Origin: an uncultured Alistipes sp.
GTDB taxonomy: Bacteria; Bacteroidota; Bacteroidia; Bacteroidales; Rikenellaceae
Length of the DNA: 58,242 nt
Assembly: GCA_944321765.1 (NCBI GenBank)
Contig: CALUMQ010000018.1
Location: forward strand, 1 to 58,242
Direction of reading: 5' to 3'
The position numbers were made by a program, and so were the translations under genes. This document shows, one piece after another, positions 1 to 58,242 of this stretch. How positions within the stretch are numbered: the stretch's first letter is position 1; the number at the start of each line of letters is the position of its first letter. The notes below the pieces were generated by a model that worked only from the letters and a program-made list of their open reading frames with translations, ran no database searches and was not told the DNA's origin.

Positions 1-117
1 GTAGATTTCCTGTCGGAATCCGCCGGTTGTGATGCGTGCGCTGATCGGTGCCTGCCCGTTTTTCTTGGGCCTTCCCTTTCGCATCAGGAAAAGGATTGTA
101 AAAGACTCTTGTCTCAT
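1..117 (-). CDS. Tyrosine recombinase/integrase, N-terminal fragment cut by the window edge
   Basis: Reading leftward from an ATG at 115-117, the frame stays open to base 1 and gives 39 residues that begin MRQESFTILFLMRKGRPKKN and continue with a QAPISARITTGGFRQEIY-type stretch. This matches the Arm DNA-binding N-terminus of Bacteroidota phage/ICE integrases, where a beta strand, a K/R-rich turn and an IxxRIT strand are typical. The catalytic domain lies outside the window. The gene points away from tRNA-Leu and sits 288 bp from that tRNA's 3' end, the usual layout of an integrase at the tRNA-proximal end of an integrated element. The family call rests only on the N-terminal domain. Confidence 0.72.
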   Translation of the reverse strand, partial: MRQESFTILFLMRKGRPKKNGQAPISARITTGGFRQEIY

Positions 118-405
118 GGCTTTGAAATTTTTGGGGTTAACAAAACGCCGACAAGAAAAATCTATTGCGATGCAAAGTGCAGCAATTCAATGCATTATGC
201 GCTAAATCGGGAGTAATGGTCCGCGAAAGCCTCATTTTGGAGGGCTTGTTCCCTAATGCCCACCCGAAATCGGGAGCAAGGATGCTTTTGACAGCATCTT
301 TCGTTATAAAAGAGTCTGTTCGATAATTTGTTGATATACAACTGTTTTGCACTGTTCTGCATCCGGATTCCCACAAAAAAAGGAGCCTCGAAAAAGGCTC
401 CTTTG
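118..405. other. Intergenic region between integrase and tRNA-Leu, with short direct repeats
   Basis: No convincing gene is visible in this AT-richer stretch. It contains the direct repeat AAATCGGGAG at 204-213 and 267-276, the tRNA terminator at 379-404, and presumably the integrase promoter. Short direct repeats beside an integrase gene can be arm-type binding sites, but that is inference. A 111-codon open frame crosses this region and the tRNA and is judged spurious. Confidence 0.4.
379..404 (-). terminator. Rho-independent terminator of tRNA-Leu
   Basis: On the minus strand AAAGGAGCC pairs with GGCTCC plus following T residues around a T/C-rich loop, and a run of seven T residues follows. 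It lies immediately downstream of the tRNA 3' end. Confidence 0.85.
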
Positions 406-487
406 TGCGGATAAAGGGACTCGAACCCCCACGCCGTAAGGCATCAGATCCTAAGTCTGACGTGGCTACCAATTACACCATATCCGC
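406..487 (-). tRNA. tRNA-Leu (anticodon UAG)
   Basis: The minus strand folds as a class II tRNA. The acceptor GCGGATA pairs with TATCCGC and is followed by discriminator A. The anticodon stem TCAGA/TCTGA carries the loop CTTAGGA with anticodon TAG, there is a long variable arm (TGCCTTACGGCG region), and the T arm has GTTCGAGTC. CCA is not encoded. It has its own promoter upstream (498-527) and its own terminator. The 3' end faces an integrase gene, so it is a candidate integration target. Confidence 0.95.
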
Positions 488-497
488 ATCTTGAGGA

Positions 498-527
498 CAA
501 AGGTAGGCAAAAATTCACAATTCACAA
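498..527 (-). promoter_or_regulatory. Bacteroidota-type promoter of tRNA-Leu
   Basis: On the minus strand the -33 TTG is at 525-527 and the perfect -7 box TACCTTTG is at 498-505, with 19 nt between them. The tRNA 5' end follows 10 nt after the -7 box. Confidence 0.8.
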
Positions 528-559
528 CCCGCTACCGCCGCAATATGCTATTTTTTATA

Positions 560-567
560 TACTTTTG
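560..567 (+). promoter_or_regulatory. -7 promoter box of the FAD oxidoreductase gene
   Basis: TACTTTTG matches TAnnTTTG. It overlaps the upstream in-frame GTG at 567, which therefore cannot be translated from this promoter. That supports the ATG at 600 as the start. No clear -33 TTG was found. Confidence 0.6.
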
Positions 568-599
568 TGCCAAAATCATTCAGTTGTCCCTCTCTCGTC

Positions 600-2153
600 A
601 TGCCACGGTCGATCACCCTCACCCTTACCCCGAAACAAGCCGCCGACGCCAAAACATACACCGCCCTGGCGGCCCGACAACTGGGAATCCGGGAAGACGA
701 CATCGCCCTGGCGCGCGTCGTCAAACGATCCATCGACGCCCGGCAGCGACAGATCAAGGTCAACCTCGCACTCGAGATATACGTCGACCGCGAACCCCAA
801 CCCGCCCCCGTGCATTTCGACTACCCTTCGGTCTCGGGACGCACCGAAGTCATCATCGTCGGATCGGGTCCCGCCGGGCTGTTTGCCGCCCTGCGGCTCA
901 TAGAACTGGGGTTGCGCCCCGTCATTCTGGAGCGCGGGCGCGACGTCTCGGCCCGCAAGCGCGACATCGCGCAGATCAACCGCAACGGTGCCGTCAACCC
1001 CGATTCGAACTACGCCTTCGGCGAAGGAGGCGCCGGAACCTTCTCCGACGGAAAGCTCTTCACCCGCAGCAAGAAACGCGGCGACTACAACAAGGCGCTG
1101 CAAACGCTCGTCTTCCATGGCGCGACGCCCGAGATTCTCTTTGAGGCACACCCGCACATCGGCACCGACAAACTGCCGCGCATCATGCAGAACATCCGGC
1201 AGACGATTCTCGAAGCCGGAGGCATCTTCCGCTTCGAGAGCCGCGTGAGCGACCTGATCCTTGCCGACGGGCAGATCAAAGGGGTACGGTGCGGCGACGA
1301 ACCGATCGAAGGGGCGGCAGTCATCCTCGCCACAGGGCACTCGGCACGCGATATCTACGAACTGCTCCACAGCCGGGGCCTGCGTCTCGAGGCCAAACCC
1401 TTCGCCATGGGCGTGCGCATCGAGCACCCGCAGGCGCTGATCGACTCGATCCAGTACCACTGCGAAACACGCGGCGAATATCTCCCGGCAGCCTCCTATT
1501 CGCTGGTGAGTCAGGAGTCCGGGCGCGGCGTCTACTCGTTCTGCATGTGTCCGGGAGGCTTCATCGTCCCGGCAATGACCGATGCTGCGCAATCGGTAGT
1601 CAACGGCATGTCGCCCAGCGGCCGTACGTCGCCCTTTGCCAATTCGGGCCTGGTGACCGAGATCCGCCTTGAGGACTTCGAACCCCTGCGCGCCCAATGG
1701 GGCGAATTGGCCGGGCTGCGCTTCCAGCAGCAGTTCGAGGAGCTGGCGCGGCGCGAAGGCGGCTCCCACCAGATCGCCCCCGCACAGCGCGTTGCCGACT
1801 TCGTGGCGGGGCGCGCCAGCGGATCACTGCCCCGCACCTCCTACATTCCAGGCATCACCCCCTCGCGTCTCGACCGCTGGATGCCCGAATTCATCGCCCG
1901 CGGACTGCGGCAGGGACTGACCACGTTCGGACGCCGCATGCGGGGATTCGTCACCAACGAGGCGGTGGTCGTAGGCGTCGAATCGCGCACCTCGACCCCC
2001 GTACGCATTCCGCGCGATCCGGCAACGCTCATGCACCCCACCACCCGGGGGCTCTTCCCGGCAGGCGAAGGCGCCGGATATGCCGGAGGAATCATCTCCG
2101 CAGCATTGGATGGCCAACGCATCGCCGAAGCGGTCCGCAGCTACATCAAGTAA
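600..2153 (+). CDS. NAD(P)/FAD-dependent oxidoreductase (COG2509-type dehydrogenase)
   Basis: This is a 517-residue flavoprotein. A helical N-terminal region of about 80 residues precedes the Rossmann dinucleotide motif GSGPAG at residues 88-93, in the strand VIIVGSGPAGLF. The family signature GEGGAGTFSDGKL follows and is typical of the COG2509 uncharacterised FAD dehydrogenases. The C-terminus has the second FAD motif, LFPAGEGAGYAGGI. The substrate is unknown for most members. The ATG at 600 was chosen because a -7 box covers the longer GTG start. It is followed after 20 nt by a glycosyltransferase gene on the same strand and may be cotranscribed with it. The fold and cofactor are confident, but the reaction is not assigned. 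Confidence 0.85.
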   Translation: MPRSITLTLTPKQAADAKTYTALAARQLGIREDDIALARVVKRSIDARQRQIKVNLALEIYVDREPQPAPVHFDYPSVSGRTEVIIVGSGPAGLFAALRLIELGLRPVILERGRDVSARKRDIAQINRNGAVNPDSNYAFGEGGAGTFSDGKLFTRSKKRGDYNKALQTLVFHGATPEILFEAHPHIGTDKLPRIMQNIRQTILEAGGIFRFESRVSDLILADGQIKGVRCGDEPIEGAAVILATGHSARDIYELLHSRGLRLEAKPFAMGVRIEHPQALIDSIQYHCETRGEYLPAASYSLVSQESGRGVYSFCMCPGGFIVPAMTDAAQSVVNGMSPSGRTSPFANSGLVTEIRLEDFEPLRAQWGELAGLRFQQQFEELARREGGSHQIAPAQRVADFVAGRASGSLPRTSYIPGITPSRLDRWMPEFIARGLRQGLTTFGRRMRGFVTNEAVVVGVESRTSTPVRIPRDPATLMHPTTRGLFPAGEGAGYAGGIISAALDGQRIAEAVRSYIK

Positions 2154-2173
2154 CCTCTCGCAACCTCTCACCT

Positions 2174-3193
2174 ATGGACAGCAACCCTGTTTCGGCCGCA
2201 CCGACGGTTTCAATCATCATTCCGGTATATAACCTGCAGACATATCTTGCACCCTGCCTGACCTCGCTCCGCAAACAGACCTTCGGTGATTTCGAGGCCA
2301 TCGTGGTCGACGACGGATCGACCGACGGATCGCTGGCCGAGATCCGCAGGCTTGTGGAGACAGACAGCCGATTCATCATCGTCCCGACCGAGAACCAGGG
2401 AGTGGCCCGGGCCCGAGCGACGGCTCTCGCCCGTGCCCGGGGCGAATATGTCTGCTTCCTCGACGGAGACGACTGGTGGGAACCGGAGATGCTCGAACGC
2501 ATGGTCTCGGCAATACGCTCGGACCGAGGTTACGACATCGTCTGCGGAAACTACACCCGCGTGTGTGCGACCTATCAAACGGTCGTCCGGGAGAGGCGCA
2601 CCGACGACCTCGAAGCGTTCGGGTACCTGTGCGAGGTGCTGACCTTCGGCATCGCGCCCTCGCTCTGGGGAAAACTCTTCCGACGTACGCTCTTCGACAA
2701 ATCCCTCCACCACTACCCCATGCGCCGGGGACAGGACACGCTGGTCAATATTCAGATCGGATGCCGCCGTCCGCGTGTGCGGTTCATCGACTATGCCGGC
2801 TACAACTACCTCCAGCGCCCGGGATCGGAGATCCACAGCCGCCTCTCGTTCGACTACTGCAAGCAGTACGCCGCGGCGGTTGCCGACATTTTTCAACGCA
2901 ACGCCGCGGCGCTTGCCGGAAGTCCTGCCGAACGCTACCGAACCGTCAACGCTCTCTGGTGGTACATCGGATACATCAACCGCAGCAGCAACCCCTGGGT
3001 CGGCAGCGATCCCTATGTCCAGCGGCTGCGCATCGAAGCGTCGGGGCTCCGCGCCGAACTCCACAAGCACTTCTCGTTCGGAGAGTTGGCGATGTTCGAT
3101 CTCGACCGTTGGCATGCGCTGCGTCCGGCGGTCATCTGCCTGCTCACGCTGCGCCGCTGGAGAACAAGCCTTCTGAGACGCTTGTCGCATTGA
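2174..3193 (+). CDS. Glycosyltransferase family 2
   Basis: This 339-residue GT-A glycosyltransferase opens with the classical strand VSIIIPVYN, followed by VVDDGSTDGS near residue 45 and the metal/nucleotide-sugar DxD-type motif FLDGDDWW near residue 97. The C-terminal third is helical and basic, with no transmembrane segment, so it is probably a peripheral inner-membrane enzyme that adds one sugar to a surface glycan. Donor and acceptor cannot be read from the sequence. It starts 20 nt after the FAD oxidoreductase stop and ends 21 nt before the next glycosyltransferase, which has its own -7 box. Confidence 0.9.
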   Translation: MDSNPVSAAPTVSIIIPVYNLQTYLAPCLTSLRKQTFGDFEAIVVDDGSTDGSLAEIRRLVETDSRFIIVPTENQGVARARATALARARGEYVCFLDGDDWWEPEMLERMVSAIRSDRGYDIVCGNYTRVCATYQTVVRERRTDDLEAFGYLCEVLTFGIAPSLWGKLFRRTLFDKSLHHYPMRRGQDTLVNIQIGCRRPRVRFIDYAGYNYLQRPGSEIHSRLSFDYCKQYAAAVADIFQRNAAALAGSPAERYRTVNALWWYIGYINRSSNPWVGSDPYVQRLRIEASGLRAELHKHFSFGELAMFDLDRWHALRPAVICLLTLRRWRTSLLRRLSH

Positions 3194-3210
3194 TTTTTTT
3201 CGTATCTTCG
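3182..3210 (+). promoter_or_regulatory. Promoter of the GT4 gene, only 4 nt before its ATG
   Basis: TTG at 3182-3184 and TATCTTCG at 3203-3210 (one mismatch to TAnnTTTG) are 18 nt apart. The ATG at 3215 begins 4 nt after the box, so the predicted transcript has almost no leader. Confidence 0.55.
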
Positions 3211-3214
3211 TTTT

Positions 3215-4324
3215 ATGAAGCATACGGAACCCGTCTTCCAGATTTTCGCAACCCCCACCTGGGGCGGCGGCGAACAGTTCGTCTACGACCTCACGCGTCG
3301 GCTGCTCGACGACAAACGCCGTGTGGTGCTGATCTCGCGTCCGAGTGAAATCATCCGCCAGCGTGTCGAGGGGTTGAACGCACCGTATCACACCCTGCCG
3401 CTAAAGGGAGCGCTCGACCTGGTGTCGGCCTGGCGTCTGGCCCGGCTGATGCTGAAATACCGCCCGGAGATCATTCACGTCCACCACTTCAAGAACGCCT
3501 TTACGGCGGCCTATGCCCGTCTGCTGTGCCGCCCGTTCGGCATCAGACCGCGCATCATTCTGACCCGCCACCTCGTGCGGCGTGGCAAACGCGGAGGACT
3601 CTACCGCTGGCTTTACACACAGATCGACCGTATCGCCTTCGTCTCGGAACTGGCCCGCCGCGAGTTCCTGGCCGGCAATCCGGGAATCAACCCCGCAAAG
3701 CTCTGCGTCATCCACAACAGCGTGCCGGAAATCGACTCACTCCAAACAGACGGTCCATTGCCCGACCTGCATCGCAAATACGAGGTTCCGGCACAAACGC
3801 CCCTGCTCCTTTTCAGCGGCCGCCTAGTTCCCGAAAAGGGATGCGAGGTGCTGCTGAGGGCCTGCGCGCGGCTTGGTGAGAGACCTTTTGCCCTCTTCCT
3901 TGCAGGAAGCGGCTCGAAGGAATACGAGAAACGGCTGCACGAGATGGCCCGGCAGACGGGCATCGCCCCGAAGACCCATTTTCTGGGATTCGTCCGGCAT
4001 GTGAGGCATCTGCTGCAACAAGCCGATCTCTGCGTCTTTCCCTCCGTCTGGGCCGAGCCCTTCGGACTGACCATCATCGAGGCCATGCAGGCGGGACGTG
4101 CTCTGGTGACGACCGACAACGGGGCACAACCCGAATTTGTCGACAACGGCATCACGGGACTTCTCGTCCCGCCCTCCGACGACGAGGCCCTGGCCCGGGC
4201 CATCGCCCGACTGCTGGACGACGCCGACCTGCGCCGGCGCATGGGAGACGCCGCCCGACAGACTTTTGAACAGAAACTCTCCTACGAACGCTTTTACGAA
4301 CGTTATCTTACCCTCTACGCCTGA
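3215..4324 (+). CDS. Glycosyltransferase family 4
   Basis: This 369-residue GT-B enzyme has an N-terminal acceptor domain starting with an ATPTWGGGEQFVYDL-type loop. The C-terminal donor domain has LLFSGRLVPEKG and then the E-x7-E signature region SVWAEPFGLTIIEAMQAG. No signal peptide or membrane helix is seen, so it is expected to work on the cytoplasmic face of the inner membrane in LPS or capsule assembly. The promoter lies within the end of the upstream GT2 gene and gives a near-leaderless message. A second GT4 starts 5 nt after its stop, so the two are almost certainly one operon. Confidence 0.9.
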   Translation: MKHTEPVFQIFATPTWGGGEQFVYDLTRRLLDDKRRVVLISRPSEIIRQRVEGLNAPYHTLPLKGALDLVSAWRLARLMLKYRPEIIHVHHFKNAFTAAYARLLCRPFGIRPRIILTRHLVRRGKRGGLYRWLYTQIDRIAFVSELARREFLAGNPGINPAKLCVIHNSVPEIDSLQTDGPLPDLHRKYEVPAQTPLLLFSGRLVPEKGCEVLLRACARLGERPFALFLAGSGSKEYEKRLHEMARQTGIAPKTHFLGFVRHVRHLLQQADLCVFPSVWAEPFGLTIIEAMQAGRALVTTDNGAQPEFVDNGITGLLVPPSDDEALARAIARLLDDADLRRRMGDAARQTFEQKLSYERFYERYLTLYA

Positions 4325-4329
4325 ATGCC

Positions 4330-5475
4330 ATGGACACGAAAAGCCTCCGCATCGCCTTCGACGCGAAACGCATCACCCACAACGCCACCGGACTGGGAAA
4401 CTACGGCCGCACGATCGTGGCGATGCTGGCACACTTCGCCCCCGAAAACCGCTACGAACTCTACTCTCCCGATCCGGGACGCGAGGAACTGCGCCGGCGG
4501 CTTGCCGGGATCCAGCAGGTGGAGTTCCACTATCCCCGCCATCCGAAACACGGGATCGGCAAGGCCTGGTGGCGATCGTTCGGCATTGCACGCGAGCTGA
4601 CGCCCGGAACCGATCTCTTCCACGGGCTCAGCGGCGAACTGCCCGCGGGACTCCGCCAGCAGAACGTACGGTCGGTCGTCACGATCCACGACCTGATCTT
4701 CCTGCGCTTTCCGGCCTACTACAAACCCATAGACCGATGGATCTACACCCGGAAATTCCGCAGCGCCTGCCGTCGCGCCGACCGGATCATCGCCATCAGC
4801 GAGGCGACCAAACGCGACCTGATACACTTCTTCGGCACCCCCGCGGAGAAGATCGACGTCATCTACCAGGGATGCGACAAACGTTTCAAGCAACCCCTCT
4901 CCGAGGAGCGGCTTCGCGACGTGCGGACACGCCACGCGCTGCCCGAACACTATCTGCTCTCGGTCGGGAGCATCGAGGAGCGCAAAAACCTCCTGCTGCT
5001 CCTGCAGGCCAACGCCTGTCTGGCCGCTCCGCGCCATATCGTGGCGGTAGGCAAGCGCACCCCCTACACGCAGCGCGTCGAGCAATACGCCGCCGCCCAC
5101 GGACTCGGCGATTACCTTCATATCCGCGACCACGTATCGTTCGACGACCTTCCGGCCTTTTACCAGGGGGCCGATCTGTTCGTCTACCCGTCGCGGTACG
5201 AAGGATTCGGCATTCCGATGATCGAGGCGGCCTGCTGCGGAGTGGCTTCGATCGGCGCCACGGGATCGTGCCTCGAGGAGGCCGGAGGCCCCGGCGCGGT
5301 GTATGTCAATCCCGACGATCCGCAGGAACTGGCGCGCCGCATCGAGGAGATTCTTGCCAACGACGCAATGCGCCGGCGTATGATCGAACAAGGACGGGCC
5401 TATGTCACACGTTTCGAGCCCGATATCATCGCCGCAGACCTTCTGGCCACCTATCGGAGGGTGTTGTCGGATTAA
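4330..5475 (+). CDS. Glycosyltransferase family 4
   Basis: This 381-residue GT-B fold protein has the N-terminal motif IAFDAKRITHNATGLGNYGR, common in mannosyltransferase-like GT4 enzymes. The donor-site region is YPSRYEGFGIPMIEAACCG with the two conserved Glu residues, preceded by LLSVGSIEERKN. It begins 5 nt after the preceding GT4 gene. It is the last gene before the long non-coding region, so it closes a glycosyltransferase cluster of one GT2 and two GT4 genes. No polymerase or flippase gene lies nearby to show which polysaccharide is made. Confidence 0.9.
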   Translation: MDTKSLRIAFDAKRITHNATGLGNYGRTIVAMLAHFAPENRYELYSPDPGREELRRRLAGIQQVEFHYPRHPKHGIGKAWWRSFGIARELTPGTDLFHGLSGELPAGLRQQNVRSVVTIHDLIFLRFPAYYKPIDRWIYTRKFRSACRRADRIIAISEATKRDLIHFFGTPAEKIDVIYQGCDKRFKQPLSEERLRDVRTRHALPEHYLLSVGSIEERKNLLLLLQANACLAAPRHIVAVGKRTPYTQRVEQYAAAHGLGDYLHIRDHVSFDDLPAFYQGADLFVYPSRYEGFGIPMIEAACCGVASIGATGSCLEEAGGPGAVYVNPDDPQELARRIEEILANDAMRRRMIEQGRAYVTRFEPDIIAADLLATYRRVLSD

Positions 5476-5572
5476 CAGCTGCGGCACGGAGCACGTAAAC
5501 CGTTAATAATCAGCACACTCTTTTCTTTTATTAAAAAATCTCAAAAAAATTTGAAATTTTTTTACTAAAAAC

Positions 5573-5603
5573 TTGCACACTTCGTTTTTCAACCTTATCT
5601 TTG
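5573..5603 (+). promoter_or_regulatory. Strong Bacteroidota promoter of small RNA candidate 1
   Basis: TTG at 5573-5575 and the perfect -7 box TATCTTTG at 5596-5603 are separated by 20 nt in an A/T-rich upstream region. No open reading frame with a credible start follows. Confidence 0.8.
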
Positions 5604-5655
5604 CAGCGAAGTTTTAAGGTTCATTTAGGTTAGTAGTTTTAGGTTGGTGAGGAAA
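5593..5655 (+). repeat. Direct repeat, copy 1 (promoter -7 box plus RNA leader)
   Basis: This 63-nt segment recurs at 6061-6124 with one substitution (CAGCGAAG against CAGTGAAG) and one inserted T (GGTTGGTGAGG against GGTTGGTTGAGG). The repeat spans the -7 box and the 5' part of the RNA and then stops abruptly. Upstream and downstream sequences are unrelated. Confidence 0.92.
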
Positions 5656-5699
5656 CTGTGGACAAGGAGCAATGTTCCAAGTCCGAGTTTCCTTTTTTT
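5608..5699 (+). ncRNA. Small RNA candidate 1 (about 92 nt, shares its leader with candidate 2)
   Basis: The predicted transcript starts a few nt after the -7 box at 5596-5603. Its first part, to about 5650, is U/G-rich, weakly structured, and carries TTTAGGTTAGTAG and TTTTAGGTTGG. It ends in a hairpin at 5651-5692 in which GGAAAC, GGAC and GGA pair in order with TCC, GTCC and GTTTCC, followed by seven T residues. That is a complete promoter, RNA and terminator unit without a coding frame. The leader is repeated nearly exactly at 6061-6124. I do not recognise an Rfam family. The start is inferred from promoter geometry. Confidence 0.68.
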
Positions 5700-6040
5700 G
5701 TACCCATACTGTCCACAAAGCATCACAACGAGGATTTTCTCTGCAACAAGACAACTTCCGTCCTCGCGTCTTCTCTTTTTTTTCACGGTCCCGCCCTTGG
5801 TCATCGAATCAAGACCCGACTCCCTACAAACCACATTTTCGGCTTTTTCCGTGCCGTAAAACACACCGCCGGAGTATGATCATACATACGATCGAATGTT
5901 ACGGGGCAACAGATCAGATGGCCGCCCACAGAAAACACAAAACCCTAAAAATCAGCAACAAAAACTACATCAGATGGTTTTCGGAGACATAGTACAATGT
6001 TACCAAATTGTTAAATATATTTAAAATATTCATAAAATAT
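5700..6040. other. Non-coding spacer between the two small RNA candidates
   Basis: No convincing gene is visible. Three overlapping short open frames on the plus strand and one on the minus strand have low-complexity products and no family resemblance. There is a perfect short palindrome GTATGATCATAC near 5874-5885 and, before the next promoter, a very A/T-rich tract at about 6000-6055. Confidence 0.5.
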
Positions 6041-6071
6041 TTGCATAATATATTTCAGACCCTTATCTTTG
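6041..6071 (+). promoter_or_regulatory. Strong Bacteroidota promoter of small RNA candidate 2
   Basis: TTG (within TTTGC) at 6041-6043 and the perfect TATCTTTG at 6064-6071 are separated by 20 nt, the same geometry as the candidate 1 promoter. The upstream sequence is A/T-rich, like an UP element. Confidence 0.82.
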
Positions 6072-6124
6072 CAGTGAAGTTTTAAGGTTCATTTAGGTTA
6101 GTAGTTTTAGGTTGGTTGAGGAAA
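6061..6124 (+). repeat. Direct repeat, copy 2 (promoter -7 box plus RNA leader)
   Basis: This is the second copy of the leader repeat found at 5593-5655, 468 bp downstream in the same orientation, with one substitution and one single-base insertion over 64 nt. Confidence 0.92.
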
Positions 6125-6274
6125 TCGGCAGGTTGCAACGGGTCTGACCCGCGGCTAAGACCACGGAGGCGGTGCTCGCCCCAAGGTCGAATACCTCCGA
6201 TAAAACCTCATTTGGAGGGGGTGGTTCCCCACCAAAGAAAAAGGTCACAGTCGAGAAGACTCTGACCTTTTTTT
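6076..6274 (+). ncRNA. Small structured RNA candidate 2 (about 199 nt)
   Basis: After the shared leader, the RNA contains several short perfect helices: CGGGT-CTG-ACCCG near 6137, GGCG-GTGCT-CGCC within a GGAGG/CCTCC pairing near 6163-6202, and GGTGG-TTCC-CCACC near 6220. It ends in a terminator at 6239-6274 where AAAGGTCA/AGTC pairs with GACT/TGACCTTT. No start codon with a credible frame is seen. The unit has its own consensus promoter and a terminator that works on paper in both directions. It could belong to a known Bacteroidales RNA family; I cannot tell which. Confidence 0.7.
6239..6274 (+). terminator. Terminator of small RNA 2, probably bidirectional
   Basis: A stem of AAAGGTCA and AGTC pairs with GACT and TGACCTTT around GAGAA, followed by T7 on the plus strand. 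Read on the minus strand the tail is TTTTTCTTT, so it may also stop transcription of the convergent lipoprotein gene at 6331-7101. Confidence 0.85.
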
Positions 6275-6330
6275 ATTTTCCACATGAATGCTTCGCACCG
6301 GGAACGTACTGCCGCCGCCCCGGGGAGGCC

Positions 6331-7101
6331 TCAACGTCCGGCAAAGCGCCCGGACAACTCCTCCCAGGTGAACGCCACCTCAACGCCCCCCAGGGCATAG
6401 CAGCCTATTTCGTAGGGATTGTAACAGAAGGTAATCCCCTCGGGGGTGATGAGGAAATTCTCCGTGAGCCCGATGCTTTCGGGGAAAAAGCCCAACGCCG
6501 AGAGCTCCTCGTCACTGGTCGCGCCATGTTCGTCGGCGATCTTCTCCCGAATGGCCCGGTTCAGGATCTCCAGCTGGCGGGCTTCGAAAAGATCGGCCAG
6601 CGAGAGTTCGAAACCGTCCGTCAGGGAGTAGGTATGGCATACGGTAGCGTACATGCCGTGAGCACCGCCCGTATAGCTTGAACGCGTAATGACGTAGCAG
6701 AGCAACGAGTCAACCACCGAGGCCTCCGATTCCACGGAGAGCTCCCCTTCCCAAAGAATCTCACCCCGGGGAGCGACACCGTCCGGGACGTCCGACGGCA
6801 TGGCATACTCCCGGGCAAAGTGCGCCATGGAGGAGTCGGCAGCCTCGCGTGCGGAGCCGGAGAAGTTCTCCAGATCGAAGAAATAACCGACATTGGCCCG
6901 CTCGATCGCCTCCAGCGCAGGATGTCCCGCAGCATTCCGGATCGAGGCAAAGCGGTATTCGACATGGCAGACAAAACCCTCACCGCGAAGCAGCGAATCG
7001 ATACTCTCGGTGGTGAAGCGTGGTTGAACGGGACGTTTCGCACAACCGGCGAAAGCCAGCAGCACGACACATGCGAGCAGAAGCGACGTACGGGTTCTCA
7101 T
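6331..7101 (-). CDS. DUF3298/DUF4163 (RsiV-like) lipoprotein
   Basis: This 256-residue lipoprotein starts MRTRTSLLLACVV and has a lipobox AFAG before Cys20. The C-terminal half has the RsiV-type DUF3298 signature: SSYTGGAHGMY, then a TYSLTDGFELSLADLFE segment, and near the end LITPEGITFCYNPYEIGCYALGG. In Bacillus, RsiV is an anti-sigma factor that binds lysozyme. Here there is no transmembrane anti-sigma N-terminus, so a periplasmic or surface binding role is only a guess. I chose the inner Met because a longer start would put 20 residues before the signal peptide. A -7 box lies at 7127-7134. Confidence 0.82.
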   Translation of the reverse strand: MRTRTSLLLACVVLLAFAGCAKRPVQPRFTTESIDSLLRGEGFVCHVEYRFASIRNAAGHPALEAIERANVGYFFDLENFSGSAREAADSSMAHFAREYAMPSDVPDGVAPRGEILWEGELSVESEASVVDSLLCYVITRSSYTGGAHGMYATVCHTYSLTDGFELSLADLFEARQLEILNRAIREKIADEHGATSDEELSALGFFPESIGLTENFLITPEGITFCYNPYEIGCYALGGVEVAFTWEELSGRFAGR

Positions 7102-7126
7102 CTCTTTGAAGGTATAAGGTATGGAG

Positions 7127-7155
7127 TAAAGATAGGCAATAAAAGGTCTCAGCAA
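7127..7155 (-). promoter_or_regulatory. Promoter of the DUF3298 lipoprotein gene
   Basis: On the minus strand TTG (7153-7155) and TATCTTTA (7127-7134, one mismatch) are 18 nt apart. The ATG is 25 nt downstream of the box. Confidence 0.55.
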
Positions 7156-7195
7156 AGGCAAAGTGAAAAAAATTTGCAGTTTTGTCTCAAAAATT

Positions 7196-7225
7196 TTGGA
7201 GATTCAAAAGAAGACACTATCTTTG
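7196..7225 (+). promoter_or_regulatory. Promoter of tRNA-Glu
   Basis: TTG at 7196-7198 and the perfect TATCTTTG at 7218-7225 are separated by 19 nt, 17 nt before the tRNA 5' end. Confidence 0.8.
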
Positions 7226-7242
7226 CACCACCAAACAAAACC

Positions 7243-7317
7243 GGTGGATTCATCTAAGGGTTAGGATACATGCCTCTCACGCATGACATAGGGGTTCGAA
7301 TCCCCTATCCACTACCA
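7243..7317 (+). tRNA. tRNA-Glu (anticodon CUC), CCA encoded
   Basis: The acceptor GGTGGAT pairs with ATCCACT (one G-T pair), discriminator A and an encoded CCA follow. The anticodon stem CATGC/GCATG carries the loop CTCTCAC with anticodon CTC, and the T arm is AGGGG-TTCGAAT-CCCCT. It reads GAG codons. It has its own promoter and terminator. Confidence 0.94.
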
Positions 7318-7321
7318 GTCG

Positions 7322-7355
7322 AAACGGCGCTGTTCAAAGACAGCGCCGTTTTTGT
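7322..7355 (+). terminator. Terminator of tRNA-Glu
   Basis: AACGGCGCTGT pairs with ACAGCGCCGTT around TCAAAG and is followed by a T-rich tail. Confidence 0.88.
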
Positions 7356-7441
7356 TTTCCGCAGCGGCATTTTCATACTCCGGAGTCATTTCACCTCCCG
7401 ACCCTCTGCCCTGCGGTCCCCACGTGTTCGGCCCCCTCACG

Positions 7442-7480
7442 AAAAAAATACACCGGACGCTCACTTGGAAGCGCCCGGTG
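7442..7480 (-). terminator. Terminator of the xerC-hpf operon
   Basis: On the minus strand CACCGGGCGCT pairs with AGCGTCCGGTG with one mismatch, followed by a T-rich tract. It lies about 40 nt past the hpf stop. Confidence 0.8.
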
Positions 7481-7518
7481 CGGCATCAAAAAAGTTAGGT
7501 TAAAGATTGGTGGGTATT

Positions 7519-7815
7519 TTATTTCTCGAATTTTCCCTTGAACTTGTCCAACTGTCGCTTCAGGGCATCGATCGCTTCGTCCACCGACTCCTCGAAGGCT
7601 TTCGACTGATGGCAGGCCACCAGATCTTCGCCGGGCATGTGCAAGGTGATCGTTGCTATCTTGTTTCCTTTTTCATGATCCTTATCGAGTTTGAGAATGA
7701 CCTCCGCGCCTGTCGAGCGATCGGCGAAACGGTCCAACTTCGCCATCTTGGCATTCACGAATTCGACGAGCTTCTTGTCGGCGTCGAATTTCACGGACTG
7801 AATCTGTACGTTCAT
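7519..7815 (-). CDS. hpf: Ribosome hibernation-promoting factor, short HPF/RaiA type
   Basis: This 98-residue protein covers exactly one HPF/RaiA domain: MNVQIQSVKFDAD, then LVEFVNAKMAKLDRF and the ATITLHMPGEDLVA strand, ending in a basic amphipathic helix DALKRQLDKFKGKFEK. Proteins of this family bind the 30S decoding and tRNA channel in stationary phase and inactivate or dimerise ribosomes. The long-HPF C-terminal dimerisation domain is absent. The gene lies 24 nt after xerC on the same strand, an arrangement common in Bacteroidota, and is followed by a strong terminator. Confidence 0.9.
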   Translation of the reverse strand: MNVQIQSVKFDADKKLVEFVNAKMAKLDRFADRSTGAEVILKLDKDHEKGNKIATITLHMPGEDLVACHQSKAFEESVDEAIDALKRQLDKFKGKFEK

Positions 7816-7839
7816 AGCCTTACGGTTTATAAAAGTTAA

Positions 7840-8742
7840 TCACTTGCCCTCCTTTTCGCGGGGATGGGCCTTCGCGTACACCTCCCGCAGCCGTGCGATG
7901 CTGTTGTGTGTATACACCTGCGTTGCCTGCAGCGACGCATGACCGAGAAGTTCCTGGATCTCCCGCATGTCGGCCCCTCCGTTCAACAGATGTGTCGCAA
8001 AGGTGTGCCGAAGCACATGCGGGCTCTTCTTTCCCTGCACTCCTCCGCGCCCGAGCGCCTCGCAGACGATGCGGTAGACGGTCGTGCGGGATATGCGTTT
8101 TCCTTTATGAGTTAAAAATAGTGCTTTTTCCGATGATTTGCAAATATTTTGCCGTTCAATTAGGTTCAGATAGTGCAAAATCTTCTCGCGCAGAAATTCC
8201 AGCACCGGGACCATGCGCTCCTTGTCTCCCTTGCCGCGCACGCGCAGCGTCGTGAAGTCGTCCGAAAAGTCGTCCCGGTTGACCGCGAGAAGCTCCGCAA
8301 GGCGCAATCCGCAGGTATAGAACATCAGCACGATGAGCGAGTCGCGCTCCGTGGAGAAGTTCTCCGAGTCGTATTCGCACTCGCTGACGATTCCGCTCAT
8401 GCGGCTCTCGGGGACGAACGCCGGCAAACGATGGGGCGTGCGCAGCGAGGAGACGAATTGCGCGACGTTGCGCTCGACAGCTCCCGTGCGTTGCAGCCAG
8501 CGGAACAGCGACCGCAGCGAGGAGACCTCGCGGTTGACCGATGCCGCGCTCAGGTGCCCCTGATCCGAGCGGTAGAGGATCCATTCACGAATATCCTCCG
8601 CCGTGATCCTTCGGGGGTCAAAACGTGCATCGTCGACCCCCAGCCACTCGAGAAAGGCCGTCACGTCGCGACGGTAGTTGCGGACCGTAAGCGGGGAATA
8701 GCGGCGTTCGGTTTCGAGGTATCGGATGAATTCGTCCAGCAT
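7840..8742 (-). CDS. xerC: Tyrosine recombinase XerC/XerD type
   Basis: This 300-residue protein has the full Xer layout. A SAM-like N-terminal core-binding domain (FIRYLETERRYSPLTVRNYRRD) is followed by the catalytic domain with Arg in YTCGLRLAELL, Lys in RGKGDKERMVPV, the HVLRHTFATHLL His-x-x-Arg, the LLGHASLQATQ His and the nucleophile Tyr in VYTH. Its length and the lack of accessory domains point to the housekeeping recombinase that resolves chromosome dimers at dif, rather than an element integrase. XerC versus XerD is not certain from sequence alone. The -7 box ends 5 nt before the ATG. Confidence 0.88.
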   Translation of the reverse strand: MLDEFIRYLETERRYSPLTVRNYRRDVTAFLEWLGVDDARFDPRRITAEDIREWILYRSDQGHLSAASVNREVSSLRSLFRWLQRTGAVERNVAQFVSSLRTPHRLPAFVPESRMSGIVSECEYDSENFSTERDSLIVLMFYTCGLRLAELLAVNRDDFSDDFTTLRVRGKGDKERMVPVLEFLREKILHYLNLIERQNICKSSEKALFLTHKGKRISRTTVYRIVCEALGRGGVQGKKSPHVLRHTFATHLLNGGADMREIQELLGHASLQATQVYTHNSIARLREVYAKAHPREKEGK

Positions 8743-8747
8743 GGAAG

Positions 8748-8775
8748 CAAAGATACGAAAAAACCGTTACCTTTG
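8748..8775. promoter_or_regulatory. Divergent -7 boxes for xerC (minus) and the flavin reductase (plus)
   Basis: The minus strand has a perfect TATCTTTG at 8748-8755, only 5 nt before the xerC ATG. The plus strand has a perfect TACCTTTG at 8768-8775, about 60 nt before the flavin reductase ATG. Neither has an obvious -33 TTG at the right distance. The two boxes are 12 bp apart, so polymerase binding at one should hinder the other. Confidence 0.6.
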
Positions 8776-8835
8776 TCCTGCGGACCCGACGCGTAAACAT
8801 ACTTATTATATAATTAACAATCGTTGTCGCGAAAG

Positions 8836-9414
8836 ATGAAACAGAACTGGAAACCCGGAACGGTGCTCTACCCGCTGCCGGCCGTGCTCGTAAGCTGCGG
8901 CGCAACCCCCGAGGAATACAACATGCTGACCGTGGCATGGACCGGCACGGTCTGCTCCAATCCTCCGATGTGCTACGTTTCGATACGCCCCGAACGGCAC
9001 TCCTACCCCATCATCCGCCGTACCGGTGCCTTCGTCATCAACCTCACCACGCGCTCCCTGGCCCGCGCCACCGACTGGTGCGGCGTGCGTTCGGGGCGCG
9101 ACCACGACAAGTTCCGCGAGATGGGCCTCACCCCCGTGGCTTCGGAGTGTGTCGAGGCGCCCGTCATCGCCGAAGCGCCCGTCAACATCGAGTGCCGCGT
9201 GCGGCAGGTCCTGCCGCTCGGGAGCCACGACATGTTCCTGGCCGAGGTGGTGGGCGTTCAGGCCGACGAAGCCTACATCGATCCGGCAACGGGCAAATTC
9301 TGCCTCGAACGTGCCGAGCCGATCGTCTACTCACACGGAGAGTACTTCGCCCTGGGCGAAGCGCTCGGGCACTTCGGATGGTCCGTGCGCAAGAAAAAGA
9401 CAGGCAAGCGATAA
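8836..9414 (+). CDS. Flavin reductase family protein (FMN-binding split barrel)
   Basis: This 192-residue protein matches the flavin-reductase-like FMN-binding fold: VLVSCGATPEEYNMLTVAWTGTVCSNPPMCYVSIRP at the start of the barrel, RRTGAFVINLTTRS in the middle, and EYFALGEALGHFGWS at the end. Such proteins bind FMN and either reduce flavin with NAD(P)H for a partner monooxygenase or act as flavoredoxin-like electron carriers. No partner oxygenase lies nearby. The ATG at 8836 is preferred over an upstream TTG at 8824. A -7 box lies at 8768-8775. Confidence 0.86.
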   Translation: MKQNWKPGTVLYPLPAVLVSCGATPEEYNMLTVAWTGTVCSNPPMCYVSIRPERHSYPIIRRTGAFVINLTTRSLARATDWCGVRSGRDHDKFREMGLTPVASECVEAPVIAEAPVNIECRVRQVLPLGSHDMFLAEVVGVQADEAYIDPATGKFCLERAEPIVYSHGEYFALGEALGHFGWSVRKKKTGKR

Positions 9415-9652
9415 GGCGCGCCGCATCCACGACGGACCGTGACTTCAGCAGCCCGGCCGAAGGACAGCCCGGCAGCGGAGACTGACGAAACGGATGATTA
9501 TTTTCCCGACTCCGGTCACCCGTTGGAAAAATTTGATTATCTTCGCAAAAGGCATATCGACGACACCGCGTCTTCGATCCGGAAAGGCATGGGCCCCTGC
9601 AACGACGAACCAGAAACCAACCAATAAAACAAACCAACCGAAAGAACCCGCC

Positions 9653-11242
9653 ATGATGAAAAAAGTGATTCTGCTACTCAGCGTCGTGCTGCTGAGCGGA
9701 GCGACATTCGGAGCCGAGGTGAACATCGTCCCGAAACCGCTCTCCGTAACCCTCCGCGAGGGAAGCTTCCACGTTACGTCCCAGACGAAAATCGACTTCG
9801 GGAAGAGTGCCGAACTGCGCCGCAGTGCCGAGATTTTCGCCGAGGCCGTTGCCCCGGTCGTGGGCGGCGTGATGAAGAGCGGCTCGCAGGGAGCCATCTC
9901 GCTGACAGTCGATCCGTCGCTCGAAACCGAAGCCTACACCCTGGAGGTTACCCCCGAACGGATTGCCATCCGCGGAGGCTCGGCCCAGGGAGTCTTCTAC
10001 GGCCTGCAGAGCCTGCGTCAGATGATCGTCGACGGGCAGGGTACGATCCCCGCCGTATCGATCGAGGACAAGCCCTACTTCGGATACCGCGGGGGCATGC
10101 TCGATCCCTGCCGTCACTTCTGGACGGTCGACGAGGTGAAGGAGTACATCGACATCCTGGCCATGCACAAGATGAACCGCTTTCACTGGCACCTCACGGA
10201 GGATCAGGGCTGGCGCATCGAGATCAAGCGCTACCCCGAACTCACGCGTGTGGGATCGATCCGCAAGGAGACCCTCGTGGGACAGTACATGCACTCGAAC
10301 GAGTATGACAAGACCCCCTACGGCGGATACTACACGCAGAAGGAGATCCGCGAGGTTGTGAAGTATGCCGCCGAGCGCTTCATCACGGTGATTCCCGAGA
10401 TCGAACTGCCCGGACACGCCGTGGCGGCGCTGGCCTCCTACCCGTGGCTGGGGTGCAGGGGCGAAGGCTATGAGGTCCGCACCACCTGGGGCATCAGCTC
10501 CGAGGTCTACTGCCCGGGCAAGGAGACGACGTTCGAATTCCTCGAGAACGTCCTCTCCGAGGTGATCGAGCTCTTCCCGTCGAAGTATATCCACATCGGC
10601 GGCGACGAGTGTCCGAAGGAGAGCTGGAAGAGCTGCCCGCTGTGCCAGCAGCGCATCAAGGATGAGGGGCTGAAAGACGAATACGAACTGCAGAGCTACA
10701 CGATCCACCGCATCGAGAAGTGGCTGCGCGACCACGGCCGGGAGATCATCGGCTGGGACGAGATTCTCGAAGGCGGAGTCTCGAAGACGGCCACCGTCAT
10801 GTCGTGGCGCGGTTCGTCGGGAGGTATCGCCGCGGCAAAGGCCGGCAACCACGTCATCATGACCCCCAACACCCACTGCTACCTGGACTACTACCAGACC
10901 AGCACGCCGGTGTATGAGCCGCAGGGCATCGGAGGCTTTCTACCCGTGAGCCGCGTCTACGCGCTCGACCCCTACGACCACCTCAACGACACGGAGCGCA
11001 GCTACATCCTCGGCGTGCAGGCCAACCTGTGGACCGAATACATCGCCACGTTCACCCACGTGAAGCACATGCTGCTGCCGCGTCTGGCCGCCGTCGCCGA
11101 GGTGGGATGGTCCTACGACCGCAAGGATTTCGAGGATTTCCGCCACCGCATGAAGAGCCTGCGCAAGAGCTACGACGCCGCAGGGATCAACTACGCGACC
11201 TACTTCTTCGACAACCTCGACGAGGTGAAGCAGGAGAAGTAG
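9653..11242 (+). CDS. Beta-N-acetylhexosaminidase, GH20, secreted
   Basis: This 529-residue enzyme has a typical Sec signal peptide (MMKKVILLLSVVLLSG, cleavage near TFGAE). An N-terminal GH20b domain comes next, then the GH20 barrel with FHWHLTEDQGWRIEI and the catalytic Asp318-Glu319 pair in HIGGDECPKESW. The enzymes remove terminal beta-GlcNAc or GalNAc from mucin glycans, chitin fragments or other N-acetylhexosaminides by substrate-assisted catalysis. This fits a gut mucin forager, and periplasmic location is expected. It stands alone, with no SusCD pair beside it. A second ATG one codon downstream is an equally good start. Confidence 0.93.
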   Translation: MMKKVILLLSVVLLSGATFGAEVNIVPKPLSVTLREGSFHVTSQTKIDFGKSAELRRSAEIFAEAVAPVVGGVMKSGSQGAISLTVDPSLETEAYTLEVTPERIAIRGGSAQGVFYGLQSLRQMIVDGQGTIPAVSIEDKPYFGYRGGMLDPCRHFWTVDEVKEYIDILAMHKMNRFHWHLTEDQGWRIEIKRYPELTRVGSIRKETLVGQYMHSNEYDKTPYGGYYTQKEIREVVKYAAERFITVIPEIELPGHAVAALASYPWLGCRGEGYEVRTTWGISSEVYCPGKETTFEFLENVLSEVIELFPSKYIHIGGDECPKESWKSCPLCQQRIKDEGLKDEYELQSYTIHRIEKWLRDHGREIIGWDEILEGGVSKTATVMSWRGSSGGIAAAKAGNHVIMTPNTHCYLDYYQTSTPVYEPQGIGGFLPVSRVYALDPYDHLNDTERSYILGVQANLWTEYIATFTHVKHMLLPRLAAVAEVGWSYDRKDFEDFRHRMKSLRKSYDAAGINYATYFFDNLDEVKQEK

Positions 11243-11264
11243 CCGGAAGGTCCGGCTTCGACAC

Positions 11265-11300
11265 AAGGGCCGTATCCCGAATCGGGGATGCGGCCCTTTT
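11265..11300 (+). terminator. Terminator of the GH20 gene
   Basis: AAGGGCCGTATCCC pairs with GGGGATGCGGCCCTT around a short loop, followed by TTTTC. It lies between the convergent GH20 and btuB genes and has a T tail only on the plus strand. Confidence 0.82.
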
Positions 11301-11365
11301 CATCTCCATCCGTACCGGTGTCGCAGCGGGGTATACCGGCATGCTGCACACGAACGGAGCGCTTG

Positions 11366-13483
11366 TTACCGGGAGCGCTTGCCCGCGCCCCATTTGGGGG
11401 TGATCGAGAGGAAGAACTCGGCATTGATGCCCGGCATCGGGCGTGCCAGCACCGAAAGATACTCTTCGTCGAAGAGGTTGTTGACGGCGGCCTTCAGCGA
11501 GAGATCGCACCACGGGAGCGCGAAGCGTTTCGTCACGGAGAGGTTGTTCATGAAATAGGGCGGAAGGTAGCCCGTGATGGTCACATCGTTGCTCGACATC
11601 GTGTAGCGCTGGCTGTAATAGCACCACTGGTAGAGCAACTCCCACGTACGCCAGGTCAGACGTCCCGAGACGGTCGACGACCAGAGCGGCTCGTAGGGAA
11701 GCTGCTTGCCCACCGACTGGTCGGCCGGGCTCATCTTCTCCCCCACGTTGATCGACGGCGCCCACGAGAAGGTGCCGTTCATGCCCAGCTTCCATTCACG
11801 CGCCAGCGCCACGTCGAGGGCCGCCTGCAGCTCCACGCCATAGGCGTGCACCTTCTTGACATTCACCGGCGAGAAGAAGCCCTTGGTCGTGGGCAGCCAC
11901 AGGATCCAGTCGTCGATGCGCTGATCGTACCACGAAGCCGAACCCGAGAGGGTGTAGCGCCCCTCGCGCCCCACGGCGAACGAGAGGCCCGTTTCGTAGG
12001 CCAGGCCGTGTTCGCTCCGCAGGTCGGGGTTGCCGCCCGGAAGGAAATAGAGGTCGTTGAGCGTCGGGAAGCGGTAGTTGCGCGACACGGAGGCCCGCAG
12101 AACGAGGTTGCCGCGCCGCGAAAGGAGGTAGTCGGCAAAGAGAGCCGGAATCGGCGCCCACTCGTCGCCGTACACCTCGCCGCGCAACACGGCCGAGAGG
12201 CCCAGCCGCTCGACGGGGCGCCACTTGACCGAGGCCGAGGCCGAAAGCTCGACACGCCCCTGATCGTATCCAACCACGGCGCGGTCGCCCTCCTGAAGAA
12301 TGATGTTCTTGTCGACGCTCGTGACCAGATGCTGGTAGGCGGCCAGCGATCCGGTGAAGAGCCACCGCCGCCCGATGGCATACTCGCCGTCGAACTGTCC
12401 GTAGAAGGTATCGACCCGGCTCCGCGAACGGGTCATCGAGGTCATGATGCCGTTGCCCGGATCACGCCGGTAGTCGTAGGCCATCCAGGTGTGGATGTAG
12501 CCGGCCCGCGCGCCGAGTTTCCAGTCGCTGCGCAGGTGGTCCCACGACACGACGCTGCGCAGCGTATGCTCCCGCTGCCGGTTCTCGAACTGCCGCTCTT
12601 CGGCATAGTCGGTCGTCAGCATCGGCAGCTCGCGGTTGGAGTTCACGTACCAAAGGTTCACGCCGAAGCGGTCACCGCGTCCGGTGTTGTAGTAGACCTC
12701 CTGCAGCAGGTGCAGGTCACGGAACGATCCGCTCCGGTTCCGCTCGACGGGATAGTACGACCCGATGATGTTCATCTCCTCGTCGTAGAGGTTCTCCTTC
12801 TTGTCGCGGTTGCGGTACTTGAAGTCGTTGGCCGAGGACTGACAGACGGCTCGTGTGGAGAGCTGCCAATGCTCATCGCCCCACGTCAGGCGCAGGAATT
12901 CGTCGAACGTGCGGAACATCCCCACCCCCTGGACATACTGGAGACCGAATCCGTCGGCCGCGGCCGGACGCGTCGAGAGCTTCACCAGACCGCCCAGACC
13001 ACCGCCCGTTTCGTTGACCGACGAGGAGCCGTGCAGCAGCGAGGCATCGTCGATGAAGTAGGCCGGGATCATCGAGAAGTCGGTCATGCCCAGCATGGGG
13101 TTGTTGATCCGCATGCCGTTCCACGTCACCTGCGTGTGCGAAGGGCCCGTGCCGCGGAACGAGACGGTCGAAAGCGTTGCACGTCCGTACTGCTTGACGA
13201 AGAGTGAGGAGTTGAACGTCAGTACGTCGGCCACCGAGAGGGCGATATTCTGGCGAAGGACCGTCGAATCGAAGCGCGTCTGGTCGACACCGATCGACTT
13301 CATCGGCCGCTGGCCCCAGACGGGCACCTCGCGGATGGCAATGGTCCGGGCGGCGGACTCCGCCTCGGGGGATCCGGACTGTGCGGCAAGCCCTCCGGGG
13401 AGAAGCAAAAACCCCGAGAGGCACGCGGCGCACGCCAGGCGGCGGAACAGGCGGAAAGATTGTTTCATGCGAAGGGTCGTCAT
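11366..13483 (-). CDS. btuB: TonB-dependent outer-membrane receptor, BtuB-like (cobalamin)
   Basis: This 705-residue receptor has a signal peptide (FRRLACAACLSGFLLLPGGLAAQ), a plug domain (VADVLTFNSSLFVKQYGRATLSTVSFRGTGPSHTQVTWNGMRINNPMLG) and a long beta barrel that ends in strands such as FFLSITPKWGAGKRSR. Family resemblance alone would give vitamin B12 or siderophore receptor. The cobalamin riboswitch ahead of the operon and the BtuG-like lipoprotein directly upstream make B12 the likely ligand. The start chosen at 13483 overlaps the btuG stop as ATGA, suggesting coupled translation. An inner Met at 13468 would also leave an intact signal peptide. Confidence 0.88.
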   Translation of the reverse strand: MTTLRMKQSFRLFRRLACAACLSGFLLLPGGLAAQSGSPEAESAARTIAIREVPVWGQRPMKSIGVDQTRFDSTVLRQNIALSVADVLTFNSSLFVKQYGRATLSTVSFRGTGPSHTQVTWNGMRINNPMLGMTDFSMIPAYFIDDASLLHGSSSVNETGGGLGGLVKLSTRPAAADGFGLQYVQGVGMFRTFDEFLRLTWGDEHWQLSTRAVCQSSANDFKYRNRDKKENLYDEEMNIIGSYYPVERNRSGSFRDLHLLQEVYYNTGRGDRFGVNLWYVNSNRELPMLTTDYAEERQFENRQREHTLRSVVSWDHLRSDWKLGARAGYIHTWMAYDYRRDPGNGIMTSMTRSRSRVDTFYGQFDGEYAIGRRWLFTGSLAAYQHLVTSVDKNIILQEGDRAVVGYDQGRVELSASASVKWRPVERLGLSAVLRGEVYGDEWAPIPALFADYLLSRRGNLVLRASVSRNYRFPTLNDLYFLPGGNPDLRSEHGLAYETGLSFAVGREGRYTLSGSASWYDQRIDDWILWLPTTKGFFSPVNVKKVHAYGVELQAALDVALAREWKLGMNGTFSWAPSINVGEKMSPADQSVGKQLPYEPLWSSTVSGRLTWRTWELLYQWCYYSQRYTMSSNDVTITGYLPPYFMNNLSVTKRFALPWCDLSLKAAVNNLFDEEYLSVLARPMPGINAEFFLSITPKWGAGKRSR

Positions 13484-14580
13484 TGTTTCCAACAGAAGGC
13501 TCCGGGGATAATTCCGACATAGAACCGGTCGATCAACTCGCCGTCGGCCGCATAGCGGTAGACGATGCCCTGCTGCTGGTAGTCGATGGCATCGGCCACG
13601 TAGACGTCGCCGTTCGACGGATCGACCGTCAGTCCGTAGTATTTCGTATCCTGGTAGGCGATGAAGGGCTGCGTGGGAAGGCTCCGGGCTTCGACCGGCA
13701 TGCGCCAGATGTCGCGGTTGATCCAGTAGAGGGTGTCGCCCGCGCCGTTGAGCTGGATCTCCGAGGGTGCGTCGCCCAGGCTGAAGGTGAACTGCCGCAC
13801 GACATGCATCGTTTCGGGATCGATGCAGTAGAGCGACGGAGCCTCATAGCCGTAGGGGCTCCCCTCATACCCGCCGTCGGTGATTGTCCAGAGGAGGTTG
13901 TTGCGGTCGAGCACCAGCGATGTGGGCTGGATGCCGACCTGCAGTTCGTCGACCACGCTATCCGTCTCGGTATCGATCTTCAGAATGCGGTTCTGGTACG
14001 ACCAGCAGTTCACGAAGAGGTATTTGCCGTACTGCACCATCTGCTCCGTGGAGCCCGACTCCATGCTCATCCCCGGGCATTCGATGTAGCCCGTGATTTC
14101 GTAACGCCGGGGATTGACGATGAAGATGCGGTTGTCCCAGATCTGCGTGACGTAGGCTTTTTCGTCCGAAAGGAAGTGGATGTAGCGCGGCGAGGTCAGA
14201 CCCGTGATGCGTCCCACCTCGCGGGCCGTCGCGAGGTCGATGGCGAAGATCACGTGCGAATTGTTCACCACGACCCATCCGACGTCGTTGCGGATGGTCA
14301 TCGACTGGGCGACGTCGCCCAGCTTGAAGCCGTTCGAGCGGTAGAAGATGCTGTTCTCGACCTGCCGCGTCGCGGGATCATAAAACGACAGGGTGGCATT
14401 CCCGTACTGGAAATTGCCCTCGTTGGTGATGAAGAGTCCCGAATCGGCCAGCGTGAACTCCTCCATCGTGCCATAGTCCCACTTCATGCATCCGCCCGAG
14501 GCGGCCACACACAGCCACACGCCGCACAGTTTCGCGACAAGGCTCCTCCAGGGGATTGAACGACGTTTCAAAACATCCAT
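13480..14580 (-). CDS. btuG: Surface lipoprotein, DUF5074/YncE-like beta-propeller, probable cobalamin-binding BtuG
   Basis: This 366-residue lipoprotein has lipid attachment at Cys31 in the lipobox ASGGC. The mature part is built from repeated propeller blades, with ENQ/NEGNFQYGNATLSFYDPATRQV, QSMTIRNDVGWVVVNNSHVIFAIDLATAREVGRI and later blades of the same form. Bacteroides BtuG proteins are seven-bladed propellers on the cell surface that bind B12 extremely tightly and pass it to BtuB. The order riboswitch, propeller lipoprotein, TonB receptor matches those loci. Earlier in-frame Met codons (14595, 14688) lie in or near the riboswitch expression platform, so 14580 is preferred. The cobalamin role is inferred from context. 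Confidence 0.82.
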   Translation of the reverse strand: MDVLKRRSIPWRSLVAKLCGVWLCVAASGGCMKWDYGTMEEFTLADSGLFITNEGNFQYGNATLSFYDPATRQVENSIFYRSNGFKLGDVAQSMTIRNDVGWVVVNNSHVIFAIDLATAREVGRITGLTSPRYIHFLSDEKAYVTQIWDNRIFIVNPRRYEITGYIECPGMSMESGSTEQMVQYGKYLFVNCWSYQNRILKIDTETDSVVDELQVGIQPTSLVLDRNNLLWTITDGGYEGSPYGYEAPSLYCIDPETMHVVRQFTFSLGDAPSEIQLNGAGDTLYWINRDIWRMPVEARSLPTQPFIAYQDTKYYGLTVDPSNGDVYVADAIDYQQQGIVYRYAADGELIDRFYVGIIPGAFCWKQ

Positions 14581-14737
14581 ATCCGTAACGACCATTTTCC
14601 GCGGCGCCGCCCTCCGATGAGGAAGCGCCGCCCTGCCGCCTGCCGGGAGGTCCGGGCATGGAGAACCGACTGAATGCGTGGAGATCACACGGTGCGATTT
14701 CTGCCTGAAACCCGCAGGAGCAAATCATGCAACAAAG

Positions 14738-14932
14738 GCAAGGCCGGTCTTCTGACTCGTTCCGTCGGCCGCGCCTTCCCGGTCGAAACCAGTGGCAGAG
14801 AGTGCGGCAGGCGACGCGGCCCTGCACGGGGCAGGGCGGCATGGAAGGAACTCACAGCAGCAGGTACTGTTCCGGATTTGCACCGGATTCCCGTTTCACC
14901 GGCCGGGAGTCTTCCCGGCGGAGGAACCTTGC
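14738..14932 (-). promoter_or_regulatory. Cobalamin (adenosylcobalamin) riboswitch
   Basis: The minus strand shows the hallmark elements. P1 pairs GCAAGG (14927-14932) with CCTTGC (14738-14743). The core has CGGTGAAACGGGAATCCGGTG with CAAATCCGGAACAGTACC and CTGCTGCTGTGAG, and the B12-box region AGTCAGAAGACCGGCC lies at the 3' side. It sits upstream of btuG and btuB and should reduce their expression when B12 is plentiful. It lies 158 nt from the btuG ATG, leaving room for an expression platform. Confidence 0.93.
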
Positions 14933-14936
14933 GGGG

Positions 14937-14944
14937 CAAAGATA
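14937..14944 (-). promoter_or_regulatory. -7 promoter box upstream of the cobalamin riboswitch
   Basis: A perfect TATCTTTG lies just 5 nt before the P1 stem of the riboswitch on the minus strand, the right place for transcription to start at the riboswitch 5' end. No clear -33 TTG is seen. Confidence 0.65.
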
Positions 14945-15008
14945 GTGAAATTCCCGCAGATTCCCCGCCCCGCAGGCCGAATGGGGTATAAAAAAGAGGA
15001 TAAAAATT

Positions 15009-15038
15009 TTGCGCGTCCGACGGTTTGGATTACCTTTG
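15009..15038 (+). promoter_or_regulatory. Promoter of gcvP
   Basis: TTG at 15009-15011 and the perfect TACCTTTG at 15031-15038 are separated by 19 nt, 80 nt before the ATG. It is divergent from the btuG promoter. Confidence 0.78.
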
Positions 15039-15118
15039 TATGCGCCGATTCCCACTCCCCGCCGGGAGCGGACAAAAGCGGCCGAACCCGAGAATCCGCA
15101 AAACCTAAATATCCCAAC

Positions 15119-17950
15119 ATGTTCGACAAGTTTTCAGATCGACACATCGGTGTCAGCAACGAAAAGGAGTTGAAGGCCATGCTCGACGTCATCGGCGTCG
15201 GATCGGTCGATGAACTGATCGCGCAGGTCATCCCCTCCTCCATCCGTCTCAAGAAGCCCCTCGCACTGCCCGCCGAGGGGATGAGCGAATACGAATTCGC
15301 CGCACACATCCGGGCCCTGGCCGACCGCAACCGCACGCTGCGGTCGTTCATCGGCATGGGGTACTACCCCTGCGCGGTGCCGGCGGCCGTGACGCGCAAC
15401 GTCTTCGAGAACCCCGCCTGGTACACCTCCTACACGCCCTATCAGGCCGAGATTTCGCAGGGCCGTCTGGAGGCGCTTCTGAACTTCCAGACCGCCGTGA
15501 TCTCGCTCACCGGCATGCAGATCGGCAACTGCTCGCTGCTCGACGAGGGCACGGCCGCGGCCGAAGCCATGCTGATGATGTTCGCCCTGCGCTCGCGCGA
15601 GGCCGTCAAGGAGGGTCGCAACCAGCTCTTCGTCGACCGCAATATCTTCCCCCAGACGCTCGACGTGCTGCTCACGCGCAGCGAACCCTTCGGCATCGAG
15701 CTCATCATCGACGATTTCGACGAATATGAGTTCACCGGACGCGAGTTCGGCGCCATCGTGCAGTATCCGGCCGCCGACGGCGCCGTGCGCGACTACACGG
15801 ACTTCACCGCCGCGGCGCACGCCCGGGGAGCCCTCGTGACGGCCGTTGCCGACCTGCTCTCGCTGGCCCTGCTCAAGGCACCGGGCGAGTGGGGCGCCGA
15901 TATCGCCGTGGGCTCCACGCAGCGCCTCGGCACGCCCATGGGCTTCGGAGGCCCGAGCGCCGGCTACATGGCCACGCGCGAAGCCTTCAAGCGCAACATG
16001 CCGGGACGCATCATCGGCGTCTCGGTAGACCGCCTGGGCAACAAGGCCCTGCGCATGGCCCTGCAGATGCGCGAACAGCACATCAAGCGCGAGCGCGCCA
16101 CGTCGAACATCTGCACCGCCTCGGCACTCATGGCCTCGATGGTGGGCTTCTACTGCGTCTACAACGGTCCCGAAGGGCTGCTGCGCGCCGCCCGCACGGC
16201 GCATCTGGCCGCCGTGACCGTCGCCCGCGCCCTCGAAGCGCTGGACTACAAACTCGCCTCGAAGGAGTTCTTCGACACGCTGGAGGTCGAGGCCGAGGCC
16301 GCCGTCGTGCAGTCGCTGGCCCTCGACGAGGGGATCAACTTCTTCTATCCGTCGGAGGGCTGCGTACGCATGTCGTTCGACGAGGTGACGACCCCTGCCG
16401 AGGTGGAGGCCGTCGTGCGGATCTTCGCCGCAGCCAAGGGCCGCAAGGCCAAGGCCGTGAAGATGGCCGAGGAGCCGACGATCCCCGCCGCCCTGCGCCG
16501 CCAGTCGGCCTACCTCCAGGAGCCGGTATTCAACAGCTACCGCTCCGAGAGCGCCCTGATGCGCTACATCAAGCGGCTGGAGCTGCGCGACATCTCGCTC
16601 GCCAACTCGATGATCTCCCTCGGATCGTGCACCATGAAGCTCAACGCCGCGGCGCTCATGCAGCCGCTCTCGCTCGCGGGATTCCAGAACATGCACCCCT
16701 TTGCTCCGACGGATCAGGCCGAAGGATACATGGAGCTGATCTCCGAACTGGAGCACGACCTGGCCACGATCACCGGCTTCGCAGCCTGCTCGCTGCAACC
16801 CAACTCGGGCGCCGCCGGCGAATATTCGGGACTGATGGTCATCCGTGCCTACCACCAGAGCCGCGGACAGGGATACCGCAACGTCGTGCTGATCCCCGCC
16901 TCGGCCCACGGCACCAACCCGGCCTCGGCAGCGATGGCCGGCATGAAGATCGTGACGGTAGCCTGCGACGAACGCGGCAACATCGACGTGGAGGATCTCA
17001 AGGCCAAAGCCCGGGAGTACAGCTCGGAGCTGTGCGGACTGATGGTGACCTATCCCTCGACACACGGCGTCTTCGAGAGCCGCATCCGCGAAATCGTCGA
17101 CGCGGTGCACGACGCCGGCGGACAGGTCTACATGGACGGTGCGAACATGAACGCCCAGGTGGGCCTGACGAACCCCGGATACATCGGCGCCGACATTTGC
17201 CATCTGAATCTCCACAAGACCTTCGCCATGCCTCACGGAGGCGGCGGTCCGGGCGTCGGCCCGATCTGCGCAGCCGAACACCTCAAGCCCTTCCTCCCGA
17301 CGCATCCGATCGTTGCCACGGGAGGCGAAGAGGGCATCACGGCCGTAGCGTCGGCACCCTGGGGCTCGGCCATGCTGTTGCCGATCACCTACGGATACAT
17401 CAAGATGCTCGGAGCAAACGGCCTGCGCCGCGCCACCGAGATGGCCATCGTCAACGCCAACTACATGTCGTCGGCCCTCAAGGATGAATACCGCACCTAC
17501 TACTCGGGCGAAACCGGACGCGTGGGACACGAGATGATCCTCGATCTCACGCACTTCAAGAAGGATTTCGACATCGACTGCGGCGACATCGCACACCGTC
17601 TGATGGACTACGGGTTCCATGCCCCGACGCTCTCGTTCCCCGTGCACGAGACGCTGATGGTCGAGCCGACGGAATCGGAGCCCAAGGAGGAGATGGACCG
17701 CTTCATCGAGGCGCTGGTGCAGATCAAGCGCGAATGCGAGGCGGCTGCCGCTGCGGGCGAGAAGAACAACGTGGTGACCAACGCCCCGCATACGGCCGTC
17801 GAACTGGCCGGCGAGTGGCCCCATCCCTATTCACGCATGGAGGCGGCCTTCCCGCTGGAGTGGGTGCGCACGGCGAAGTTCTTCCCCTACGTGACGAAGA
17901 TCGACAACGGATACGGAGACCGCAACCTCTGCTGCCGCAACTGCGACTGA
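15119..17950 (+). CDS. gcvP: Glycine dehydrogenase (decarboxylating), single-chain P-protein
   Basis: This 943-residue protein is the fused P-protein of the glycine cleavage system. It uses PLP to decarboxylate glycine and passes the aminomethyl group to lipoyl-GcvH. The N-terminal half begins FSDRHIGVSNEKE and contains MGYYPCAVPAAVTRN, NPAWYTSYTPYQAEISQGRLE and the LGSCTMKLN junction near its middle. The PLP lysine is Lys700 in HKTFAMPHGGGGPG. The ATG at 15119 was chosen over longer in-frame starts because the family begins with this segment and the promoter lies 5' of it. No gcvT or gcvH lies nearby, so the system is split in this genome. Confidence 0.96.
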   Translation: MFDKFSDRHIGVSNEKELKAMLDVIGVGSVDELIAQVIPSSIRLKKPLALPAEGMSEYEFAAHIRALADRNRTLRSFIGMGYYPCAVPAAVTRNVFENPAWYTSYTPYQAEISQGRLEALLNFQTAVISLTGMQIGNCSLLDEGTAAAEAMLMMFALRSREAVKEGRNQLFVDRNIFPQTLDVLLTRSEPFGIELIIDDFDEYEFTGREFGAIVQYPAADGAVRDYTDFTAAAHARGALVTAVADLLSLALLKAPGEWGADIAVGSTQRLGTPMGFGGPSAGYMATREAFKRNMPGRIIGVSVDRLGNKALRMALQMREQHIKRERATSNICTASALMASMVGFYCVYNGPEGLLRAARTAHLAAVTVARALEALDYKLASKEFFDTLEVEAEAAVVQSLALDEGINFFYPSEGCVRMSFDEVTTPAEVEAVVRIFAAAKGRKAKAVKMAEEPTIPAALRRQSAYLQEPVFNSYRSESALMRYIKRLELRDISLANSMISLGSCTMKLNAAALMQPLSLAGFQNMHPFAPTDQAEGYMELISELEHDLATITGFAACSLQPNSGAAGEYSGLMVIRAYHQSRGQGYRNVVLIPASAHGTNPASAAMAGMKIVTVACDERGNIDVEDLKAKAREYSSELCGLMVTYPSTHGVFESRIREIVDAVHDAGGQVYMDGANMNAQVGLTNPGYIGADICHLNLHKTFAMPHGGGGPGVGPICAAEHLKPFLPTHPIVATGGEEGITAVASAPWGSAMLLPITYGYIKMLGANGLRRATEMAIVNANYMSSALKDEYRTYYSGETGRVGHEMILDLTHFKKDFDIDCGDIAHRLMDYGFHAPTLSFPVHETLMVEPTESEPKEEMDRFIEALVQIKRECEAAAAAGEKNNVVTNAPHTAVELAGEWPHPYSRMEAAFPLEWVRTAKFFPYVTKIDNGYGDRNLCCRNCD

Positions 17951-18015
17951 CACCGGTAAGCGGAGAGGTCTGTCCGGGCGGCACGACCGGGTGTTCCGGG
18001 CAGCTCCGAAACCCG

Positions 18016-18049
18016 AAAAACGGCGGCGAAAGGTTTCGCCGCCGTTTTT
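18016..18049 (+). terminator. Terminator of gcvP
   Basis: AAAAACGGCGGCGAAA pairs fully with TTTCGCCGCCGTTTTT around GG. The stem is symmetrical, so it could stop transcription in both directions. Confidence 0.9.
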
Positions 18050-18095
18050 ATGCGGTGCGGCATGATTTTCGGGAGACAAAAAGTCGTCCGAGAAT

Positions 18096-18126
18096 TTGGC
18101 AACTCGCGCCGAAGTGCGTACCTTTG
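18096..18126 (+). promoter_or_regulatory. Promoter of the SlyD-like gene
   Basis: TTG (in TTTGG) at 18096-18098 and the perfect TACCTTTG at 18119-18126 are separated by 20 nt. The leader before the ATG is about 140 nt. Confidence 0.78.
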
Positions 18127-18200
18127 ACCGCTCTGAGGAGAATTGGCAAAACAGAGAGGCCGGCGCCGATATCCGACCGGGAACCGGAGAGGCTGCAACC

Positions 18201-18224
18201 CCGGAATGCCGGAATACCGGAATG
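18201..18224 (+). repeat. Three tandem 8-bp units in the slyD leader
   Basis: CCGGAATG, CCGGAATA and CCGGAATG occur back to back in the predicted 5' untranslated region. Function is unknown. It may be slippage or a short structure. Confidence 0.7.
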
Positions 18225-18268
18225 CCTTCTCCGTAGAAAAAACGACAAACTCTTAAAAGCACATACAC

Positions 18269-18817
18269 ATGAAAGTAGAACCGAACAAAATGGTCGGCGT
18301 AGATTACAAACTCACCGTCGACGGACAGATCGCAGACCAGTCGCGCCCCGGACAGCCGCTGGAGTTCATCTTCGGAACGGGCATGCTGCTTCCGAAATTC
18401 GAGGAGGCCATCCTGGGCAAGGAGCCCGGAGACTCGGTATCGTTCACCCTTTCGCCGAAGGACGGCTACGGTGAGGTAATCGAGGAGGCGATCGTCAACC
18501 TGCCGAAGAACATCTTCATGGTCGACGGCAAGCTGGCCGAGGATATCCTCTTCGAGGGGAGCCAGGTGCCGATGAGCGACGCCCAGGGCAACCGCATGAT
18601 GGGTACGGTCAAGGAGGTCGGCGACGAGCACGTGAAGATGGACTTCAACCACCCGATGGCCGGCAAGACGCTCAACTTCGAGGTTGAGGTGGTGTCGGTG
18701 CGCGACGTGACGCCCGAGGATCTGCAGGGACACTGCTCGTGCGGATCGTGCGGCGGCGACCACGGATGCGGCGACGGCTGCTGCGACGACCACGACGGAC
18801 ACTGCAACTGCCACTAA
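18269..18817 (+). CDS. slyD: FKBP-type peptidyl-prolyl cis-trans isomerase, SlyD-like, with metal-binding tail
   Basis: This 182-residue cytoplasmic PPIase/chaperone has the bacterial SlyD layout. The split FKBP domain has VDYKLTVDGQIAD, then GTGMLLPKFEEAILGKEPGDSV and the inserted IF (chaperone) loop around NLPKNIFMVDG. The FKBP domain closes with TLNFEVEVVSVRDVTPEDL. The last 30 residues are a Cys/His/Asp-rich tail with ten Cys and five His residues. In E. coli this kind of tail stores and delivers nickel and other metals. It has its own promoter and a terminator, so it is likely monocistronic. Confidence 0.92.
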   Translation: MKVEPNKMVGVDYKLTVDGQIADQSRPGQPLEFIFGTGMLLPKFEEAILGKEPGDSVSFTLSPKDGYGEVIEEAIVNLPKNIFMVDGKLAEDILFEGSQVPMSDAQGNRMMGTVKEVGDEHVKMDFNHPMAGKTLNFEVEVVSVRDVTPEDLQGHCSCGSCGGDHGCGDGCCDDHDGHCNCH

Positions 18818-18843
18818 TCCTGTCGCTGGCCGACCAGGAACCG

Positions 18844-18870
18844 ACCGGAGCCTTTCCGCTCCGGTTTTTG
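18844..18870 (+). terminator. Terminator of the SlyD-like gene
   Basis: ACCGGAGC pairs with GCTCCGGT around CTTTCC, followed by a T-rich tail. It separates slyD from the kinase-like gene, although no promoter is visible in the 49 nt that follow. Confidence 0.85.
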
Positions 18871-18919
18871 TTTTTCGCCGGAGCTCCGTCGGTTCCAGGC
18901 CGGCAGCTGCCGTTCCGTC

Positions 18920-20176
18920 ATGTACACGCTTCGTCAATACCTCTTCGCACTCTCCGATCCCGAGGGGCTTCTGCGCTCGCTGCGGGATGTCGAGGTGTGT
19001 CGCGACGCGTCGGGAGCGCTGCAATATTCGACCGGCAACAGCGCCGTCGTCTTCCGCATCCGTCATGAAGGGCGCATCGAATCGCTGCGCTGCTACCTGC
19101 GGCCGATGCGTCATCTACGCGAAATCTACGGACCGCGGCATCTCGAACGGGAGCTCTTCATCTACGATGCGGCAGGTCGCGGCCGGTGGGTCGACGTGGT
19201 CCTCGGCGAATGGATCGAGGGCGAGACGCTCTCCGATGCAACGGAGCATGCCGTGGCGGCACGCGACATGCAGCGGCTGCAGCATCTGGCCGAGGCATTC
19301 GACCGTCTGGCCGCCGTGATGATCTCCGACGACCGTGCGCACGGAGACCTCAAACCCGAGAACATCATCGTCGATCGGGCGGGTGAACTCCATCCGATCG
19401 ACTTCGACGCGGCGTTTCTTCCGGCATTCGCCGGAGAGCCGAGTCCCGAGTTGGGAACGGCGGCCTACCAGCACCCGGCCCGTACGACGGCGGACTTCGA
19501 CGCACAGCTCGACGACTACCCTGCCGCACTGATCTCGACCGCACTGCACGCCCTGGCACTCGACCCCGCACTCGAAGGGCGTCATGCCCCGACCGACGGG
19601 CTGCTCTTCACCCCTGAACGCATCCTGAAGGGTACGGACGAGGCCTATCAAGAGGTCATGGCGCTGTTCGAACGCCGCGGTATGGCCCTCCGTTATCGGA
19701 TTGCGCAACTGCTGACCTCCCCGTCGCTGCAGCTCTTCGGACTGGCCGGATTGTTGGAGGCTTCGGTGCGTGAGGCGAACGGGACTGCGGAGTGTGACGA
19801 TTCGCAAATGCCCGAACTGTATGTCGAGGCCGGACGGTGGGGATTCCGCACGCCGCAGCGCGTGGTCATCCCGCCGCTCTACGACAACGGCTTCGACTTC
19901 TCCGAAGGGCTGGCGGCCGTGTTGCTGGGCAGCACGTGGCACTTCATCGACACGCAGGGACAGATTCGGCTGAGCTGTCCCGGATGCGACTCGGTCAAGC
20001 CGTTCCGCAACGGCCGGGCAAAGGTCCACAGTTACGGGCGAAGCGGCGAGATCATCCGTCGCGGAGCGTCGTTCGCCTGGCAGTGGGAAACCGCAGCGCC
20101 TGCCGGCGCCGATCGGACGGGCATCGATTCACCGGAAGAGCCCGCCGTCGCGTGTGCGGATTTTCGACGCAAATGA
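18920..20176 (+). CDS. Ser/Thr-kinase-like protein with C-terminal WG-repeat region
   Basis: This 418-residue cytoplasmic protein has a eukaryote-like kinase fold in its first 260 residues: a Gly-loop-like STGNSAVVFRI near 37-47, the catalytic loop HGDLKPENII with Asp143 and Asn148, and a DFG equivalent Asp161-Phe-Asp. The beta-3 Lys of the usual VAIK motif appears to be replaced by Arg57 in ESLRC, so activity is uncertain. Residues from about 300 contain WG-type repeats (GRWGFRTPQRVVIPPLYDNGFDFSEGLAAV). It starts 49 nt after the slyD terminator with no visible promoter. It heads a run with DUF4954, VWA and a second WG protein. Confidence 0.75.
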   Translation: MYTLRQYLFALSDPEGLLRSLRDVEVCRDASGALQYSTGNSAVVFRIRHEGRIESLRCYLRPMRHLREIYGPRHLERELFIYDAAGRGRWVDVVLGEWIEGETLSDATEHAVAARDMQRLQHLAEAFDRLAAVMISDDRAHGDLKPENIIVDRAGELHPIDFDAAFLPAFAGEPSPELGTAAYQHPARTTADFDAQLDDYPAALISTALHALALDPALEGRHAPTDGLLFTPERILKGTDEAYQEVMALFERRGMALRYRIAQLLTSPSLQLFGLAGLLEASVREANGTAECDDSQMPELYVEAGRWGFRTPQRVVIPPLYDNGFDFSEGLAAVLLGSTWHFIDTQGQIRLSCPGCDSVKPFRNGRAKVHSYGRSGEIIRRGASFAWQWETAAPAGADRTGIDSPEEPAVACADFRRK

Positions 20177-20177
20177 T

Positions 20178-20185
20178 TATCTTTG
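20178..20185 (+). promoter_or_regulatory. -7 promoter box of the DUF4954 gene
   Basis: A perfect TATCTTTG begins 1 nt after the upstream stop codon and ends 12 nt before the ATG at 20198. No clean -33 TTG is present. It suggests that transcription can also begin inside the cluster. Confidence 0.6.
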
Positions 20186-20197
20186 CAATCAAAGAGT

Positions 20198-21940
20198 ATG
20201 GAAAAAGAGGCTTTCAGATCGTTGACCGCAGCGGAGATCGCCGCGCTCGAGGCGCTCGGCAATACGGCCGAGGCATGGGACAAGGTATCGGTAGCGGAGG
20301 ACTTTCAACCCGCACAACTTCTTCAGAGCCATTTTGAAGGGGTGGTCGAGATCGGGTCCGGATCCCGCGTCGTCCGTTCGTGTGTCAAGAACTACCGGCT
20401 CGGCAAACGGGTGACGGTCGAGAGCGTCACGGTCCTCGAATGCCGCCGCCGTTCGTCGTTCGGAAACGGCGTCGGCGTGGCCACGATGAACGAGTGCGGC
20501 GGCCGTACGGTGAAGATCTACGACACGATGTCGGCGCAGATCGCCTATGTGATGGCCGTCTACCGTCACCGTCATCAGACCCTTGCCGCCCTGGAGCGCA
20601 TGATCGACGCCTATGCCGGGGAGCGCTCTTCGACAACGGGCGAGGTGGGAGACGACAGCCGGATCACCGGCGCACGGTTCATCCGCGAGGTGCGCATCGG
20701 CCGCAACGTGACGATCGACGGCGCCTCGGCGCTCGAAAACGGCACGCTGTGTGACGGTGTGCGCATCGGCGTCGACGTCAAGGCCTACGACTTTATCGTT
20801 GCCGAAGGCTCCGTCGTCGACAACGGCACGACCCTCGAACGGTGCTTCGTGGGCGAAAGCTGCCGCATGGACAAGGGCTTCTCGGCCGCCGAGTCGCTCT
20901 TCTTCGCCAATTCGCACTGTGAAAACGGCGAAGCCGCGGCGATCTTTGCCGGGCCCTACACCGTTTCGCATCACAAATCGTCGCTGCTCATCGCCGGGAT
21001 GTTCTCGTTCTTCAACGCCGGAAGCGGCTCGAACCAGAGCAACCACCTCTTCAAGAGCGGGGCCGTGCACCAGGCCGTGCACCTCAGAGGCTGCAAGTTC
21101 GCCAGCGGGGCCTACGTCATGTCGCCGGCCCTCGAGGGAGCCTTCACGATGATCATGGGCCACCACTCCTACCACCACGACACCTCGGCGCTGCCCTTCT
21201 CCTACCTGATCGAACGCGACGGACACTCGCGGCTGATGCCCGGGGCGAATCTCACCAGCTACGGAACCGTGCGCGACATCGAGAAGTGGCCGGCGCGCGA
21301 CCGCCGCACGGTGGAACGCGACGTCATCAACTTCGAGGAGTACACCCCCTACCTTACGCAGGCCATGCTCCGGGCCGTGGAGACGCTTCACACGCTGCGC
21401 GAGCAGGATCCCGACGCCGCCGAATACTCTTACAACAAGACACTGATCCGCGCCGCCGCCCTGGAGCGGGGGCTGCAGCTCTACAACAAGGCCATCGTCG
21501 CATCGCTCGGAGCGATGCTCGACTGCGGAGCCGACGACGCCCGTTATGACGGCAGCGGCGACTGGTTCGACGTGGCCGGACAATTCATCACGCGCCGCGA
21601 GATGGAGCGCACGCTCAAGGCCGTCGACCGGGGAGAGATCACCTCGACGGCGGCTCTGGACAACCGCTTCCGGGTCTTCGCAATGCACTACGACGACTAC
21701 GCCCACAGCTGGGCATTGCAGCTCTACGCCTCGCTGCTGGGGCACCGCCCCACCATCGAGGAGTTCTCCGATGCCGTCAATGCCGGGCGCAACGCCCGGG
21801 AGGCGATGCGCCGCATGACGGACGCCGACCGCAAGCGGGACGAATCGCTCGACATGGCCGTCGGCTATGGACTCGATGCCGCCACCGAGGAGGAGCGCAT
21901 CGAGGACTACTGCACCGTGCGCGGTCTCGAGAGGCCTTGA
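20198..21940 (+). CDS. DUF4954 family protein (left-handed beta-helix plus helical C-terminus)
   Basis: This 580-residue protein has repeated hexapeptide-like turns between about residues 60 and 330 (for example VVEIGSGSRVVRSCVKNYRLGKRVTVESV and GVRIGVDVKAYDFIVAEGSVVDNG), as in acyl- or nucleotidyl-transferases of the LbH class. It also has the family landmarks NAGSGSNQSNHLFKSGAVHQAVHLRGC and MGHHSYHHDTSALPFSYLIER. The C-terminal 200 residues are helical. No function is established for the family. It lies between the kinase-like and VWA genes, with its own -7 box, so membership in their system is not certain. Confidence 0.8.
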   Translation: MEKEAFRSLTAAEIAALEALGNTAEAWDKVSVAEDFQPAQLLQSHFEGVVEIGSGSRVVRSCVKNYRLGKRVTVESVTVLECRRRSSFGNGVGVATMNECGGRTVKIYDTMSAQIAYVMAVYRHRHQTLAALERMIDAYAGERSSTTGEVGDDSRITGARFIREVRIGRNVTIDGASALENGTLCDGVRIGVDVKAYDFIVAEGSVVDNGTTLERCFVGESCRMDKGFSAAESLFFANSHCENGEAAAIFAGPYTVSHHKSSLLIAGMFSFFNAGSGSNQSNHLFKSGAVHQAVHLRGCKFASGAYVMSPALEGAFTMIMGHHSYHHDTSALPFSYLIERDGHSRLMPGANLTSYGTVRDIEKWPARDRRTVERDVINFEEYTPYLTQAMLRAVETLHTLREQDPDAAEYSYNKTLIRAAALERGLQLYNKAIVASLGAMLDCGADDARYDGSGDWFDVAGQFITRREMERTLKAVDRGEITSTAALDNRFRVFAMHYDDYAHSWALQLYASLLGHRPTIEEFSDAVNAGRNAREAMRRMTDADRKRDESLDMAVGYGLDAATEEERIEDYCTVRGLERP

Positions 21941-22001
21941 CCCGAATCTGACTTCTCGATACCGCCACGAAACAACGAAAAAACTCTTTCCCGGACAGAC
22001 A

Positions 22002-22859
22002 ATGTATACGCAAAGTATCACACGCACACACCGCACGGCCTTCATCCTGCTCATCGACGGATCGGGCTCGATGAGCGAACGCATCCGCTTCGCAGGCCGC
22101 GCGATGAGCAAGTCGGAGGCCGTGACCGACATCACCAACGGGCTGTTGTTCGAACTCATCGAACGTGCCCGACGCAACGACGGAGTCCGTGACTATTACG
22201 ACATCGCCGTGCTCGGATATTCGGGCAACGACGAGGTCTATTCGCTGCTGCCGGGAACTCAGCCGATGCACTCCGTCACCGAGCTGGCGGCCCTGGAGCC
22301 GCAGGTGAGACGCCGCACGATCGAGTGCCGGCAGCCCGACGGTTCGATCGCCCTGCGCGAGGTGCCGACTCCGGTATGGGTGGAGGCCACGGCTGCCGGG
22401 CAGACGCCGATGTATGAGGCCATGCGTCAGGCCCGCGACCTGGCGGCAGCATGGTGCGCCCATCCGGCCCACGCCGGGAGCTTCCCGCCGACGATCTTCA
22501 ACATCACCGACGGCGAGGCGACCGACTGTTCGGAGGAGGAGCTGATTGCCATCTCGGAGCAGATCCGCACGCTCGGCACCTCCGACGGAAACGTCCTGCT
22601 GCTCAACATCCATATTGCGGCCGACGACACCCAGCGCACGGTATTCTTCCCGTCGGAGGAGGAGACCGACCTTCCGAACCGCTACGCCTCGACGCTCTAC
22701 CGTGCGTCAAGCGTCATGCCGGCGATCTTCAACGAAGCCATCCGCGAGGCCAAGGGGCCGGGAGCTCTTCCGCCCTTCCGCGGCATGAGCTACAACGCCT
22801 CGCTCGACGAACTGATCGCCATGCTCAACATCGGATCCATCAGCGTAAAAACCGAATAG
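22002..22859 (+). CDS. VWA (von Willebrand factor A) domain protein, TerY-like
   Basis: This 285-residue protein is essentially one VWA domain. The metal-ion-dependent adhesion site is complete: Asp19-x-Ser21-x-Ser23 in LIDGSGSMSE, Thr135 in GQTPMYEAM and Asp170 in NITDGEATD. No signal peptide or membrane helix is seen, so it is cytoplasmic. Such stand-alone VWA proteins resemble TerY, which is coupled to kinases and phosphatases in stress-response gene triads. It lies 61 nt after DUF4954 and just 2 nt before the WG-repeat pseudokinase gene, so those two are translated together and probably interact. Confidence 0.85.
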   Translation: MYTQSITRTHRTAFILLIDGSGSMSERIRFAGRAMSKSEAVTDITNGLLFELIERARRNDGVRDYYDIAVLGYSGNDEVYSLLPGTQPMHSVTELAALEPQVRRRTIECRQPDGSIALREVPTPVWVEATAAGQTPMYEAMRQARDLAAAWCAHPAHAGSFPPTIFNITDGEATDCSEEELIAISEQIRTLGTSDGNVLLLNIHIAADDTQRTVFFPSEEETDLPNRYASTLYRASSVMPAIFNEAIREAKGPGALPPFRGMSYNASLDELIAMLNIGSISVKTE

Positions 22860-22861
22860 TC

Positions 22862-23854
22862 ATGGTTGCCACGATACAGACCTTCACACGGGCCCTGCAG
22901 ACGCCCGACCTCTCGTTCCGCACGCTGGGCGAGGCACGTCCAGTACTGGATGCCAACGGGCTTCCGCGACTGATGCGCACGACGCGCTTCGCCGAGGCCG
23001 AGATCTCGTGGCAGGGACGCCGCTGGCTGCTGGCTCTGCCGCTCTCGCCGGCGGCTCTGTTCACCCTCGAACGGACCCTGCAGCAGATGGCGCGGTGCAG
23101 CTCGCCCTGGCTCCCGGAGTGCCGGCTGCTCCGCGGCGAGATGTCGTGGTACGGCCCCACGGGAACACCCCGAAGCTACGACCTGTTGTTGCAGCTCCTG
23201 CCCGAAGGCCGAAGTTTCGACGAAGCGCTGTGCTGCGAAGGCGGCGAACGGCTCGTCGAGGAGCTCGACGCCCTGCAGCAGGAGTTGCGGCGGCTGAATC
23301 TCTGTCACGGCAACCTGCGCCGTGACAACCTCCGCTGGACGGGCCGGCGCTTCGTACCCATCCGCTTCTACGATGCCGGAGTGGGAACGCCCGAGCGCGA
23401 CGATGCCGCGTTCGACACCCTGCGGCAGGAGGTGCTCCGCGCCGCGGGAATCCCGGGCGTCAGCGACGTCGAGGCGGACTATGAAGCTCCCGGCCGCTGG
23501 CCGGGCCATCGCTGGGTGAGCAACCTCTTCGAAGGGATGGTCTGCGTCGAGGACGAGACGGGCTACGGATACGTCGATGCCGAGAACCGTCCGGTCATCG
23601 CATCGCAGTACCTTTGGGCCGGGGATTTCCACGAAGGACGCGCCGAGGTGCAGACCGCCGAAGGCATGGGGCTGATCGACCGCCAGGGGCACTATGTCAT
23701 ACCGCCGGAGTACGAAATCGTCTCCTACGTCCCGGCCGAGAGCGTCTCGCACGTGCGGCAGAACGGCCGCTGGGCGTTGTTCGACTACCTCGGGCGGAGA
23801 ATCTCCCCGTTCGTGGAGGACGGAGAGCGTCTCGGCGTCTGGGCGGAGGCGTAA
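22862..23854 (+). CDS. Kinase-fold pseudokinase with WG repeats
   Basis: This 330-residue protein has a degenerate kinase-like region: CHGNLRRDNLRW at residues 148-159 aligns with the HxD catalytic loop, but the Asp is Asn151, while Asn156 and a later Asp171 (RFYDAGVG) remain. The C-terminal 115 residues contain three WG-type repeats, GYGYVDAENRPVIASQYLWAG, GMGLIDRQGHYVIPPEYE and RWALFDYLGRRISPF. It is therefore probably a binding or scaffold partner rather than an enzyme. It shares the domain order of the kinase-like protein at 18920-20176 and begins 2 nt after the VWA stop. I infer the pseudokinase state from the motif alone. Confidence 0.68.
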   Translation: MVATIQTFTRALQTPDLSFRTLGEARPVLDANGLPRLMRTTRFAEAEISWQGRRWLLALPLSPAALFTLERTLQQMARCSSPWLPECRLLRGEMSWYGPTGTPRSYDLLLQLLPEGRSFDEALCCEGGERLVEELDALQQELRRLNLCHGNLRRDNLRWTGRRFVPIRFYDAGVGTPERDDAAFDTLRQEVLRAAGIPGVSDVEADYEAPGRWPGHRWVSNLFEGMVCVEDETGYGYVDAENRPVIASQYLWAGDFHEGRAEVQTAEGMGLIDRQGHYVIPPEYEIVSYVPAESVSHVRQNGRWALFDYLGRRISPFVEDGERLGVWAEA

Positions 23855-23903
23855 GTCAATTCATTAAAAATCAGCAATTAAAACAATTAAAAACGACAAC
23901 CAT

Positions 23904-24827
23904 ATGGAAGAATCGGTAAAAGTCCTCATCATCGGCAGCGGCCCCGCCGGGTACACCGCCGCCATCTATACCTCACGCGCCAACCTCGCTCCGGTGCTTT
24001 ACGAAGGCATCGAGCCCGGAGGGCAGCTGACAACGACCACCGCCGTGGAGAATTTCCCCGGATATCCCGAGGGGATCGACGGTCCCGAACTGATGGCGCG
24101 CATGCGCGCACAGGCCGAGCGTCTCGGCGCCGACCTGCGTGCGGGAACCGTTACGAAGGTTGACCTCTCGCAGCGGCCGTTCCGCGTAGAGGTTGACGGC
24201 GAGAAGAAGATCCTCGCCGAGAGCCTCATCATCTCGACAGGCGCCACGGCCAAATACCTCGGACTGCCCTCCGAGACGAAGTTCCGCGGACAGGGCGTCA
24301 GCGCCTGCGCCACGTGCGACGGATTCTTCTACCGCAAGAAGGATGTGGCCGTGGTCGGCGGCGGCGACACGGCCTGCGAGGAGGCCACCTACCTGGCTTC
24401 GCTCTGCCGCAAGGTCTACATGATCGTCCGCAAACCCTTCCTGCGCGCCTCGAAGGCCATGCAGGAGCGCGTCTTCCGCACGGAGAACATCGAGGTGCTC
24501 TTCGAGCACAACACCGTCGAGGTGCTGGGCAACGACTCCGGCGTCACCGGCGCCCTGCTGCGCAAGAACGACGGCACGGAGCACATGATCCAGATTGCGG
24601 GATTTTTCCTGGCCATCGGACACCATCCCAACACGGAGCTCTTCACCGGGCAGCTGGAGCTCAACGACGAAGGATACATCAAGGTCGAGGGCAATACGTC
24701 GAAGACCTCGGTCGAGGGCGTCTTTGCCGCCGGCGACGTGAAGGACCCCAACTACCGGCAGGCCATCACCGCCGCCGGATCGGGGTGCATCGCCGCCCTG
24801 GATTGCGAGCGCTTTCTGTTGCGATAA
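23904..24827 (+). CDS. trxB: Thioredoxin-disulfide reductase
   Basis: This 307-residue flavoenzyme transfers electrons from NADPH through FAD to thioredoxin. It shows the FAD motif IIGSGPAGYTAAIY near residue 10, the redox-active CATC in GVSACATCDGFFY, the NADPH motif VVGGGDTACEEATYL and the C-terminal FAD contact GVFAAGDVKDPNYRQAITAAGSG. Length and architecture are those of the low-molecular-weight bacterial class. It follows the WG-repeat gene after an A/T-rich 49-nt gap in which I could not find a promoter, so it may be transcribed with the VWA operon. Confidence 0.96.
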   Translation: MEESVKVLIIGSGPAGYTAAIYTSRANLAPVLYEGIEPGGQLTTTTAVENFPGYPEGIDGPELMARMRAQAERLGADLRAGTVTKVDLSQRPFRVEVDGEKKILAESLIISTGATAKYLGLPSETKFRGQGVSACATCDGFFYRKKDVAVVGGGDTACEEATYLASLCRKVYMIVRKPFLRASKAMQERVFRTENIEVLFEHNTVEVLGNDSGVTGALLRKNDGTEHMIQIAGFFLAIGHHPNTELFTGQLELNDEGYIKVEGNTSKTSVEGVFAAGDVKDPNYRQAITAAGSGCIAALDCERFLLR

Positions 24828-24857
24828 CGTCTCACACCACTTCTCAACATTCGATCG

Positions 24858-25274
24858 ATGAAACGTATTACGACCCTCGTATGCGCCTTGAGCGCCGCCT
24901 GCGCAGTGAGTTCCTGCGCCGTAGAGACCACCTATATCGGCAAGGCCTATCCGGTAACCGACGCTCCGGAGCTCTACTTCAGCTGGGACGACGTGCCCGA
25001 AGGGTACGAGACCATGGGCCACATCATGGCAAGTCCCCGCTTCTTCGGAACGCTCGAAAAGGCTCAGAGCGTCATCGAGCAAAAAGCCCGCGAGAAGGGA
25101 GCCGACGCCGTGGTCTTCGAAGGGATCGGCATGACGACCTCCGATCCGACCTACACGACCACCGAGCACATCGAGCGGAACGACGACGGCAGCAGCACCC
25201 GTACGGCCACGACCAAACGTGACGTCTCGGTTTCGACCCGGCTTGAGGCGACCTTCATCAAATACAGAAGATAG
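24858..25274 (+). CDS. Small lipoprotein of unknown function
   Basis: This 138-residue protein has a lipoprotein signal with Cys20 (AVSSC). The mature part has a compact alpha/beta pattern, SVIEQKAREKGADAVVFEGI followed by a T-rich strand, which recalls outer-membrane lipoproteins of the RcsF/DUF4156 kind (a helix then GAnav). The resemblance is weak. It sits 30 nt after trxB and 4 nt before rnz on the same strand, in an apparent trxB-lipoprotein-rnz-rRNA methyltransferase operon. No function is assigned. Confidence 0.75.
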   Translation: MKRITTLVCALSAACAVSSCAVETTYIGKAYPVTDAPELYFSWDDVPEGYETMGHIMASPRFFGTLEKAQSVIEQKAREKGADAVVFEGIGMTTSDPTYTTTEHIERNDDGSSTRTATTKRDVSVSTRLEATFIKYRR

Positions 25275-25278
25275 AGAC

Positions 25279-26202
25279 ATGAGTTTTGCGGTGACCATCC
25301 TCGGCTGCGCCTCGGCCAAACCGACCGTGAACCGGCATCCGTCGTCGCAGGCGGTGAACATCCATGAGCAATACTACCTCGTGGATGCGGGTGAGGGTGC
25401 ACAGCAGCAGCTGATCCGCTACGGCATCAATCCGCTGAAGATCCGCGCGGCGTTCATCTCGCACCTCCACGGAGATCATGTCTTCGGGCTCTTCCCGCTG
25501 ATCTCGACACTGGGGCTCTACGGACGCCGCACGCCGCTCGACGTCTATGCTCCGGCACCGTTCGGCGAGATGCTCGGCGCCCACCTGCGCTATTTCGACA
25601 CGGAGCTGCCCTACGAGGTGGTATGGCACGAGGTGGCGACGACCCGTCACACCCTGCTCTTCGAAAACCGCACGATGGAGGTATGGAGCATTCCGCTGCG
25701 GCATCGGGTGCCGTGCGCCGGATTCCTGTTCCGCGAGAAGGAGCCGCCGCTGAACGTCGACAAGTTCAAGATCGTCAAATACGGTCTCTCGATTGCGCAG
25801 ATCACGGCGGCCAAGCGCGGTGAAGACGTCGCACTGGAGACGGGCGAGGTCATCCCGAACGGGGAGCTCACCTACCGTCCCTACCGCGCCCGGTCGTATG
25901 CCTATCTGTCGGACACGAACTTCTCGGCGCGTGCGGCGAATCTGTGCAAGGACGTCGATCTGATGTACCACGAAGCGACCTATGCGGCCGCCGAGCAGCG
26001 GTCGGCCCGCGACCGGGGCCACTCGACCACGACGGACGCCGCGAAGGCGGCGCTGAAGGCCGGGGCGCGGCGGCTCGTCATCGGACACTACTCGTCGCGC
26101 TACAAGGATGAACAGCTGCTGGTCGACGAGGCGCGGGAGCTCTTCCCCGAGACGTGGCCCGCCACCGAAGGAGTCACCTACACCATAGAAAAAGAGTCAT
26201 GA
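25279..26202 (+). CDS. rnz: Ribonuclease Z (tRNase Z)
   Basis: This 307-residue metallo-beta-lactamase fold nuclease trims tRNA 3' trailers. The N-terminal strand FAVTILGCASAKPTVNRHPSSQAV is typical of bacterial RNase Z. The zinc motif is SHLHGDHVFGLFP, the flexible arm/exosite region lies around YGLSIAQITAAKRGED, and later conserved residues are SDTNFS, MYHEATY, and GHSTTTDAA followed by VIGHYSSRY. Since tRNA-Leu here lacks an encoded CCA, RNase Z is needed for its maturation. The start at ATG 25279 lies 4 nt after the lipoprotein stop. Its stop overlaps the next ATG as ATGA. Confidence 0.95.
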   Translation: MSFAVTILGCASAKPTVNRHPSSQAVNIHEQYYLVDAGEGAQQQLIRYGINPLKIRAAFISHLHGDHVFGLFPLISTLGLYGRRTPLDVYAPAPFGEMLGAHLRYFDTELPYEVVWHEVATTRHTLLFENRTMEVWSIPLRHRVPCAGFLFREKEPPLNVDKFKIVKYGLSIAQITAAKRGEDVALETGEVIPNGELTYRPYRARSYAYLSDTNFSARAANLCKDVDLMYHEATYAAAEQRSARDRGHSTTTDAAKAALKAGARRLVIGHYSSRYKDEQLLVDEARELFPETWPATEGVTYTIEKES

Positions 26203-26978
26203 CCAAAGCCGACATCCAACTGGTCCGTGCGCTGGCCGACAAGCGCGGCCGCACGGAGTACGGGCTGTTCATCGCCGAAGGAGAGAAACTCATCGGCGAG
26301 CTGTGCGCCTCGGCGCTCCGCGTGCGGAAGATCTACACCCTGGAGGGAGTGTTCGAGGGTCCCGAGGTCGAGGTGGTCGCTCCGCGCGACATGGAGCGTA
26401 TCTCACAGTTGAAGACCCCCTCGAACTCGGTGGCGCTGGTCGAGATTCCCCGTTACCGGCTGAAACCCGAGGAGCTGCGCCGTCAGCTGACGCTGGCCCT
26501 CGACGAGGTGCAGAATCCCGGCAATCTGGGGACGATCATCCGGCTGGCCGACTGGTTCGGGATCCGCGACATCGTCTGCTCGGAGGGCTCGGCCGACTGT
26601 TTCAATCCGAAGGTCGTGCAGGCAACGATGGGTGCCATTCTGCGGGTGAGAGTACACTACACTCCCCTCGCGCCGCTGCTCTCCGGGGCCGCCCGGGCGG
26701 GCATTCCCGTCTACGGTACCTTCCTCGAGGGCGAAAACATCTACGACACCGACCTCTCGCCAACGGGGATCATCGTCATGGGGAACGAGGGCCGCGGCGT
26801 GACGCCCGAAGTGGCGCAATGCGTTACGCGGAAGCTCTTCATCCCGCCCTGGCCCGCCGACCGCCGCGGCTCGGAGTCGCTCAACGTCGCCATGGCCACG
26901 GGCATCGTCTGCGCCGAATTCCGCCGCCGCAGCACCGCTACAACCCCCGCTGCCGCCCCCGCCGGAAGACAAAAATAG
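26199..26978 (+). CDS. RNA 2'-O-methyltransferase, TrmH/SpoU family
   Basis: This 259-residue protein has an N-terminal substrate-binding domain (EYGLFIAEGEKLIGEL) and a C-terminal SPOUT trefoil knot: the motifs are NPGNLGTIIRLADWFG (motif 1), IVMGNEGRGV (motif 2) and IPPWPADRRGSESLNVAMATGI (motif 3). Family members methylate 23S rRNA or tRNA ribose. The exact site (RlmB-like or TrmH-like) cannot be fixed by sequence reading. Its ATG at 26199 overlaps the rnz stop (ATGA), a strong sign of coupled translation of two RNA-processing enzymes. Confidence 0.92.
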   Translation: MTKADIQLVRALADKRGRTEYGLFIAEGEKLIGELCASALRVRKIYTLEGVFEGPEVEVVAPRDMERISQLKTPSNSVALVEIPRYRLKPEELRRQLTLALDEVQNPGNLGTIIRLADWFGIRDIVCSEGSADCFNPKVVQATMGAILRVRVHYTPLAPLLSGAARAGIPVYGTFLEGENIYDTDLSPTGIIVMGNEGRGVTPEVAQCVTRKLFIPPWPADRRGSESLNVAMATGIVCAEFRRRSTATTPAAAPAGRQK

Positions 26979-27020
26979 CCCGCGGGGCGTCGAAATTCGA
27001 TTTTATCCCCCGCCAAGGCA

Positions 27021-27049
27021 TTGCGGATTCTGAATATTTTATACCTTTG
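27021..27049 (+). promoter_or_regulatory. Promoter of pdxA
   Basis: TTG at 27021-27023 and the perfect TACCTTTG at 27042-27049 are separated by 18 nt. The ATG follows 68 nt later. Confidence 0.7.
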
Positions 27050-27117
27050 CAGGTTGTAACAGTTGCATTTAGCGCCCTCCCGGATTCCGGGTCGGCCCCA
27101 CAACGAAAGAACTTGTT

Positions 27118-28215
27118 ATGTCGGAACAGAAACTCAGAATAGGCATCACGCAGGGCGATACCAACGGTGTGGGCTGGGAGGTCATCCTCAAGGCTTTGGC
27201 CGATCAGCGCATCACGGACCTCTTCACGCCGGTCATCTACGGATCCCCCAAGGCCGCAGCCTATTACAAAGATACCCTCGAGGAGATCGGAACGATCTCC
27301 TTCAACCCCGTTGCCGGCGCCTCGGAAGCACGGCGCGGAAAGCTCAACCTGGTGGCCTGCGGCGACCCGGGGGAGATTACGCCGGGCGTCGCGACGCCCG
27401 AAGCCGGACGTGCGGCGGTCGAGGCCCTGCGCAAGGCCGTGCAGGACCTTCGGCAGGGAACGATCGACGCCGTGGTCACGGCCCCCTTCAACAAGGAGAC
27501 TGTCCAGAGCGACGACTTCCGCTTCACGGGGCACACCGAATTCTTCGGCGCGGAATTCGAGGGCGAGCCGATGATGCTCATGTGCAGCGACGTGCTGCGC
27601 GTAGGGCTGGTGACGATCCACCTCCCGGTGGCCGAGATCGCCCCCAACATCACGCACGAGCGGATTCTCGCACGGCTGCGCACGCTGCGCCGCTCGCTGA
27701 TCGAGGATTTCGGCATCGTGGAACCCCGCATCGCGGTGATGGCCCTCAACCCCCATGCCGGAGACGGCGGACTGTTGGGCCGTGAGGAGCAGGAGATCAT
27801 TCGCCCGGCCATTGTCGAGGCCTTCGACGAGGGCATTCTGGCCTTCGGGCCCTTTGCCGCCGACGGACTCTTCTCCGGGAACGGCTACACGAAATACGAC
27901 GGCATCCTGGCCATGTACCACGACCAGGGGCTGGCACCCTTCAAGACGTTGTCGCCCGACGGCGTGAATGTCACCATCGGTCTGGACGTCGTACGCACGT
28001 CGCCCGACCATGGCACGGCTTTCGATATTGCCGGAAAGGACCGCGCCGATGCCCAGTCGATGCGCAATGCCATCTACACGGCCATCGACATCGTCGAACA
28101 TCGCCGGGCATGGGCCCAATGGACGGCCCACCCGCTGCCGCGCGCCGAACGCGAAAAATCGCATCGCGACGTTTCGGTGAAGGACCTCCCGCAAGGCGAC
28201 AGGGAGGAGCAGTGA
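27118..28215 (+). CDS. pdxA: 4-hydroxythreonine-4-phosphate dehydrogenase
   Basis: This 365-residue enzyme oxidises 4-phospho-hydroxy-L-threonine with NAD in DXP-dependent pyridoxal phosphate synthesis. The N-terminus IGITQGDTNGVGWEVILKAL, the substrate region TAPFNKETVQSDDFRFTGHTEFF, the metal-binding His in LVTIHLPVAEI, ALNPHAGDGGLLG-EE and YHDQGLAPFKTLSPDGVNVTIGLDVVRTSPDHGTAFDIAGK are all characteristic of PdxA. It has its own promoter and precedes thrS. PLP is needed by gcvP in this window, but no other pdx gene is adjacent. Confidence 0.96.
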   Translation: MSEQKLRIGITQGDTNGVGWEVILKALADQRITDLFTPVIYGSPKAAAYYKDTLEEIGTISFNPVAGASEARRGKLNLVACGDPGEITPGVATPEAGRAAVEALRKAVQDLRQGTIDAVVTAPFNKETVQSDDFRFTGHTEFFGAEFEGEPMMLMCSDVLRVGLVTIHLPVAEIAPNITHERILARLRTLRRSLIEDFGIVEPRIAVMALNPHAGDGGLLGREEQEIIRPAIVEAFDEGILAFGPFAADGLFSGNGYTKYDGILAMYHDQGLAPFKTLSPDGVNVTIGLDVVRTSPDHGTAFDIAGKDRADAQSMRNAIYTAIDIVEHRRAWAQWTAHPLPRAEREKSHRDVSVKDLPQGDREEQ

Positions 28216-28246
28216 CAAACCGCCCCTGCGAGCCGAAGAAGGAGCC

Positions 28247-28282
28247 AGGGGTGGAGAGAAAAACAGGGGTGGAGAGAAAAAC
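28247..28282 (+). repeat. Perfect tandem duplication of an 18-bp unit in the thrS leader
   Basis: The unit AGGGGTGGAGAGAAAAAC occurs twice, back to back (28247-28264 and 28265-28282), in the 160-nt gap between pdxA and thrS. It contains no ORF, and its purine-rich strand is the transcribed sense strand. Confidence 0.9.
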
Positions 28283-28375
28283 AAATGAAAGATCCCGGGC
28301 AAACCGGAGGCGTATTCCGTCTCGTAATTGTGGAAGCGCCGAAGGCCCCGCAAACTTAACTTATTAAAAAAACGT

Positions 28376-30328
28376 ATGATCAAGATCACTTTTCCCGACG
28401 GTTCCGTCCGCGAGTATGCCGAAGGGACGACTGCGTACCAGATCGCAGAGAGCATCAGCCCTCGTTTAGCTGCTGACTCCCTGGCGGCCTCGGTAAACGG
28501 CGCAACGACGGACATGATGCGCCCGATCGATGCGGATGCGTCGATCAAATTCTACAAATGGGACGACGACGAGGGCAAGCACGCCTTCTGGCACACCTCG
28601 TCGCACCTGCTGGCCGAAGCCCTCGAAGCGCTCTATCCGGGCATCAAGTTCGGCATCGGTCCCGCCATTGAGAACGGCTTCTACTACGACGTCGACAGCC
28701 CGACGCCGATCACCGAGGCCGATCTGCCGGCCATTGAAAACAAAATGATGGAGCTGGCCCGCAACAAGGAGCCCCTCATCCGCCGTGAAGTTCCCAAGGC
28801 CGAGGCCCTGGAGACCTTTACCGCCAAGGGCGACCAGTACAAGGTCGAACTGATCACCGACCTCGAGGACGGCACCATCTCGTTCTATACCAACGGAGCC
28901 TTCACGGATCTCTGCCGCGGGCCGCACATTCCCAACACGGGCTACATCAAGGCCATCAAGCTGACCTCCGTGGCCGGAGCCTACTGGCGCGGCAACGAGA
29001 AGAACAAGATGCTCACCCGTATCTACGGCATCTCGTTCCCCAAGAAGTCGATGCTTGACGAGTACCTCGTGATGATGGAGGAGGCCAAGAAGCGCGACCA
29101 CCGCAAGCTGGGCAAGGAGCTCGAACTCTTCACCTTCTCGCAGCGCGTGGGTCCGGGACTTCCGCTGTGGCTCCCGAAAGGCGCCGCCCTGCGCGACCGG
29201 CTGGAACAGTTCCTGCGCAACGTGCAGAAGCAGTACGGCTACCAGCAGGTCATCACCCCGCACATCGGCAACAAGGAGCTCTACGTCACCTCGGGACACT
29301 ACGCCAAGTACGGCAAGGACTCCTTCCAGCCCATCCACACCCCGATCGAGGGCGAGGAATACCTGCTCAAGCCGATGAACTGCCCGCACCACTGCGAAAT
29401 CTACCGCTCGAAGCCCCGTTCGTACAAGGAGCTGCCGGTGCGTCTGGCCGAGTTCGGTACGGTCTACCGCTACGAGCAGTCGGGTGAGCTCCACGGACTG
29501 ACGCGTGTGCGTGGATTCACGCAGGACGATGCCCACATCTTCGTACGCCCCGACCAGTTACTTGAGGAGTTCGAGCGTGTGATCGACATCGTGCTCTATA
29601 TCTTCAAGACGCTGAAGTTCGACAGCTACACCGCCCAGATCTCCCTGCGCGACCCGAACAACAAGGAGAAATACATCGGCTCGGACGAGAACTGGGAGAA
29701 GGCTGAATCGGCCATCATGCAGGCCGCCAAGGAGAAGGGGCTCAAGACCGTTGTGGAGTACGGCGAGGCAGCCTTCTACGGCCCGAAGCTTGACTTCATG
29801 GTCAAGGACGCCATCGGCCGCAAGTGGCAGCTGGGAACCATCCAGGTGGACTACAACCTCCCGGAGCGTTTCGACCTTACGTACAAGGGTGCCGACGACA
29901 AGCTTCACCGCCCGATCATGATCCACCGTGCGCCGTTCGGCTCGATGGAGCGCTTCGTGGCCGTGCTGCTCGAGCATACGGGAGGCAAATTCCCCCTGTG
30001 GCTCTCGCCCCAGCAGGTGGTGGTGCTCCCGATCTCGGAGAAGTTCAACGACTACGCCCAGAAGGTATGCGAATACCTCAACAGCTACGACGTGCGTACG
30101 GAGGTCGACGACCGTAACGAGAAGATCGGCCGCAAGATCCGCGACAACGAACTCAAGCGCATCCCCTACCTGCTGATCGTCGGCGAGAAGGAGGAGGCCG
30201 AAGGTCTGGTATCGGTACGTGCCCAGGGCGAAGGCGACAAGGGCCAGATGTCGATGGAGGCCTTCCGCGACTTCATTACCGGACTGGTAAAGCAGGAGGT
30301 CGAGGCCAACAAGCTGGTGAAGAAGTAA
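28376..30328 (+). CDS. thrS: Threonine-tRNA ligase
   Basis: This 650-residue class II synthetase charges tRNA-Thr. Domains run in order: a TGS domain ([24 protein letters not shown]), the editing domain with the [13 protein letters not shown] histidines and [14 protein letters not shown], the catalytic core with the zinc Cys in [13 protein letters not shown], and motif 2 [34 protein letters not shown]. Motif 3 is [21 protein letters not shown]. The C-terminal anticodon-binding domain starts [13 protein letters not shown]. The ATG at 28376 was chosen because the upstream 16 codons are not part of the family. It precedes infC by 42 nt. Confidence 0.97.
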
Positions 30329-30370
30329 CAGCTCTAACACACTTATATTAACCTTTAATTTCGTACAACT

Positions 30371-30982
30371 ATCGCAGCACCGAAACCATTCCCGCCGCGG
30401 CCGTTCAACCCCGGGAACAACAGACCGAAACCGGCCAATCCGCGCCTCGGACGCAGACCGGCCGAGAAGGAAAACCCGCACCGCATCAATGAGCAGATCA
30501 CGGCTCCCGAAGTGCGTGTGGTGGGAGACAACATTCCTCAGGTACAGGTTATGCCCATTCGCGACGCCCTGCGACTGGCCGACGAGATGGAGCTCGATCT
30601 GATCGAGATCTCGCCCAAGGCCGATCCTCCCGTATGCCGCATTGCCGACTCCCAGAAGTTCCTCTATCAGCAGAAGAAGAAAGCCAAAGAGCTGAAGGCC
30701 AACCAGACGAAGGTCGTAGTGAAGGAGATCCGCTTCGGGCCCCAGACCGACGACCACGACTACAACTTCAAGCTCAAGCATGCGCAGAACTTCCTGAAGG
30801 AGGGTGCCAAGGTCAAGGCCTACGTCTTCTTCCGCGGACGTTCGATCGTCTTCAAGGAGCAGGGCGAAATCCTGCTGCTGCGCTTTGCCACCGATCTCGA
30901 AGATGTCGCCAAGGTGGAGATGATGCCCAAACTCGACGGCAAGAAGATGAACATGATGCTGGCTCCGAAGCCGAAGAAATAG
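30371..30982 (+). CDS. infC: Translation initiation factor IF-3, AUC start
   Basis: This is a 203-residue IF-3. Homology to the family extends upstream of the first GTG at 30512: in frame, [20 protein letters not shown] precedes it and an N-terminal basic P-rich extension ([20 protein letters not shown]) runs back to an ATC at 30371, with a TAA 15 nt further upstream and no ATG or GTG between. The core has [31 protein letters not shown] and the [27 protein letters not shown] hinge and C-terminal domain. IF-3 genes are known for rare AUU starts that permit autoregulation. The AUC call here is inferred from the frame. Confidence 0.9.
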
Positions 30983-31039
30983 GCATCTGCCACGGTTGCG
31001 TGTCGGGCCCGACACGTACTTCCAGATTGGACAAGTCAC

Positions 31040-31074
31040 AACCCCCGGGGGAGAATCCTCCGGGGGTTGTCGCA
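31040..31074 (+). terminator. GC-rich hairpin after infC, possible terminator
   Basis: ACAACCCCCGGGGGA pairs with TCCTCCGGGGGTTGT with one bulge around GAA. The T run is displaced (TTTTTTG about 12 nt later), so termination is only likely. It replaces the expected rpmI and rplT genes of the usual infC operon. Confidence 0.55.
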
Positions 31075-31091
31075 TGCAGCGATTTTTTGCG

Positions 31092-31099
31092 TACCTTTG
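31092..31099 (+). promoter_or_regulatory. -7 promoter box of the LuxE-like gene
   Basis: A perfect TACCTTTG ends 5 nt before the ATG at 31105, so the message would be leaderless or nearly so. A TTG at 31067-31069 lies 22 nt upstream, slightly further than usual. Confidence 0.6.
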
Positions 31100-31104
31100 C
31101 AACG

Positions 31105-32076
31105 ATGATTCACTCCGACGACATATTCCGCCTGCGGCCGGACGATCCCGCAGCCTTCGAGCAGACGGCGCTGGAACTGTTCCGCTTCCAGGCCGCGGCA
31201 TGCCCGCCCTATCGCGAGTATCTGGCCCGGATCGGCGCATGTCCGAATGAGGTGGCGAGGCTGTGCGACATACCCTTTCTGCCCATCGAACTCTTCAAGA
31301 GCCATGATGTCTATTGCGAAGGTCCGGAGCCCGAGGCGGTTTTCACCTCTTCGGCAACGACCGGCATGACCCCCTCGCACCACAAGATGCATTCGCTGGC
31401 AACTTATGAAAAGGCATTCCGCGGGGCATTCAGCACCTTCTACGGCGATCCGGCACGGTGGAGCCTCTACGCCCTGCTGCCCAACTACCTGCGCCGCAAG
31501 GGATCGTCGCTCGTCTACATGGCCGACCGGCTGATCGCCGACTGCGGATCGGGCGGCTTCTACCTCGACGACTACGACGCGCTGCTGCGCGACATGGCGG
31601 CCGACGCGAAGCCGAAAATTCTTTTGGGCGTGAGCTATGCCCTGTGGGATCTGGCCGAGCGTTACGCTCCGAAGCTGACCGACACCGTCGTGATGGAGAC
31701 CGGCGGCATGAAGGGCTACCGCGAAGAGATTCCCAAGGAGGCCTTCCACCGCATTCTCTGCGAGGCGTTCGGCGTCGAGGCCATCCACTCGGAGTACGGC
31801 ATGGCCGAGCTGACGTCGCAGGCCTACTCCCAGGGAGGCAACCGATTCCGCTGCCCGGCGTGGATGAAGGTCCTCTGCCGCGACGTGAACGATCCCTTTG
31901 CCCTCCTCCCCGCGGGATCGCGCGGAGGGCTGAACATCATCGACCTGGCCAACGACTGGTCGTGCGCCTTTCTGCAGACGCAGGATGTCGGACGGGTCGA
32001 CGCCGACGGATCGTTCGTCGTCGAGGGACGCATCGACCACGCCGAGATCCGCGGCTGCAACCTGCTGGTACAGTAA
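31105..32076 (+). CDS. LuxE-like acyl-protein synthetase/acyl-activating enzyme
   Basis: This 323-residue enzyme matches the LuxE/PaaK subfamily of adenylate-forming enzymes. An N-terminal helical region (FRFQAAACPPYREYLARIG) precedes PFLPIELFKSHDVYC, the ATP-loop-like FTSSATTGMTPSHHKMHSL, VVMETGGMKGYREEIPKEAF, SEYGMAELTSQAYSQGG, a typical Asp in RGGLNIIDLAND, and the C-terminal Lys-less GRIDHAEIRGCNLLVQ. LuxE activates fatty acids for reduction in bioluminescence. In Bacteroidota related genes lie in surface-polysaccharide or unknown loci. It precedes a CMP-sugar synthetase by 38 nt, so a role in acyl modification of a glycan is plausible but unproven. Confidence 0.72.
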   Translation: MIHSDDIFRLRPDDPAAFEQTALELFRFQAAACPPYREYLARIGACPNEVARLCDIPFLPIELFKSHDVYCEGPEPEAVFTSSATTGMTPSHHKMHSLATYEKAFRGAFSTFYGDPARWSLYALLPNYLRRKGSSLVYMADRLIADCGSGGFYLDDYDALLRDMAADAKPKILLGVSYALWDLAERYAPKLTDTVVMETGGMKGYREEIPKEAFHRILCEAFGVEAIHSEYGMAELTSQAYSQGGNRFRCPAWMKVLCRDVNDPFALLPAGSRGGLNIIDLANDWSCAFLQTQDVGRVDADGSFVVEGRIDHAEIRGCNLLVQ

Positions 32077-32114
32077 TCCAGGAACCTGCATTCCGAATAC
32101 AAACCGATACACCA

Positions 32115-32768
32115 ATGAAGACCGTTGCTTTCGTACCCATCCGCCTCAACAGCCAGCGCGTCGCCGGCAAGAACCTCCGCCCGCTGCGGGGCATGCCGCT
32201 GATGTGTCACATTCTGAGGACGCTGACCGAGGTCGAGGCCATCGACGAGGTCTACGTCTACTGCAGCGACGAGAGCATCCGTCCGCTGCTGCCCGAGGGG
32301 GTGCGCTTCCTGCGGCGCGACGCATCGCTCGACCGCGACACGACCCTCGGGAGAGAGATCTATGACGCCTTTACCGCCGAGGTCGAAGCCGACCTCTACG
32401 TGCTGGCGCACGCCACCTCGCCCTTCATCCGTCCGGCAACGATCGCCGCGGCGCTCGACAAGGTGCGTTCGGGCGAATACGACTCGGCGTTCAGCGCCGA
32501 GCGCATCCAGACATTTGCCTGGTACGAAGGACGGCCGCTCAACTACCGGCTCGACAATATTCCGCGCACACAGACCATCGAACCCGTCTACATCGAGACG
32601 AGCGCCTTCTTCATCTTCCCCAGGGCACTGTGGTGCGAACGCCGGCAGCGCATCGGCGACCGTCCGTGGATGGCCGTTGTCGACCGCATCGAGGGGCTGG
32701 ACATCGACTATCCGGAGGATTTCTCCATGGCCGAGATCATCGCCGCGAGCCGCGACCTGCCCCGGTAG
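32115..32768 (+). CDS. Acylneuraminate cytidylyltransferase-like CMP-sugar synthetase
   Basis: This 217-residue nucleotidyltransferase has the CMP-NeuAc/CMP-KDO synthetase fold: TVAFVPIRLNSQRVAGKNLRPLRGMPLMCHIL is the P-loop-like nucleotide-binding segment. The substrate region LAHATSPFIRPATI, the VYCSDESI, the ETSAFFIFPRALW segment and the metal-binding DYPEDF near the end are typical. Which nonulosonic acid (sialic, pseudaminic or KDO-like) is activated is not clear. No NeuB or NeuC homologue lies nearby. It shares strand and close spacing with the LuxE-like gene and converges on a GT42/DUF115-like protein gene. Confidence 0.82.
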   Translation: MKTVAFVPIRLNSQRVAGKNLRPLRGMPLMCHILRTLTEVEAIDEVYVYCSDESIRPLLPEGVRFLRRDASLDRDTTLGREIYDAFTAEVEADLYVLAHATSPFIRPATIAAALDKVRSGEYDSAFSAERIQTFAWYEGRPLNYRLDNIPRTQTIEPVYIETSAFFIFPRALWCERRQRIGDRPWMAVVDRIEGLDIDYPEDFSMAEIIAASRDLPR

Positions 32769-32792
32769 CAACAGCAATGCAGCCTACTCAGG

Positions 32793-32842
32793 ACAAAACA
32801 AACCGTGACGCCCCTTTGACAGGAGGTCGCGGTATTGTTTTG
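32793..32842. terminator. Bidirectional terminator between convergent genes
   Basis: CAAAACAA plus CCG/GAC on the left pairs with GTC/CGG plus TTGTTTTG on the right around a C/T/A-rich loop of about 14 nt. The A/T-rich stem base gives T-rich tails in both directions. Confidence 0.7.
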
Positions 32843-32859
32843 CCGGATGCGGCGCGGGG

Positions 32860-33744
32860 TCAGTCGAGCGGATCGCGTTCGTAGGCATCGATCATCGAAC
32901 CGCGCGTGCGGTTGACAATCCGCGCCCCGAGCCATGCGGCGTAATCGCGCAGCACTTCATGGCCGTGGAAGAGGTCGGCAACCTCGGCAAGGTAGCTCGC
33001 CACCGTGTAGGGGCGCGGCGGAACCTTCTGGAAGATGGGCTGCGGAGCTGCCGGAGTCGTGTCGTAGTAGTGACGGTCGATGCGGCAGAGACGGTTCGCC
33101 TCGTCGACCGTCAGGCCGTCGAGCAGCGTATGGTCCACACCGTAGAGCTCCACCGTACGGTACCCGAGCAGCAGGGCGATGTATTCGCACACCTGCACGA
33201 CGGTGCCGTAGTTGGCGCTTCCAAGCCCCCGGCGGAAGAGGCGGAGATTCAGCGAAGGAAATCCGCGGTAGACCTGCGTGTGGAACGGAATGATCCGGAT
33301 ATTGGGGTTGGGCAGCGCGGCCCGGTAGTCGAAACGTTCGGGATTGTAATACTGCACGTAGAGGTGCATGGGCCACGCTACGCGTGCATTGAGCGTCCGG
33401 TAGAGTTCGGCCACCCGCTCCCGCTGGGGAGAATCACGGAAGAACATCGGGTCCGAAAGGACGTAGTAGGCCGGACGCACGGCCTCGAAACGCTCGTCGA
33501 GGGCAAAGTAGTTGACCGCCATGACATCCCGTTCGCGGAGGGCACCGCTCGCAAGCAGATGCGGCAGCTCGTGTCCCAACGCGGGACCATTGCCGAGGAT
33601 CGCCATTACGGGATGCGGATTGCCGACCGTCCCGGCACGCCCGACATAGTTGCGGAAGTTCTCCTTCACGGCCATCACCGCAAAATAGAACGCCGTCTCG
33701 TAGAGGTTGCGCAGCAGATGATCCAACTTTTCGAATGCGGTCAT
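32860..33744 (-). CDS. GT42/DUF115-like Rossmann protein, putative glycosyltransferase
   Basis: This 294-residue protein begins with an amphipathic segment and then a Rossmann-type opening with MAILGNGPALGHELPHLL, VMAVNYFALDERFEAVRPAYYVLSDPMFF and later VELYGVDHTLLDGL. Those motifs recall GT42 sialyltransferases and the DUF115 family (both with the GNGP start and a GvDH strand). The C-terminal RIVNRTRGSMIDAYER resembles the same group. It converges on a CMP-sugar synthetase and is divergent from a GT2, so transfer of an activated nonulosonate is plausible. The chosen ATG lies 14 nt after the -7 box. No function is confirmed. Confidence 0.6.
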   Translation of the reverse strand: MTAFEKLDHLLRNLYETAFYFAVMAVKENFRNYVGRAGTVGNPHPVMAILGNGPALGHELPHLLASGALRERDVMAVNYFALDERFEAVRPAYYVLSDPMFFRDSPQRERVAELYRTLNARVAWPMHLYVQYYNPERFDYRAALPNPNIRIIPFHTQVYRGFPSLNLRLFRRGLGSANYGTVVQVCEYIALLLGYRTVELYGVDHTLLDGLTVDEANRLCRIDRHYYDTTPAAPQPIFQKVPPRPYTVASYLAEVADLFHGHEVLRDYAAWLGARIVNRTRGSMIDAYERDPLD

Positions 33745-33755
33745 GGCGGGCTTTT

Positions 33756-33789
33756 TTGCAAAAGTAGCAAAAGATCGGTATCTTCGCAA
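33756..33789. promoter_or_regulatory. Face-to-face divergent promoters with overlapping -33 and -7 boxes
   Basis: The minus strand has TACTTTTG at 33759-33766 with TTG at 33787-33789 (20 nt apart). The plus strand has TTG at 33756-33758 with TATCTTCG at 33779-33786 (20 nt apart). Each -33 abuts the other promoter's -7, so the two polymerases bind the same 34 bp. They drive the GT42-like gene and the GT2 gene. Confidence 0.72.
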
Positions 33790-33806
33790 AAAACCGCCGC
33801 ACAGAT

Positions 33807-34736
33807 ATGTCGAAACCCTCCATCACGGTCGTCATCCCCCTTTACAACAAGGAGCGCGAGATCGAAGGCACCCTCCGCTCGGTACTGGCGCAGACGCCTC
33901 TTCCCGACGAGATCCTCGTCGTGGACGACGGTTCGACGGATCGCAGTGCGGAGGTCGTGCGCGGAGTCGCCTCGCCGCGCGTGCGGCTTATCACCCAGTC
34001 CAACGCCGGCGTCAGCGCCGCCCGCAACCGCGGCATCGCCGAGGCGCGCGGCGAGTACATCGCCCTGCTCGACGCCGACGACCAGTGGGAGCCGGGCTTC
34101 CTGGCCGAGATCGAGGCGATGATCGACGAATTTCCCGGATGCGGACTCTACTGCACGGGATTCCGCGTCGTCGGGGACGACGGCGCCTACCCCGCCCCGG
34201 GGTTGCAGCAGCGCGGCGTGGTCGAAAACTTCTTCCGCGACTCAGCGCACCGTTACATCGCCATTCCATCGGTCAGCTGCATCCCCCGGCGCGTATTCGA
34301 CACCGTGGGCGGATTCCCCGAGGGGATGAAGATCGGCGAGGACCTTTATGTCTGGATCCTCATCGCACGCCGCTATGCGGTCTGCTACTCCCCCGCCCTT
34401 CTGGTACGCTATTCGCGCGTGGCCTCGAACCGCTCGGCCGCGGGCTACACCCCCGAACGGACCGTCCATTCGTTCGAGGAGCTCTACGATCCGGCGGCAC
34501 CTGTCGAGGAGCGGGAGTTCATCGCCCGGGCCGCCCTGGGCAAGGCGCTGATCCAGAGCGTCAAGGGCGGCACACGCGAAGCCCGGCGCGCGGCGCGCTT
34601 CTTCCGCTGGACACGCACCTACCGCCGCACGCTGCGCAAGGTACGCATCCTGAACCTGCTGCCCGTGGCGTGGCGCGGACCGCTGCTCGACGCCTACAAC
34701 GCCCTGGCATGGCGCATCGCCCGCAAGGGACTGTGA
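33807..34736 (+). CDS. Glycosyltransferase family 2
   Basis: This 309-residue GT-A enzyme begins SITVVIPLYNKEREIEGTL and has VVDDGSTDRSAEV, AARNRGIAEARGEY and the DxD-like motif LLDADDQWEPGF. No membrane helix is seen, but the last 60 residues are strongly basic (RRTLRKVRILNLLP), consistent with attachment to the inner membrane. It is likely a sugar-adding enzyme of a surface glycan, with unknown donor. It lies in a face-to-face promoter arrangement with the GT42-like gene, so the two may be co-regulated in opposition. Confidence 0.9.
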   Translation: MSKPSITVVIPLYNKEREIEGTLRSVLAQTPLPDEILVVDDGSTDRSAEVVRGVASPRVRLITQSNAGVSAARNRGIAEARGEYIALLDADDQWEPGFLAEIEAMIDEFPGCGLYCTGFRVVGDDGAYPAPGLQQRGVVENFFRDSAHRYIAIPSVSCIPRRVFDTVGGFPEGMKIGEDLYVWILIARRYAVCYSPALLVRYSRVASNRSAAGYTPERTVHSFEELYDPAAPVEEREFIARAALGKALIQSVKGGTREARRAARFFRWTRTYRRTLRKVRILNLLPVAWRGPLLDAYNALAWRIARKGL

Positions 34737-34760
34737 AACCTCAAATCTTCCACCTCAACC

Positions 34761-35618
34761 ATGAAACCGATCCCGATGTTGACGGGGCTCTGGCTCCTCC
34801 TCGCCGCAAGCGTCTCCGCGCAGGAGACCCGCACCGAAACCCTTCGTTCTCAAGGTGTCGAACGCACCTATCACCTTCACCTACCCGACGGACTTCCCGA
34901 CGGCGCCCCGCTGGTTGTCGTCCTCCACGGATACGGCGGCACGGGCAACCCCGACCGCTTCGGGATGAACGCCACGGCCGACCGCCACGGATTCGCCGTC
35001 TGCTACCCCGAAGGTGAACGCGACAGCCGCGGCAAGCAGTGCTGGAACGTCGGTTACCCCTTCCAGGCCGACATGGAGATCGACGACGTGCGCTTTCTCG
35101 AAGAGCTGATCGACCACCTTCACCGACGTTACGGGCTGAGCCGCCGCAACGTCTTCTGCACGGGGATGTCCAACGGCGGAGACATGTGTTACCTGCTCGC
35201 CTCACAGCGGCCCGACCTCTTTGCGGCACTGGGGCCCGTGGCGGGATTCATGTCGGTAGCCATCCTGCGCGCCGACAGCGCCACGCACGCCGTGCCCCTC
35301 TTCGAGATCCACGGAACGGCCGATCGCACGACCCGCTGGGAGGGCGATCTGGAGAACAGCGGCGGTTGGGGCGCCTACCTTCCGATCCCGATAGCCGTCG
35401 GCTACTGGGCGGCAAAGAACAAGTGCCTCGAAGAGCGCGTCGACACCCTGCCCCGGGGCGCCGACGGACTGCAGACCATCGCACACCGCTACACGGGCGG
35501 GACCGACGGCAACGAAGTGTGGCTCTACGAAACCCTCGGGGGCAAGCATTCGTGGAGCGAAACGGGCGTCGACACCTGCGAGGAGCTGTGGCGCTTCTTC
35601 AGCCGCTACGTGCGGTAG
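34761..35618 (+). CDS. Secreted esterase, PHB depolymerase/feruloyl esterase-like alpha/beta hydrolase
   Basis: This 285-residue protein has a signal peptide (PMLTGLWLLLAASVSAQ). The alpha/beta-hydrolase fold shows the oxyanion stretch LVVVLHGYGGTG, VCYPEGERDSRGKQCWNVG, the nucleophile elbow FCTGMSNGGDMCYLLA, and the His in GGKHSWSE near the C-terminus. This pattern is that of the LpqC/poly(3-hydroxybutyrate) depolymerase-like esterases, which in gut Bacteroidota often remove ferulate or acetyl groups from plant polysaccharides. The physiological ester is not known. It lies 24 nt after the GT2 gene, on the same strand, and precedes the convergent clpB. Confidence 0.85.
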   Translation: MKPIPMLTGLWLLLAASVSAQETRTETLRSQGVERTYHLHLPDGLPDGAPLVVVLHGYGGTGNPDRFGMNATADRHGFAVCYPEGERDSRGKQCWNVGYPFQADMEIDDVRFLEELIDHLHRRYGLSRRNVFCTGMSNGGDMCYLLASQRPDLFAALGPVAGFMSVAILRADSATHAVPLFEIHGTADRTTRWEGDLENSGGWGAYLPIPIAVGYWAAKNKCLEERVDTLPRGADGLQTIAHRYTGGTDGNEVWLYETLGGKHSWSETGVDTCEELWRFFSRYVR

Positions 35619-35670
35619 TCCGATCCGCCGGAAGAGGTCAGCTGCACGCATGCGCTTCCCGGCGGGCACA

Positions 35671-35708
35671 AAAAAAGGGTTCCGCCCCTTTCGGGGTGGA
35701 ACCCTTCG
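35671..35708 (-). terminator. Terminator of clpB
   Basis: On the minus strand AAGGGTTCCACCCC pairs with GGGGCGGAACCCTT around GAAA, followed by T7. Confidence 0.9.
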
Positions 35709-35729
35709 TTATTTTGCCTCTTCGAACGG

Positions 35730-38327
35730 TCAGTTTGCAAAGGTCAGACCGTTGGCATCGGCATCGATCGAGATGGGTTTCGAACGGTCGACCTCGCCGG
35801 CCAGAATCCGTTTCGAAAGATCGTTGACCACATAGCGCTGGATCGTTCGCTTGACGGGACGCGCTCCGTAGAGCGGATCGTAACCCGCCGTGGCGATCCA
35901 TTCGCGGGCCTTGTCGGTGTATTCGAGGCGGATGTTGTTCTCCGCGAGCATCTTCCGCACCGAACCCAGCTGCAGATCGACGATGCGCTCGATGTCGTGG
36001 CGCGTCAGCGGCTCGAACATCACGATCTCGTCGATACGGTTCAGGAACTCGGGCTTCAGCTGCTGCTTCATCAGGTCGATCACCTCGCGGCGCGTACGCT
36101 CCAGCACCTCGGCCGGAATCTTCTTGCCGTCGAAGTCGGCGAAATTCTCCTGGATCACCTGCGACCCCATGTTCGAGGTCATGATGATGATCGTGTTGCG
36201 GAAATCCACCGTACGACCCTTGTTGTCGGTCAGACGTCCGTCGTCGAGAACCTGCAGCAGGATGTTGAAGACATCCGGGTGCGCCTTCTCGATCTCGTCG
36301 AGCAGCACGACCGAGTAGGGCTTGCGCCGCACGGCCTCGGTCAGCTGGCCGCCCTCGTCGTATCCGACGTATCCGGGAGGCGCTCCGACGAGTCGCGACA
36401 CGCTGTGACGCTCCTGGTACTCGCTCATGTCGATACGCGTCATCATCTGATCGTCGTTGAAGAGGAACTCGGCCAGCGCCTTGGCAAGCTCCGTCTTGCC
36501 GACACCCGTCGTACCGAGGAAGATGAACGATCCGATCGGTTTGCGGGGATCGTTCAGTCCGGCACGCGACCGGCGCACGGCATCCGAAATGGCGGCAATA
36601 GCCTGATCCTGTCCGACGACCCGCTTGTGAAGCTCCTCTTCCATGTGGAGCAGCTTCTCACGCTCCGAGGCCAGCATACGCGTAACGGGAATGCCCGTCC
36701 AGCGCGATACCACCTCGGCAACATCCTGCGCGTCGACCTCCTCCTTGATCATCGAGCCGTTGGCCGAAGCCATCTTGAACTCCTCCTGGAAGGCTGCGAT
36801 CTCCTTCTCGGCCTCCTGAATCTTGCCGTAACGGATCTCGGCCACCTTGCCATAGTCGCCCTGACGCTCGGCCTGCTGGGCCTCGACCTTCAGGTGTTCG
36901 ATACGATCCTTGTTGGCCTGGATCTTCTTCAGCAGATCACGCTGTCCCTGCCATTTGGCCCGCATTTCGGAGTCCTTCGCCTTCAGGTCGTCGATCTCCT
37001 TCGTGAGCGATTCGATGCGTTCCTTGTCCTTTTCGCGGCGGATCGCCTCCCGCTCGATCTCCAGCTGACGGATCTTACGGTCGAGCGAATCGATCTCGTC
37101 GGGCACGGAGTTCATCTCCAGACGCAGCCGCGAGGCGGCCTCGTCAATCAGGTCGATGGCCTTGTCGGGCAGGAACCGCGACGTAATGTAACGCGTCGAG
37201 AGTTCGACGGCCGCAATGATCGCTTCATCCTTGATCCGCACCTGGTGGTGATTCTCGTAACGCTCCTTCAGACCACGCAGGATCGAAATGGCATCCTCCT
37301 GCGAAGGCTCGTCGACCATCACCTTCTGGAAACGACGCTCGAGGGCCTTGTCCTGTTCGAAGTATTTCTGATACTCGTCGAGGGTCGTGGCACCGATCGT
37401 CCGCAGTTCACCACGCGCCAGAGCCGGTTTGAGGATGTTGGCGGCATCCATCGCTCCGGACGACTTGCCCGCGCCGACCAGCGTATGAATCTCATCGATG
37501 AAGAGCAGGATCTCGCCTTCGCTGGCGACAACCTCCTTGACGACGGCCTTCAGACGCTCCTCGAACTCTCCCTGATACTTCGCACCGGCGATCAGTGCAC
37601 CCATGTCGAGCGAGTAAATCACCTTCGACTTCAGGTTCTCCGGGACATCACCGTCGATGATCCGTCGGGCAATGCCCTCGGCGATGGCCGTCTTGCCCAC
37701 ACCGGGCTCGCCGACCAGGATAGGGTTGTTCTTCGTACGCCGCGAAAGAATCTGCAGCACCCGACGAATCTCCTCGTCACGCCCGATCACCGGATCGAGT
37801 TTGCCGGCCCGCGCCTGCTCGTTGAGGTTGATGGCGTATTTGCCCAGCGCATCGAACTCCTGCGAGTCGGTTTGCGAATCGACCGTCGCACCCTTGCGGA
37901 AGGTGCGGATCGCCTCAATAAGCTCCTTCTCCGAAGCACCGCTGCGTTTGAGCATCTCCGCCGCCTGACCGCGCTCGGCCACAAGAGCCAGCAGCAGGTG
38001 TTCGACCGAAGCATACTTGTCGCCGAAGTTCTTCGTGAAGTCGACGGCACGCTGGATCATCCGCGAAGCCTCCTGCGAGAAATACTGCTCGCCGTTGCCG
38101 CCCTCGACGCGCGGCAGCTGTCCGACAGCGCGGTTCACCTCCTCACGCAGCCCGCGGACGTTCACGCCCACACGCCCCAGAAGAAATGTCGCAAGCGAAT
38201 CATCCTCGCGGATCAACACCGCGAGCACGTGGAGCGGCTCGACAGCCTGCTGTCCGCGCTCCCGCGCCAGGGTGAGCGCCGCTTGCAGCGCCTCCTGCGC
38301 TTTAATGGTCAATGTGTTGATGTTCAT
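35730..38327 (-). CDS. clpB: ATP-dependent disaggregase ClpB
   Basis: This 865-residue Hsp104/ClpB protein has a repeated Clp N domain (from [20 protein letters not shown]), a first AAA+ module with Walker [14 protein letters not shown] and Walker [16 protein letters not shown], a long coiled-coil middle domain (around [20 protein letters not shown], the ClpB hallmark absent from ClpA/ClpC), and a second module with [15 protein letters not shown] and [13 protein letters not shown]. With DnaK it pulls proteins out of aggregates. The ATG at 38327 is the start of the Clp N domain. The longer upstream frame is unlikely. No CIRCE or other heat-shock operator was recognised in the 200-bp upstream region. 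Confidence 0.96.
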
Positions 38328-38531
38328 ATCCGTGTTGTATTTATTTGTTTCATGTTTCGACCCGATACAGAGCAAAAGGCCTGCCAGGGCGTGACTCCGG
38401 ACATTTCGGCACGCGATTTTGTCAAAAATGTCACAGATTGTCACTCCCGGCTGACAGCATCCGCCACCGCGACACAAAAAATGACGGGACGGCCGAAGCC
38501 TGTCCCGTCCTTCTGACACGTGTGGCGGCGG

Positions 38532-38954
38532 TCAATTGCCGCGATAGGTCGAGTAACCGTTGGCCGACATGGTGATCGGGATGTGATAGTGTCCGTCACC
38601 CTCGATGCGGAAGGTCACCTCGACAAAGGGGTAGATCGAGCGCTCGGCGTGTGCCGCAAAGTAGGGCTCGGTCTCGAACCGCAGTTTGTAGACCCCCTCG
38701 TTTCCGCCGGGCGTACCGACCGGCAGCAGGTCGGCGACCCTTCCGTTGCGGTCCGTCTCCCGACAGGCGGCCTCACGCCATCCGGCATCGGCATCCGCCT
38801 CATACAATGTCACGCGGACCCCGGCGGCCGGAACGCCGCGCGAAATATCCAGCATGTGCGTGCTCAACTGATAGACGGGTTCCTGTGCTACGGCCCATCC
38901 CACGAACAGCAGGACCGCCAGCCCTGCCGCTCCCATTCGAATCCATCTCTTCAT
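38532..38954 (-). CDS. Secreted 5-hydroxyisourate hydrolase-like (transthyretin-like) protein
   Basis: This 140-residue protein starts with a signal peptide (RMGAAGLAVLLFVGWAVAQ). The mature part has the HIUase fold: STHMLDISRGVPAAGVRVTLYE at the N-terminus, then NEGVYKLRFETEPYFA, FPFVEVTFRI-type strand, and the C-terminal HYHIPITMSANGYSTYRGN, which matches the HIUase tetrapeptide YRGS except for the last residue. The enzyme hydrolyses 5-hydroxyisourate in urate breakdown. A periplasmic signal peptide is unusual, and no uricase or allantoinase gene is nearby. It could be a repurposed transthyretin-like protein. Confidence 0.82.
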   Translation of the reverse strand: MKRWIRMGAAGLAVLLFVGWAVAQEPVYQLSTHMLDISRGVPAAGVRVTLYEADADAGWREAACRETDRNGRVADLLPVGTPGGNEGVYKLRFETEPYFAAHAERSIYPFVEVTFRIEGDGHYHIPITMSANGYSTYRGN

Positions 38955-39098
38955 ACGATTCTGTATTAAAATATGTAAAACATCGGAGGAGATCCGCCGT
39001 GACCGCCTCCCCTCCCCGAAGAGAAAACACATTCCTTCGTTCGACGGATCAGGCCACGCAAAATTCGCCTTCCGGCTCCAAAATACGAATAATATTTC

Positions 39099-39106
39099 TA
39101 TCTTTG
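39099..39106 (+). promoter_or_regulatory. -7 promoter box of dnaX
   Basis: A perfect TATCTTTG ends 7 nt before the dnaX ATG, again leaving room for only a few nt of leader. No clear -33 TTG is seen. Confidence 0.65.
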
Positions 39107-39113
39107 CAACACC

Positions 39114-40991
39114 ATGAGTGATTTCATCGTCAGCGCACGCAAATACCGCCCGGCAACCTTCCGTTCGGTCGTCGGGCAACAGCATATCACCTCCACGCTC
39201 CAGAACGCCATCGAGCGCGGCCAGCTGGCCCACGCCTATCTCTTCTGCGGACCCCGCGGCGTCGGGAAGACCACCTGCGCCCGCATCTTCGCCAAGGCCA
39301 TCAACTGCCTGCACCCCCACGGCGCCGAAGCGTGCAACGAATGCGAATCGTGCCGCTCATTCAACGAGGGTCGCTCGCTCAACATCCACGAACTCGACGC
39401 CGCGTCGAACAACTCCGTGGAGGATATTCGCACGCTCATCGAGCAGGTGCGCATCATTCCCCAGGTGGGACGCTACTCCGTGTTCATCATCGACGAGGTC
39501 CACATGCTCTCGGCTGCCGCCTTCAATGCCTTTCTCAAGACGCTCGAAGAGCCGCCCGCACATGCGATCTTCATCCTCGCCACCACCGAGAAACACAAGA
39601 TCCTCCCGACGATCCTCTCGCGTTGCCAGATCTACGACTTCAACCGCATCCGCGTCGAGGACTCCGTGGGATACCTCAAATACATCGCTTCCCAGGAGGG
39701 CATCACGGCCGACGACGAGTCGCTGAACCTCATTGCCCAGAAGGCCGACGGCGGCATGCGCGACGCCCTGTCGATGTTCGACAAGGCCGTGTCGTTCTGC
39801 GGCTCGACGCTCGACTACCGCCACGTGGCCCAGACGCTCAACGTCCTGGACTACGACACCTACTTCCGCCTGACGGAACTGCTCCTGGCAGGCAACTACG
39901 TCGAGGCGCTGGTAGCATTCGACGAGGTGCTCTCGAAGGGTTTCTCGGGGCAGACCTTCATGGCCGGACTCAACCGCCACATGCGCGACCTGCTGATGGC
40001 CAAGCGGCCCGAAACCCTCCGGCTGATCGAGATGACCGGCACGCTGCTCGAACGATACCGCGTGCAGGCGGAGGCCTGCAGTGTCGAGTTTCTCTTCGGG
40101 GCCATCGCCCTGCTGACGGAGCTTGACGGAAAGATACGGCAGTCGTCGAATCAGCGACTGCTTGTCGAGCTGGGCCTGATGAAGATCTCGGGTCTCGGCC
40201 AAAAAAAAAATAGCACCCTGACATCCTCCGGAGAGTACCCGCTCCCCGACCTTACGACTCCCCGCACGGCAACGGCAGCCCAGGCGGCAACAAAGAGCCC
40301 GGCAACGGCTGCCCCGGCAGCAGGCACGGCAGCGGCAGCCCGACAGACTCCGGCTCCGGCCCTGCAGACGAATGCAGCCATTACCACGACCGCACGGCAG
40401 ACACCTGTGGTCTCAGCGCCGACAGCACAGCAGACGGTCGAATCCGCACCGACGCATCCGACCACCCCGACGCCGACGGACGCTGCACCTGCAGCACCGA
40501 AGCCCGCTTCGCGGACTCCCCGCAAGCCACTGATCTCCGGGACCTCGCTCTCCGAACTGCTGGCCTCGGGTGGAATGCCCCGTGAAGCACAGCCCGAGGC
40601 GGAGGCTGAAGAGTCGAACGGCGCCGCAGAGATCGATCCCCGCAGTGAAGAGAAACTTCTGCAACACCGGGACACGATACTGCGGCTCATCCGGGAGAAG
40701 CGTCCGCGCTTCGTCGCCGCCTTCGAGCGGATGGAGATTCACGACAACACGATTGGCGTGCGCGTGCCGACCCCGGAGTTGCGCGACGAGATGCTCCGCA
40801 GCAAAACGGAGCTGCTGCTGCAGATCCTCGAACTGGCCGGCATTTCCGGCAAGATCGATCTGAAGATCGCGGTCGACGAGCAGGTGCGGGCCGCCCGCCC
40901 GATCAAGCTCGAAGACCGGGTCAAATACATTACCGAGAAGAATCCGCTCGTTGCGGAGCTGCGCAAGGCGCTGGATCTCGATATCGAATAG
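39114..40991 (+). CDS. dnaX: DNA polymerase III subunit tau/gamma
   Basis: This 625-residue clamp-loader ATPase has Walker A GPRGVGKTT (residues 46-54), zinc cysteines C65, C74, C77 and C80, the DEXX-type FIIDEVHMLS Walker B, and the sensor 1 LATTEKHKILPTILSRC. Domain III ends near residue 360. A low-complexity A/P/T-rich linker and a C-terminal tau domain (EKLLQHRDTILRLIREKRPRF) follow. Exactly at the junction a run of ten A residues (40201-40210) encodes QKKN. A -1 slip there gives Lys-stop at TAG 40211-40213, so a gamma form of about 366 residues is predicted. Confidence 0.96.
   Translation: MSDFIVSARKYRPATFRSVVGQQHITSTLQNAIERGQLAHAYLFCGPRGVGKTTCARIFAKAINCLHPHGAEACNECESCRSFNEGRSLNIHELDAASNNSVEDIRTLIEQVRIIPQVGRYSVFIIDEVHMLSAAAFNAFLKTLEEPPAHAIFILATTEKHKILPTILSRCQIYDFNRIRVEDSVGYLKYIASQEGITADDESLNLIAQKADGGMRDALSMFDKAVSFCGSTLDYRHVAQTLNVLDYDTYFRLTELLLAGNYVEALVAFDEVLSKGFSGQTFMAGLNRHMRDLLMAKRPETLRLIEMTGTLLERYRVQAEACSVEFLFGAIALLTELDGKIRQSSNQRLLVELGLMKISGLGQKKNSTLTSSGEYPLPDLTTPRTATAAQAATKSPATAAPAAGTAAAARQTPAPALQTNAAITTTARQTPVVSAPTAQQTVESAPTHPTTPTPTDAAPAAPKPASRTPRKPLISGTSLSELLASGGMPREAQPEAEAEESNGAAEIDPRSEEKLLQHRDTILRLIREKRPRFVAAFERMEIHDNTIGVRVPTPELRDEMLRSKTELLLQILELAGISGKIDLKIAVDEQVRAARPIKLEDRVKYITEKNPLVAELRKALDLDIE
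40201..40213 (+). promoter_or_regulatory. dnaX A10 slippery run with out-of-frame stop, probable gamma/tau switch
   Basis: The zero frame reads CAA AAA AAA AAT across ten A residues and continues into tau. A -1 shift gives AAA TAG (stop 40211-40213), while a +1 shift gives ATA GCA CCC TGA. Ribosomal or transcriptional slippage at A runs is the known means by which dnaX makes gamma in other bacteria. This site has no obvious downstream stem-loop. Confidence 0.75.
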
Positions 40992-41082
40992 AACGACAGG
41001 AGAATGGATCCGGAATGAGTGTCGCGAGGCGGCACGACTCCGAGTCCGGATAAAGACGAACAAAAAAAATTGACATAGAACC

Positions 41083-42381
41083 ATGAAAAATTTCATCGAA
41101 GAGCTCGAATGGCGCGGCATGATCCACACGATCATGCCCGGCGCAAAGGAACAACTCGAAAAAGAGATGACAACGGCCTACCTGGGCATCGACCCCACGG
41201 CCGACTCGCTGCACATCGGACACCTGGTGGGCGTGATGATTCTCAAGCATTTCCAGATGTGCGGGCACCGTCCGCTGGCCCTCGTGGGCGGCGCTACGGG
41301 CATGATCGGCGACCCCTCGGGCAAGTCGCAGGAGCGCAACCTGCTCGACGAGGCCACGCTGCGCCACAACCAGGAGGCCATCAAGCGGCAGCTGGCGAAA
41401 CTGCTCGACTTCGACTCCGACGCCCCGAACGCCGCACGCATGGTCAACAACTACGACTGGATGAAGGACTTCACGTTCCTCGACTTCATCCGCGACATCG
41501 GCAAGTGCATCACGGTCAACTACATGATGGCCAAGGATTCGGTCAAGAAGCGGTTCAACGGCGAGGGTGACGGCATGTCATTCACCGAGTTCACCTACCA
41601 GCTCGTGCAGGGCTACGACTTCCTGCACCTCTACGAGACGATGAACTGCAAGATCCAGCTCGGAGGTGCCGACCAGTGGGGCAACATCACCACCGGCACG
41701 GAGCTCATCCGCCGCAAGCTGGGCCCCGAGGCCGAGGCCTTTGCCATCACCTGCCCGCTGATCACCAAGGCCGACGGCACGAAGTTCGGAAAGACCGAGA
41801 GCGGCAACGTATGGCTCGATCCGCGCTACACGTCGCCCTACAAGTTCTACCAGTTCTGGCTCAACGTCAGCGACGAGGATGCCAAGCGCTACATCAAGAT
41901 CTTCACGCTGCTCGACCGCGGGACCATCGAGGCGCTCATCGCCGAGCACGAGGCGGCTCCGCACCTGCGCGTACTGCAGAAGCGGCTGGCCGAGGAGGTC
42001 ACCGTGATGATCCACTCCCGCGAGGAGTACGAAAAGGCGCTCGAAGCGTCGAACATCCTCTTCGGCGGAGCAACCTCCGAGGCGCTGCGCCGGCTCGACG
42101 AGGCGACGCTGCTGCAGGTCTTCGAGGGTGTGCCGCAGTACCGTATCGCCCGCACGGAGCTTGAGGCCGGCATGCCGTTCGTCGAACTGTGCGCCACGGC
42201 TTGCCAGATCTTTCCCTCGAAGGGCGAATGCCGCAAGATGGTACAGGGCGGAGGCGTGTCGCTGAACAAGGAGAAGGTCGCAGACCCCATGCGCACCGTG
42301 ACCACCGAGGACCTCATCGCCGGGAAGTACCTCCTCGTGCAGCGCGGCAAGAAGAACTATTACCTCGTCATTGCCGAATAG
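41083..42381 (+). CDS. tyrS: Tyrosine-tRNA ligase
   Basis: This 432-residue class I synthetase charges tRNA-Tyr. It has the HIGH signature [17 protein letters not shown], the AMP-site [53 protein letters not shown] and the KMSKS-type [13 protein letters not shown] loop, followed by the C-terminal S4 RNA-binding domain (around [23 protein letters not shown]). Length and motif spacing match bacterial TyrRS. It lies 91 nt after dnaX and 4 nt before folB, so tyrS and folB are likely cotranscribed. No promoter was recognised before tyrS. Confidence 0.97.
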
Positions 42382-42385
42382 CCGC

Positions 42386-42739
42386 ATGGAGTACCGCATC
42401 GTCCTGCAGCGCATGGAGTTCCGGGCCCTGCACGGATGTTATGAGCTGGAACGCAAAGTCGGCAACCGCTTCACGGTCGACGTGGAGATCACCACCGAAC
42501 TCGGAGAGGTCGCGGCGGAAGACAGCGTGGAGAAGGCCGTCAACTACCTGACGGTTTACGAGATCGTCCGGGAGCAGATGCGCATTACGCAGCGGACGAT
42601 CGAGCGCGTGGCCATGAACATCATCGACGCGATCCACGCCGGGTTTCCGCAGGTCCGGCACGTAAAATGCACGGTTTCGAAGCTGGCGCCGCCGCTGGGC
42701 GGCAAACTGGAACGGGTGAGCGTCGTTCTGGAAAAATAA
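42386..42739 (+). CDS. folB: Dihydroneopterin aldolase
   Basis: This 117-residue protein matches the FolB/FolX T-fold family: RMEFRALHGCYELERKVGNRFTVDVEITTEL contains the usual HG motif, followed by AVNYLTVYEIVREQM, RTIERVAMNIIDAIHAGFPQVRHVKCTVSKLAPPLGG and ERVSVVLEK. It cleaves dihydroneopterin to 6-hydroxymethyldihydropterin in folate synthesis. Its ATG lies 4 nt after tyrS. In this window it is the only folate gene. The active Glu/Lys pair (E near residue 75 and K near 100) is present in the expected segments. Confidence 0.92.
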   Translation: MEYRIVLQRMEFRALHGCYELERKVGNRFTVDVEITTELGEVAAEDSVEKAVNYLTVYEIVREQMRITQRTIERVAMNIIDAIHAGFPQVRHVKCTVSKLAPPLGGKLERVSVVLEK

Positions 42740-42853
42740 GCGCGATCCGATCGTTCGCAAACCGGACAGGAGGATCGAAGGTGAGAAAAGTAGGTGCGGA
42801 TGACGCAGCGACAAAATGCCCGTCCGCCGGTCATTCATAAACATTTGCGAACT

Positions 42854-44203
42854 ATGCATCATGTAGAAAGCCGAGCCACCCTGGGCGGCAAACTGAGCGC
42901 CGTACTGGTTGCCGCCGGCAGTTCCGTGGGGCTGGGCAATATCTGGCGATTCCCCTATGTGGCGGGAGACAACGGCGGCGGGGCCTTCCTGCTCATCTAT
43001 ATTCTCTGTGTTCTGCTGCTCGGCCTGCCGGTCATGGTGGCCGAGTTCACCGTAGGGCGCGCCTCGAAACGAAACGCCGTCGGCGCCTACCGCGCCCTCA
43101 ATCCCCGCTGGAGTGCGCTGGGATACAACAGCGTCATTGCCGCCTTTCTGATTCTGGGATTCTACTTCGTCGTCTCGGGATGGACCGCCGAATACATGGT
43201 ACACTCCGTGACCGGCAGTCTGGCCAAACTCTCCTCCCCCGAGGAGTACGGCAGCGTCTTCCAGAACTTTATCAGCAACCCCTGGCGGCCGGTACTCTAC
43301 ACGGCGCTGTTCGTGCTGCTGACCCACTTCGTCATTGCTCTGGGCGTACAGAAGGGTATCGAACGCTCGTCGAAGCTGCTGATGCCCCTGCTCTTCGTCA
43401 TCCTCATCGCGCTGGCGATCCACGCCATGACGATGCCCGGCAGCGGCGAAGGGTTGAAATTCTTCTTCAAGCCTGACTTCTCGAAAGTCACCGCCTCGAC
43501 CTTTCTCGTGGCATTGGGACAGGCCTTCTTCTCCCTCTCGATCGGTCTGGGAACGATGGTCACCTACGCCTCGTATTTCAAGCCCGACACCAATCTGCGC
43601 CACACGGCCCTCAACGTCACGATCCTCGACACGATGGTGGCCATACTCGCCGGCGTCGTGATCTTCCCGGCGGTCTTCAGTGCCGGAATCGAACCCTCGT
43701 CGGGGCCCTCGCTGGTCTTCATCACGCTCCCGGGGATCTTCAACACCATGCCGCTGAGCATGGTATGGTCGGCCGTCTTTTTCCTGCTGCTGGTCATCGC
43801 GGCCCTTACCTCGACCATCTCGCTGCACGAGGTCATCACAGCCTATCTGCACGAAGAGTGGCACATGAGCCGCCGGGCCGCCGCATGGGCCACGACCGTG
43901 GCGACGATGGCTCTGGGAGCCGTGGCATCGCTTTCGCTCGGCGTATTGGGCGGCTGGAAGATCTGCGGGTTGAATATCTTCGACTCGCTGGACTATGTCA
44001 CGGCCAACATTCTGCTGCCCGTAGGCGGATTCTTCACCAGCATCTTCGTGGGTTGGCGGCTTGACAAGCGCATTCTCAAGGAGCAGATCACCAACAACGG
44101 AACATTGAAATTCCGCATTTACAAGCTCTACATCTTCCTGCTGCGGTACGTGTGTCCGATCATTCTGCTGTTGATCTTCCTGGACAATCTGGGAGTATTC
44201 TGA
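42854..44203 (+). CDS. Sodium-dependent neurotransmitter symporter (NSS family)
   Basis: This 449-residue inner-membrane transporter begins RATLGGKLSAVLVAAGSSVGLGNIWRFPYVAGDNGGGAFLLIY, the canonical NSS transmembrane helix 1, where the unwound GLGNIWRFP segment binds Na+ and amino-acid substrates. About eleven to twelve hydrophobic segments follow, with no extracytoplasmic insertion. Bacterial NSS members (LeuT, TnaT, MhsT types) import tryptophan, tyrosine, leucine or other neutral amino acids. The substrate cannot be read here. It begins 114 nt after folB and ends at a bidirectional terminator. Confidence 0.94.
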   Translation: MHHVESRATLGGKLSAVLVAAGSSVGLGNIWRFPYVAGDNGGGAFLLIYILCVLLLGLPVMVAEFTVGRASKRNAVGAYRALNPRWSALGYNSVIAAFLILGFYFVVSGWTAEYMVHSVTGSLAKLSSPEEYGSVFQNFISNPWRPVLYTALFVLLTHFVIALGVQKGIERSSKLLMPLLFVILIALAIHAMTMPGSGEGLKFFFKPDFSKVTASTFLVALGQAFFSLSIGLGTMVTYASYFKPDTNLRHTALNVTILDTMVAILAGVVIFPAVFSAGIEPSSGPSLVFITLPGIFNTMPLSMVWSAVFFLLLVIAALTSTISLHEVITAYLHEEWHMSRRAAAWATTVATMALGAVASLSLGVLGGWKICGLNIFDSLDYVTANILLPVGGFFTSIFVGWRLDKRILKEQITNNGTLKFRIYKLYIFLLRYVCPIILLLIFLDNLGVF

Positions 44204-44250
44204 CGCTTGTCGGAACAGGGTTCCGACAATGACCGCCGCTGCGTCAGAGC

Positions 44251-44290
44251 AAAAAAGAGATCCGACCTCACAAAAGTCGGATCTCTTTTT
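44251..44290. terminator. Bidirectional terminator between the NSS gene and ribH
   Basis: AAAAAAGAGATCCGAC pairs with GTCGGATCTCTTTTT around CTCACAAAA. It has T runs in both orientations and separates convergent genes. Confidence 0.9.
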
Positions 44291-44346
44291 ATACTCGTTC
44301 CCGTCAAACCGCAGGTTTGCAAAAATCCCCGCAGAATATAAAAGAA

Positions 44347-44877
44347 TCAGTTGATGTTGCGACGATCGGGCTCCTTGTCGGGCGAGGCAGCCTCCATGTC
44401 GATCTGCAGCTTCACCATGTTGATGGCTGCGGCTGCGGCCTCGTCGCCCTTGTTGCCCAGACGTCCGCCACATCGATCCAGCGCCTGCTGCATGTCGTTG
44501 ACCGTCAGCACGCCGAAGGCGATGGGCATGTTCCACTGGATCTGCAGCTGCGTGATGCCCTGCGTCACGCCCTGGCAGATGAAGTCGAAGTGGCGCGTAT
44601 CGCCCTGGATCACGCATCCCAGTGCTATCACGGCATCGACATCGGTGTATTCGGCAAAGAACTGCGCCCCGAGCGCCAGTTCAAAGGTCCCCGGCACATA
44701 CTTGATCTGAATGTTCATGTCGGGGCATCCGGCTGCCCGAAGCGTGCGCACGGCGCCTTCGAGCAAAGCCTCGGTCACTTCACGGTTCCACTCGGCCACC
44801 ACGATGCCGAAGCGCATGTCCTCGGCCGACGGCAGAGGAGTGTCGATCTGGGAAAGGTTATGGTTTCTGGTCGCCAT
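44347..44877 (-). CDS. ribH: 6,7-dimethyl-8-ribityllumazine synthase
   Basis: This 176-residue enzyme condenses the pyrimidine and butanone phosphate to form lumazine in riboflavin synthesis. It shows FGIVVAEWNREVTEALLEGA, the substrate-binding YVPGTFELALGAQ, the catalytic-His segment GCVIQGDTRHFDFICQGVTQGI, and MPIAFGVLTVNDMQQAL. Length is slightly longer than typical because of an 18-residue acidic tail. It lies 23 nt after a TPR-protein gene on the same strand. No FMN riboswitch or other rib gene is nearby. Confidence 0.96.
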   Translation of the reverse strand: MATRNHNLSQIDTPLPSAEDMRFGIVVAEWNREVTEALLEGAVRTLRAAGCPDMNIQIKYVPGTFELALGAQFFAEYTDVDAVIALGCVIQGDTRHFDFICQGVTQGITQLQIQWNMPIAFGVLTVNDMQQALDRCGGRLGNKGDEAAAAAINMVKLQIDMEAASPDKEPDRRNIN

Positions 44878-44900
44878 GAATCGTATGGGGATTGGAGCGT

Positions 44901-45584
44901 TTATTCGATGGTTCCGAGCAGCTTCTCGGCATCACGCGCCTCCATCGACGCGGGATACGACGTCAGGATCTCCTCGAAGTAGGCCGCAGCCTGCTCGTTG
45001 TTGCCCTGAGCCTGTGCCGCAAGACCGGCCTTACGCAGGTACATCGGAGCCGTCATGTTGTTGTCGGCAGCCTTCACCGCCTTGTCGTAGAACTTCACGG
45101 CGGCGGCATAGTCCTGCTGCTCGACGGCAACGTCACCCTGCAGACCGTAGTTCTGGGCGTTGACGATCGCACCCGGAATACCCTTCAGCGGCGAGAACTT
45201 GGCAAGGTACTTGGCGGCATTCTCCAGATCGCCCGTACGCAGGTAGCAGATGCCGGCGTAATGCTTGGCCAGGTTGCCCGAGGGCGTCGAACCGTACTTC
45301 TCGATCACGTCGAGGAATCCGGCACCGTTGGCATCGCCCGTCAGCGCCAGCTCGAAGTCGGGATTCTGGGCATCGAAACGGTTCTGAGCCTCGGCGATCA
45401 TCTCGGCGGCCTTCTCGACACGCGGATGAACGATCAGCGCCCGATAGCCGTAGACCAGGGCTGCAAGGACGAGCAGCACCAGGAAAATGTAGGTCATTTT
45501 CCGGCCGTTCTTCTCGAAAAAGAGCTCCGTTTTGTTCATTGCTTCGCCGAGAGTTTCAGCTCCGGCGGCGTTCTGTTTTGCCAT
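44901..45584 (-). CDS. Inner-membrane-anchored TPR protein (YfgM-like)
   Basis: This 227-residue protein has a cytoplasmic N-terminus of about 28 residues, one transmembrane helix (MTYIFLVLLVLAALVYGYRAL) and a periplasmic TPR-like region with repeats such as AKHYAGICYLRTGDLENAAKYLAKF, GDVAVEQQDYAAAVKFYDKAV and AGLAAQAQGNNEQAAAYFEEIL. This is the architecture of YfgM-type proteins, associated with the Sec translocon and periplasmic chaperones. It precedes ribH closely and has a consensus promoter (45628-45657). Confidence 0.85.
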   Translation of the reverse strand: MAKQNAAGAETLGEAMNKTELFFEKNGRKMTYIFLVLLVLAALVYGYRALIVHPRVEKAAEMIAEAQNRFDAQNPDFELALTGDANGAGFLDVIEKYGSTPSGNLAKHYAGICYLRTGDLENAAKYLAKFSPLKGIPGAIVNAQNYGLQGDVAVEQQDYAAAVKFYDKAVKAADNNMTAPMYLRKAGLAAQAQGNNEQAAAYFEEILTSYPASMEARDAEKLLGTIE

Positions 45585-45627
45585 AATGCTTATGATGTTT
45601 TAGTTTATAATTCCGTCAGATAGCTTG

Positions 45628-45657
45628 CAAAGATACAAAACTATTCACAATGTACAA
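45628..45657 (-). promoter_or_regulatory. Promoter of the TPR protein gene
   Basis: On the minus strand TTG at 45655-45657 and the perfect TATCTTTG at 45628-45635 are separated by 19 nt. The ATG is 43 nt downstream. Confidence 0.75.
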
Positions 45658-45677
45658 TGTCGTCTCGGGAAATTTTG

Positions 45678-45685
45678 TATTTTTG
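45678..45685 (+). promoter_or_regulatory. -7 promoter box of recF
   Basis: TATTTTTG ends 4 nt before the recF ATG at 45690, predicting a leaderless message. No -33 TTG at the right distance was found. Confidence 0.6.
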
Positions 45686-45689
45686 TGCT

Positions 45690-46859
45690 ATGTTTCTGAG
45701 GAAAATCGCACTGCTGAATTTCAAAAACATCGCCCAGGAGGAGCTCGATCTCTGCCCGGGCGTCAACTGCTTCGTCGGTGACAACGGTGCCGGAAAGACC
45801 AACGTTCTCGACGCCGTCTACTACCTGTCGATGTGCAAGTCGTCGCTGCAGATGACCGACGGCCAGAGCATCCGCCACGGGGCGGATTTCTTCCTGCTCG
45901 AAGGGCAGTACCTCACCGACAGCGGACGCCGCGAGAAGATCGTCTGCTCCTTCTCGCGCAAGGGCGGCAAGGTGCTCAAGCGCAACGACAAGGAGTACGA
46001 GCGGCTGGCCGACCACGTGGGGCTGGTTCCGGCGGTGATCGTCTCGCCGGCCGACAGCGCGCTGATCTCCGACGCCGCCGACGAACGGCGCCGCTACCTC
46101 AACGCCTTCATCTCGCAGCTTGACCGGTCCTACCTCGCCTCGGTGATGCGCTACAATGCCGTGCTCGCCGAGCGCAACCGCCTGCTCAAGATGCATCCCG
46201 ACGAAACGATGCTCTCGATCTACGACCGGCAGCTGTGCGACCACGGACGCACGATCCATGCCCGCCGCCAGGAGTTTGTCGAACGCCTCCGACCGCTGGT
46301 GGCCGACTACTACCGCCGGCTCTCCGACGACCGCGAACAGGTCGAACTCTCCTACAAGTCGGAACTCAACGATCGCCCCTTTGAGGAGGTGCTCCTCGCC
46401 GCCCGGCAGAAAGACCTCGTCAACGAGTTCACAACGGCGGGCATCCACCGCGACGACCTCACGCTGCGCATCGGCGGCTATCCGCTGCGCAAATACGGAT
46501 CGCAGGGGCAGCAGAAATCCTTCCTCATAGCCCTCAAGCTGGCGCAGTACGCCATTCTCGCCCAGGAGCGGCACGAACGCCCGCTGCTGCTGCTCGACGA
46601 CCTGTTCGACAAGCTCGACGCCGGGCGCGTCGAACAGCTCATCCGCCTGGTGGCGACCGACGCCTTCGGGCAGATCCTGATCACCGACTGCAACCCCACC
46701 CGCCTGCAGTCGATCCTCGACCGGGCCGGCAGCGACTACCACCTCTTCCGGGTCGACAACGGCTCGATCGAGCAGCTCCGGAGCGCCCGCCCCGAGGCAG
46801 CGGCCGATGCATGTGAATCGATTCCCGAAACCGGGGATGCAACCTCCGCAGAATCATGA
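45690..46859 (+). CDS. recF: DNA replication and repair protein RecF
   Basis: This 389-residue ABC-type ATPase has Walker A in VGDNGAGKTNVLDAVYYLSMCKSS, the family signature KFGSQGQQKSFLIALKLAQYAIL-type sequence (here RKYGSQGQQKS), and Walker B RPLLLLDDLFDKLDAGRVEQL. RecF loads RecA at gapped single-stranded DNA together with RecO and RecR (recR lies 8 kb away in this window). The N-terminus LRKIALLNFKNIAQEELDLCPG starts at 45690 right behind a -7 box. The stop overlaps the DUF721 gene by ATGA. Confidence 0.96.
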   Translation: MFLRKIALLNFKNIAQEELDLCPGVNCFVGDNGAGKTNVLDAVYYLSMCKSSLQMTDGQSIRHGADFFLLEGQYLTDSGRREKIVCSFSRKGGKVLKRNDKEYERLADHVGLVPAVIVSPADSALISDAADERRRYLNAFISQLDRSYLASVMRYNAVLAERNRLLKMHPDETMLSIYDRQLCDHGRTIHARRQEFVERLRPLVADYYRRLSDDREQVELSYKSELNDRPFEEVLLAARQKDLVNEFTTAGIHRDDLTLRIGGYPLRKYGSQGQQKSFLIALKLAQYAILAQERHERPLLLLDDLFDKLDAGRVEQLIRLVATDAFGQILITDCNPTRLQSILDRAGSDYHLFRVDNGSIEQLRSARPEAAADACESIPETGDATSAES

Positions 46860-47146
46860 GACGTACCAAGACCCTGCTGATGGGCGAACTGCTCGACGAG
46901 TTCTTCAAACGCCCCTACGTTGCCGCAAAGGTTGCCGAAGGGAAGTTGCCCGACACGTGGCGGACGATTGTCGGCGAGCGCGCGGCCGACGACACGACCG
47001 AACTGCGCCTTGAACGGCACGTGCTCTACGTCCGGGTTCGTTCGAGCGTCCTGCGTTCGGAACTCTTCTACCAGCGGGAGGCGCTGCGCGACGCCATCAA
47101 CCGGCAGTCGGGCATCCGGCTCGTCAACGCCGTCATCATCCGCTGA
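46856..47146 (+). CDS. DUF721 (DciA-like) protein
   Basis: This 96-residue protein belongs to the DUF721 family: LLMGELLDEFFKRPYVAAKVAEGKLPDTWRTIVGERAADDTTELRLERHVLYVRVRSSVLRSELFYQREALRDAIN. The family includes DciA, which loads the replicative helicase DnaB where DnaC or DnaI is missing. The ATG overlaps the recF stop (ATGA), so the two are translationally coupled. Its link to recF fits a replication role, but the DciA assignment here is by family only. Confidence 0.88.
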   Translation: MRRTKTLLMGELLDEFFKRPYVAAKVAEGKLPDTWRTIVGERAADDTTELRLERHVLYVRVRSSVLRSELFYQREALRDAINRQSGIRLVNAVIIR

Positions 47147-47176
47147 CCCGCGCGACCGGGCGCGGCGCTGCAAAAC

Positions 47177-47212
47177 AAAAGAGGTGCAGGATGTGACTCC
47201 TGCACCTCTTTT
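47177..47212. terminator. Terminator between the DUF721 gene and the OmpA-like gene
   Basis: AAAAGAGGTGCAGGA pairs with TCCTGCACCTCTTTT around TGTGAC. T tails exist on both strands, separating convergent genes. Confidence 0.88.
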
Positions 47213-47273
47213 CCGTTACGAGGCTGCGTGCCGGGAGGAATTCCCGCCCGCAACGCCTCTCTCCCGACGCCCG

Positions 47274-48473
47274 CTACTGAATGATCGCGGCGCGGTTGGC
47301 ATCCTGCACCTCCTTGAACGGATCGGGCGAGTTGCCCTTGCCCTCGTAGGTGAGCTGATCGGCATTGACGCCCTGCGAAATCAGGAAGTCGTAAACCCGT
47401 TTGGCGCGGTTCTCGGCCACACGCTTGTTGCCGCTCTTCGAACCGGTCTGCTGGTCGGCGTATCCGACAATCGTGTAGACGGCATTCGACGGGCCGCTCT
47501 TGATCTTGTCGGCCACGAGCTTCAGACGCGTCTGCTCCTGCGGCGTCAGCGTCGACATGCTGTAGTTGAACAGAATGATCGACTCCTCGTCGGCCACCTC
47601 CTTCGTGGCGGCAGCCTTGGCGGCGGCAGCCTCAGCCTGTGCCTGGGCAGCGGCTGCCTCGGCAGCTGCCTGTGCCTTCTTCGATTTGCTGAGCTGCTGC
47701 GAAAGGAGGGCATTCTCCTCCTCAAGCACCGCAGCGGCTGCCAGTCCGGCAGCTACGGCATCCTGGAACGCCTCGATGTCGGCCATCGTATAGCCGGGCA
47801 GCCCGCGAGTCCAGCTCCGCTGGTTGAATCGGAATGTCAAACCGGCCGTCGCCGTAAATCCGAAGAGGTATGCCCCGTCGAATGCCACGGGCGTATCGGC
47901 CGAACGCATCATCATTCCCTTGAGCTCCACGTTGAAATCCAGCGCCCGCGAGATGCGGAACTTGTTGAGCAGTCCGCCCGTCACGGCCATTCCGTGGTTC
48001 GTGCCCGAATGGTTGTCGGTGTGGCTCTTGTCGGTGAAGTTCGTGGCGATGTATCCGAAGCCGGCAAACGGTACCGCATAGTAGACCCGGTCGTCACGGT
48101 AGCCGCCGATCCAGTTCGAGAGGTTGATCATCGCGTCGGTATGAACGAACAGATAGGGCCAGGTCATCTTTCCGTACGTGGGGTCGAAGTTGTTGAACCA
48201 TCCGCCCTGCAGCTGGGCACGCATACCCACAACCGGATGCACCCATTTCGTCAGCGAGAAGTTGCCCTCGAATCCGAAACGATCCTTGCGTGCTCCGAGG
48301 TTGTCGCCATTCGAGAAGGCCGTGCCGCTGCCGGCTCCGAGCGAAATCTCCCAGTTATCCCAGAACCCGTTGGTCACAAAACCCGCGAAACTGGGCTTCT
48401 GAGGCATCTCCTGGGCCGACGCCGCAGAAACGGCGAAGGTCAGGGCTCCTAAAAACAGTAGAGTTTTTTTCAT
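47274..48473 (-). CDS. OmpA-like outer-membrane porin/peptidoglycan-binding protein
   Basis: This 399-residue protein has a signal peptide (KKTLLFLGALTFAVSAASAQ), a membrane-spanning barrel domain of about 230 residues with repeated aromatic beta strands (GFWDNWEISLGAGSG, KMTWPYLFVHTDAMINLSNWIGG), a 45-residue Ala/Lys-rich coiled linker, and an OmpA domain with IVGYADQQTGSKSGNKRVAENRAKRVYDFLISQGV, in which Asp and Arg contact peptidoglycan diaminopimelate. It is probably an abundant structural porin of the outer membrane. A 20-bp palindrome lies 55 bp before the ATG. Confidence 0.9.
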   Translation of the reverse strand: MKKTLLFLGALTFAVSAASAQEMPQKPSFAGFVTNGFWDNWEISLGAGSGTAFSNGDNLGARKDRFGFEGNFSLTKWVHPVVGMRAQLQGGWFNNFDPTYGKMTWPYLFVHTDAMINLSNWIGGYRDDRVYYAVPFAGFGYIATNFTDKSHTDNHSGTNHGMAVTGGLLNKFRISRALDFNVELKGMMMRSADTPVAFDGAYLFGFTATAGLTFRFNQRSWTRGLPGYTMADIEAFQDAVAAGLAAAAVLEEENALLSQQLSKSKKAQAAAEAAAAQAQAEAAAAKAAATKEVADEESIILFNYSMSTLTPQEQTRLKLVADKIKSGPSNAVYTIVGYADQQTGSKSGNKRVAENRAKRVYDFLISQGVNADQLTYEGKGNSPDPFKEVQDANRAAIIQ

Positions 48474-48527
48474 AGCTCAATGATAATAAATGAATTGAAT
48501 GAGTATTGGCTGTTTCACATGTTCTTT

Positions 48528-48547
48528 TCGCGCGTCGCGACGCGCGA
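48528..48547. repeat. Perfect 20-bp GC palindrome upstream of the OmpA-like gene
   Basis: The segment reads the same on both strands over 20 bp, built around GCGTCGCGACGC. It lies 55 bp upstream of the OmpA-like ATG, in its presumed leader, and could be an operator or a stabilising 5' hairpin. Confidence 0.85.
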
Positions 48548-48617
48548 CGCAGCCATACCACTTCAAAAATCATTCATTATTCATCGCAAAATGCGAAAAC
48601 CCGCCTCCGAAAGTCAA

Positions 48618-48650
48618 GAAGGGCCTGAACGCAACACGCTCAGACCCTTC
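48618..48650 (-). terminator. Terminator of nrdJ
   Basis: On the minus strand GAAGGG(T)CTGA pairs with TCAG(G)CCCTTC around an 11-nt loop, followed by a T-rich tail. It lies 38 nt past the nrdJ stop. Confidence 0.7.
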
Positions 48651-48688
48651 GGGAACATATTCGGCGGAGCTCCTGCCCCGACGCGGCA

Positions 48689-51238
48689 TCATCCGCACTT
48701 GGAGTAGCCGCACGACATACAGGTCAGACAGCCGTTCTGGTAGGCCATGTTCTCCTGTCCGCAGCTCGGGCACTTGCCCTTCGACTTCGTACCGTCGGCG
48801 ATGTACTGCTTCAGCGCACGGCAGACACCCGTCTTCCACGTATTGATCGACACGCTGTCCAAATGGAGCGATTCGATGAGCGAAACCGTCTTCTCGATCG
48901 GCATGCCGTGGCGCAGCACGCCAGAGATCAGCTTGGCGTAGTTCCAGAACTCCTCGTTGAACAGACGCGAAATGCCGCCGATGGTGTTCGTATATCCGTA
49001 GCGGTCGGTATACTGGAAGTCGTAGCGCTTCGTGCCGTCGGCCTCGCGCACCTTGATGATGTAACCCTTCTTGATCTTCGGGGGGATGTACATGGCATCC
49101 TCCTCGATCTTACCCGTGAAGATCTCGTACGGACGGCCGTTCTGCAGTCCCACGAAGGCGATCCAGTCCTCCGAGCCGTTCTTGAACCGCACGATGTCGG
49201 CGGGAATCGACTTCGGACGCTTCGGAACCTCGCCCGGATGGCTCTCGCAGCGGCCCTTCTTCGAGCCCTTCTCCAGCAGCACACCGTCGCGGCATCCGTC
49301 GCGATAGACCGTCACACCCTTGCAGCCGCACTCCCAGGCCGTGCGGTAGACCTGGGCCACGAGCTCCTCCGAAACGTTGTTCGGGAGGTTCACCGTCACG
49401 GAGATCGAATGGTCTACCCACTTCTGGATTGCACCCTGCATCTTGACCTTCGCCACCCAGTCGATATCGTTGGCCGTAGCGCCGTGGTAGGGCGACGCCG
49501 CCACCCACTGTGCAAGCTCCTCGTCGGAGATCGTTGCCAGTTTCGACGTGTCGTATCCGTTGGCATCGAGCCACTTCACGAAGTTGTGGTGATAGACGTT
49601 GTACTCCTGGAACTTCTCGCCCGTCTCGTCCTCGTAGTCGACATGCGTGTCGTGGTCCGAGGGGTTGATCTTCCGGCGCCGCTTGTAGACCGTGCGGAAT
49701 ACCGGCTCGATGCCCGACGTGGTCTGCGACATGAGCGACGTGGTTCCCGTCGGGGCAATGGTCAGCATGGCGATGTTGCGCCGTCCGACCTTTGTCATCT
49801 CCTCGTACAGTGCGGGATCGGCCTCGCGGATGCGGGCGATCATCGGATTGTTGACCTCCTTGGCAGCGTCGTAGATCGGGAACGGCCCGCGCTCGGCGGC
49901 CATCTTCACCGACGCACGGTACGCTTCGAGGGCCAGCGTCTTCTGCACCTCGACGGCGAAGTCGATCGCCTCCTGCGAACCGTAGCGCAACCCCAGAGCC
50001 GCGAGCATGTCACCCTCGGCCGTGATGCCAAGCCCCGTACGGCGGCCCTTCAGGGCCATCGTGCGGATCTTCTTCCACAATTCGAGCTCCACGCGACGCA
50101 CGTCGAGATCCTCGGGATCGTTCTCGATCTTCTGAATGATCAGTTCGACCTTCTCCAGCTCCAGGTCAATGATGTCGTCCATCATGTGCATGGCCTTGCC
50201 CACATGATCGCGGAACTTCTCGAAGTTGAACTTCGCTTCCGGCTTGAACGGATTATCGACATAGCTGAAGAGGTTCATCGCCAGCAGTCGGCACGAATCG
50301 TAGGGACAGAGCGGAATCTCCCCGCAGGGATTTGTCGACACCGTGACGAATCCCTCATCGGCATAGCAGTCGGGAATGCTTTCGCGGATGATCGTATCCC
50401 AGAACAGCACACCCGGCTCGGCGGACTTCCAGGCATTGTGGATGATCTTCTCCCAGAGTTTCCGGGCGTCAATATCCTGTTCGTATTTCGGATGATCGGA
50501 GTCGATCGGGAACTGCTGATGGTACTTCTTCCCGGCAAGCGCCGCACGCATGAACTCGTCGTCGATCTTGATCGAGACGTTCGCTCCGGTTACCTTGCCC
50601 GTATCGACCTTGGCGTCGATAAACCGCTCGGCATCGGGATGTTTGATCGAGAGTGTCAGCATCAGCGCACCGCGCCGTCCGTCCTGCGCCACCTCGCGCG
50701 TCGAGTTCGAGTAACGCTCCATGAAGGGAACGATACCCGTCGACGTGAGAGCCGAATTGAGTACCGGGCTGCCCGTAGGACGGATGTGCGACAGATCGTG
50801 GCCCACGCCTCCGCGACGTTTCATGAGCTGCACCTTCTCCTCGTCGATGCGGAAGATGCCTCCGTAGGAGTCGGCCGGATGCTTGTGGCCGATCACGAAG
50901 CAGTTCGACAGGGACGCCACCTGGAAGTTGTTGCCGATGCCGGTCATCGGACCGCCCTGCGGAATGACATAGCGGAAATGATCGAGCAGCGCGAAGGCCT
51001 CCTCGCGCGAAAGCGGATTGGGATACTTCTGTTCGATACGCTCGATCTCGGCAGCGATGCGTTCGTGCATCTCGCGCGGCGACTTCTCGTAAATGTTGCC
51101 GAAAGAGTCCTTCAGGGCATACTTGCTGACCCACACCGTGGCGGCCAGGTCATCCCCCTCGAAATACTTTTTCGACTCGGCAACCGCATCGTTGTAATCA
51201 ACCTTCTGCGGCGAGCCTGTAGTGGCGACTTTTGACAT
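48689..51238 (-). CDS. nrdJ: Ribonucleoside-diphosphate reductase, adenosylcobalamin-dependent (class II)
   Basis: This 849-residue enzyme reduces ribonucleotides using an adenosylcobalamin-derived radical. It has the active-site NPCGEIPL loop with Asn, Cys and Glu, the C-terminal PTGTTSLMSQTTSGIEPVF segment, and no class I R2-binding tail. The C-terminus is a zinc ribbon, CPSCGQENMAYQNGCLTCMSCGYSKC, typical of the NrdJ_Z subgroup. No partner (nrdB or nrdD) is in the window. It ties the cell's deoxynucleotide supply to B12, which the btu operon in this window imports. A 400-bp gap with DnaA-box-like sites lies upstream. Confidence 0.95.
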   Translation of the reverse strand: MSKVATTGSPQKVDYNDAVAESKKYFEGDDLAATVWVSKYALKDSFGNIYEKSPREMHERIAAEIERIEQKYPNPLSREEAFALLDHFRYVIPQGGPMTGIGNNFQVASLSNCFVIGHKHPADSYGGIFRIDEEKVQLMKRRGGVGHDLSHIRPTGSPVLNSALTSTGIVPFMERYSNSTREVAQDGRRGALMLTLSIKHPDAERFIDAKVDTGKVTGANVSIKIDDEFMRAALAGKKYHQQFPIDSDHPKYEQDIDARKLWEKIIHNAWKSAEPGVLFWDTIIRESIPDCYADEGFVTVSTNPCGEIPLCPYDSCRLLAMNLFSYVDNPFKPEAKFNFEKFRDHVGKAMHMMDDIIDLELEKVELIIQKIENDPEDLDVRRVELELWKKIRTMALKGRRTGLGITAEGDMLAALGLRYGSQEAIDFAVEVQKTLALEAYRASVKMAAERGPFPIYDAAKEVNNPMIARIREADPALYEEMTKVGRRNIAMLTIAPTGTTSLMSQTTSGIEPVFRTVYKRRRKINPSDHDTHVDYEDETGEKFQEYNVYHHNFVKWLDANGYDTSKLATISDEELAQWVAASPYHGATANDIDWVAKVKMQGAIQKWVDHSISVTVNLPNNVSEELVAQVYRTAWECGCKGVTVYRDGCRDGVLLEKGSKKGRCESHPGEVPKRPKSIPADIVRFKNGSEDWIAFVGLQNGRPYEIFTGKIEEDAMYIPPKIKKGYIIKVREADGTKRYDFQYTDRYGYTNTIGGISRLFNEEFWNYAKLISGVLRHGMPIEKTVSLIESLHLDSVSINTWKTGVCRALKQYIADGTKSKGKCPSCGQENMAYQNGCLTCMSCGYSKCG

Positions 51239-51645
51239 GACTATTTTTTCAGATTATATTTTATCAGTTATTATCATTTATAAACCCCTGTTATGCAACC
51301 CCTGCAAGACAAGGAGGCCCTTCCGCCAAGGAGCGCCCCGCACCAAACGGATTCATTCAAAGAGTTCCTTCGGGGCGAAAATCCCATTTACAAAAAAAAT
51401 GCTTTTCAGGCGAAAAAACCAGCATCCCGGAGCAAATTTATCGACAAGTTATCTACAAATCCATCGCTTCGAATCCATATCGGCTCTCCATGCTCTTTCG
51501 GGCCCGTTTCCGTCATTCCGGGCGACACAGACCGCCAAAACACAGCATTTTGAAGAAACGAAGCGCCGTTCAAGCAGGCGGACGACAAGGACTCCACACC
51601 CTGTTACGGCTGCGGAGTCTTCGGTTCGCTCCGTTTGCGGAGCAG
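51239..51645. other. nrdJ-ridA intergenic region with paired DnaA-box-like 9-mers
   Basis: No credible gene is found here. Two direct 9-mers, TTATCGACA at 51438-51446 and TTATCTACA at 51449-51457, each with one mismatch to the DnaA box TTATCCACA, are 11 bp apart (one helical turn). They lie about 200 bp upstream of the nrdJ ATG. No TAnnTTTG promoter was recognised for nrdJ. The region also holds several unremarkable short open frames and the GACTCC/GGAGTC pairing near the ridA end. Confidence 0.5.
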
Positions 51646-52020
51646 CTACTTCACTGCAATGGCGTCGATCTCGACCAGCGCACCCATCGGCAGAGCGGCC
51701 ACCTGGTAACATACGCGGGCGGGCATCTCGGAGGTGAAGTATTCGGCATAAACGCCGTTCATCGCCCCGAAATCACCGATCGACTGCAACAGCACGGTGG
51801 TCTTCACGACATTCGAAAAGTCGTACCCGGCCTCCCGGAGGATATGACCCAGGTTTTCGAGCGACTGGCGCGTCTGCGCTTCGATGCCCTCGGGCATCTT
51901 GCCCGTCGAGGCGTCGATCGGGAGCTGTCCCGAGAGGTAGAGCGTCGAGCCGTCCGCAACGGCCTGCGAATAGGGGCCCACGGCCTTCGGCGCGTGAGGC
52001 GATGCGATGATCTTTTTCAT
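51646..52020 (-). CDS. ridA: RidA family reactive enamine/imine deaminase
   Basis: This 124-residue trimeric enzyme hydrolyses reactive enamines such as 2-aminoacrylate released by PLP enzymes. The signature is complete: KKIIASPHAPKAVGPYSQAVADGSTLYLSGQLPID at the N-terminus, QTRQSLENLGHILREAGYDFSNVVKTTVLLQ, and the arginine-containing EMPARVCYQVAALPMGALVEIDAIA. The start at 52020 is the conserved N-terminus. A perfect -7 box TACCTTTG lies on the minus strand at 52108-52115, 87 nt upstream. It is divergent from a META lipoprotein gene. Confidence 0.95.
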   Translation of the reverse strand: MKKIIASPHAPKAVGPYSQAVADGSTLYLSGQLPIDASTGKMPEGIEAQTRQSLENLGHILREAGYDFSNVVKTTVLLQSIGDFGAMNGVYAEYFTSEMPARVCYQVAALPMGALVEIDAIAVK

Positions 52021-52107
52021 GATGCGAATACTTATATCTCTTGTTTTCAATTATATCGGATCCGTATACCGCTTCCGGGAAGATGTCACTCTCCCGGCAC
52101 GGCCGTA

Positions 52108-52135
52108 CAAAGGTACGATTATTTCCGTATATTTG
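52108..52135. promoter_or_regulatory. Divergent -7 boxes for ridA (minus) and the META lipoprotein (plus)
   Basis: The minus strand carries TACCTTTG at 52108-52115 and the plus strand carries TATATTTG at 52128-52135. They are 12 bp apart, the same spacing seen between the xerC and flavin reductase boxes. Clear -33 elements were not found. Confidence 0.6.
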
Positions 52136-52159
52136 CACGAACGAAAAACATCGAATCGC

Positions 52160-52585
52160 ATGAAAATTCTATTCCGTCTCGCTGCGCTCGTCGCAACGGT
52201 CGCTCTTACAGCCGGATGCTGCAACTGCCGCTCCTACCAGAAAAAAACACGCCGTCCGCTCGTCGGAACCGAGTGGCAACTGATCCAGCTCGAAGGTCGG
52301 AACGTGAAGGCCGACCCGGGAACCTTTACCCTGCGTCTTGACGACGGAGGCAACGTCTCGGGCATGGGAGCCTGCAACCATCTGATGGGAAGCTACTCCA
52401 CCGGAGAGCGCCGTGCGCTGAAGATCGGGCCTCTCGCATCGACGAAAATGGCCTGTCCGAATCTCGGGCAGGAGCAGCAGTTCCTGCGTGCCATCGAGGC
52501 AACGACCCACTACGACATGGACGGTCCGATGTTGCTGCTGCTCTCCAACGGAGAACTGCGGGCCGTTTTCCAGGCCAAGCCCTGA
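52160..52585 (+). CDS. META domain lipoprotein (HslJ-like)
   Basis: This 141-residue lipoprotein has Cys20 after ALTAG, followed by a second Cys. The remainder is a META domain: LVGTEWQLIQLEGRNV, FTLRLDDGGNVSGMGACNHLMGSY, and LASTKMACPNLGQEQQFLRAIEATTHYDMDGPMLLL. META domains occur in HslJ (a heat-inducible outer-membrane protein linked to novobiocin resistance) and in many Bacteroidota lipoproteins, usually of unknown role. The promoter is at 52128-52135. The gene is a single transcription unit. Confidence 0.88.
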   Translation: MKILFRLAALVATVALTAGCCNCRSYQKKTRRPLVGTEWQLIQLEGRNVKADPGTFTLRLDDGGNVSGMGACNHLMGSYSTGERRALKIGPLASTKMACPNLGQEQQFLRAIEATTHYDMDGPMLLLLSNGELRAVFQAKP

Positions 52586-52650
52586 TTCCGCAAAGGGAAC
52601 GAACCTGCCTGACCTCACGCATTGGGAGCGTCGCAGCCCCCTCGAAAAAT

Positions 52651-52690
52651 GAAGATCCCGGACGCCGCCACGCGGCATCCGGGATCTCTT
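52651..52690 (-). terminator. Terminator of mdh, possibly bidirectional
   Basis: On the minus strand GAAGAGATCCCGGA pairs with TCCGGGATCTTC around a GCC-GC-rich loop, followed by ATTTTTC. It lies 46 nt beyond the mdh stop. Confidence 0.8.
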
Positions 52691-52735
52691 CGTTTCAGGC
52701 TTCACCGACTCCACGCGAAGCCGGTAACAACTTCC

Positions 52736-53734
52736 TTACTTCAGGTTCGGGTTCAGCTCGCCCCACTTGTCAATAGCGGGCAGGACACCCATCTCGATCA
52801 CCTCGTCACGCATCTTGCAGAGGTGCTCGTAGCTCTCCTGCAGCTTTTTGTGCTCCTCGGGAAGGCCCTTTACATCCTTGTAGTGTACGCCATCCTTGGT
52901 GATCTCCGTCTCCATGGCCATCATGATGTGGTTGAACTCTCCGTTGTTCACGTAGGTTCCGGCGGGATACTCGAAGGGTTTGCCGCCCATGGCTGCCGCG
53001 ATCATGCAGATCGAGACGTAAGCCGGGCTCTGGAACGACGAACGGCCGCGCAGGTCGATGATGTGCTTGCCACCCTGGATTACACGCTGCTGCAGCTCTG
53101 CCCAGTCGCTTTCGGGCATCTTCGTGCCGATGAGCTCCGAGAGGGGCTTGCCGGCAACCATCGTCGTCGAGGCGAAGACGGCCATCTGCTCGCCGTGGCC
53201 GCCGTAGGTACGGCAGTTGCGAACCTCGTCGGGCGAGATCTTGAAATACTTGGCCAGCTCCGAACGCAGACGCGTCGAGTCAAGCGCTGCAAGCGTCGTA
53301 ACCTGCGAAGGCTTCAGTCCGGAGTAGATCAGCGTGATGAGGCCCGTGATGTCGGCCGGGTTGAAGATCACCACGACATGCTTTACATCGGGGCAGTAAG
53401 CCTTGAGGTTCTTACCGAAATCCTCGGCGATCTGTGCGTTGCCCTTGAGCAGGTCCTCACGCGTCATGCCGGCCTTGCGGGCTGCGCCGCCCGACGATAC
53501 AACGTACGATGCGCCGCTCAGCGCCTCCTTGACGTCGGTGGTCCACGTCAGGTTCACACCCTCGAATGCACAGTGGTACAACTCCTCGGCAACACCCTCC
53601 AGTGCCGGAGCAAAGGGATCGTACAGACAAATGTTCGGCGTCAGATGCAACATCATTGCCGTTTGAGCCATGTTCGAGCCGATCATGCCGGCTGCGCCCA
53701 CGATCGTGAGCTTCTCATTCGTCAGAAATTCCAT
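52736..53734 (-). CDS. mdh: Malate dehydrogenase (LDH/MDH family)
   Basis: This 332-residue enzyme interconverts malate and oxaloacetate with NAD. It has the N-terminal Rossmann motif LTIVGAAGMIGSNMAQTAM, the cofactor-region LYDPFAPALEGVAEELYHC, the VVSSGGAARKAGMTREDLL loop, VVVIFNPADITGLITL and the catalytic His in RTYGGHGEQMAVF. These are shared by malate and lactate dehydrogenases. Arg in the MTRED substrate loop argues for malate. It is slightly longer than typical because of an insert-rich C-terminus. A class I fumarase, the preceding TCA step, lies nearby at 57.3 kb. Confidence 0.88.
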   Translation of the reverse strand: MEFLTNEKLTIVGAAGMIGSNMAQTAMMLHLTPNICLYDPFAPALEGVAEELYHCAFEGVNLTWTTDVKEALSGASYVVSSGGAARKAGMTREDLLKGNAQIAEDFGKNLKAYCPDVKHVVVIFNPADITGLITLIYSGLKPSQVTTLAALDSTRLRSELAKYFKISPDEVRNCRTYGGHGEQMAVFASTTMVAGKPLSELIGTKMPESDWAELQQRVIQGGKHIIDLRGRSSFQSPAYVSICMIAAAMGGKPFEYPAGTYVNNGEFNHIMMAMETEITKDGVHYKDVKGLPEEHKKLQESYEHLCKMRDEVIEMGVLPAIDKWGELNPNLK

Positions 53735-53888
53735 AATCGTTTGGTTTTTTTGTGAAACTTGTTTATTTCTGAAAACTTCAGTTATCCGTTCGTTAATTTT
53801 CCACTCTTTCCGCGGTCCCCACAACCTTTTCCGGATCTTCATTCAAGGCGGGGCCCCACCTCTCTCATCCGTCCGTCCCCCCCCGGTC

Positions 53889-54485
53889 TTACTCTATTTC
53901 CCGCCGGTTGAGCAGCGCGTGCGTGATGGTCAGTTCATCGACGTACTCCAGCTCGTCGCCGAAACCGATGCCCCGGGCGATCGAGGTAATCTTCAGCCCC
54001 GGGAACTGCCGGAGGCGGTTCAACAGGTAGAAGAGCGTCGTCTCGCCCTCGACCGACGTCGAGATGGCCAGAATCACCTCCTTCACGCCTCCTGCGGCGA
54101 TGCGTTCGCACAGCAGGTCGATTGTCAGATCCGACGGTGCAATGCCCTGCATGGGGGAGATCACGCCTCCCAGCACGTGGTACAGTCCCCGGTACTGATG
54201 CGTGTTTTCGATCGATAACACATCGGCCACCTGCTCCACCACACAGATTGTCGCATGATCCCGCTCCGCATCGCTGCAGATCGGACAGATCTCCTCGTCG
54301 GAGAGGTTGTTGCAAACCGCGCAGTGGCGAATCTCGTTGCGGAATCGGTCGATGCTCCGCGTCATCTCCGCCACAGACTCACGCTCCATGCGCAGGATGT
54401 GCATCGCCAGACGCAACGCCGTGCGGCGCCCCACTCCCGGGAGCTTCGACAACTCGCCGACAACCTCCTGTAACAGCTGCGACAT
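53889..54485 (-). CDS. recR: Recombination protein RecR
   Basis: This 198-residue protein has the full RecR plan: N-terminal HhH region LVGELSKLPGVGRRTALRLAMHIL, the four-Cys zinc finger CAVCNNLSDEEICPIC, a TOPRIM domain (ICVVEQVADVLSIENTHQYRGLYHVLGG) and the C-terminal GVKEVILAISTSVEGETTLFYLL. RecR works with RecO and RecF to load RecA. Its ATG touches the stop codon of batE with no gap, so the two share a transcript. Confidence 0.97.
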   Translation of the reverse strand: MSQLLQEVVGELSKLPGVGRRTALRLAMHILRMERESVAEMTRSIDRFRNEIRHCAVCNNLSDEEICPICSDAERDHATICVVEQVADVLSIENTHQYRGLYHVLGGVISPMQGIAPSDLTIDLLCERIAAGGVKEVILAISTSVEGETTLFYLLNRLRQFPGLKITSIARGIGFGDELEYVDELTITHALLNRREIE

Positions 54486-55349
54486 CTATATCGTTTCGAT
54501 CGTTCGTGCTTCGAGCCACCCCTTCTTGCCGTCGGAGATGGTGACCTCGCACCATCCGTCCAGGCGATCGGAGATCTCGACAAGCGTTCCCTCGTGAAGC
54601 ACGAAGAGGTCCGTCGCCGACTTGTCGGGCGAACTCTTCACGGCAGCCGACGAGGTCATCACCACCCCCTGCGAATCGTCGAGCATCTCGCGACGCTCGC
54701 CCAGGGCGAACCAGCTCGAAACCACGAACAACAGGAAGGTGACGATCGTGCCGTAGAATCCCGCCTTGCGCAACGTCATGCGCGAGGCCAGCAGATAGAG
54801 CAGGAAGAGCCCCAGCGCCGCGGCCAGCGCCACGAGCGAAATGATACTCCAGGCCGTGCAGCTCATCGTATGGCGTACGTCGCGGATCCACTTCGAGAGG
54901 AAGAACTCGGGAATCTGCTCGATCTTGTCCTTCGTCCGCGACTCGGCGACATGCAGGTTGTAGCGGATGTCATCGTTGCCCGGCGACATGCGCTGCGCCC
55001 GATGATAGAACAGGATCGCCTTTCCCAACTGGTTATCCTTGAAGCAGGAGTTTGCAAGATTATAGTAGAGTTTCACGGAGCTCAGTCCCCGGGCGAGCAG
55101 CGCCTCGTAAAGCTCCGCCGCGCCATGGTAGTCACCGTTGATATAGGCCGTGTTCGCACGGTCCCACAACTGTTCGGGGGTTGCCGCAGCATCCGTCGCC
55201 CCGGAAGCCGCCGCACCCTCCGCAGCGCCCGCCACGACCGTCTCCGCAGCCGGTTCCATCAGGCTGTCGGCCAGGCTGTCGGCATCCTCCCGGGTGTAGG
55301 TCGCCACGAAACTGCCGAGCAGCGTCAGGATAAGAATCAATCGTTTCAT
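54486..55349 (-). CDS. batE: BatE-like TPR and SH3 domain membrane protein
   Basis: This 287-residue inner-membrane protein starts with a signal or anchor segment (KRLILILTLLGSFVA), followed by an Ala-rich linker and TPR-like helices (WDRANTAYINGDYHGAAELYEALLARG, GKAILFYHRAQRMSPGN). Two transmembrane helices (SIISLVALAAALGLFLLYLL and FYGTIVTFLLFVVSSWFAL) and a C-terminal SH3-like strand set (GTLVEISDRLDGWCEVTISDGKKGWLEA) complete the BatE layout. BatE belongs to the Bacteroidota aerotolerance (bat) operon. It lies 6 nt after batD. Confidence 0.87.
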   Translation of the reverse strand: MKRLILILTLLGSFVATYTREDADSLADSLMEPAAETVVAGAAEGAAASGATDAAATPEQLWDRANTAYINGDYHGAAELYEALLARGLSSVKLYYNLANSCFKDNQLGKAILFYHRAQRMSPGNDDIRYNLHVAESRTKDKIEQIPEFFLSKWIRDVRHTMSCTAWSIISLVALAAALGLFLLYLLASRMTLRKAGFYGTIVTFLLFVVSSWFALGERREMLDDSQGVVMTSSAAVKSSPDKSATDLFVLHEGTLVEISDRLDGWCEVTISDGKKGWLEARTIETI

Positions 55350-55355
55350 AACACG

Positions 55356-57215
55356 CTATCGTTTTATCACGGCCTCGATCCGCGAGATCAGATCCACCCC
55401 TTCGGAGTAGACGTCGCTCATGCGCGCCGACTCCGCCGGCGAATACTGCGCCTCGTCGCACTGCGAGATGATGTTGGTGAAGCGCTGCGAATCCTCGGCC
55501 GACACGCCGCGTTTGTGCAGCTCCTCACGGACGTTCTCCTTCGTAAGGTTGGCCACCGGGATGTTGAACTTGTCGCCCATGTAGCCCCACAGCGCCCGCA
55601 GCATCTCCTCGTAGAAGGCATGGCGGTTCTGCGCCTCCATATATCCCTTGGCCGCCTTAAAGCGCTGCACGGCAACCTTGTTGGCGCGCTTGCCGCGGAT
55701 GAGCGCCAGATTCTGCGACTCGCGGATGCGCTTGCGCAGCGCGACATACACCGCGACGAATGCCACGACGATGAGCGCCAGCACGCCCCAATAAACCGCA
55801 CTGAAGAGGAACGGAACGCGCGCTGTCCGCAGCTGCGGATTTCCCAGCTTGATGAAGCGGATATCCTCGCCCAGCAGCCGCACCTCCTCCTTCGACATGC
55901 CGCGGCCCGACAGCACCACCGCATCTCCGCCGCCATGTTCGTCGGGCGTAATTTCGAGAGTCAGCGGGCGCGACTTCAGGGTCACATACTCGTTCCGCTG
56001 GGGATCGAAGTAGGTAAACTCGATCGGATCGACCGCATAGCTTCCCTCGGCCCGGGCGATGAACGGATACTCGAACTGACGGTATCCCGAGATGCCCGAC
56101 GACGAGGGGGTGATCGACTCGGTCGTCTTGACGTTGTACTGCTCGAACGAAGTCGGCAGCGGCAGCTTCGGAGCCTGCACGAAGGTGAGGTTGCCGCGAC
56201 CCGAAATCTTCACCGTAAAGGTCTCGGCGGAGTTGGCCGCGAAGTGCTCCGACGGAAGTTTCGTATCCATCGTGAAGCTGCCCACGGCGCCCGTGAAGCT
56301 GGCCGGAGCTCCGCCGGGAAGTGCCTTGACCGTGACGCTCGTGCGCTGGCTCTGCACCTTGCGCGGCACGTTGTAAACCTCGTGTCCGCGGCCAAAGAAG
56401 GGGTCGGCGTTACGACTCTGCACCACAACCTGCGCCACGACCGTCAGATCGACCGGATCGATCGTCAGCGTTCCGACCTGCTGCGGATAGAGCAGGTAGT
56501 CGTAGAGCACGCGCGTCTCGTAGACCTTGCCGTTGTAGGTCTCGCGGCCCACGCGCGCCGCATTGGGATCCGACAGATCCTGTGACCAGAATCCGTTGAA
56601 CGACGGCGCCGACTCGGGCACCAGATTCACATACGGAACCCGCGTATAGAGTTTGAAGGCCACGTGCAGCGGTTCGTTCTTGTAGACCGACTGCCGCGAC
56701 ACGACGGCACGCAGCAGGATATCGTCCTTGCCGATCTGATTCTGCACGTCGGGCTGCTCCCCGGAGGCGTTGCCGCCTCCCCCGCCCTGAGCCTGTGGTG
56801 TTTGCTGCGACGAGCCCTCGTTGACGATCTCGATGGGCATCGGCTCCGTACGATAGGTCGTGCCGTTGACCTTCACCTCCGCAGCGCCCAGCGTCACGTT
56901 GCCCGCCGCCTGCGGCAGCAGCACATAGGTAAAGGCGTAACTGTACGACTTGGTGATCGATCCGTTGATGTACTGGATCGACGACCCGGTCGATACCGAC
57001 GGACCCGCGATGACGTCGAAACCCTCGAACGTCGGGGGCTGGAACGTGTTCTTGTCGGGTTCGGCATTGAGCGTGAACTCCACGCGGAAGGCCTCGCCGA
57101 CTGCCACCGTCAGCGGAGAGCTGGCTTCAAAAGTGACCTTCTCGGCTCCTGTGGCCGAGAAGATCGCCAGCACCGAGAGTGCCGTCAGAAAAAGTTTTGC
57201 AACGAATGCTCTCAT
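55356..57215 (-). CDS. batD: BatD-like protein
   Basis: This 619-residue protein has a signal peptide (FLTALSVLAIFSATG), several repeated beta-sandwich segments (VTFEASSPLTVAVGEAFRVEFTLNAEPD, the low-complexity QQTPQAQGGGGGNASG linker, FNGFWSQDLSDPN), a transmembrane helix (FSAVYWGVLALIVVAFVAVYVAL) and a cytoplasmic helical tail. This is the BatD/oxygen-tolerance family. The rest of the usual moxR-batA-batB-batC set is not here; directly upstream, after 74 nt, is a fumarase gene. The cluster therefore is split. Confidence 0.9.
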   Translation of the reverse strand: MRAFVAKLFLTALSVLAIFSATGAEKVTFEASSPLTVAVGEAFRVEFTLNAEPDKNTFQPPTFEGFDVIAGPSVSTGSSIQYINGSITKSYSYAFTYVLLPQAAGNVTLGAAEVKVNGTTYRTEPMPIEIVNEGSSQQTPQAQGGGGGNASGEQPDVQNQIGKDDILLRAVVSRQSVYKNEPLHVAFKLYTRVPYVNLVPESAPSFNGFWSQDLSDPNAARVGRETYNGKVYETRVLYDYLLYPQQVGTLTIDPVDLTVVAQVVVQSRNADPFFGRGHEVYNVPRKVQSQRTSVTVKALPGGAPASFTGAVGSFTMDTKLPSEHFAANSAETFTVKISGRGNLTFVQAPKLPLPTSFEQYNVKTTESITPSSSGISGYRQFEYPFIARAEGSYAVDPIEFTYFDPQRNEYVTLKSRPLTLEITPDEHGGGDAVVLSGRGMSKEEVRLLGEDIRFIKLGNPQLRTARVPFLFSAVYWGVLALIVVAFVAVYVALRKRIRESQNLALIRGKRANKVAVQRFKAAKGYMEAQNRHAFYEEMLRALWGYMGDKFNIPVANLTKENVREELHKRGVSAEDSQRFTNIISQCDEAQYSPAESARMSDVYSEGVDLISRIEAVIKR

Positions 57216-57289
57216 GGAGTCTGCAATAAGTTCTACATCCGATTCAACAACGAAAAACGCCGCGCATTAGTATGCTCCGGAGGGTTTTT

Positions 57290-58242
57290 TCAGTGCTTGA
57301 ACTCGGCGAAGAAGTCGTTGCCCTTGTCATCGACGATGATGAATGCCGGGAAGTTCTCGACATAGATCTTGCGGACGGCCTCCATGCCCAGTTCGGGGAA
57401 GTCGATCACCTCGACCGACTTGATCGAATTCTTGGCAAGAATGGCGGCCGGACCGCCGATCGATCCGAGGTAGAAACCGCCGTTGGCCTTGCAGGCGTCC
57501 GTCACGGCCTGCGAACGGTTGCCCTTGGCCACCATGACCATCGAACCGCCGTACTTCTGGAACAGATCGACATAGGGATCCATACGTCCGGCCGTCGTCG
57601 GGCCGAACGATCCCGAAGCCATGCCCTGCGGTGTCTTGGCCGGACCGGCGTAGTAGACCGGGTGCTTCTTGAAGTACTCGGGCATCGGCTTGCCCTCGTC
57701 GAGCATCTGCTTGATGCGTGCGTGGGCGATATCGCGGGCCACGATGAGCGTACCCTTCAGATTCAGACGCGTCTTGATCGGGTACTTGGTCAGAATCGCA
57801 CGCACCTTGTCCATGCCCTCGTCGAGGTCGATGTCCACCGCGGGCGACATGGCCGGAGCCTCCTTCGGCAGGAAGCGTGCGGGGTTCTTCTCCAGCTCCT
57901 CGAGGAAGATGCCCTCGGGCGTGATCTTGGCCTTGATGTTGCGGTCGGCCGAGCAGCTGACGCCGATGGCCACGGGGCACGAGGCGGCGTGACGCGGTGC
58001 GCGGATCACCCGCACGTCGTGGACGAGGTACTTGCCGCCGAACTGGGCGCCCACACCGCTTTCGCGGCAGATCTTGAGCACCTTCTCCTCCCACTCCAGA
58101 TCGCGGAAGCAGCGGCCGCCCTCGTTGCCCGACGTGGGCAGCTCGTCGAGGTAGCCGGCCGAAGCCTTCTTGACGGTCGACAGACACATCTCGGCCGACG
58201 TGCCGCCGATGCAGATGGCCAGGTGGTAGGGCGGGCAGGCCG
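57290..58242 (-). CDS. fumA: Class I fumarate hydratase, C-terminal part (cut by the window edge)
   Basis: The open frame continues beyond 58242, so only about 317 C-terminal residues are seen, beginning [17 protein letters not shown] and with [59 protein letters not shown], and the FumA/FumB beta-domain [19 protein letters not shown] and [33 protein letters not shown]. These are the class I (iron-sulfur, oxygen-sensitive) fumarase motifs. It converts fumarate and malate and pairs with the mdh gene in this window. Next to batD/batE, an oxygen-tolerance link is possible but not shown. Confidence 0.93.

Follow-up and report, generated by a model that had tools for sequence, protein, structure and literature searches.

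Two putative small RNA genes with a shared working module are well supported by sequence comparison in the window, which is the whole stretch of 58,242 nucleotides from an uncultured Alistipes sp. that was analyzed here. The comparison demonstrates the anatomy of the two genes, the structure of the RNA 2 body and a module conserved from genus to genus and from scaffold to scaffold, the core of which is found again in RNA B, a second family of RNAs. Because this constant leader stretch persists in related genera and shares its core with RNA B, it is probably the working part. The two units lie head to tail on the plus strand, at positions 5573-5698 and 6041-6274 as read directly from the letters, and have the following features:

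5573-5603, plus strand: RNA 1 promoter, with TTG at 5573-5575, 20 nt, and TATCTTTG at 5596-5603
5608-5648, plus strand: RNA 1 leader, the constant module of 41 nt, from the leader pattern and the search of family genomes
5649-5698, plus strand: RNA 1 body of type 1, a terminator hairpin and a U run (fold z -3.08)
6041-6071, plus strand: RNA 2 promoter, with TTG at 6041-6043, 20 nt, and TATCTTTG at 6064-6071
6076-6117, plus strand: RNA 2 leader, the constant module of 42 nt, from direct reading, pattern search and comparison of copies
6118-6209, plus strand: RNA 2 body, a three-way junction with P1 (GAGG/CCTC), P2 and the hairpins P3 and P4, from covariation
6212-6235, plus strand: additional hairpin of RNA 2, from folding; a similar GGGGUGGUUCCC is found in some relatives
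6238-6274, plus strand: intrinsic terminator of RNA 2, an inverted repeat (6238-6252 / 6258-6272, 93% complementary) with a U run

In both units, TTG is followed by exactly 20 nt, TATCTTTG and then GAAGTTTTAAGGTTCATTTAGGTTAGTAGTTTTAGGTTGGT, and the promoters with identical 20-nt spacing claimed by the sequence-only reading could thus be read in each of them. We take the TTG/TAnnTTTG promoter class to be the housekeeping-type class named σABfr. The block common to both units, CCTTATCTTTGCAG(C/T)GAAG...GGTTGGT(T)GAGGAAA, has lengths of 63 and 64 nt and differs by one substitution and one inserted T, exactly as had been stated; a repeat finder paired 5545-5648 with 6013-6116 at 79%. Within the leader, half-sites of the form AGGUUrGU are repeated, as seen by direct reading. 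The units diverge after GAGGAAA, and the 3' parts are different, as claimed: that of unit 1 is a single bare terminator hairpin with a U run, comparable to hairpins of differing sequence in relatives, whereas the predicted fold of unit 2 (z -3.81) has a three-way junction and, in addition, another hairpin and a terminator. The leader pattern was found at these two places only in the genome from which the window derives, with up to three mismatches allowed. The suggestion that the leader is single-stranded found no support beyond what base composition gives: in the predicted transcripts, its mean unpaired probability was 0.512, and the same bodies with shuffled leaders gave 0.504, the real leader being higher in 62 of 120 cases. 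The family had not been recognized from the letters, and a cmscan search against Rfam over 5480-6330 likewise identified nothing at the gathering thresholds. Relaxing the search to an E-value of 10 gave chance-level matches only, the lowest E being 0.51 at a score far under the gathering score of that family.

Elsewhere in the window, a cobalamin riboswitch (85.3 bits) was identified at 14725-14946 on the minus strand, upstream of two open reading frames on the same strand (13480-14688 and 11366-13492), the latter of which resembles a TonB-dependent receptor by eye. On another contig of the same genome (C6, locus L262), a superoxide dismutase-like open reading frame on the minus strand from position 2045 apparently runs into a rubredoxin-like C-terminal segment, also as judged by eye.

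The leader was kept in related genomes, as a search of Alistipes genomes proposed at the outset had been meant to reveal. With up to three mismatches it was detected in 102 of 200 family genomes and in 4 of 22 genera, and these matches are beyond chance because the reversed 30-nt leader pattern gave none in the same 200 genomes. No leader was found in the 244 genomes sampled from other families within the order. A wider distribution was rejected: the 22-nt core pattern had two matches in 292 other-family genomes, both of them without a promoter, and its reversed control matched in three genomes. The exact leader 26-mer was present in at least 118 stretches, and the 80 matches listed belonged to Alistipes, Tidjanibacter or other Rikenellaceae. 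Identity in the loci found by this exact 26-mer is given by construction; the searches with three mismatches and with the body only are less biased. The latter identified 21 genomes with a type-2 body and no leader match; 20 were fetched, and all 20 contained the leader, with differences in the 38-nt part confined to the U run after UUCA and, in L222, one extra A. An origin from phages was rejected, with the exact leader pattern in none of the viral contigs and RNA B in one.

An identical 38-mer was recovered in 136 of 177 distinct leader copies; in 29 of the remaining 41, the only deviation is in homopolymer length. The length of the U run between the submodules varies (CAU2-5AGG in the leader RNAs, hereafter RNA A), and a similar run is seen in RNA B. 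In all 177 copies, GAAG is preceded at 4-5 nt by a TAnnTTTG box, and the box at 19-21 nt by a TTG, with a spacing of exactly 20 in 163 of them; the promoter was no part of the selection of these copies, and the selecting pattern admits certain leader variants only. One or two leader copies were found per genome in the 200-genome search, and one genome had three exact core copies. Where two leaders lie within 2 kb of each other, type 1 precedes type 2 in 20 of 21 pairs as classified by a motif rule, the window pair included. The genes next to the leader loci vary: 450 mechanically called open reading frames fell into 228 clusters, the largest of which was represented at 24 of the 136 loci that were kept after exact duplicates and copies near contig ends had been dropped. 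Since the neighboring genes differ, action in trans is likely.

Behind this constant leader, the bodies change. Short bodies with one or two hairpins come after the leader in 20 regions from the three other genera, and a two-hairpin body (GAAACAGGG...) is also present in Tidjanibacter contigs. The 5' half of the leader has diverged in genus g16 and the leader is shortened in genus g9, where L237 contains a nearby second copy with a shortened leader and two repeats of a U-run-AGGUUAGUAG unit. A tRNA-Leu-like sequence was seen by eye downstream in 5 of 11 regions of genus g20. The idea of a common module on different scaffolds, put forward from the two window units, is thus supported at the sequence level by a leader kept in four genera while the bodies change, by the promoter in 177/177 copies and by the varied neighbors.

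The body of RNA 2, a three-way junction not described before, covaries strongly in the alignments of related sequences, and the covariance model proposed for it could be built. In the MAFFT alignment A1 of 34 sequences (35 of 95 type-2 copies chosen for easy alignment, minus L021, which has a long P3), 97.2% of the cells were paired and 12 of 29 pairs showed changes on both sides, with a covariation of 0.298, where shuffling gave 0.150 and sliding no more than 0.104. RNAalifold recovered the same core from A1, without P1. In alignment A2, which consists of 97 matches from 99 chosen loci fitted to the model and therefore leans towards it, 96.6% of the cells were paired, 21 of 29 pairs were changed on both sides and the covariation was 0.407 versus 0.179. 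The conserved junction segments are CUAAGAC, GGUGCUC and GUCGAAUACC. Model R1 matched the window with an E-value of 5.8e-24, the window being a training sequence, and the body-2 model identified 89 of the 200 family genomes, all of the same genus as the window, under stricter search filters by which some weak matches were lost. Three type-2 bodies (L102, L109, L104) have a large insertion in hairpin P3, the length of which therefore seems to be free. We also considered 6S RNA, which is a long hairpin with a central bubble; this candidate was rejected, since body 2 is instead a covarying three-way junction, and no match to RF00013 was obtained in the genome of the window, with a model that also misses a Bacteroides control genome. 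Large lists of candidate RNAs, such as that of PMC8040213, could already include body 2.

RNA B was found when 16 genomes were searched for sites complementary to the core: one recurrent locus turned out to have an RNA gene on its other strand. RNA B contains an identical 16-mer, GGUUAGUAGUUUUAGG, and carries the leader core GGUUAGUAGUUUU; the elements AAGGUU, UUCAUUU and GGUUAGUAGUUUU follow each other in the same order in RNA A and RNA B, with an additional AGG in many RNA B copies. The RNA B pattern was detected in 72 of 268 family genomes and in 11 of 22 genera, as compared to one genome for the reversed control, and at least one of the pattern matches is a coding chance match (L423). The longer constant region was read in 10 of the 11 genera, genus g9 not being among those fetched. 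Of 52 occurrences, 48 were kept, the others being a duplicate (L397), the coding chance match in L423, a copy without the 5' part (L429) and a copy with a shorter U run (L384). Examples are:

L388, about 1430-1600: RNA B
L382, 1448-1615, minus strand: RNA B
L336, 12590-12735: RNA B
L413-L432 except L423: RNA B in other genera

An identical 34-mer, TTTCTTCATTTATTTAAGTTTGGGTTAGTAGTTT, the first 21 letters of which lay outside the search pattern, is present in 44 of the 48 distinct copies, and in three of the other four the difference is one of run length. The strict form of a σ54-like motif precedes 38 of the 48 copies; a looser pattern was found in 40 of 48, as compared to 18 of 736 random windows from the same loci that were not matched for intergenic sequence, and seven copies have neither. 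The core sits well behind this promoter motif, and in the alignment of the 48 copies it is followed by a terminator hairpin, the pairs of which covary. The neighbors of RNA B vary. No Rfam match was obtained for the RNA B loci tested, and for one copy nothing was found up to an E-value of 10. The pattern, which misses variants, was not found in the genome of the window, which is 88.6% complete. In L382 and L336, which were read at length, RNA B follows an apparent superoxide dismutase gene, as judged by eye. In 5 of the 48 copies (L393, L404, L406, L407, L429), a piece of 12-20 nt from the core region is found again in reverse complement, 62-97 nt beyond the 34-mer, with letters that by eye co-change between species.

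The account that we tentatively prefer, at somewhat less than an even chance, is that the window encodes two trans-acting small RNAs, the constant 5' module of which is bound by a common RNA-binding protein and the 3' scaffold of which is exchangeable. Each RNA would be made from a separate housekeeping-type promoter and end at a separate terminator; the module GAAGUUUUAAGGUUCAUnAGGUUAGUAGUUUUAGGUUrG would be the business end, and the 3' part, a terminator hairpin in RNA 1 and a three-way junction in RNA 2, would be the scaffold. The RNAs would be transcribed and act in trans, and by recognizing the module the protein would have them as its ligand or sponge, or would carry them to targets. Our slight leaning towards a protein partner comes from the tolerated differences in spacer length, the repeated half-sites and the occurrence of one core on more than one scaffold; variation in the length of a U run is less well tolerated by a continuous antisense helix than by separate protein sites. 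We searched for candidate partners and for traces of a sponge. Hfq was identified in none of 17 genomes, including that of the window, with 5 of 14 controls positive. Long sense copies of the core in mRNAs were not recognized in 16 genomes, and the sense half-site AGGTTAGTAG was not enriched across about 0.95 Mb, with 2 occurrences versus 0-8 in shuffles; no sponge regulon is therefore visible. Most other pieces were not enriched either, and a sense half-site regulon was rejected.

By analogy with FopS and GibS, the constant module might instead be a base-pairing seed that represses several mRNAs at their start regions, with the 3' parts serving to stabilize the RNAs. We regard this as a real possibility that falls clearly short of an even chance, and the precedent of these two RNAs (PMC11697453, PMC7366714) speaks for pairing: FopS is comparable in layout and pairs near start codons, and GibS has two seeds. 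The complements of the module, CUAACCUAAAUGAACCUU for the window leader and CUUAAAUAAAUGAAGAAACC for RNA B, also read like start regions. In a first pass, complements to the 5' part of the leader were enriched in start regions (12 versus 2.1 at 9-mers). However, the enrichment was not replicated in 526 further start regions (0 versus 0.80) and was equally strong in leader-less Bacteroidales controls (4 versus 0.59 in 266 start regions), and it was therefore rejected, so that the target-binding or protein-binding module suggested by the sequence-only reading gained no support from this enrichment. The 3' part of the leader showed no such enrichment, and no strong match was seen in eight SusC-like start regions, the reading frames of which were found by motif. 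For RNA B, three start regions scored at least 36, as compared to none in 14 of 15 shuffles; these scores are given little weight because every start region holds AUG and CAU was not preserved in the shuffles. For the 10-mer TTAAGGTTCA, 5 occurrences compare to at most 4 in 12 shuffles, in DNA where two or more leaders (L028 and L030 among them) were left unmasked. A recurrent site complementary to the core at 16 or more of 19 positions was not found in 16 genomes, with G-U pairs and bulges disallowed, and RRM_1 proteins were not found in the 16 same-genus genomes searched, including that of the window (88.6% complete), whereas 4 of 10 other Bacteroidales were positive. A long antisense target was rejected as well: complements with up to three mismatches, with no G-U pairs or bulges allowed, were mainly leaders, leader variants and RNA B, and the other places, which were partly inspected, were single and non-recurrent. 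Pairing with rRNA was also rejected, with a best score of 24.5 in a shuffle range of 22-31 (one strand, in a 5.9-kb locus with the 23S gene of a relative); a match to the LSU model was not obtained in the genome of the window.

It is improbable that RNA 2 is mainly a structured RNA in which the three-way junction binds a ligand or a protein, the leader being a 5' end shared through gene duplication. The strong covariation and the invariant junction residues would fit such a role, but the leader varies less than body 2 and has a wider spread, as found with a stricter body search that loses weak matches, and in other genera it stands before other bodies. Even less credible, and in our judgment very unlikely, is that the conserved block acts as DNA, as a promoter or initially transcribed region with short transcripts as by-products. 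The block begins at the promoter in 177/177 copies, as this would predict, but the core of RNA B is located well behind a different promoter motif, and the body structure and the terminators are conserved.

We also compared the RNAs to known systems. CsrB and RsmY are sponge RNAs with repeated short motifs, a GGA in the loop and CsrA as partner. The window RNAs similarly have repeated short motifs and probably act in trans, but the motif is AGGUUrGU rather than a loop GGA, as judged by eye, and no sign of a sponge regulon was seen. Qrr and GlmY/GlmZ are σ54-dependent sibling RNAs, and RNA B resembles them in that most copies have σ54-like motifs and that related RNAs share a module, whereas the window RNAs carry a housekeeping-type promoter; we know of no sequence relation to Qrr or GlmY/GlmZ.

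The closest analogs, by layout alone, appear to be FopS and GibS. Their host is described as being without classical RNA chaperones (PMC11697453, PMC7366714), and FopS of Bacteroides thetaiotaomicron has a single-stranded 5' stretch with a 41-nt constant motif, a variable 3' part, a terminator hairpin, pairing near start codons and 12-15 copies with a σABfr-type promoter, a name also used there (PMC11697453); two seeds are described for GibS (PMC7366714). The likeness thus includes the order Bacteroidales, the multiple copies, the constant 5' region, the variable 3' part, the terminator hairpin and the promoter type, and RNA 1 has this very layout: behind a TAnnTTTG promoter, a constant 5' region leads into an intrinsic terminator hairpin. 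In contrast, RNA 2 adds a structured three-way junction, the window-type leader is present in one or two copies per genome (three exact cores in one) rather than the 12-15 given for FopS, the sister RNA B has a σ54-like motif, and an RRM_1 protein of the RbpB type was not found in the 16 same-genus genomes. FopS and GibS were not matched by cmscan up to an E-value of 10, in an Rfam release from which FopS may be absent.

Among the literature matches listed, none reported small RNAs of Alistipes or Rikenellaceae, and none of the papers holding stretches of the core letters was on this subject by title. The Bacteroidota small RNA papers among them, as far as the listed records tell, concern Bacteroides (GibS, FopS/RbpB and others) and an RNA-binding protein of Porphyromonas. 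We consider it rather doubtful, although conceivable, that the two families together represent a post-transcriptional regulon across the Rikenellaceae, in which one near-invariant code, GGUUAGUAGUUUU, would be combined with interchangeable scaffolds, two promoter classes (housekeeping for RNA A and σ54-like for RNA B) and a global RNA-binding partner, in a lineage in which searches for Hfq and RRM proteins found none. The findings add a new RNA with a three-way junction and, beside it, a second RNA family open to annotation in many genomes, and the near-invariant module is directly usable as bait in pull-down experiments. They bear on the small RNA networks of Bacteroidota without Hfq: a near-invariant RNA module is kept here by a further lineage, one in which the same-genus genomes searched yielded neither Hfq nor RRM_1.
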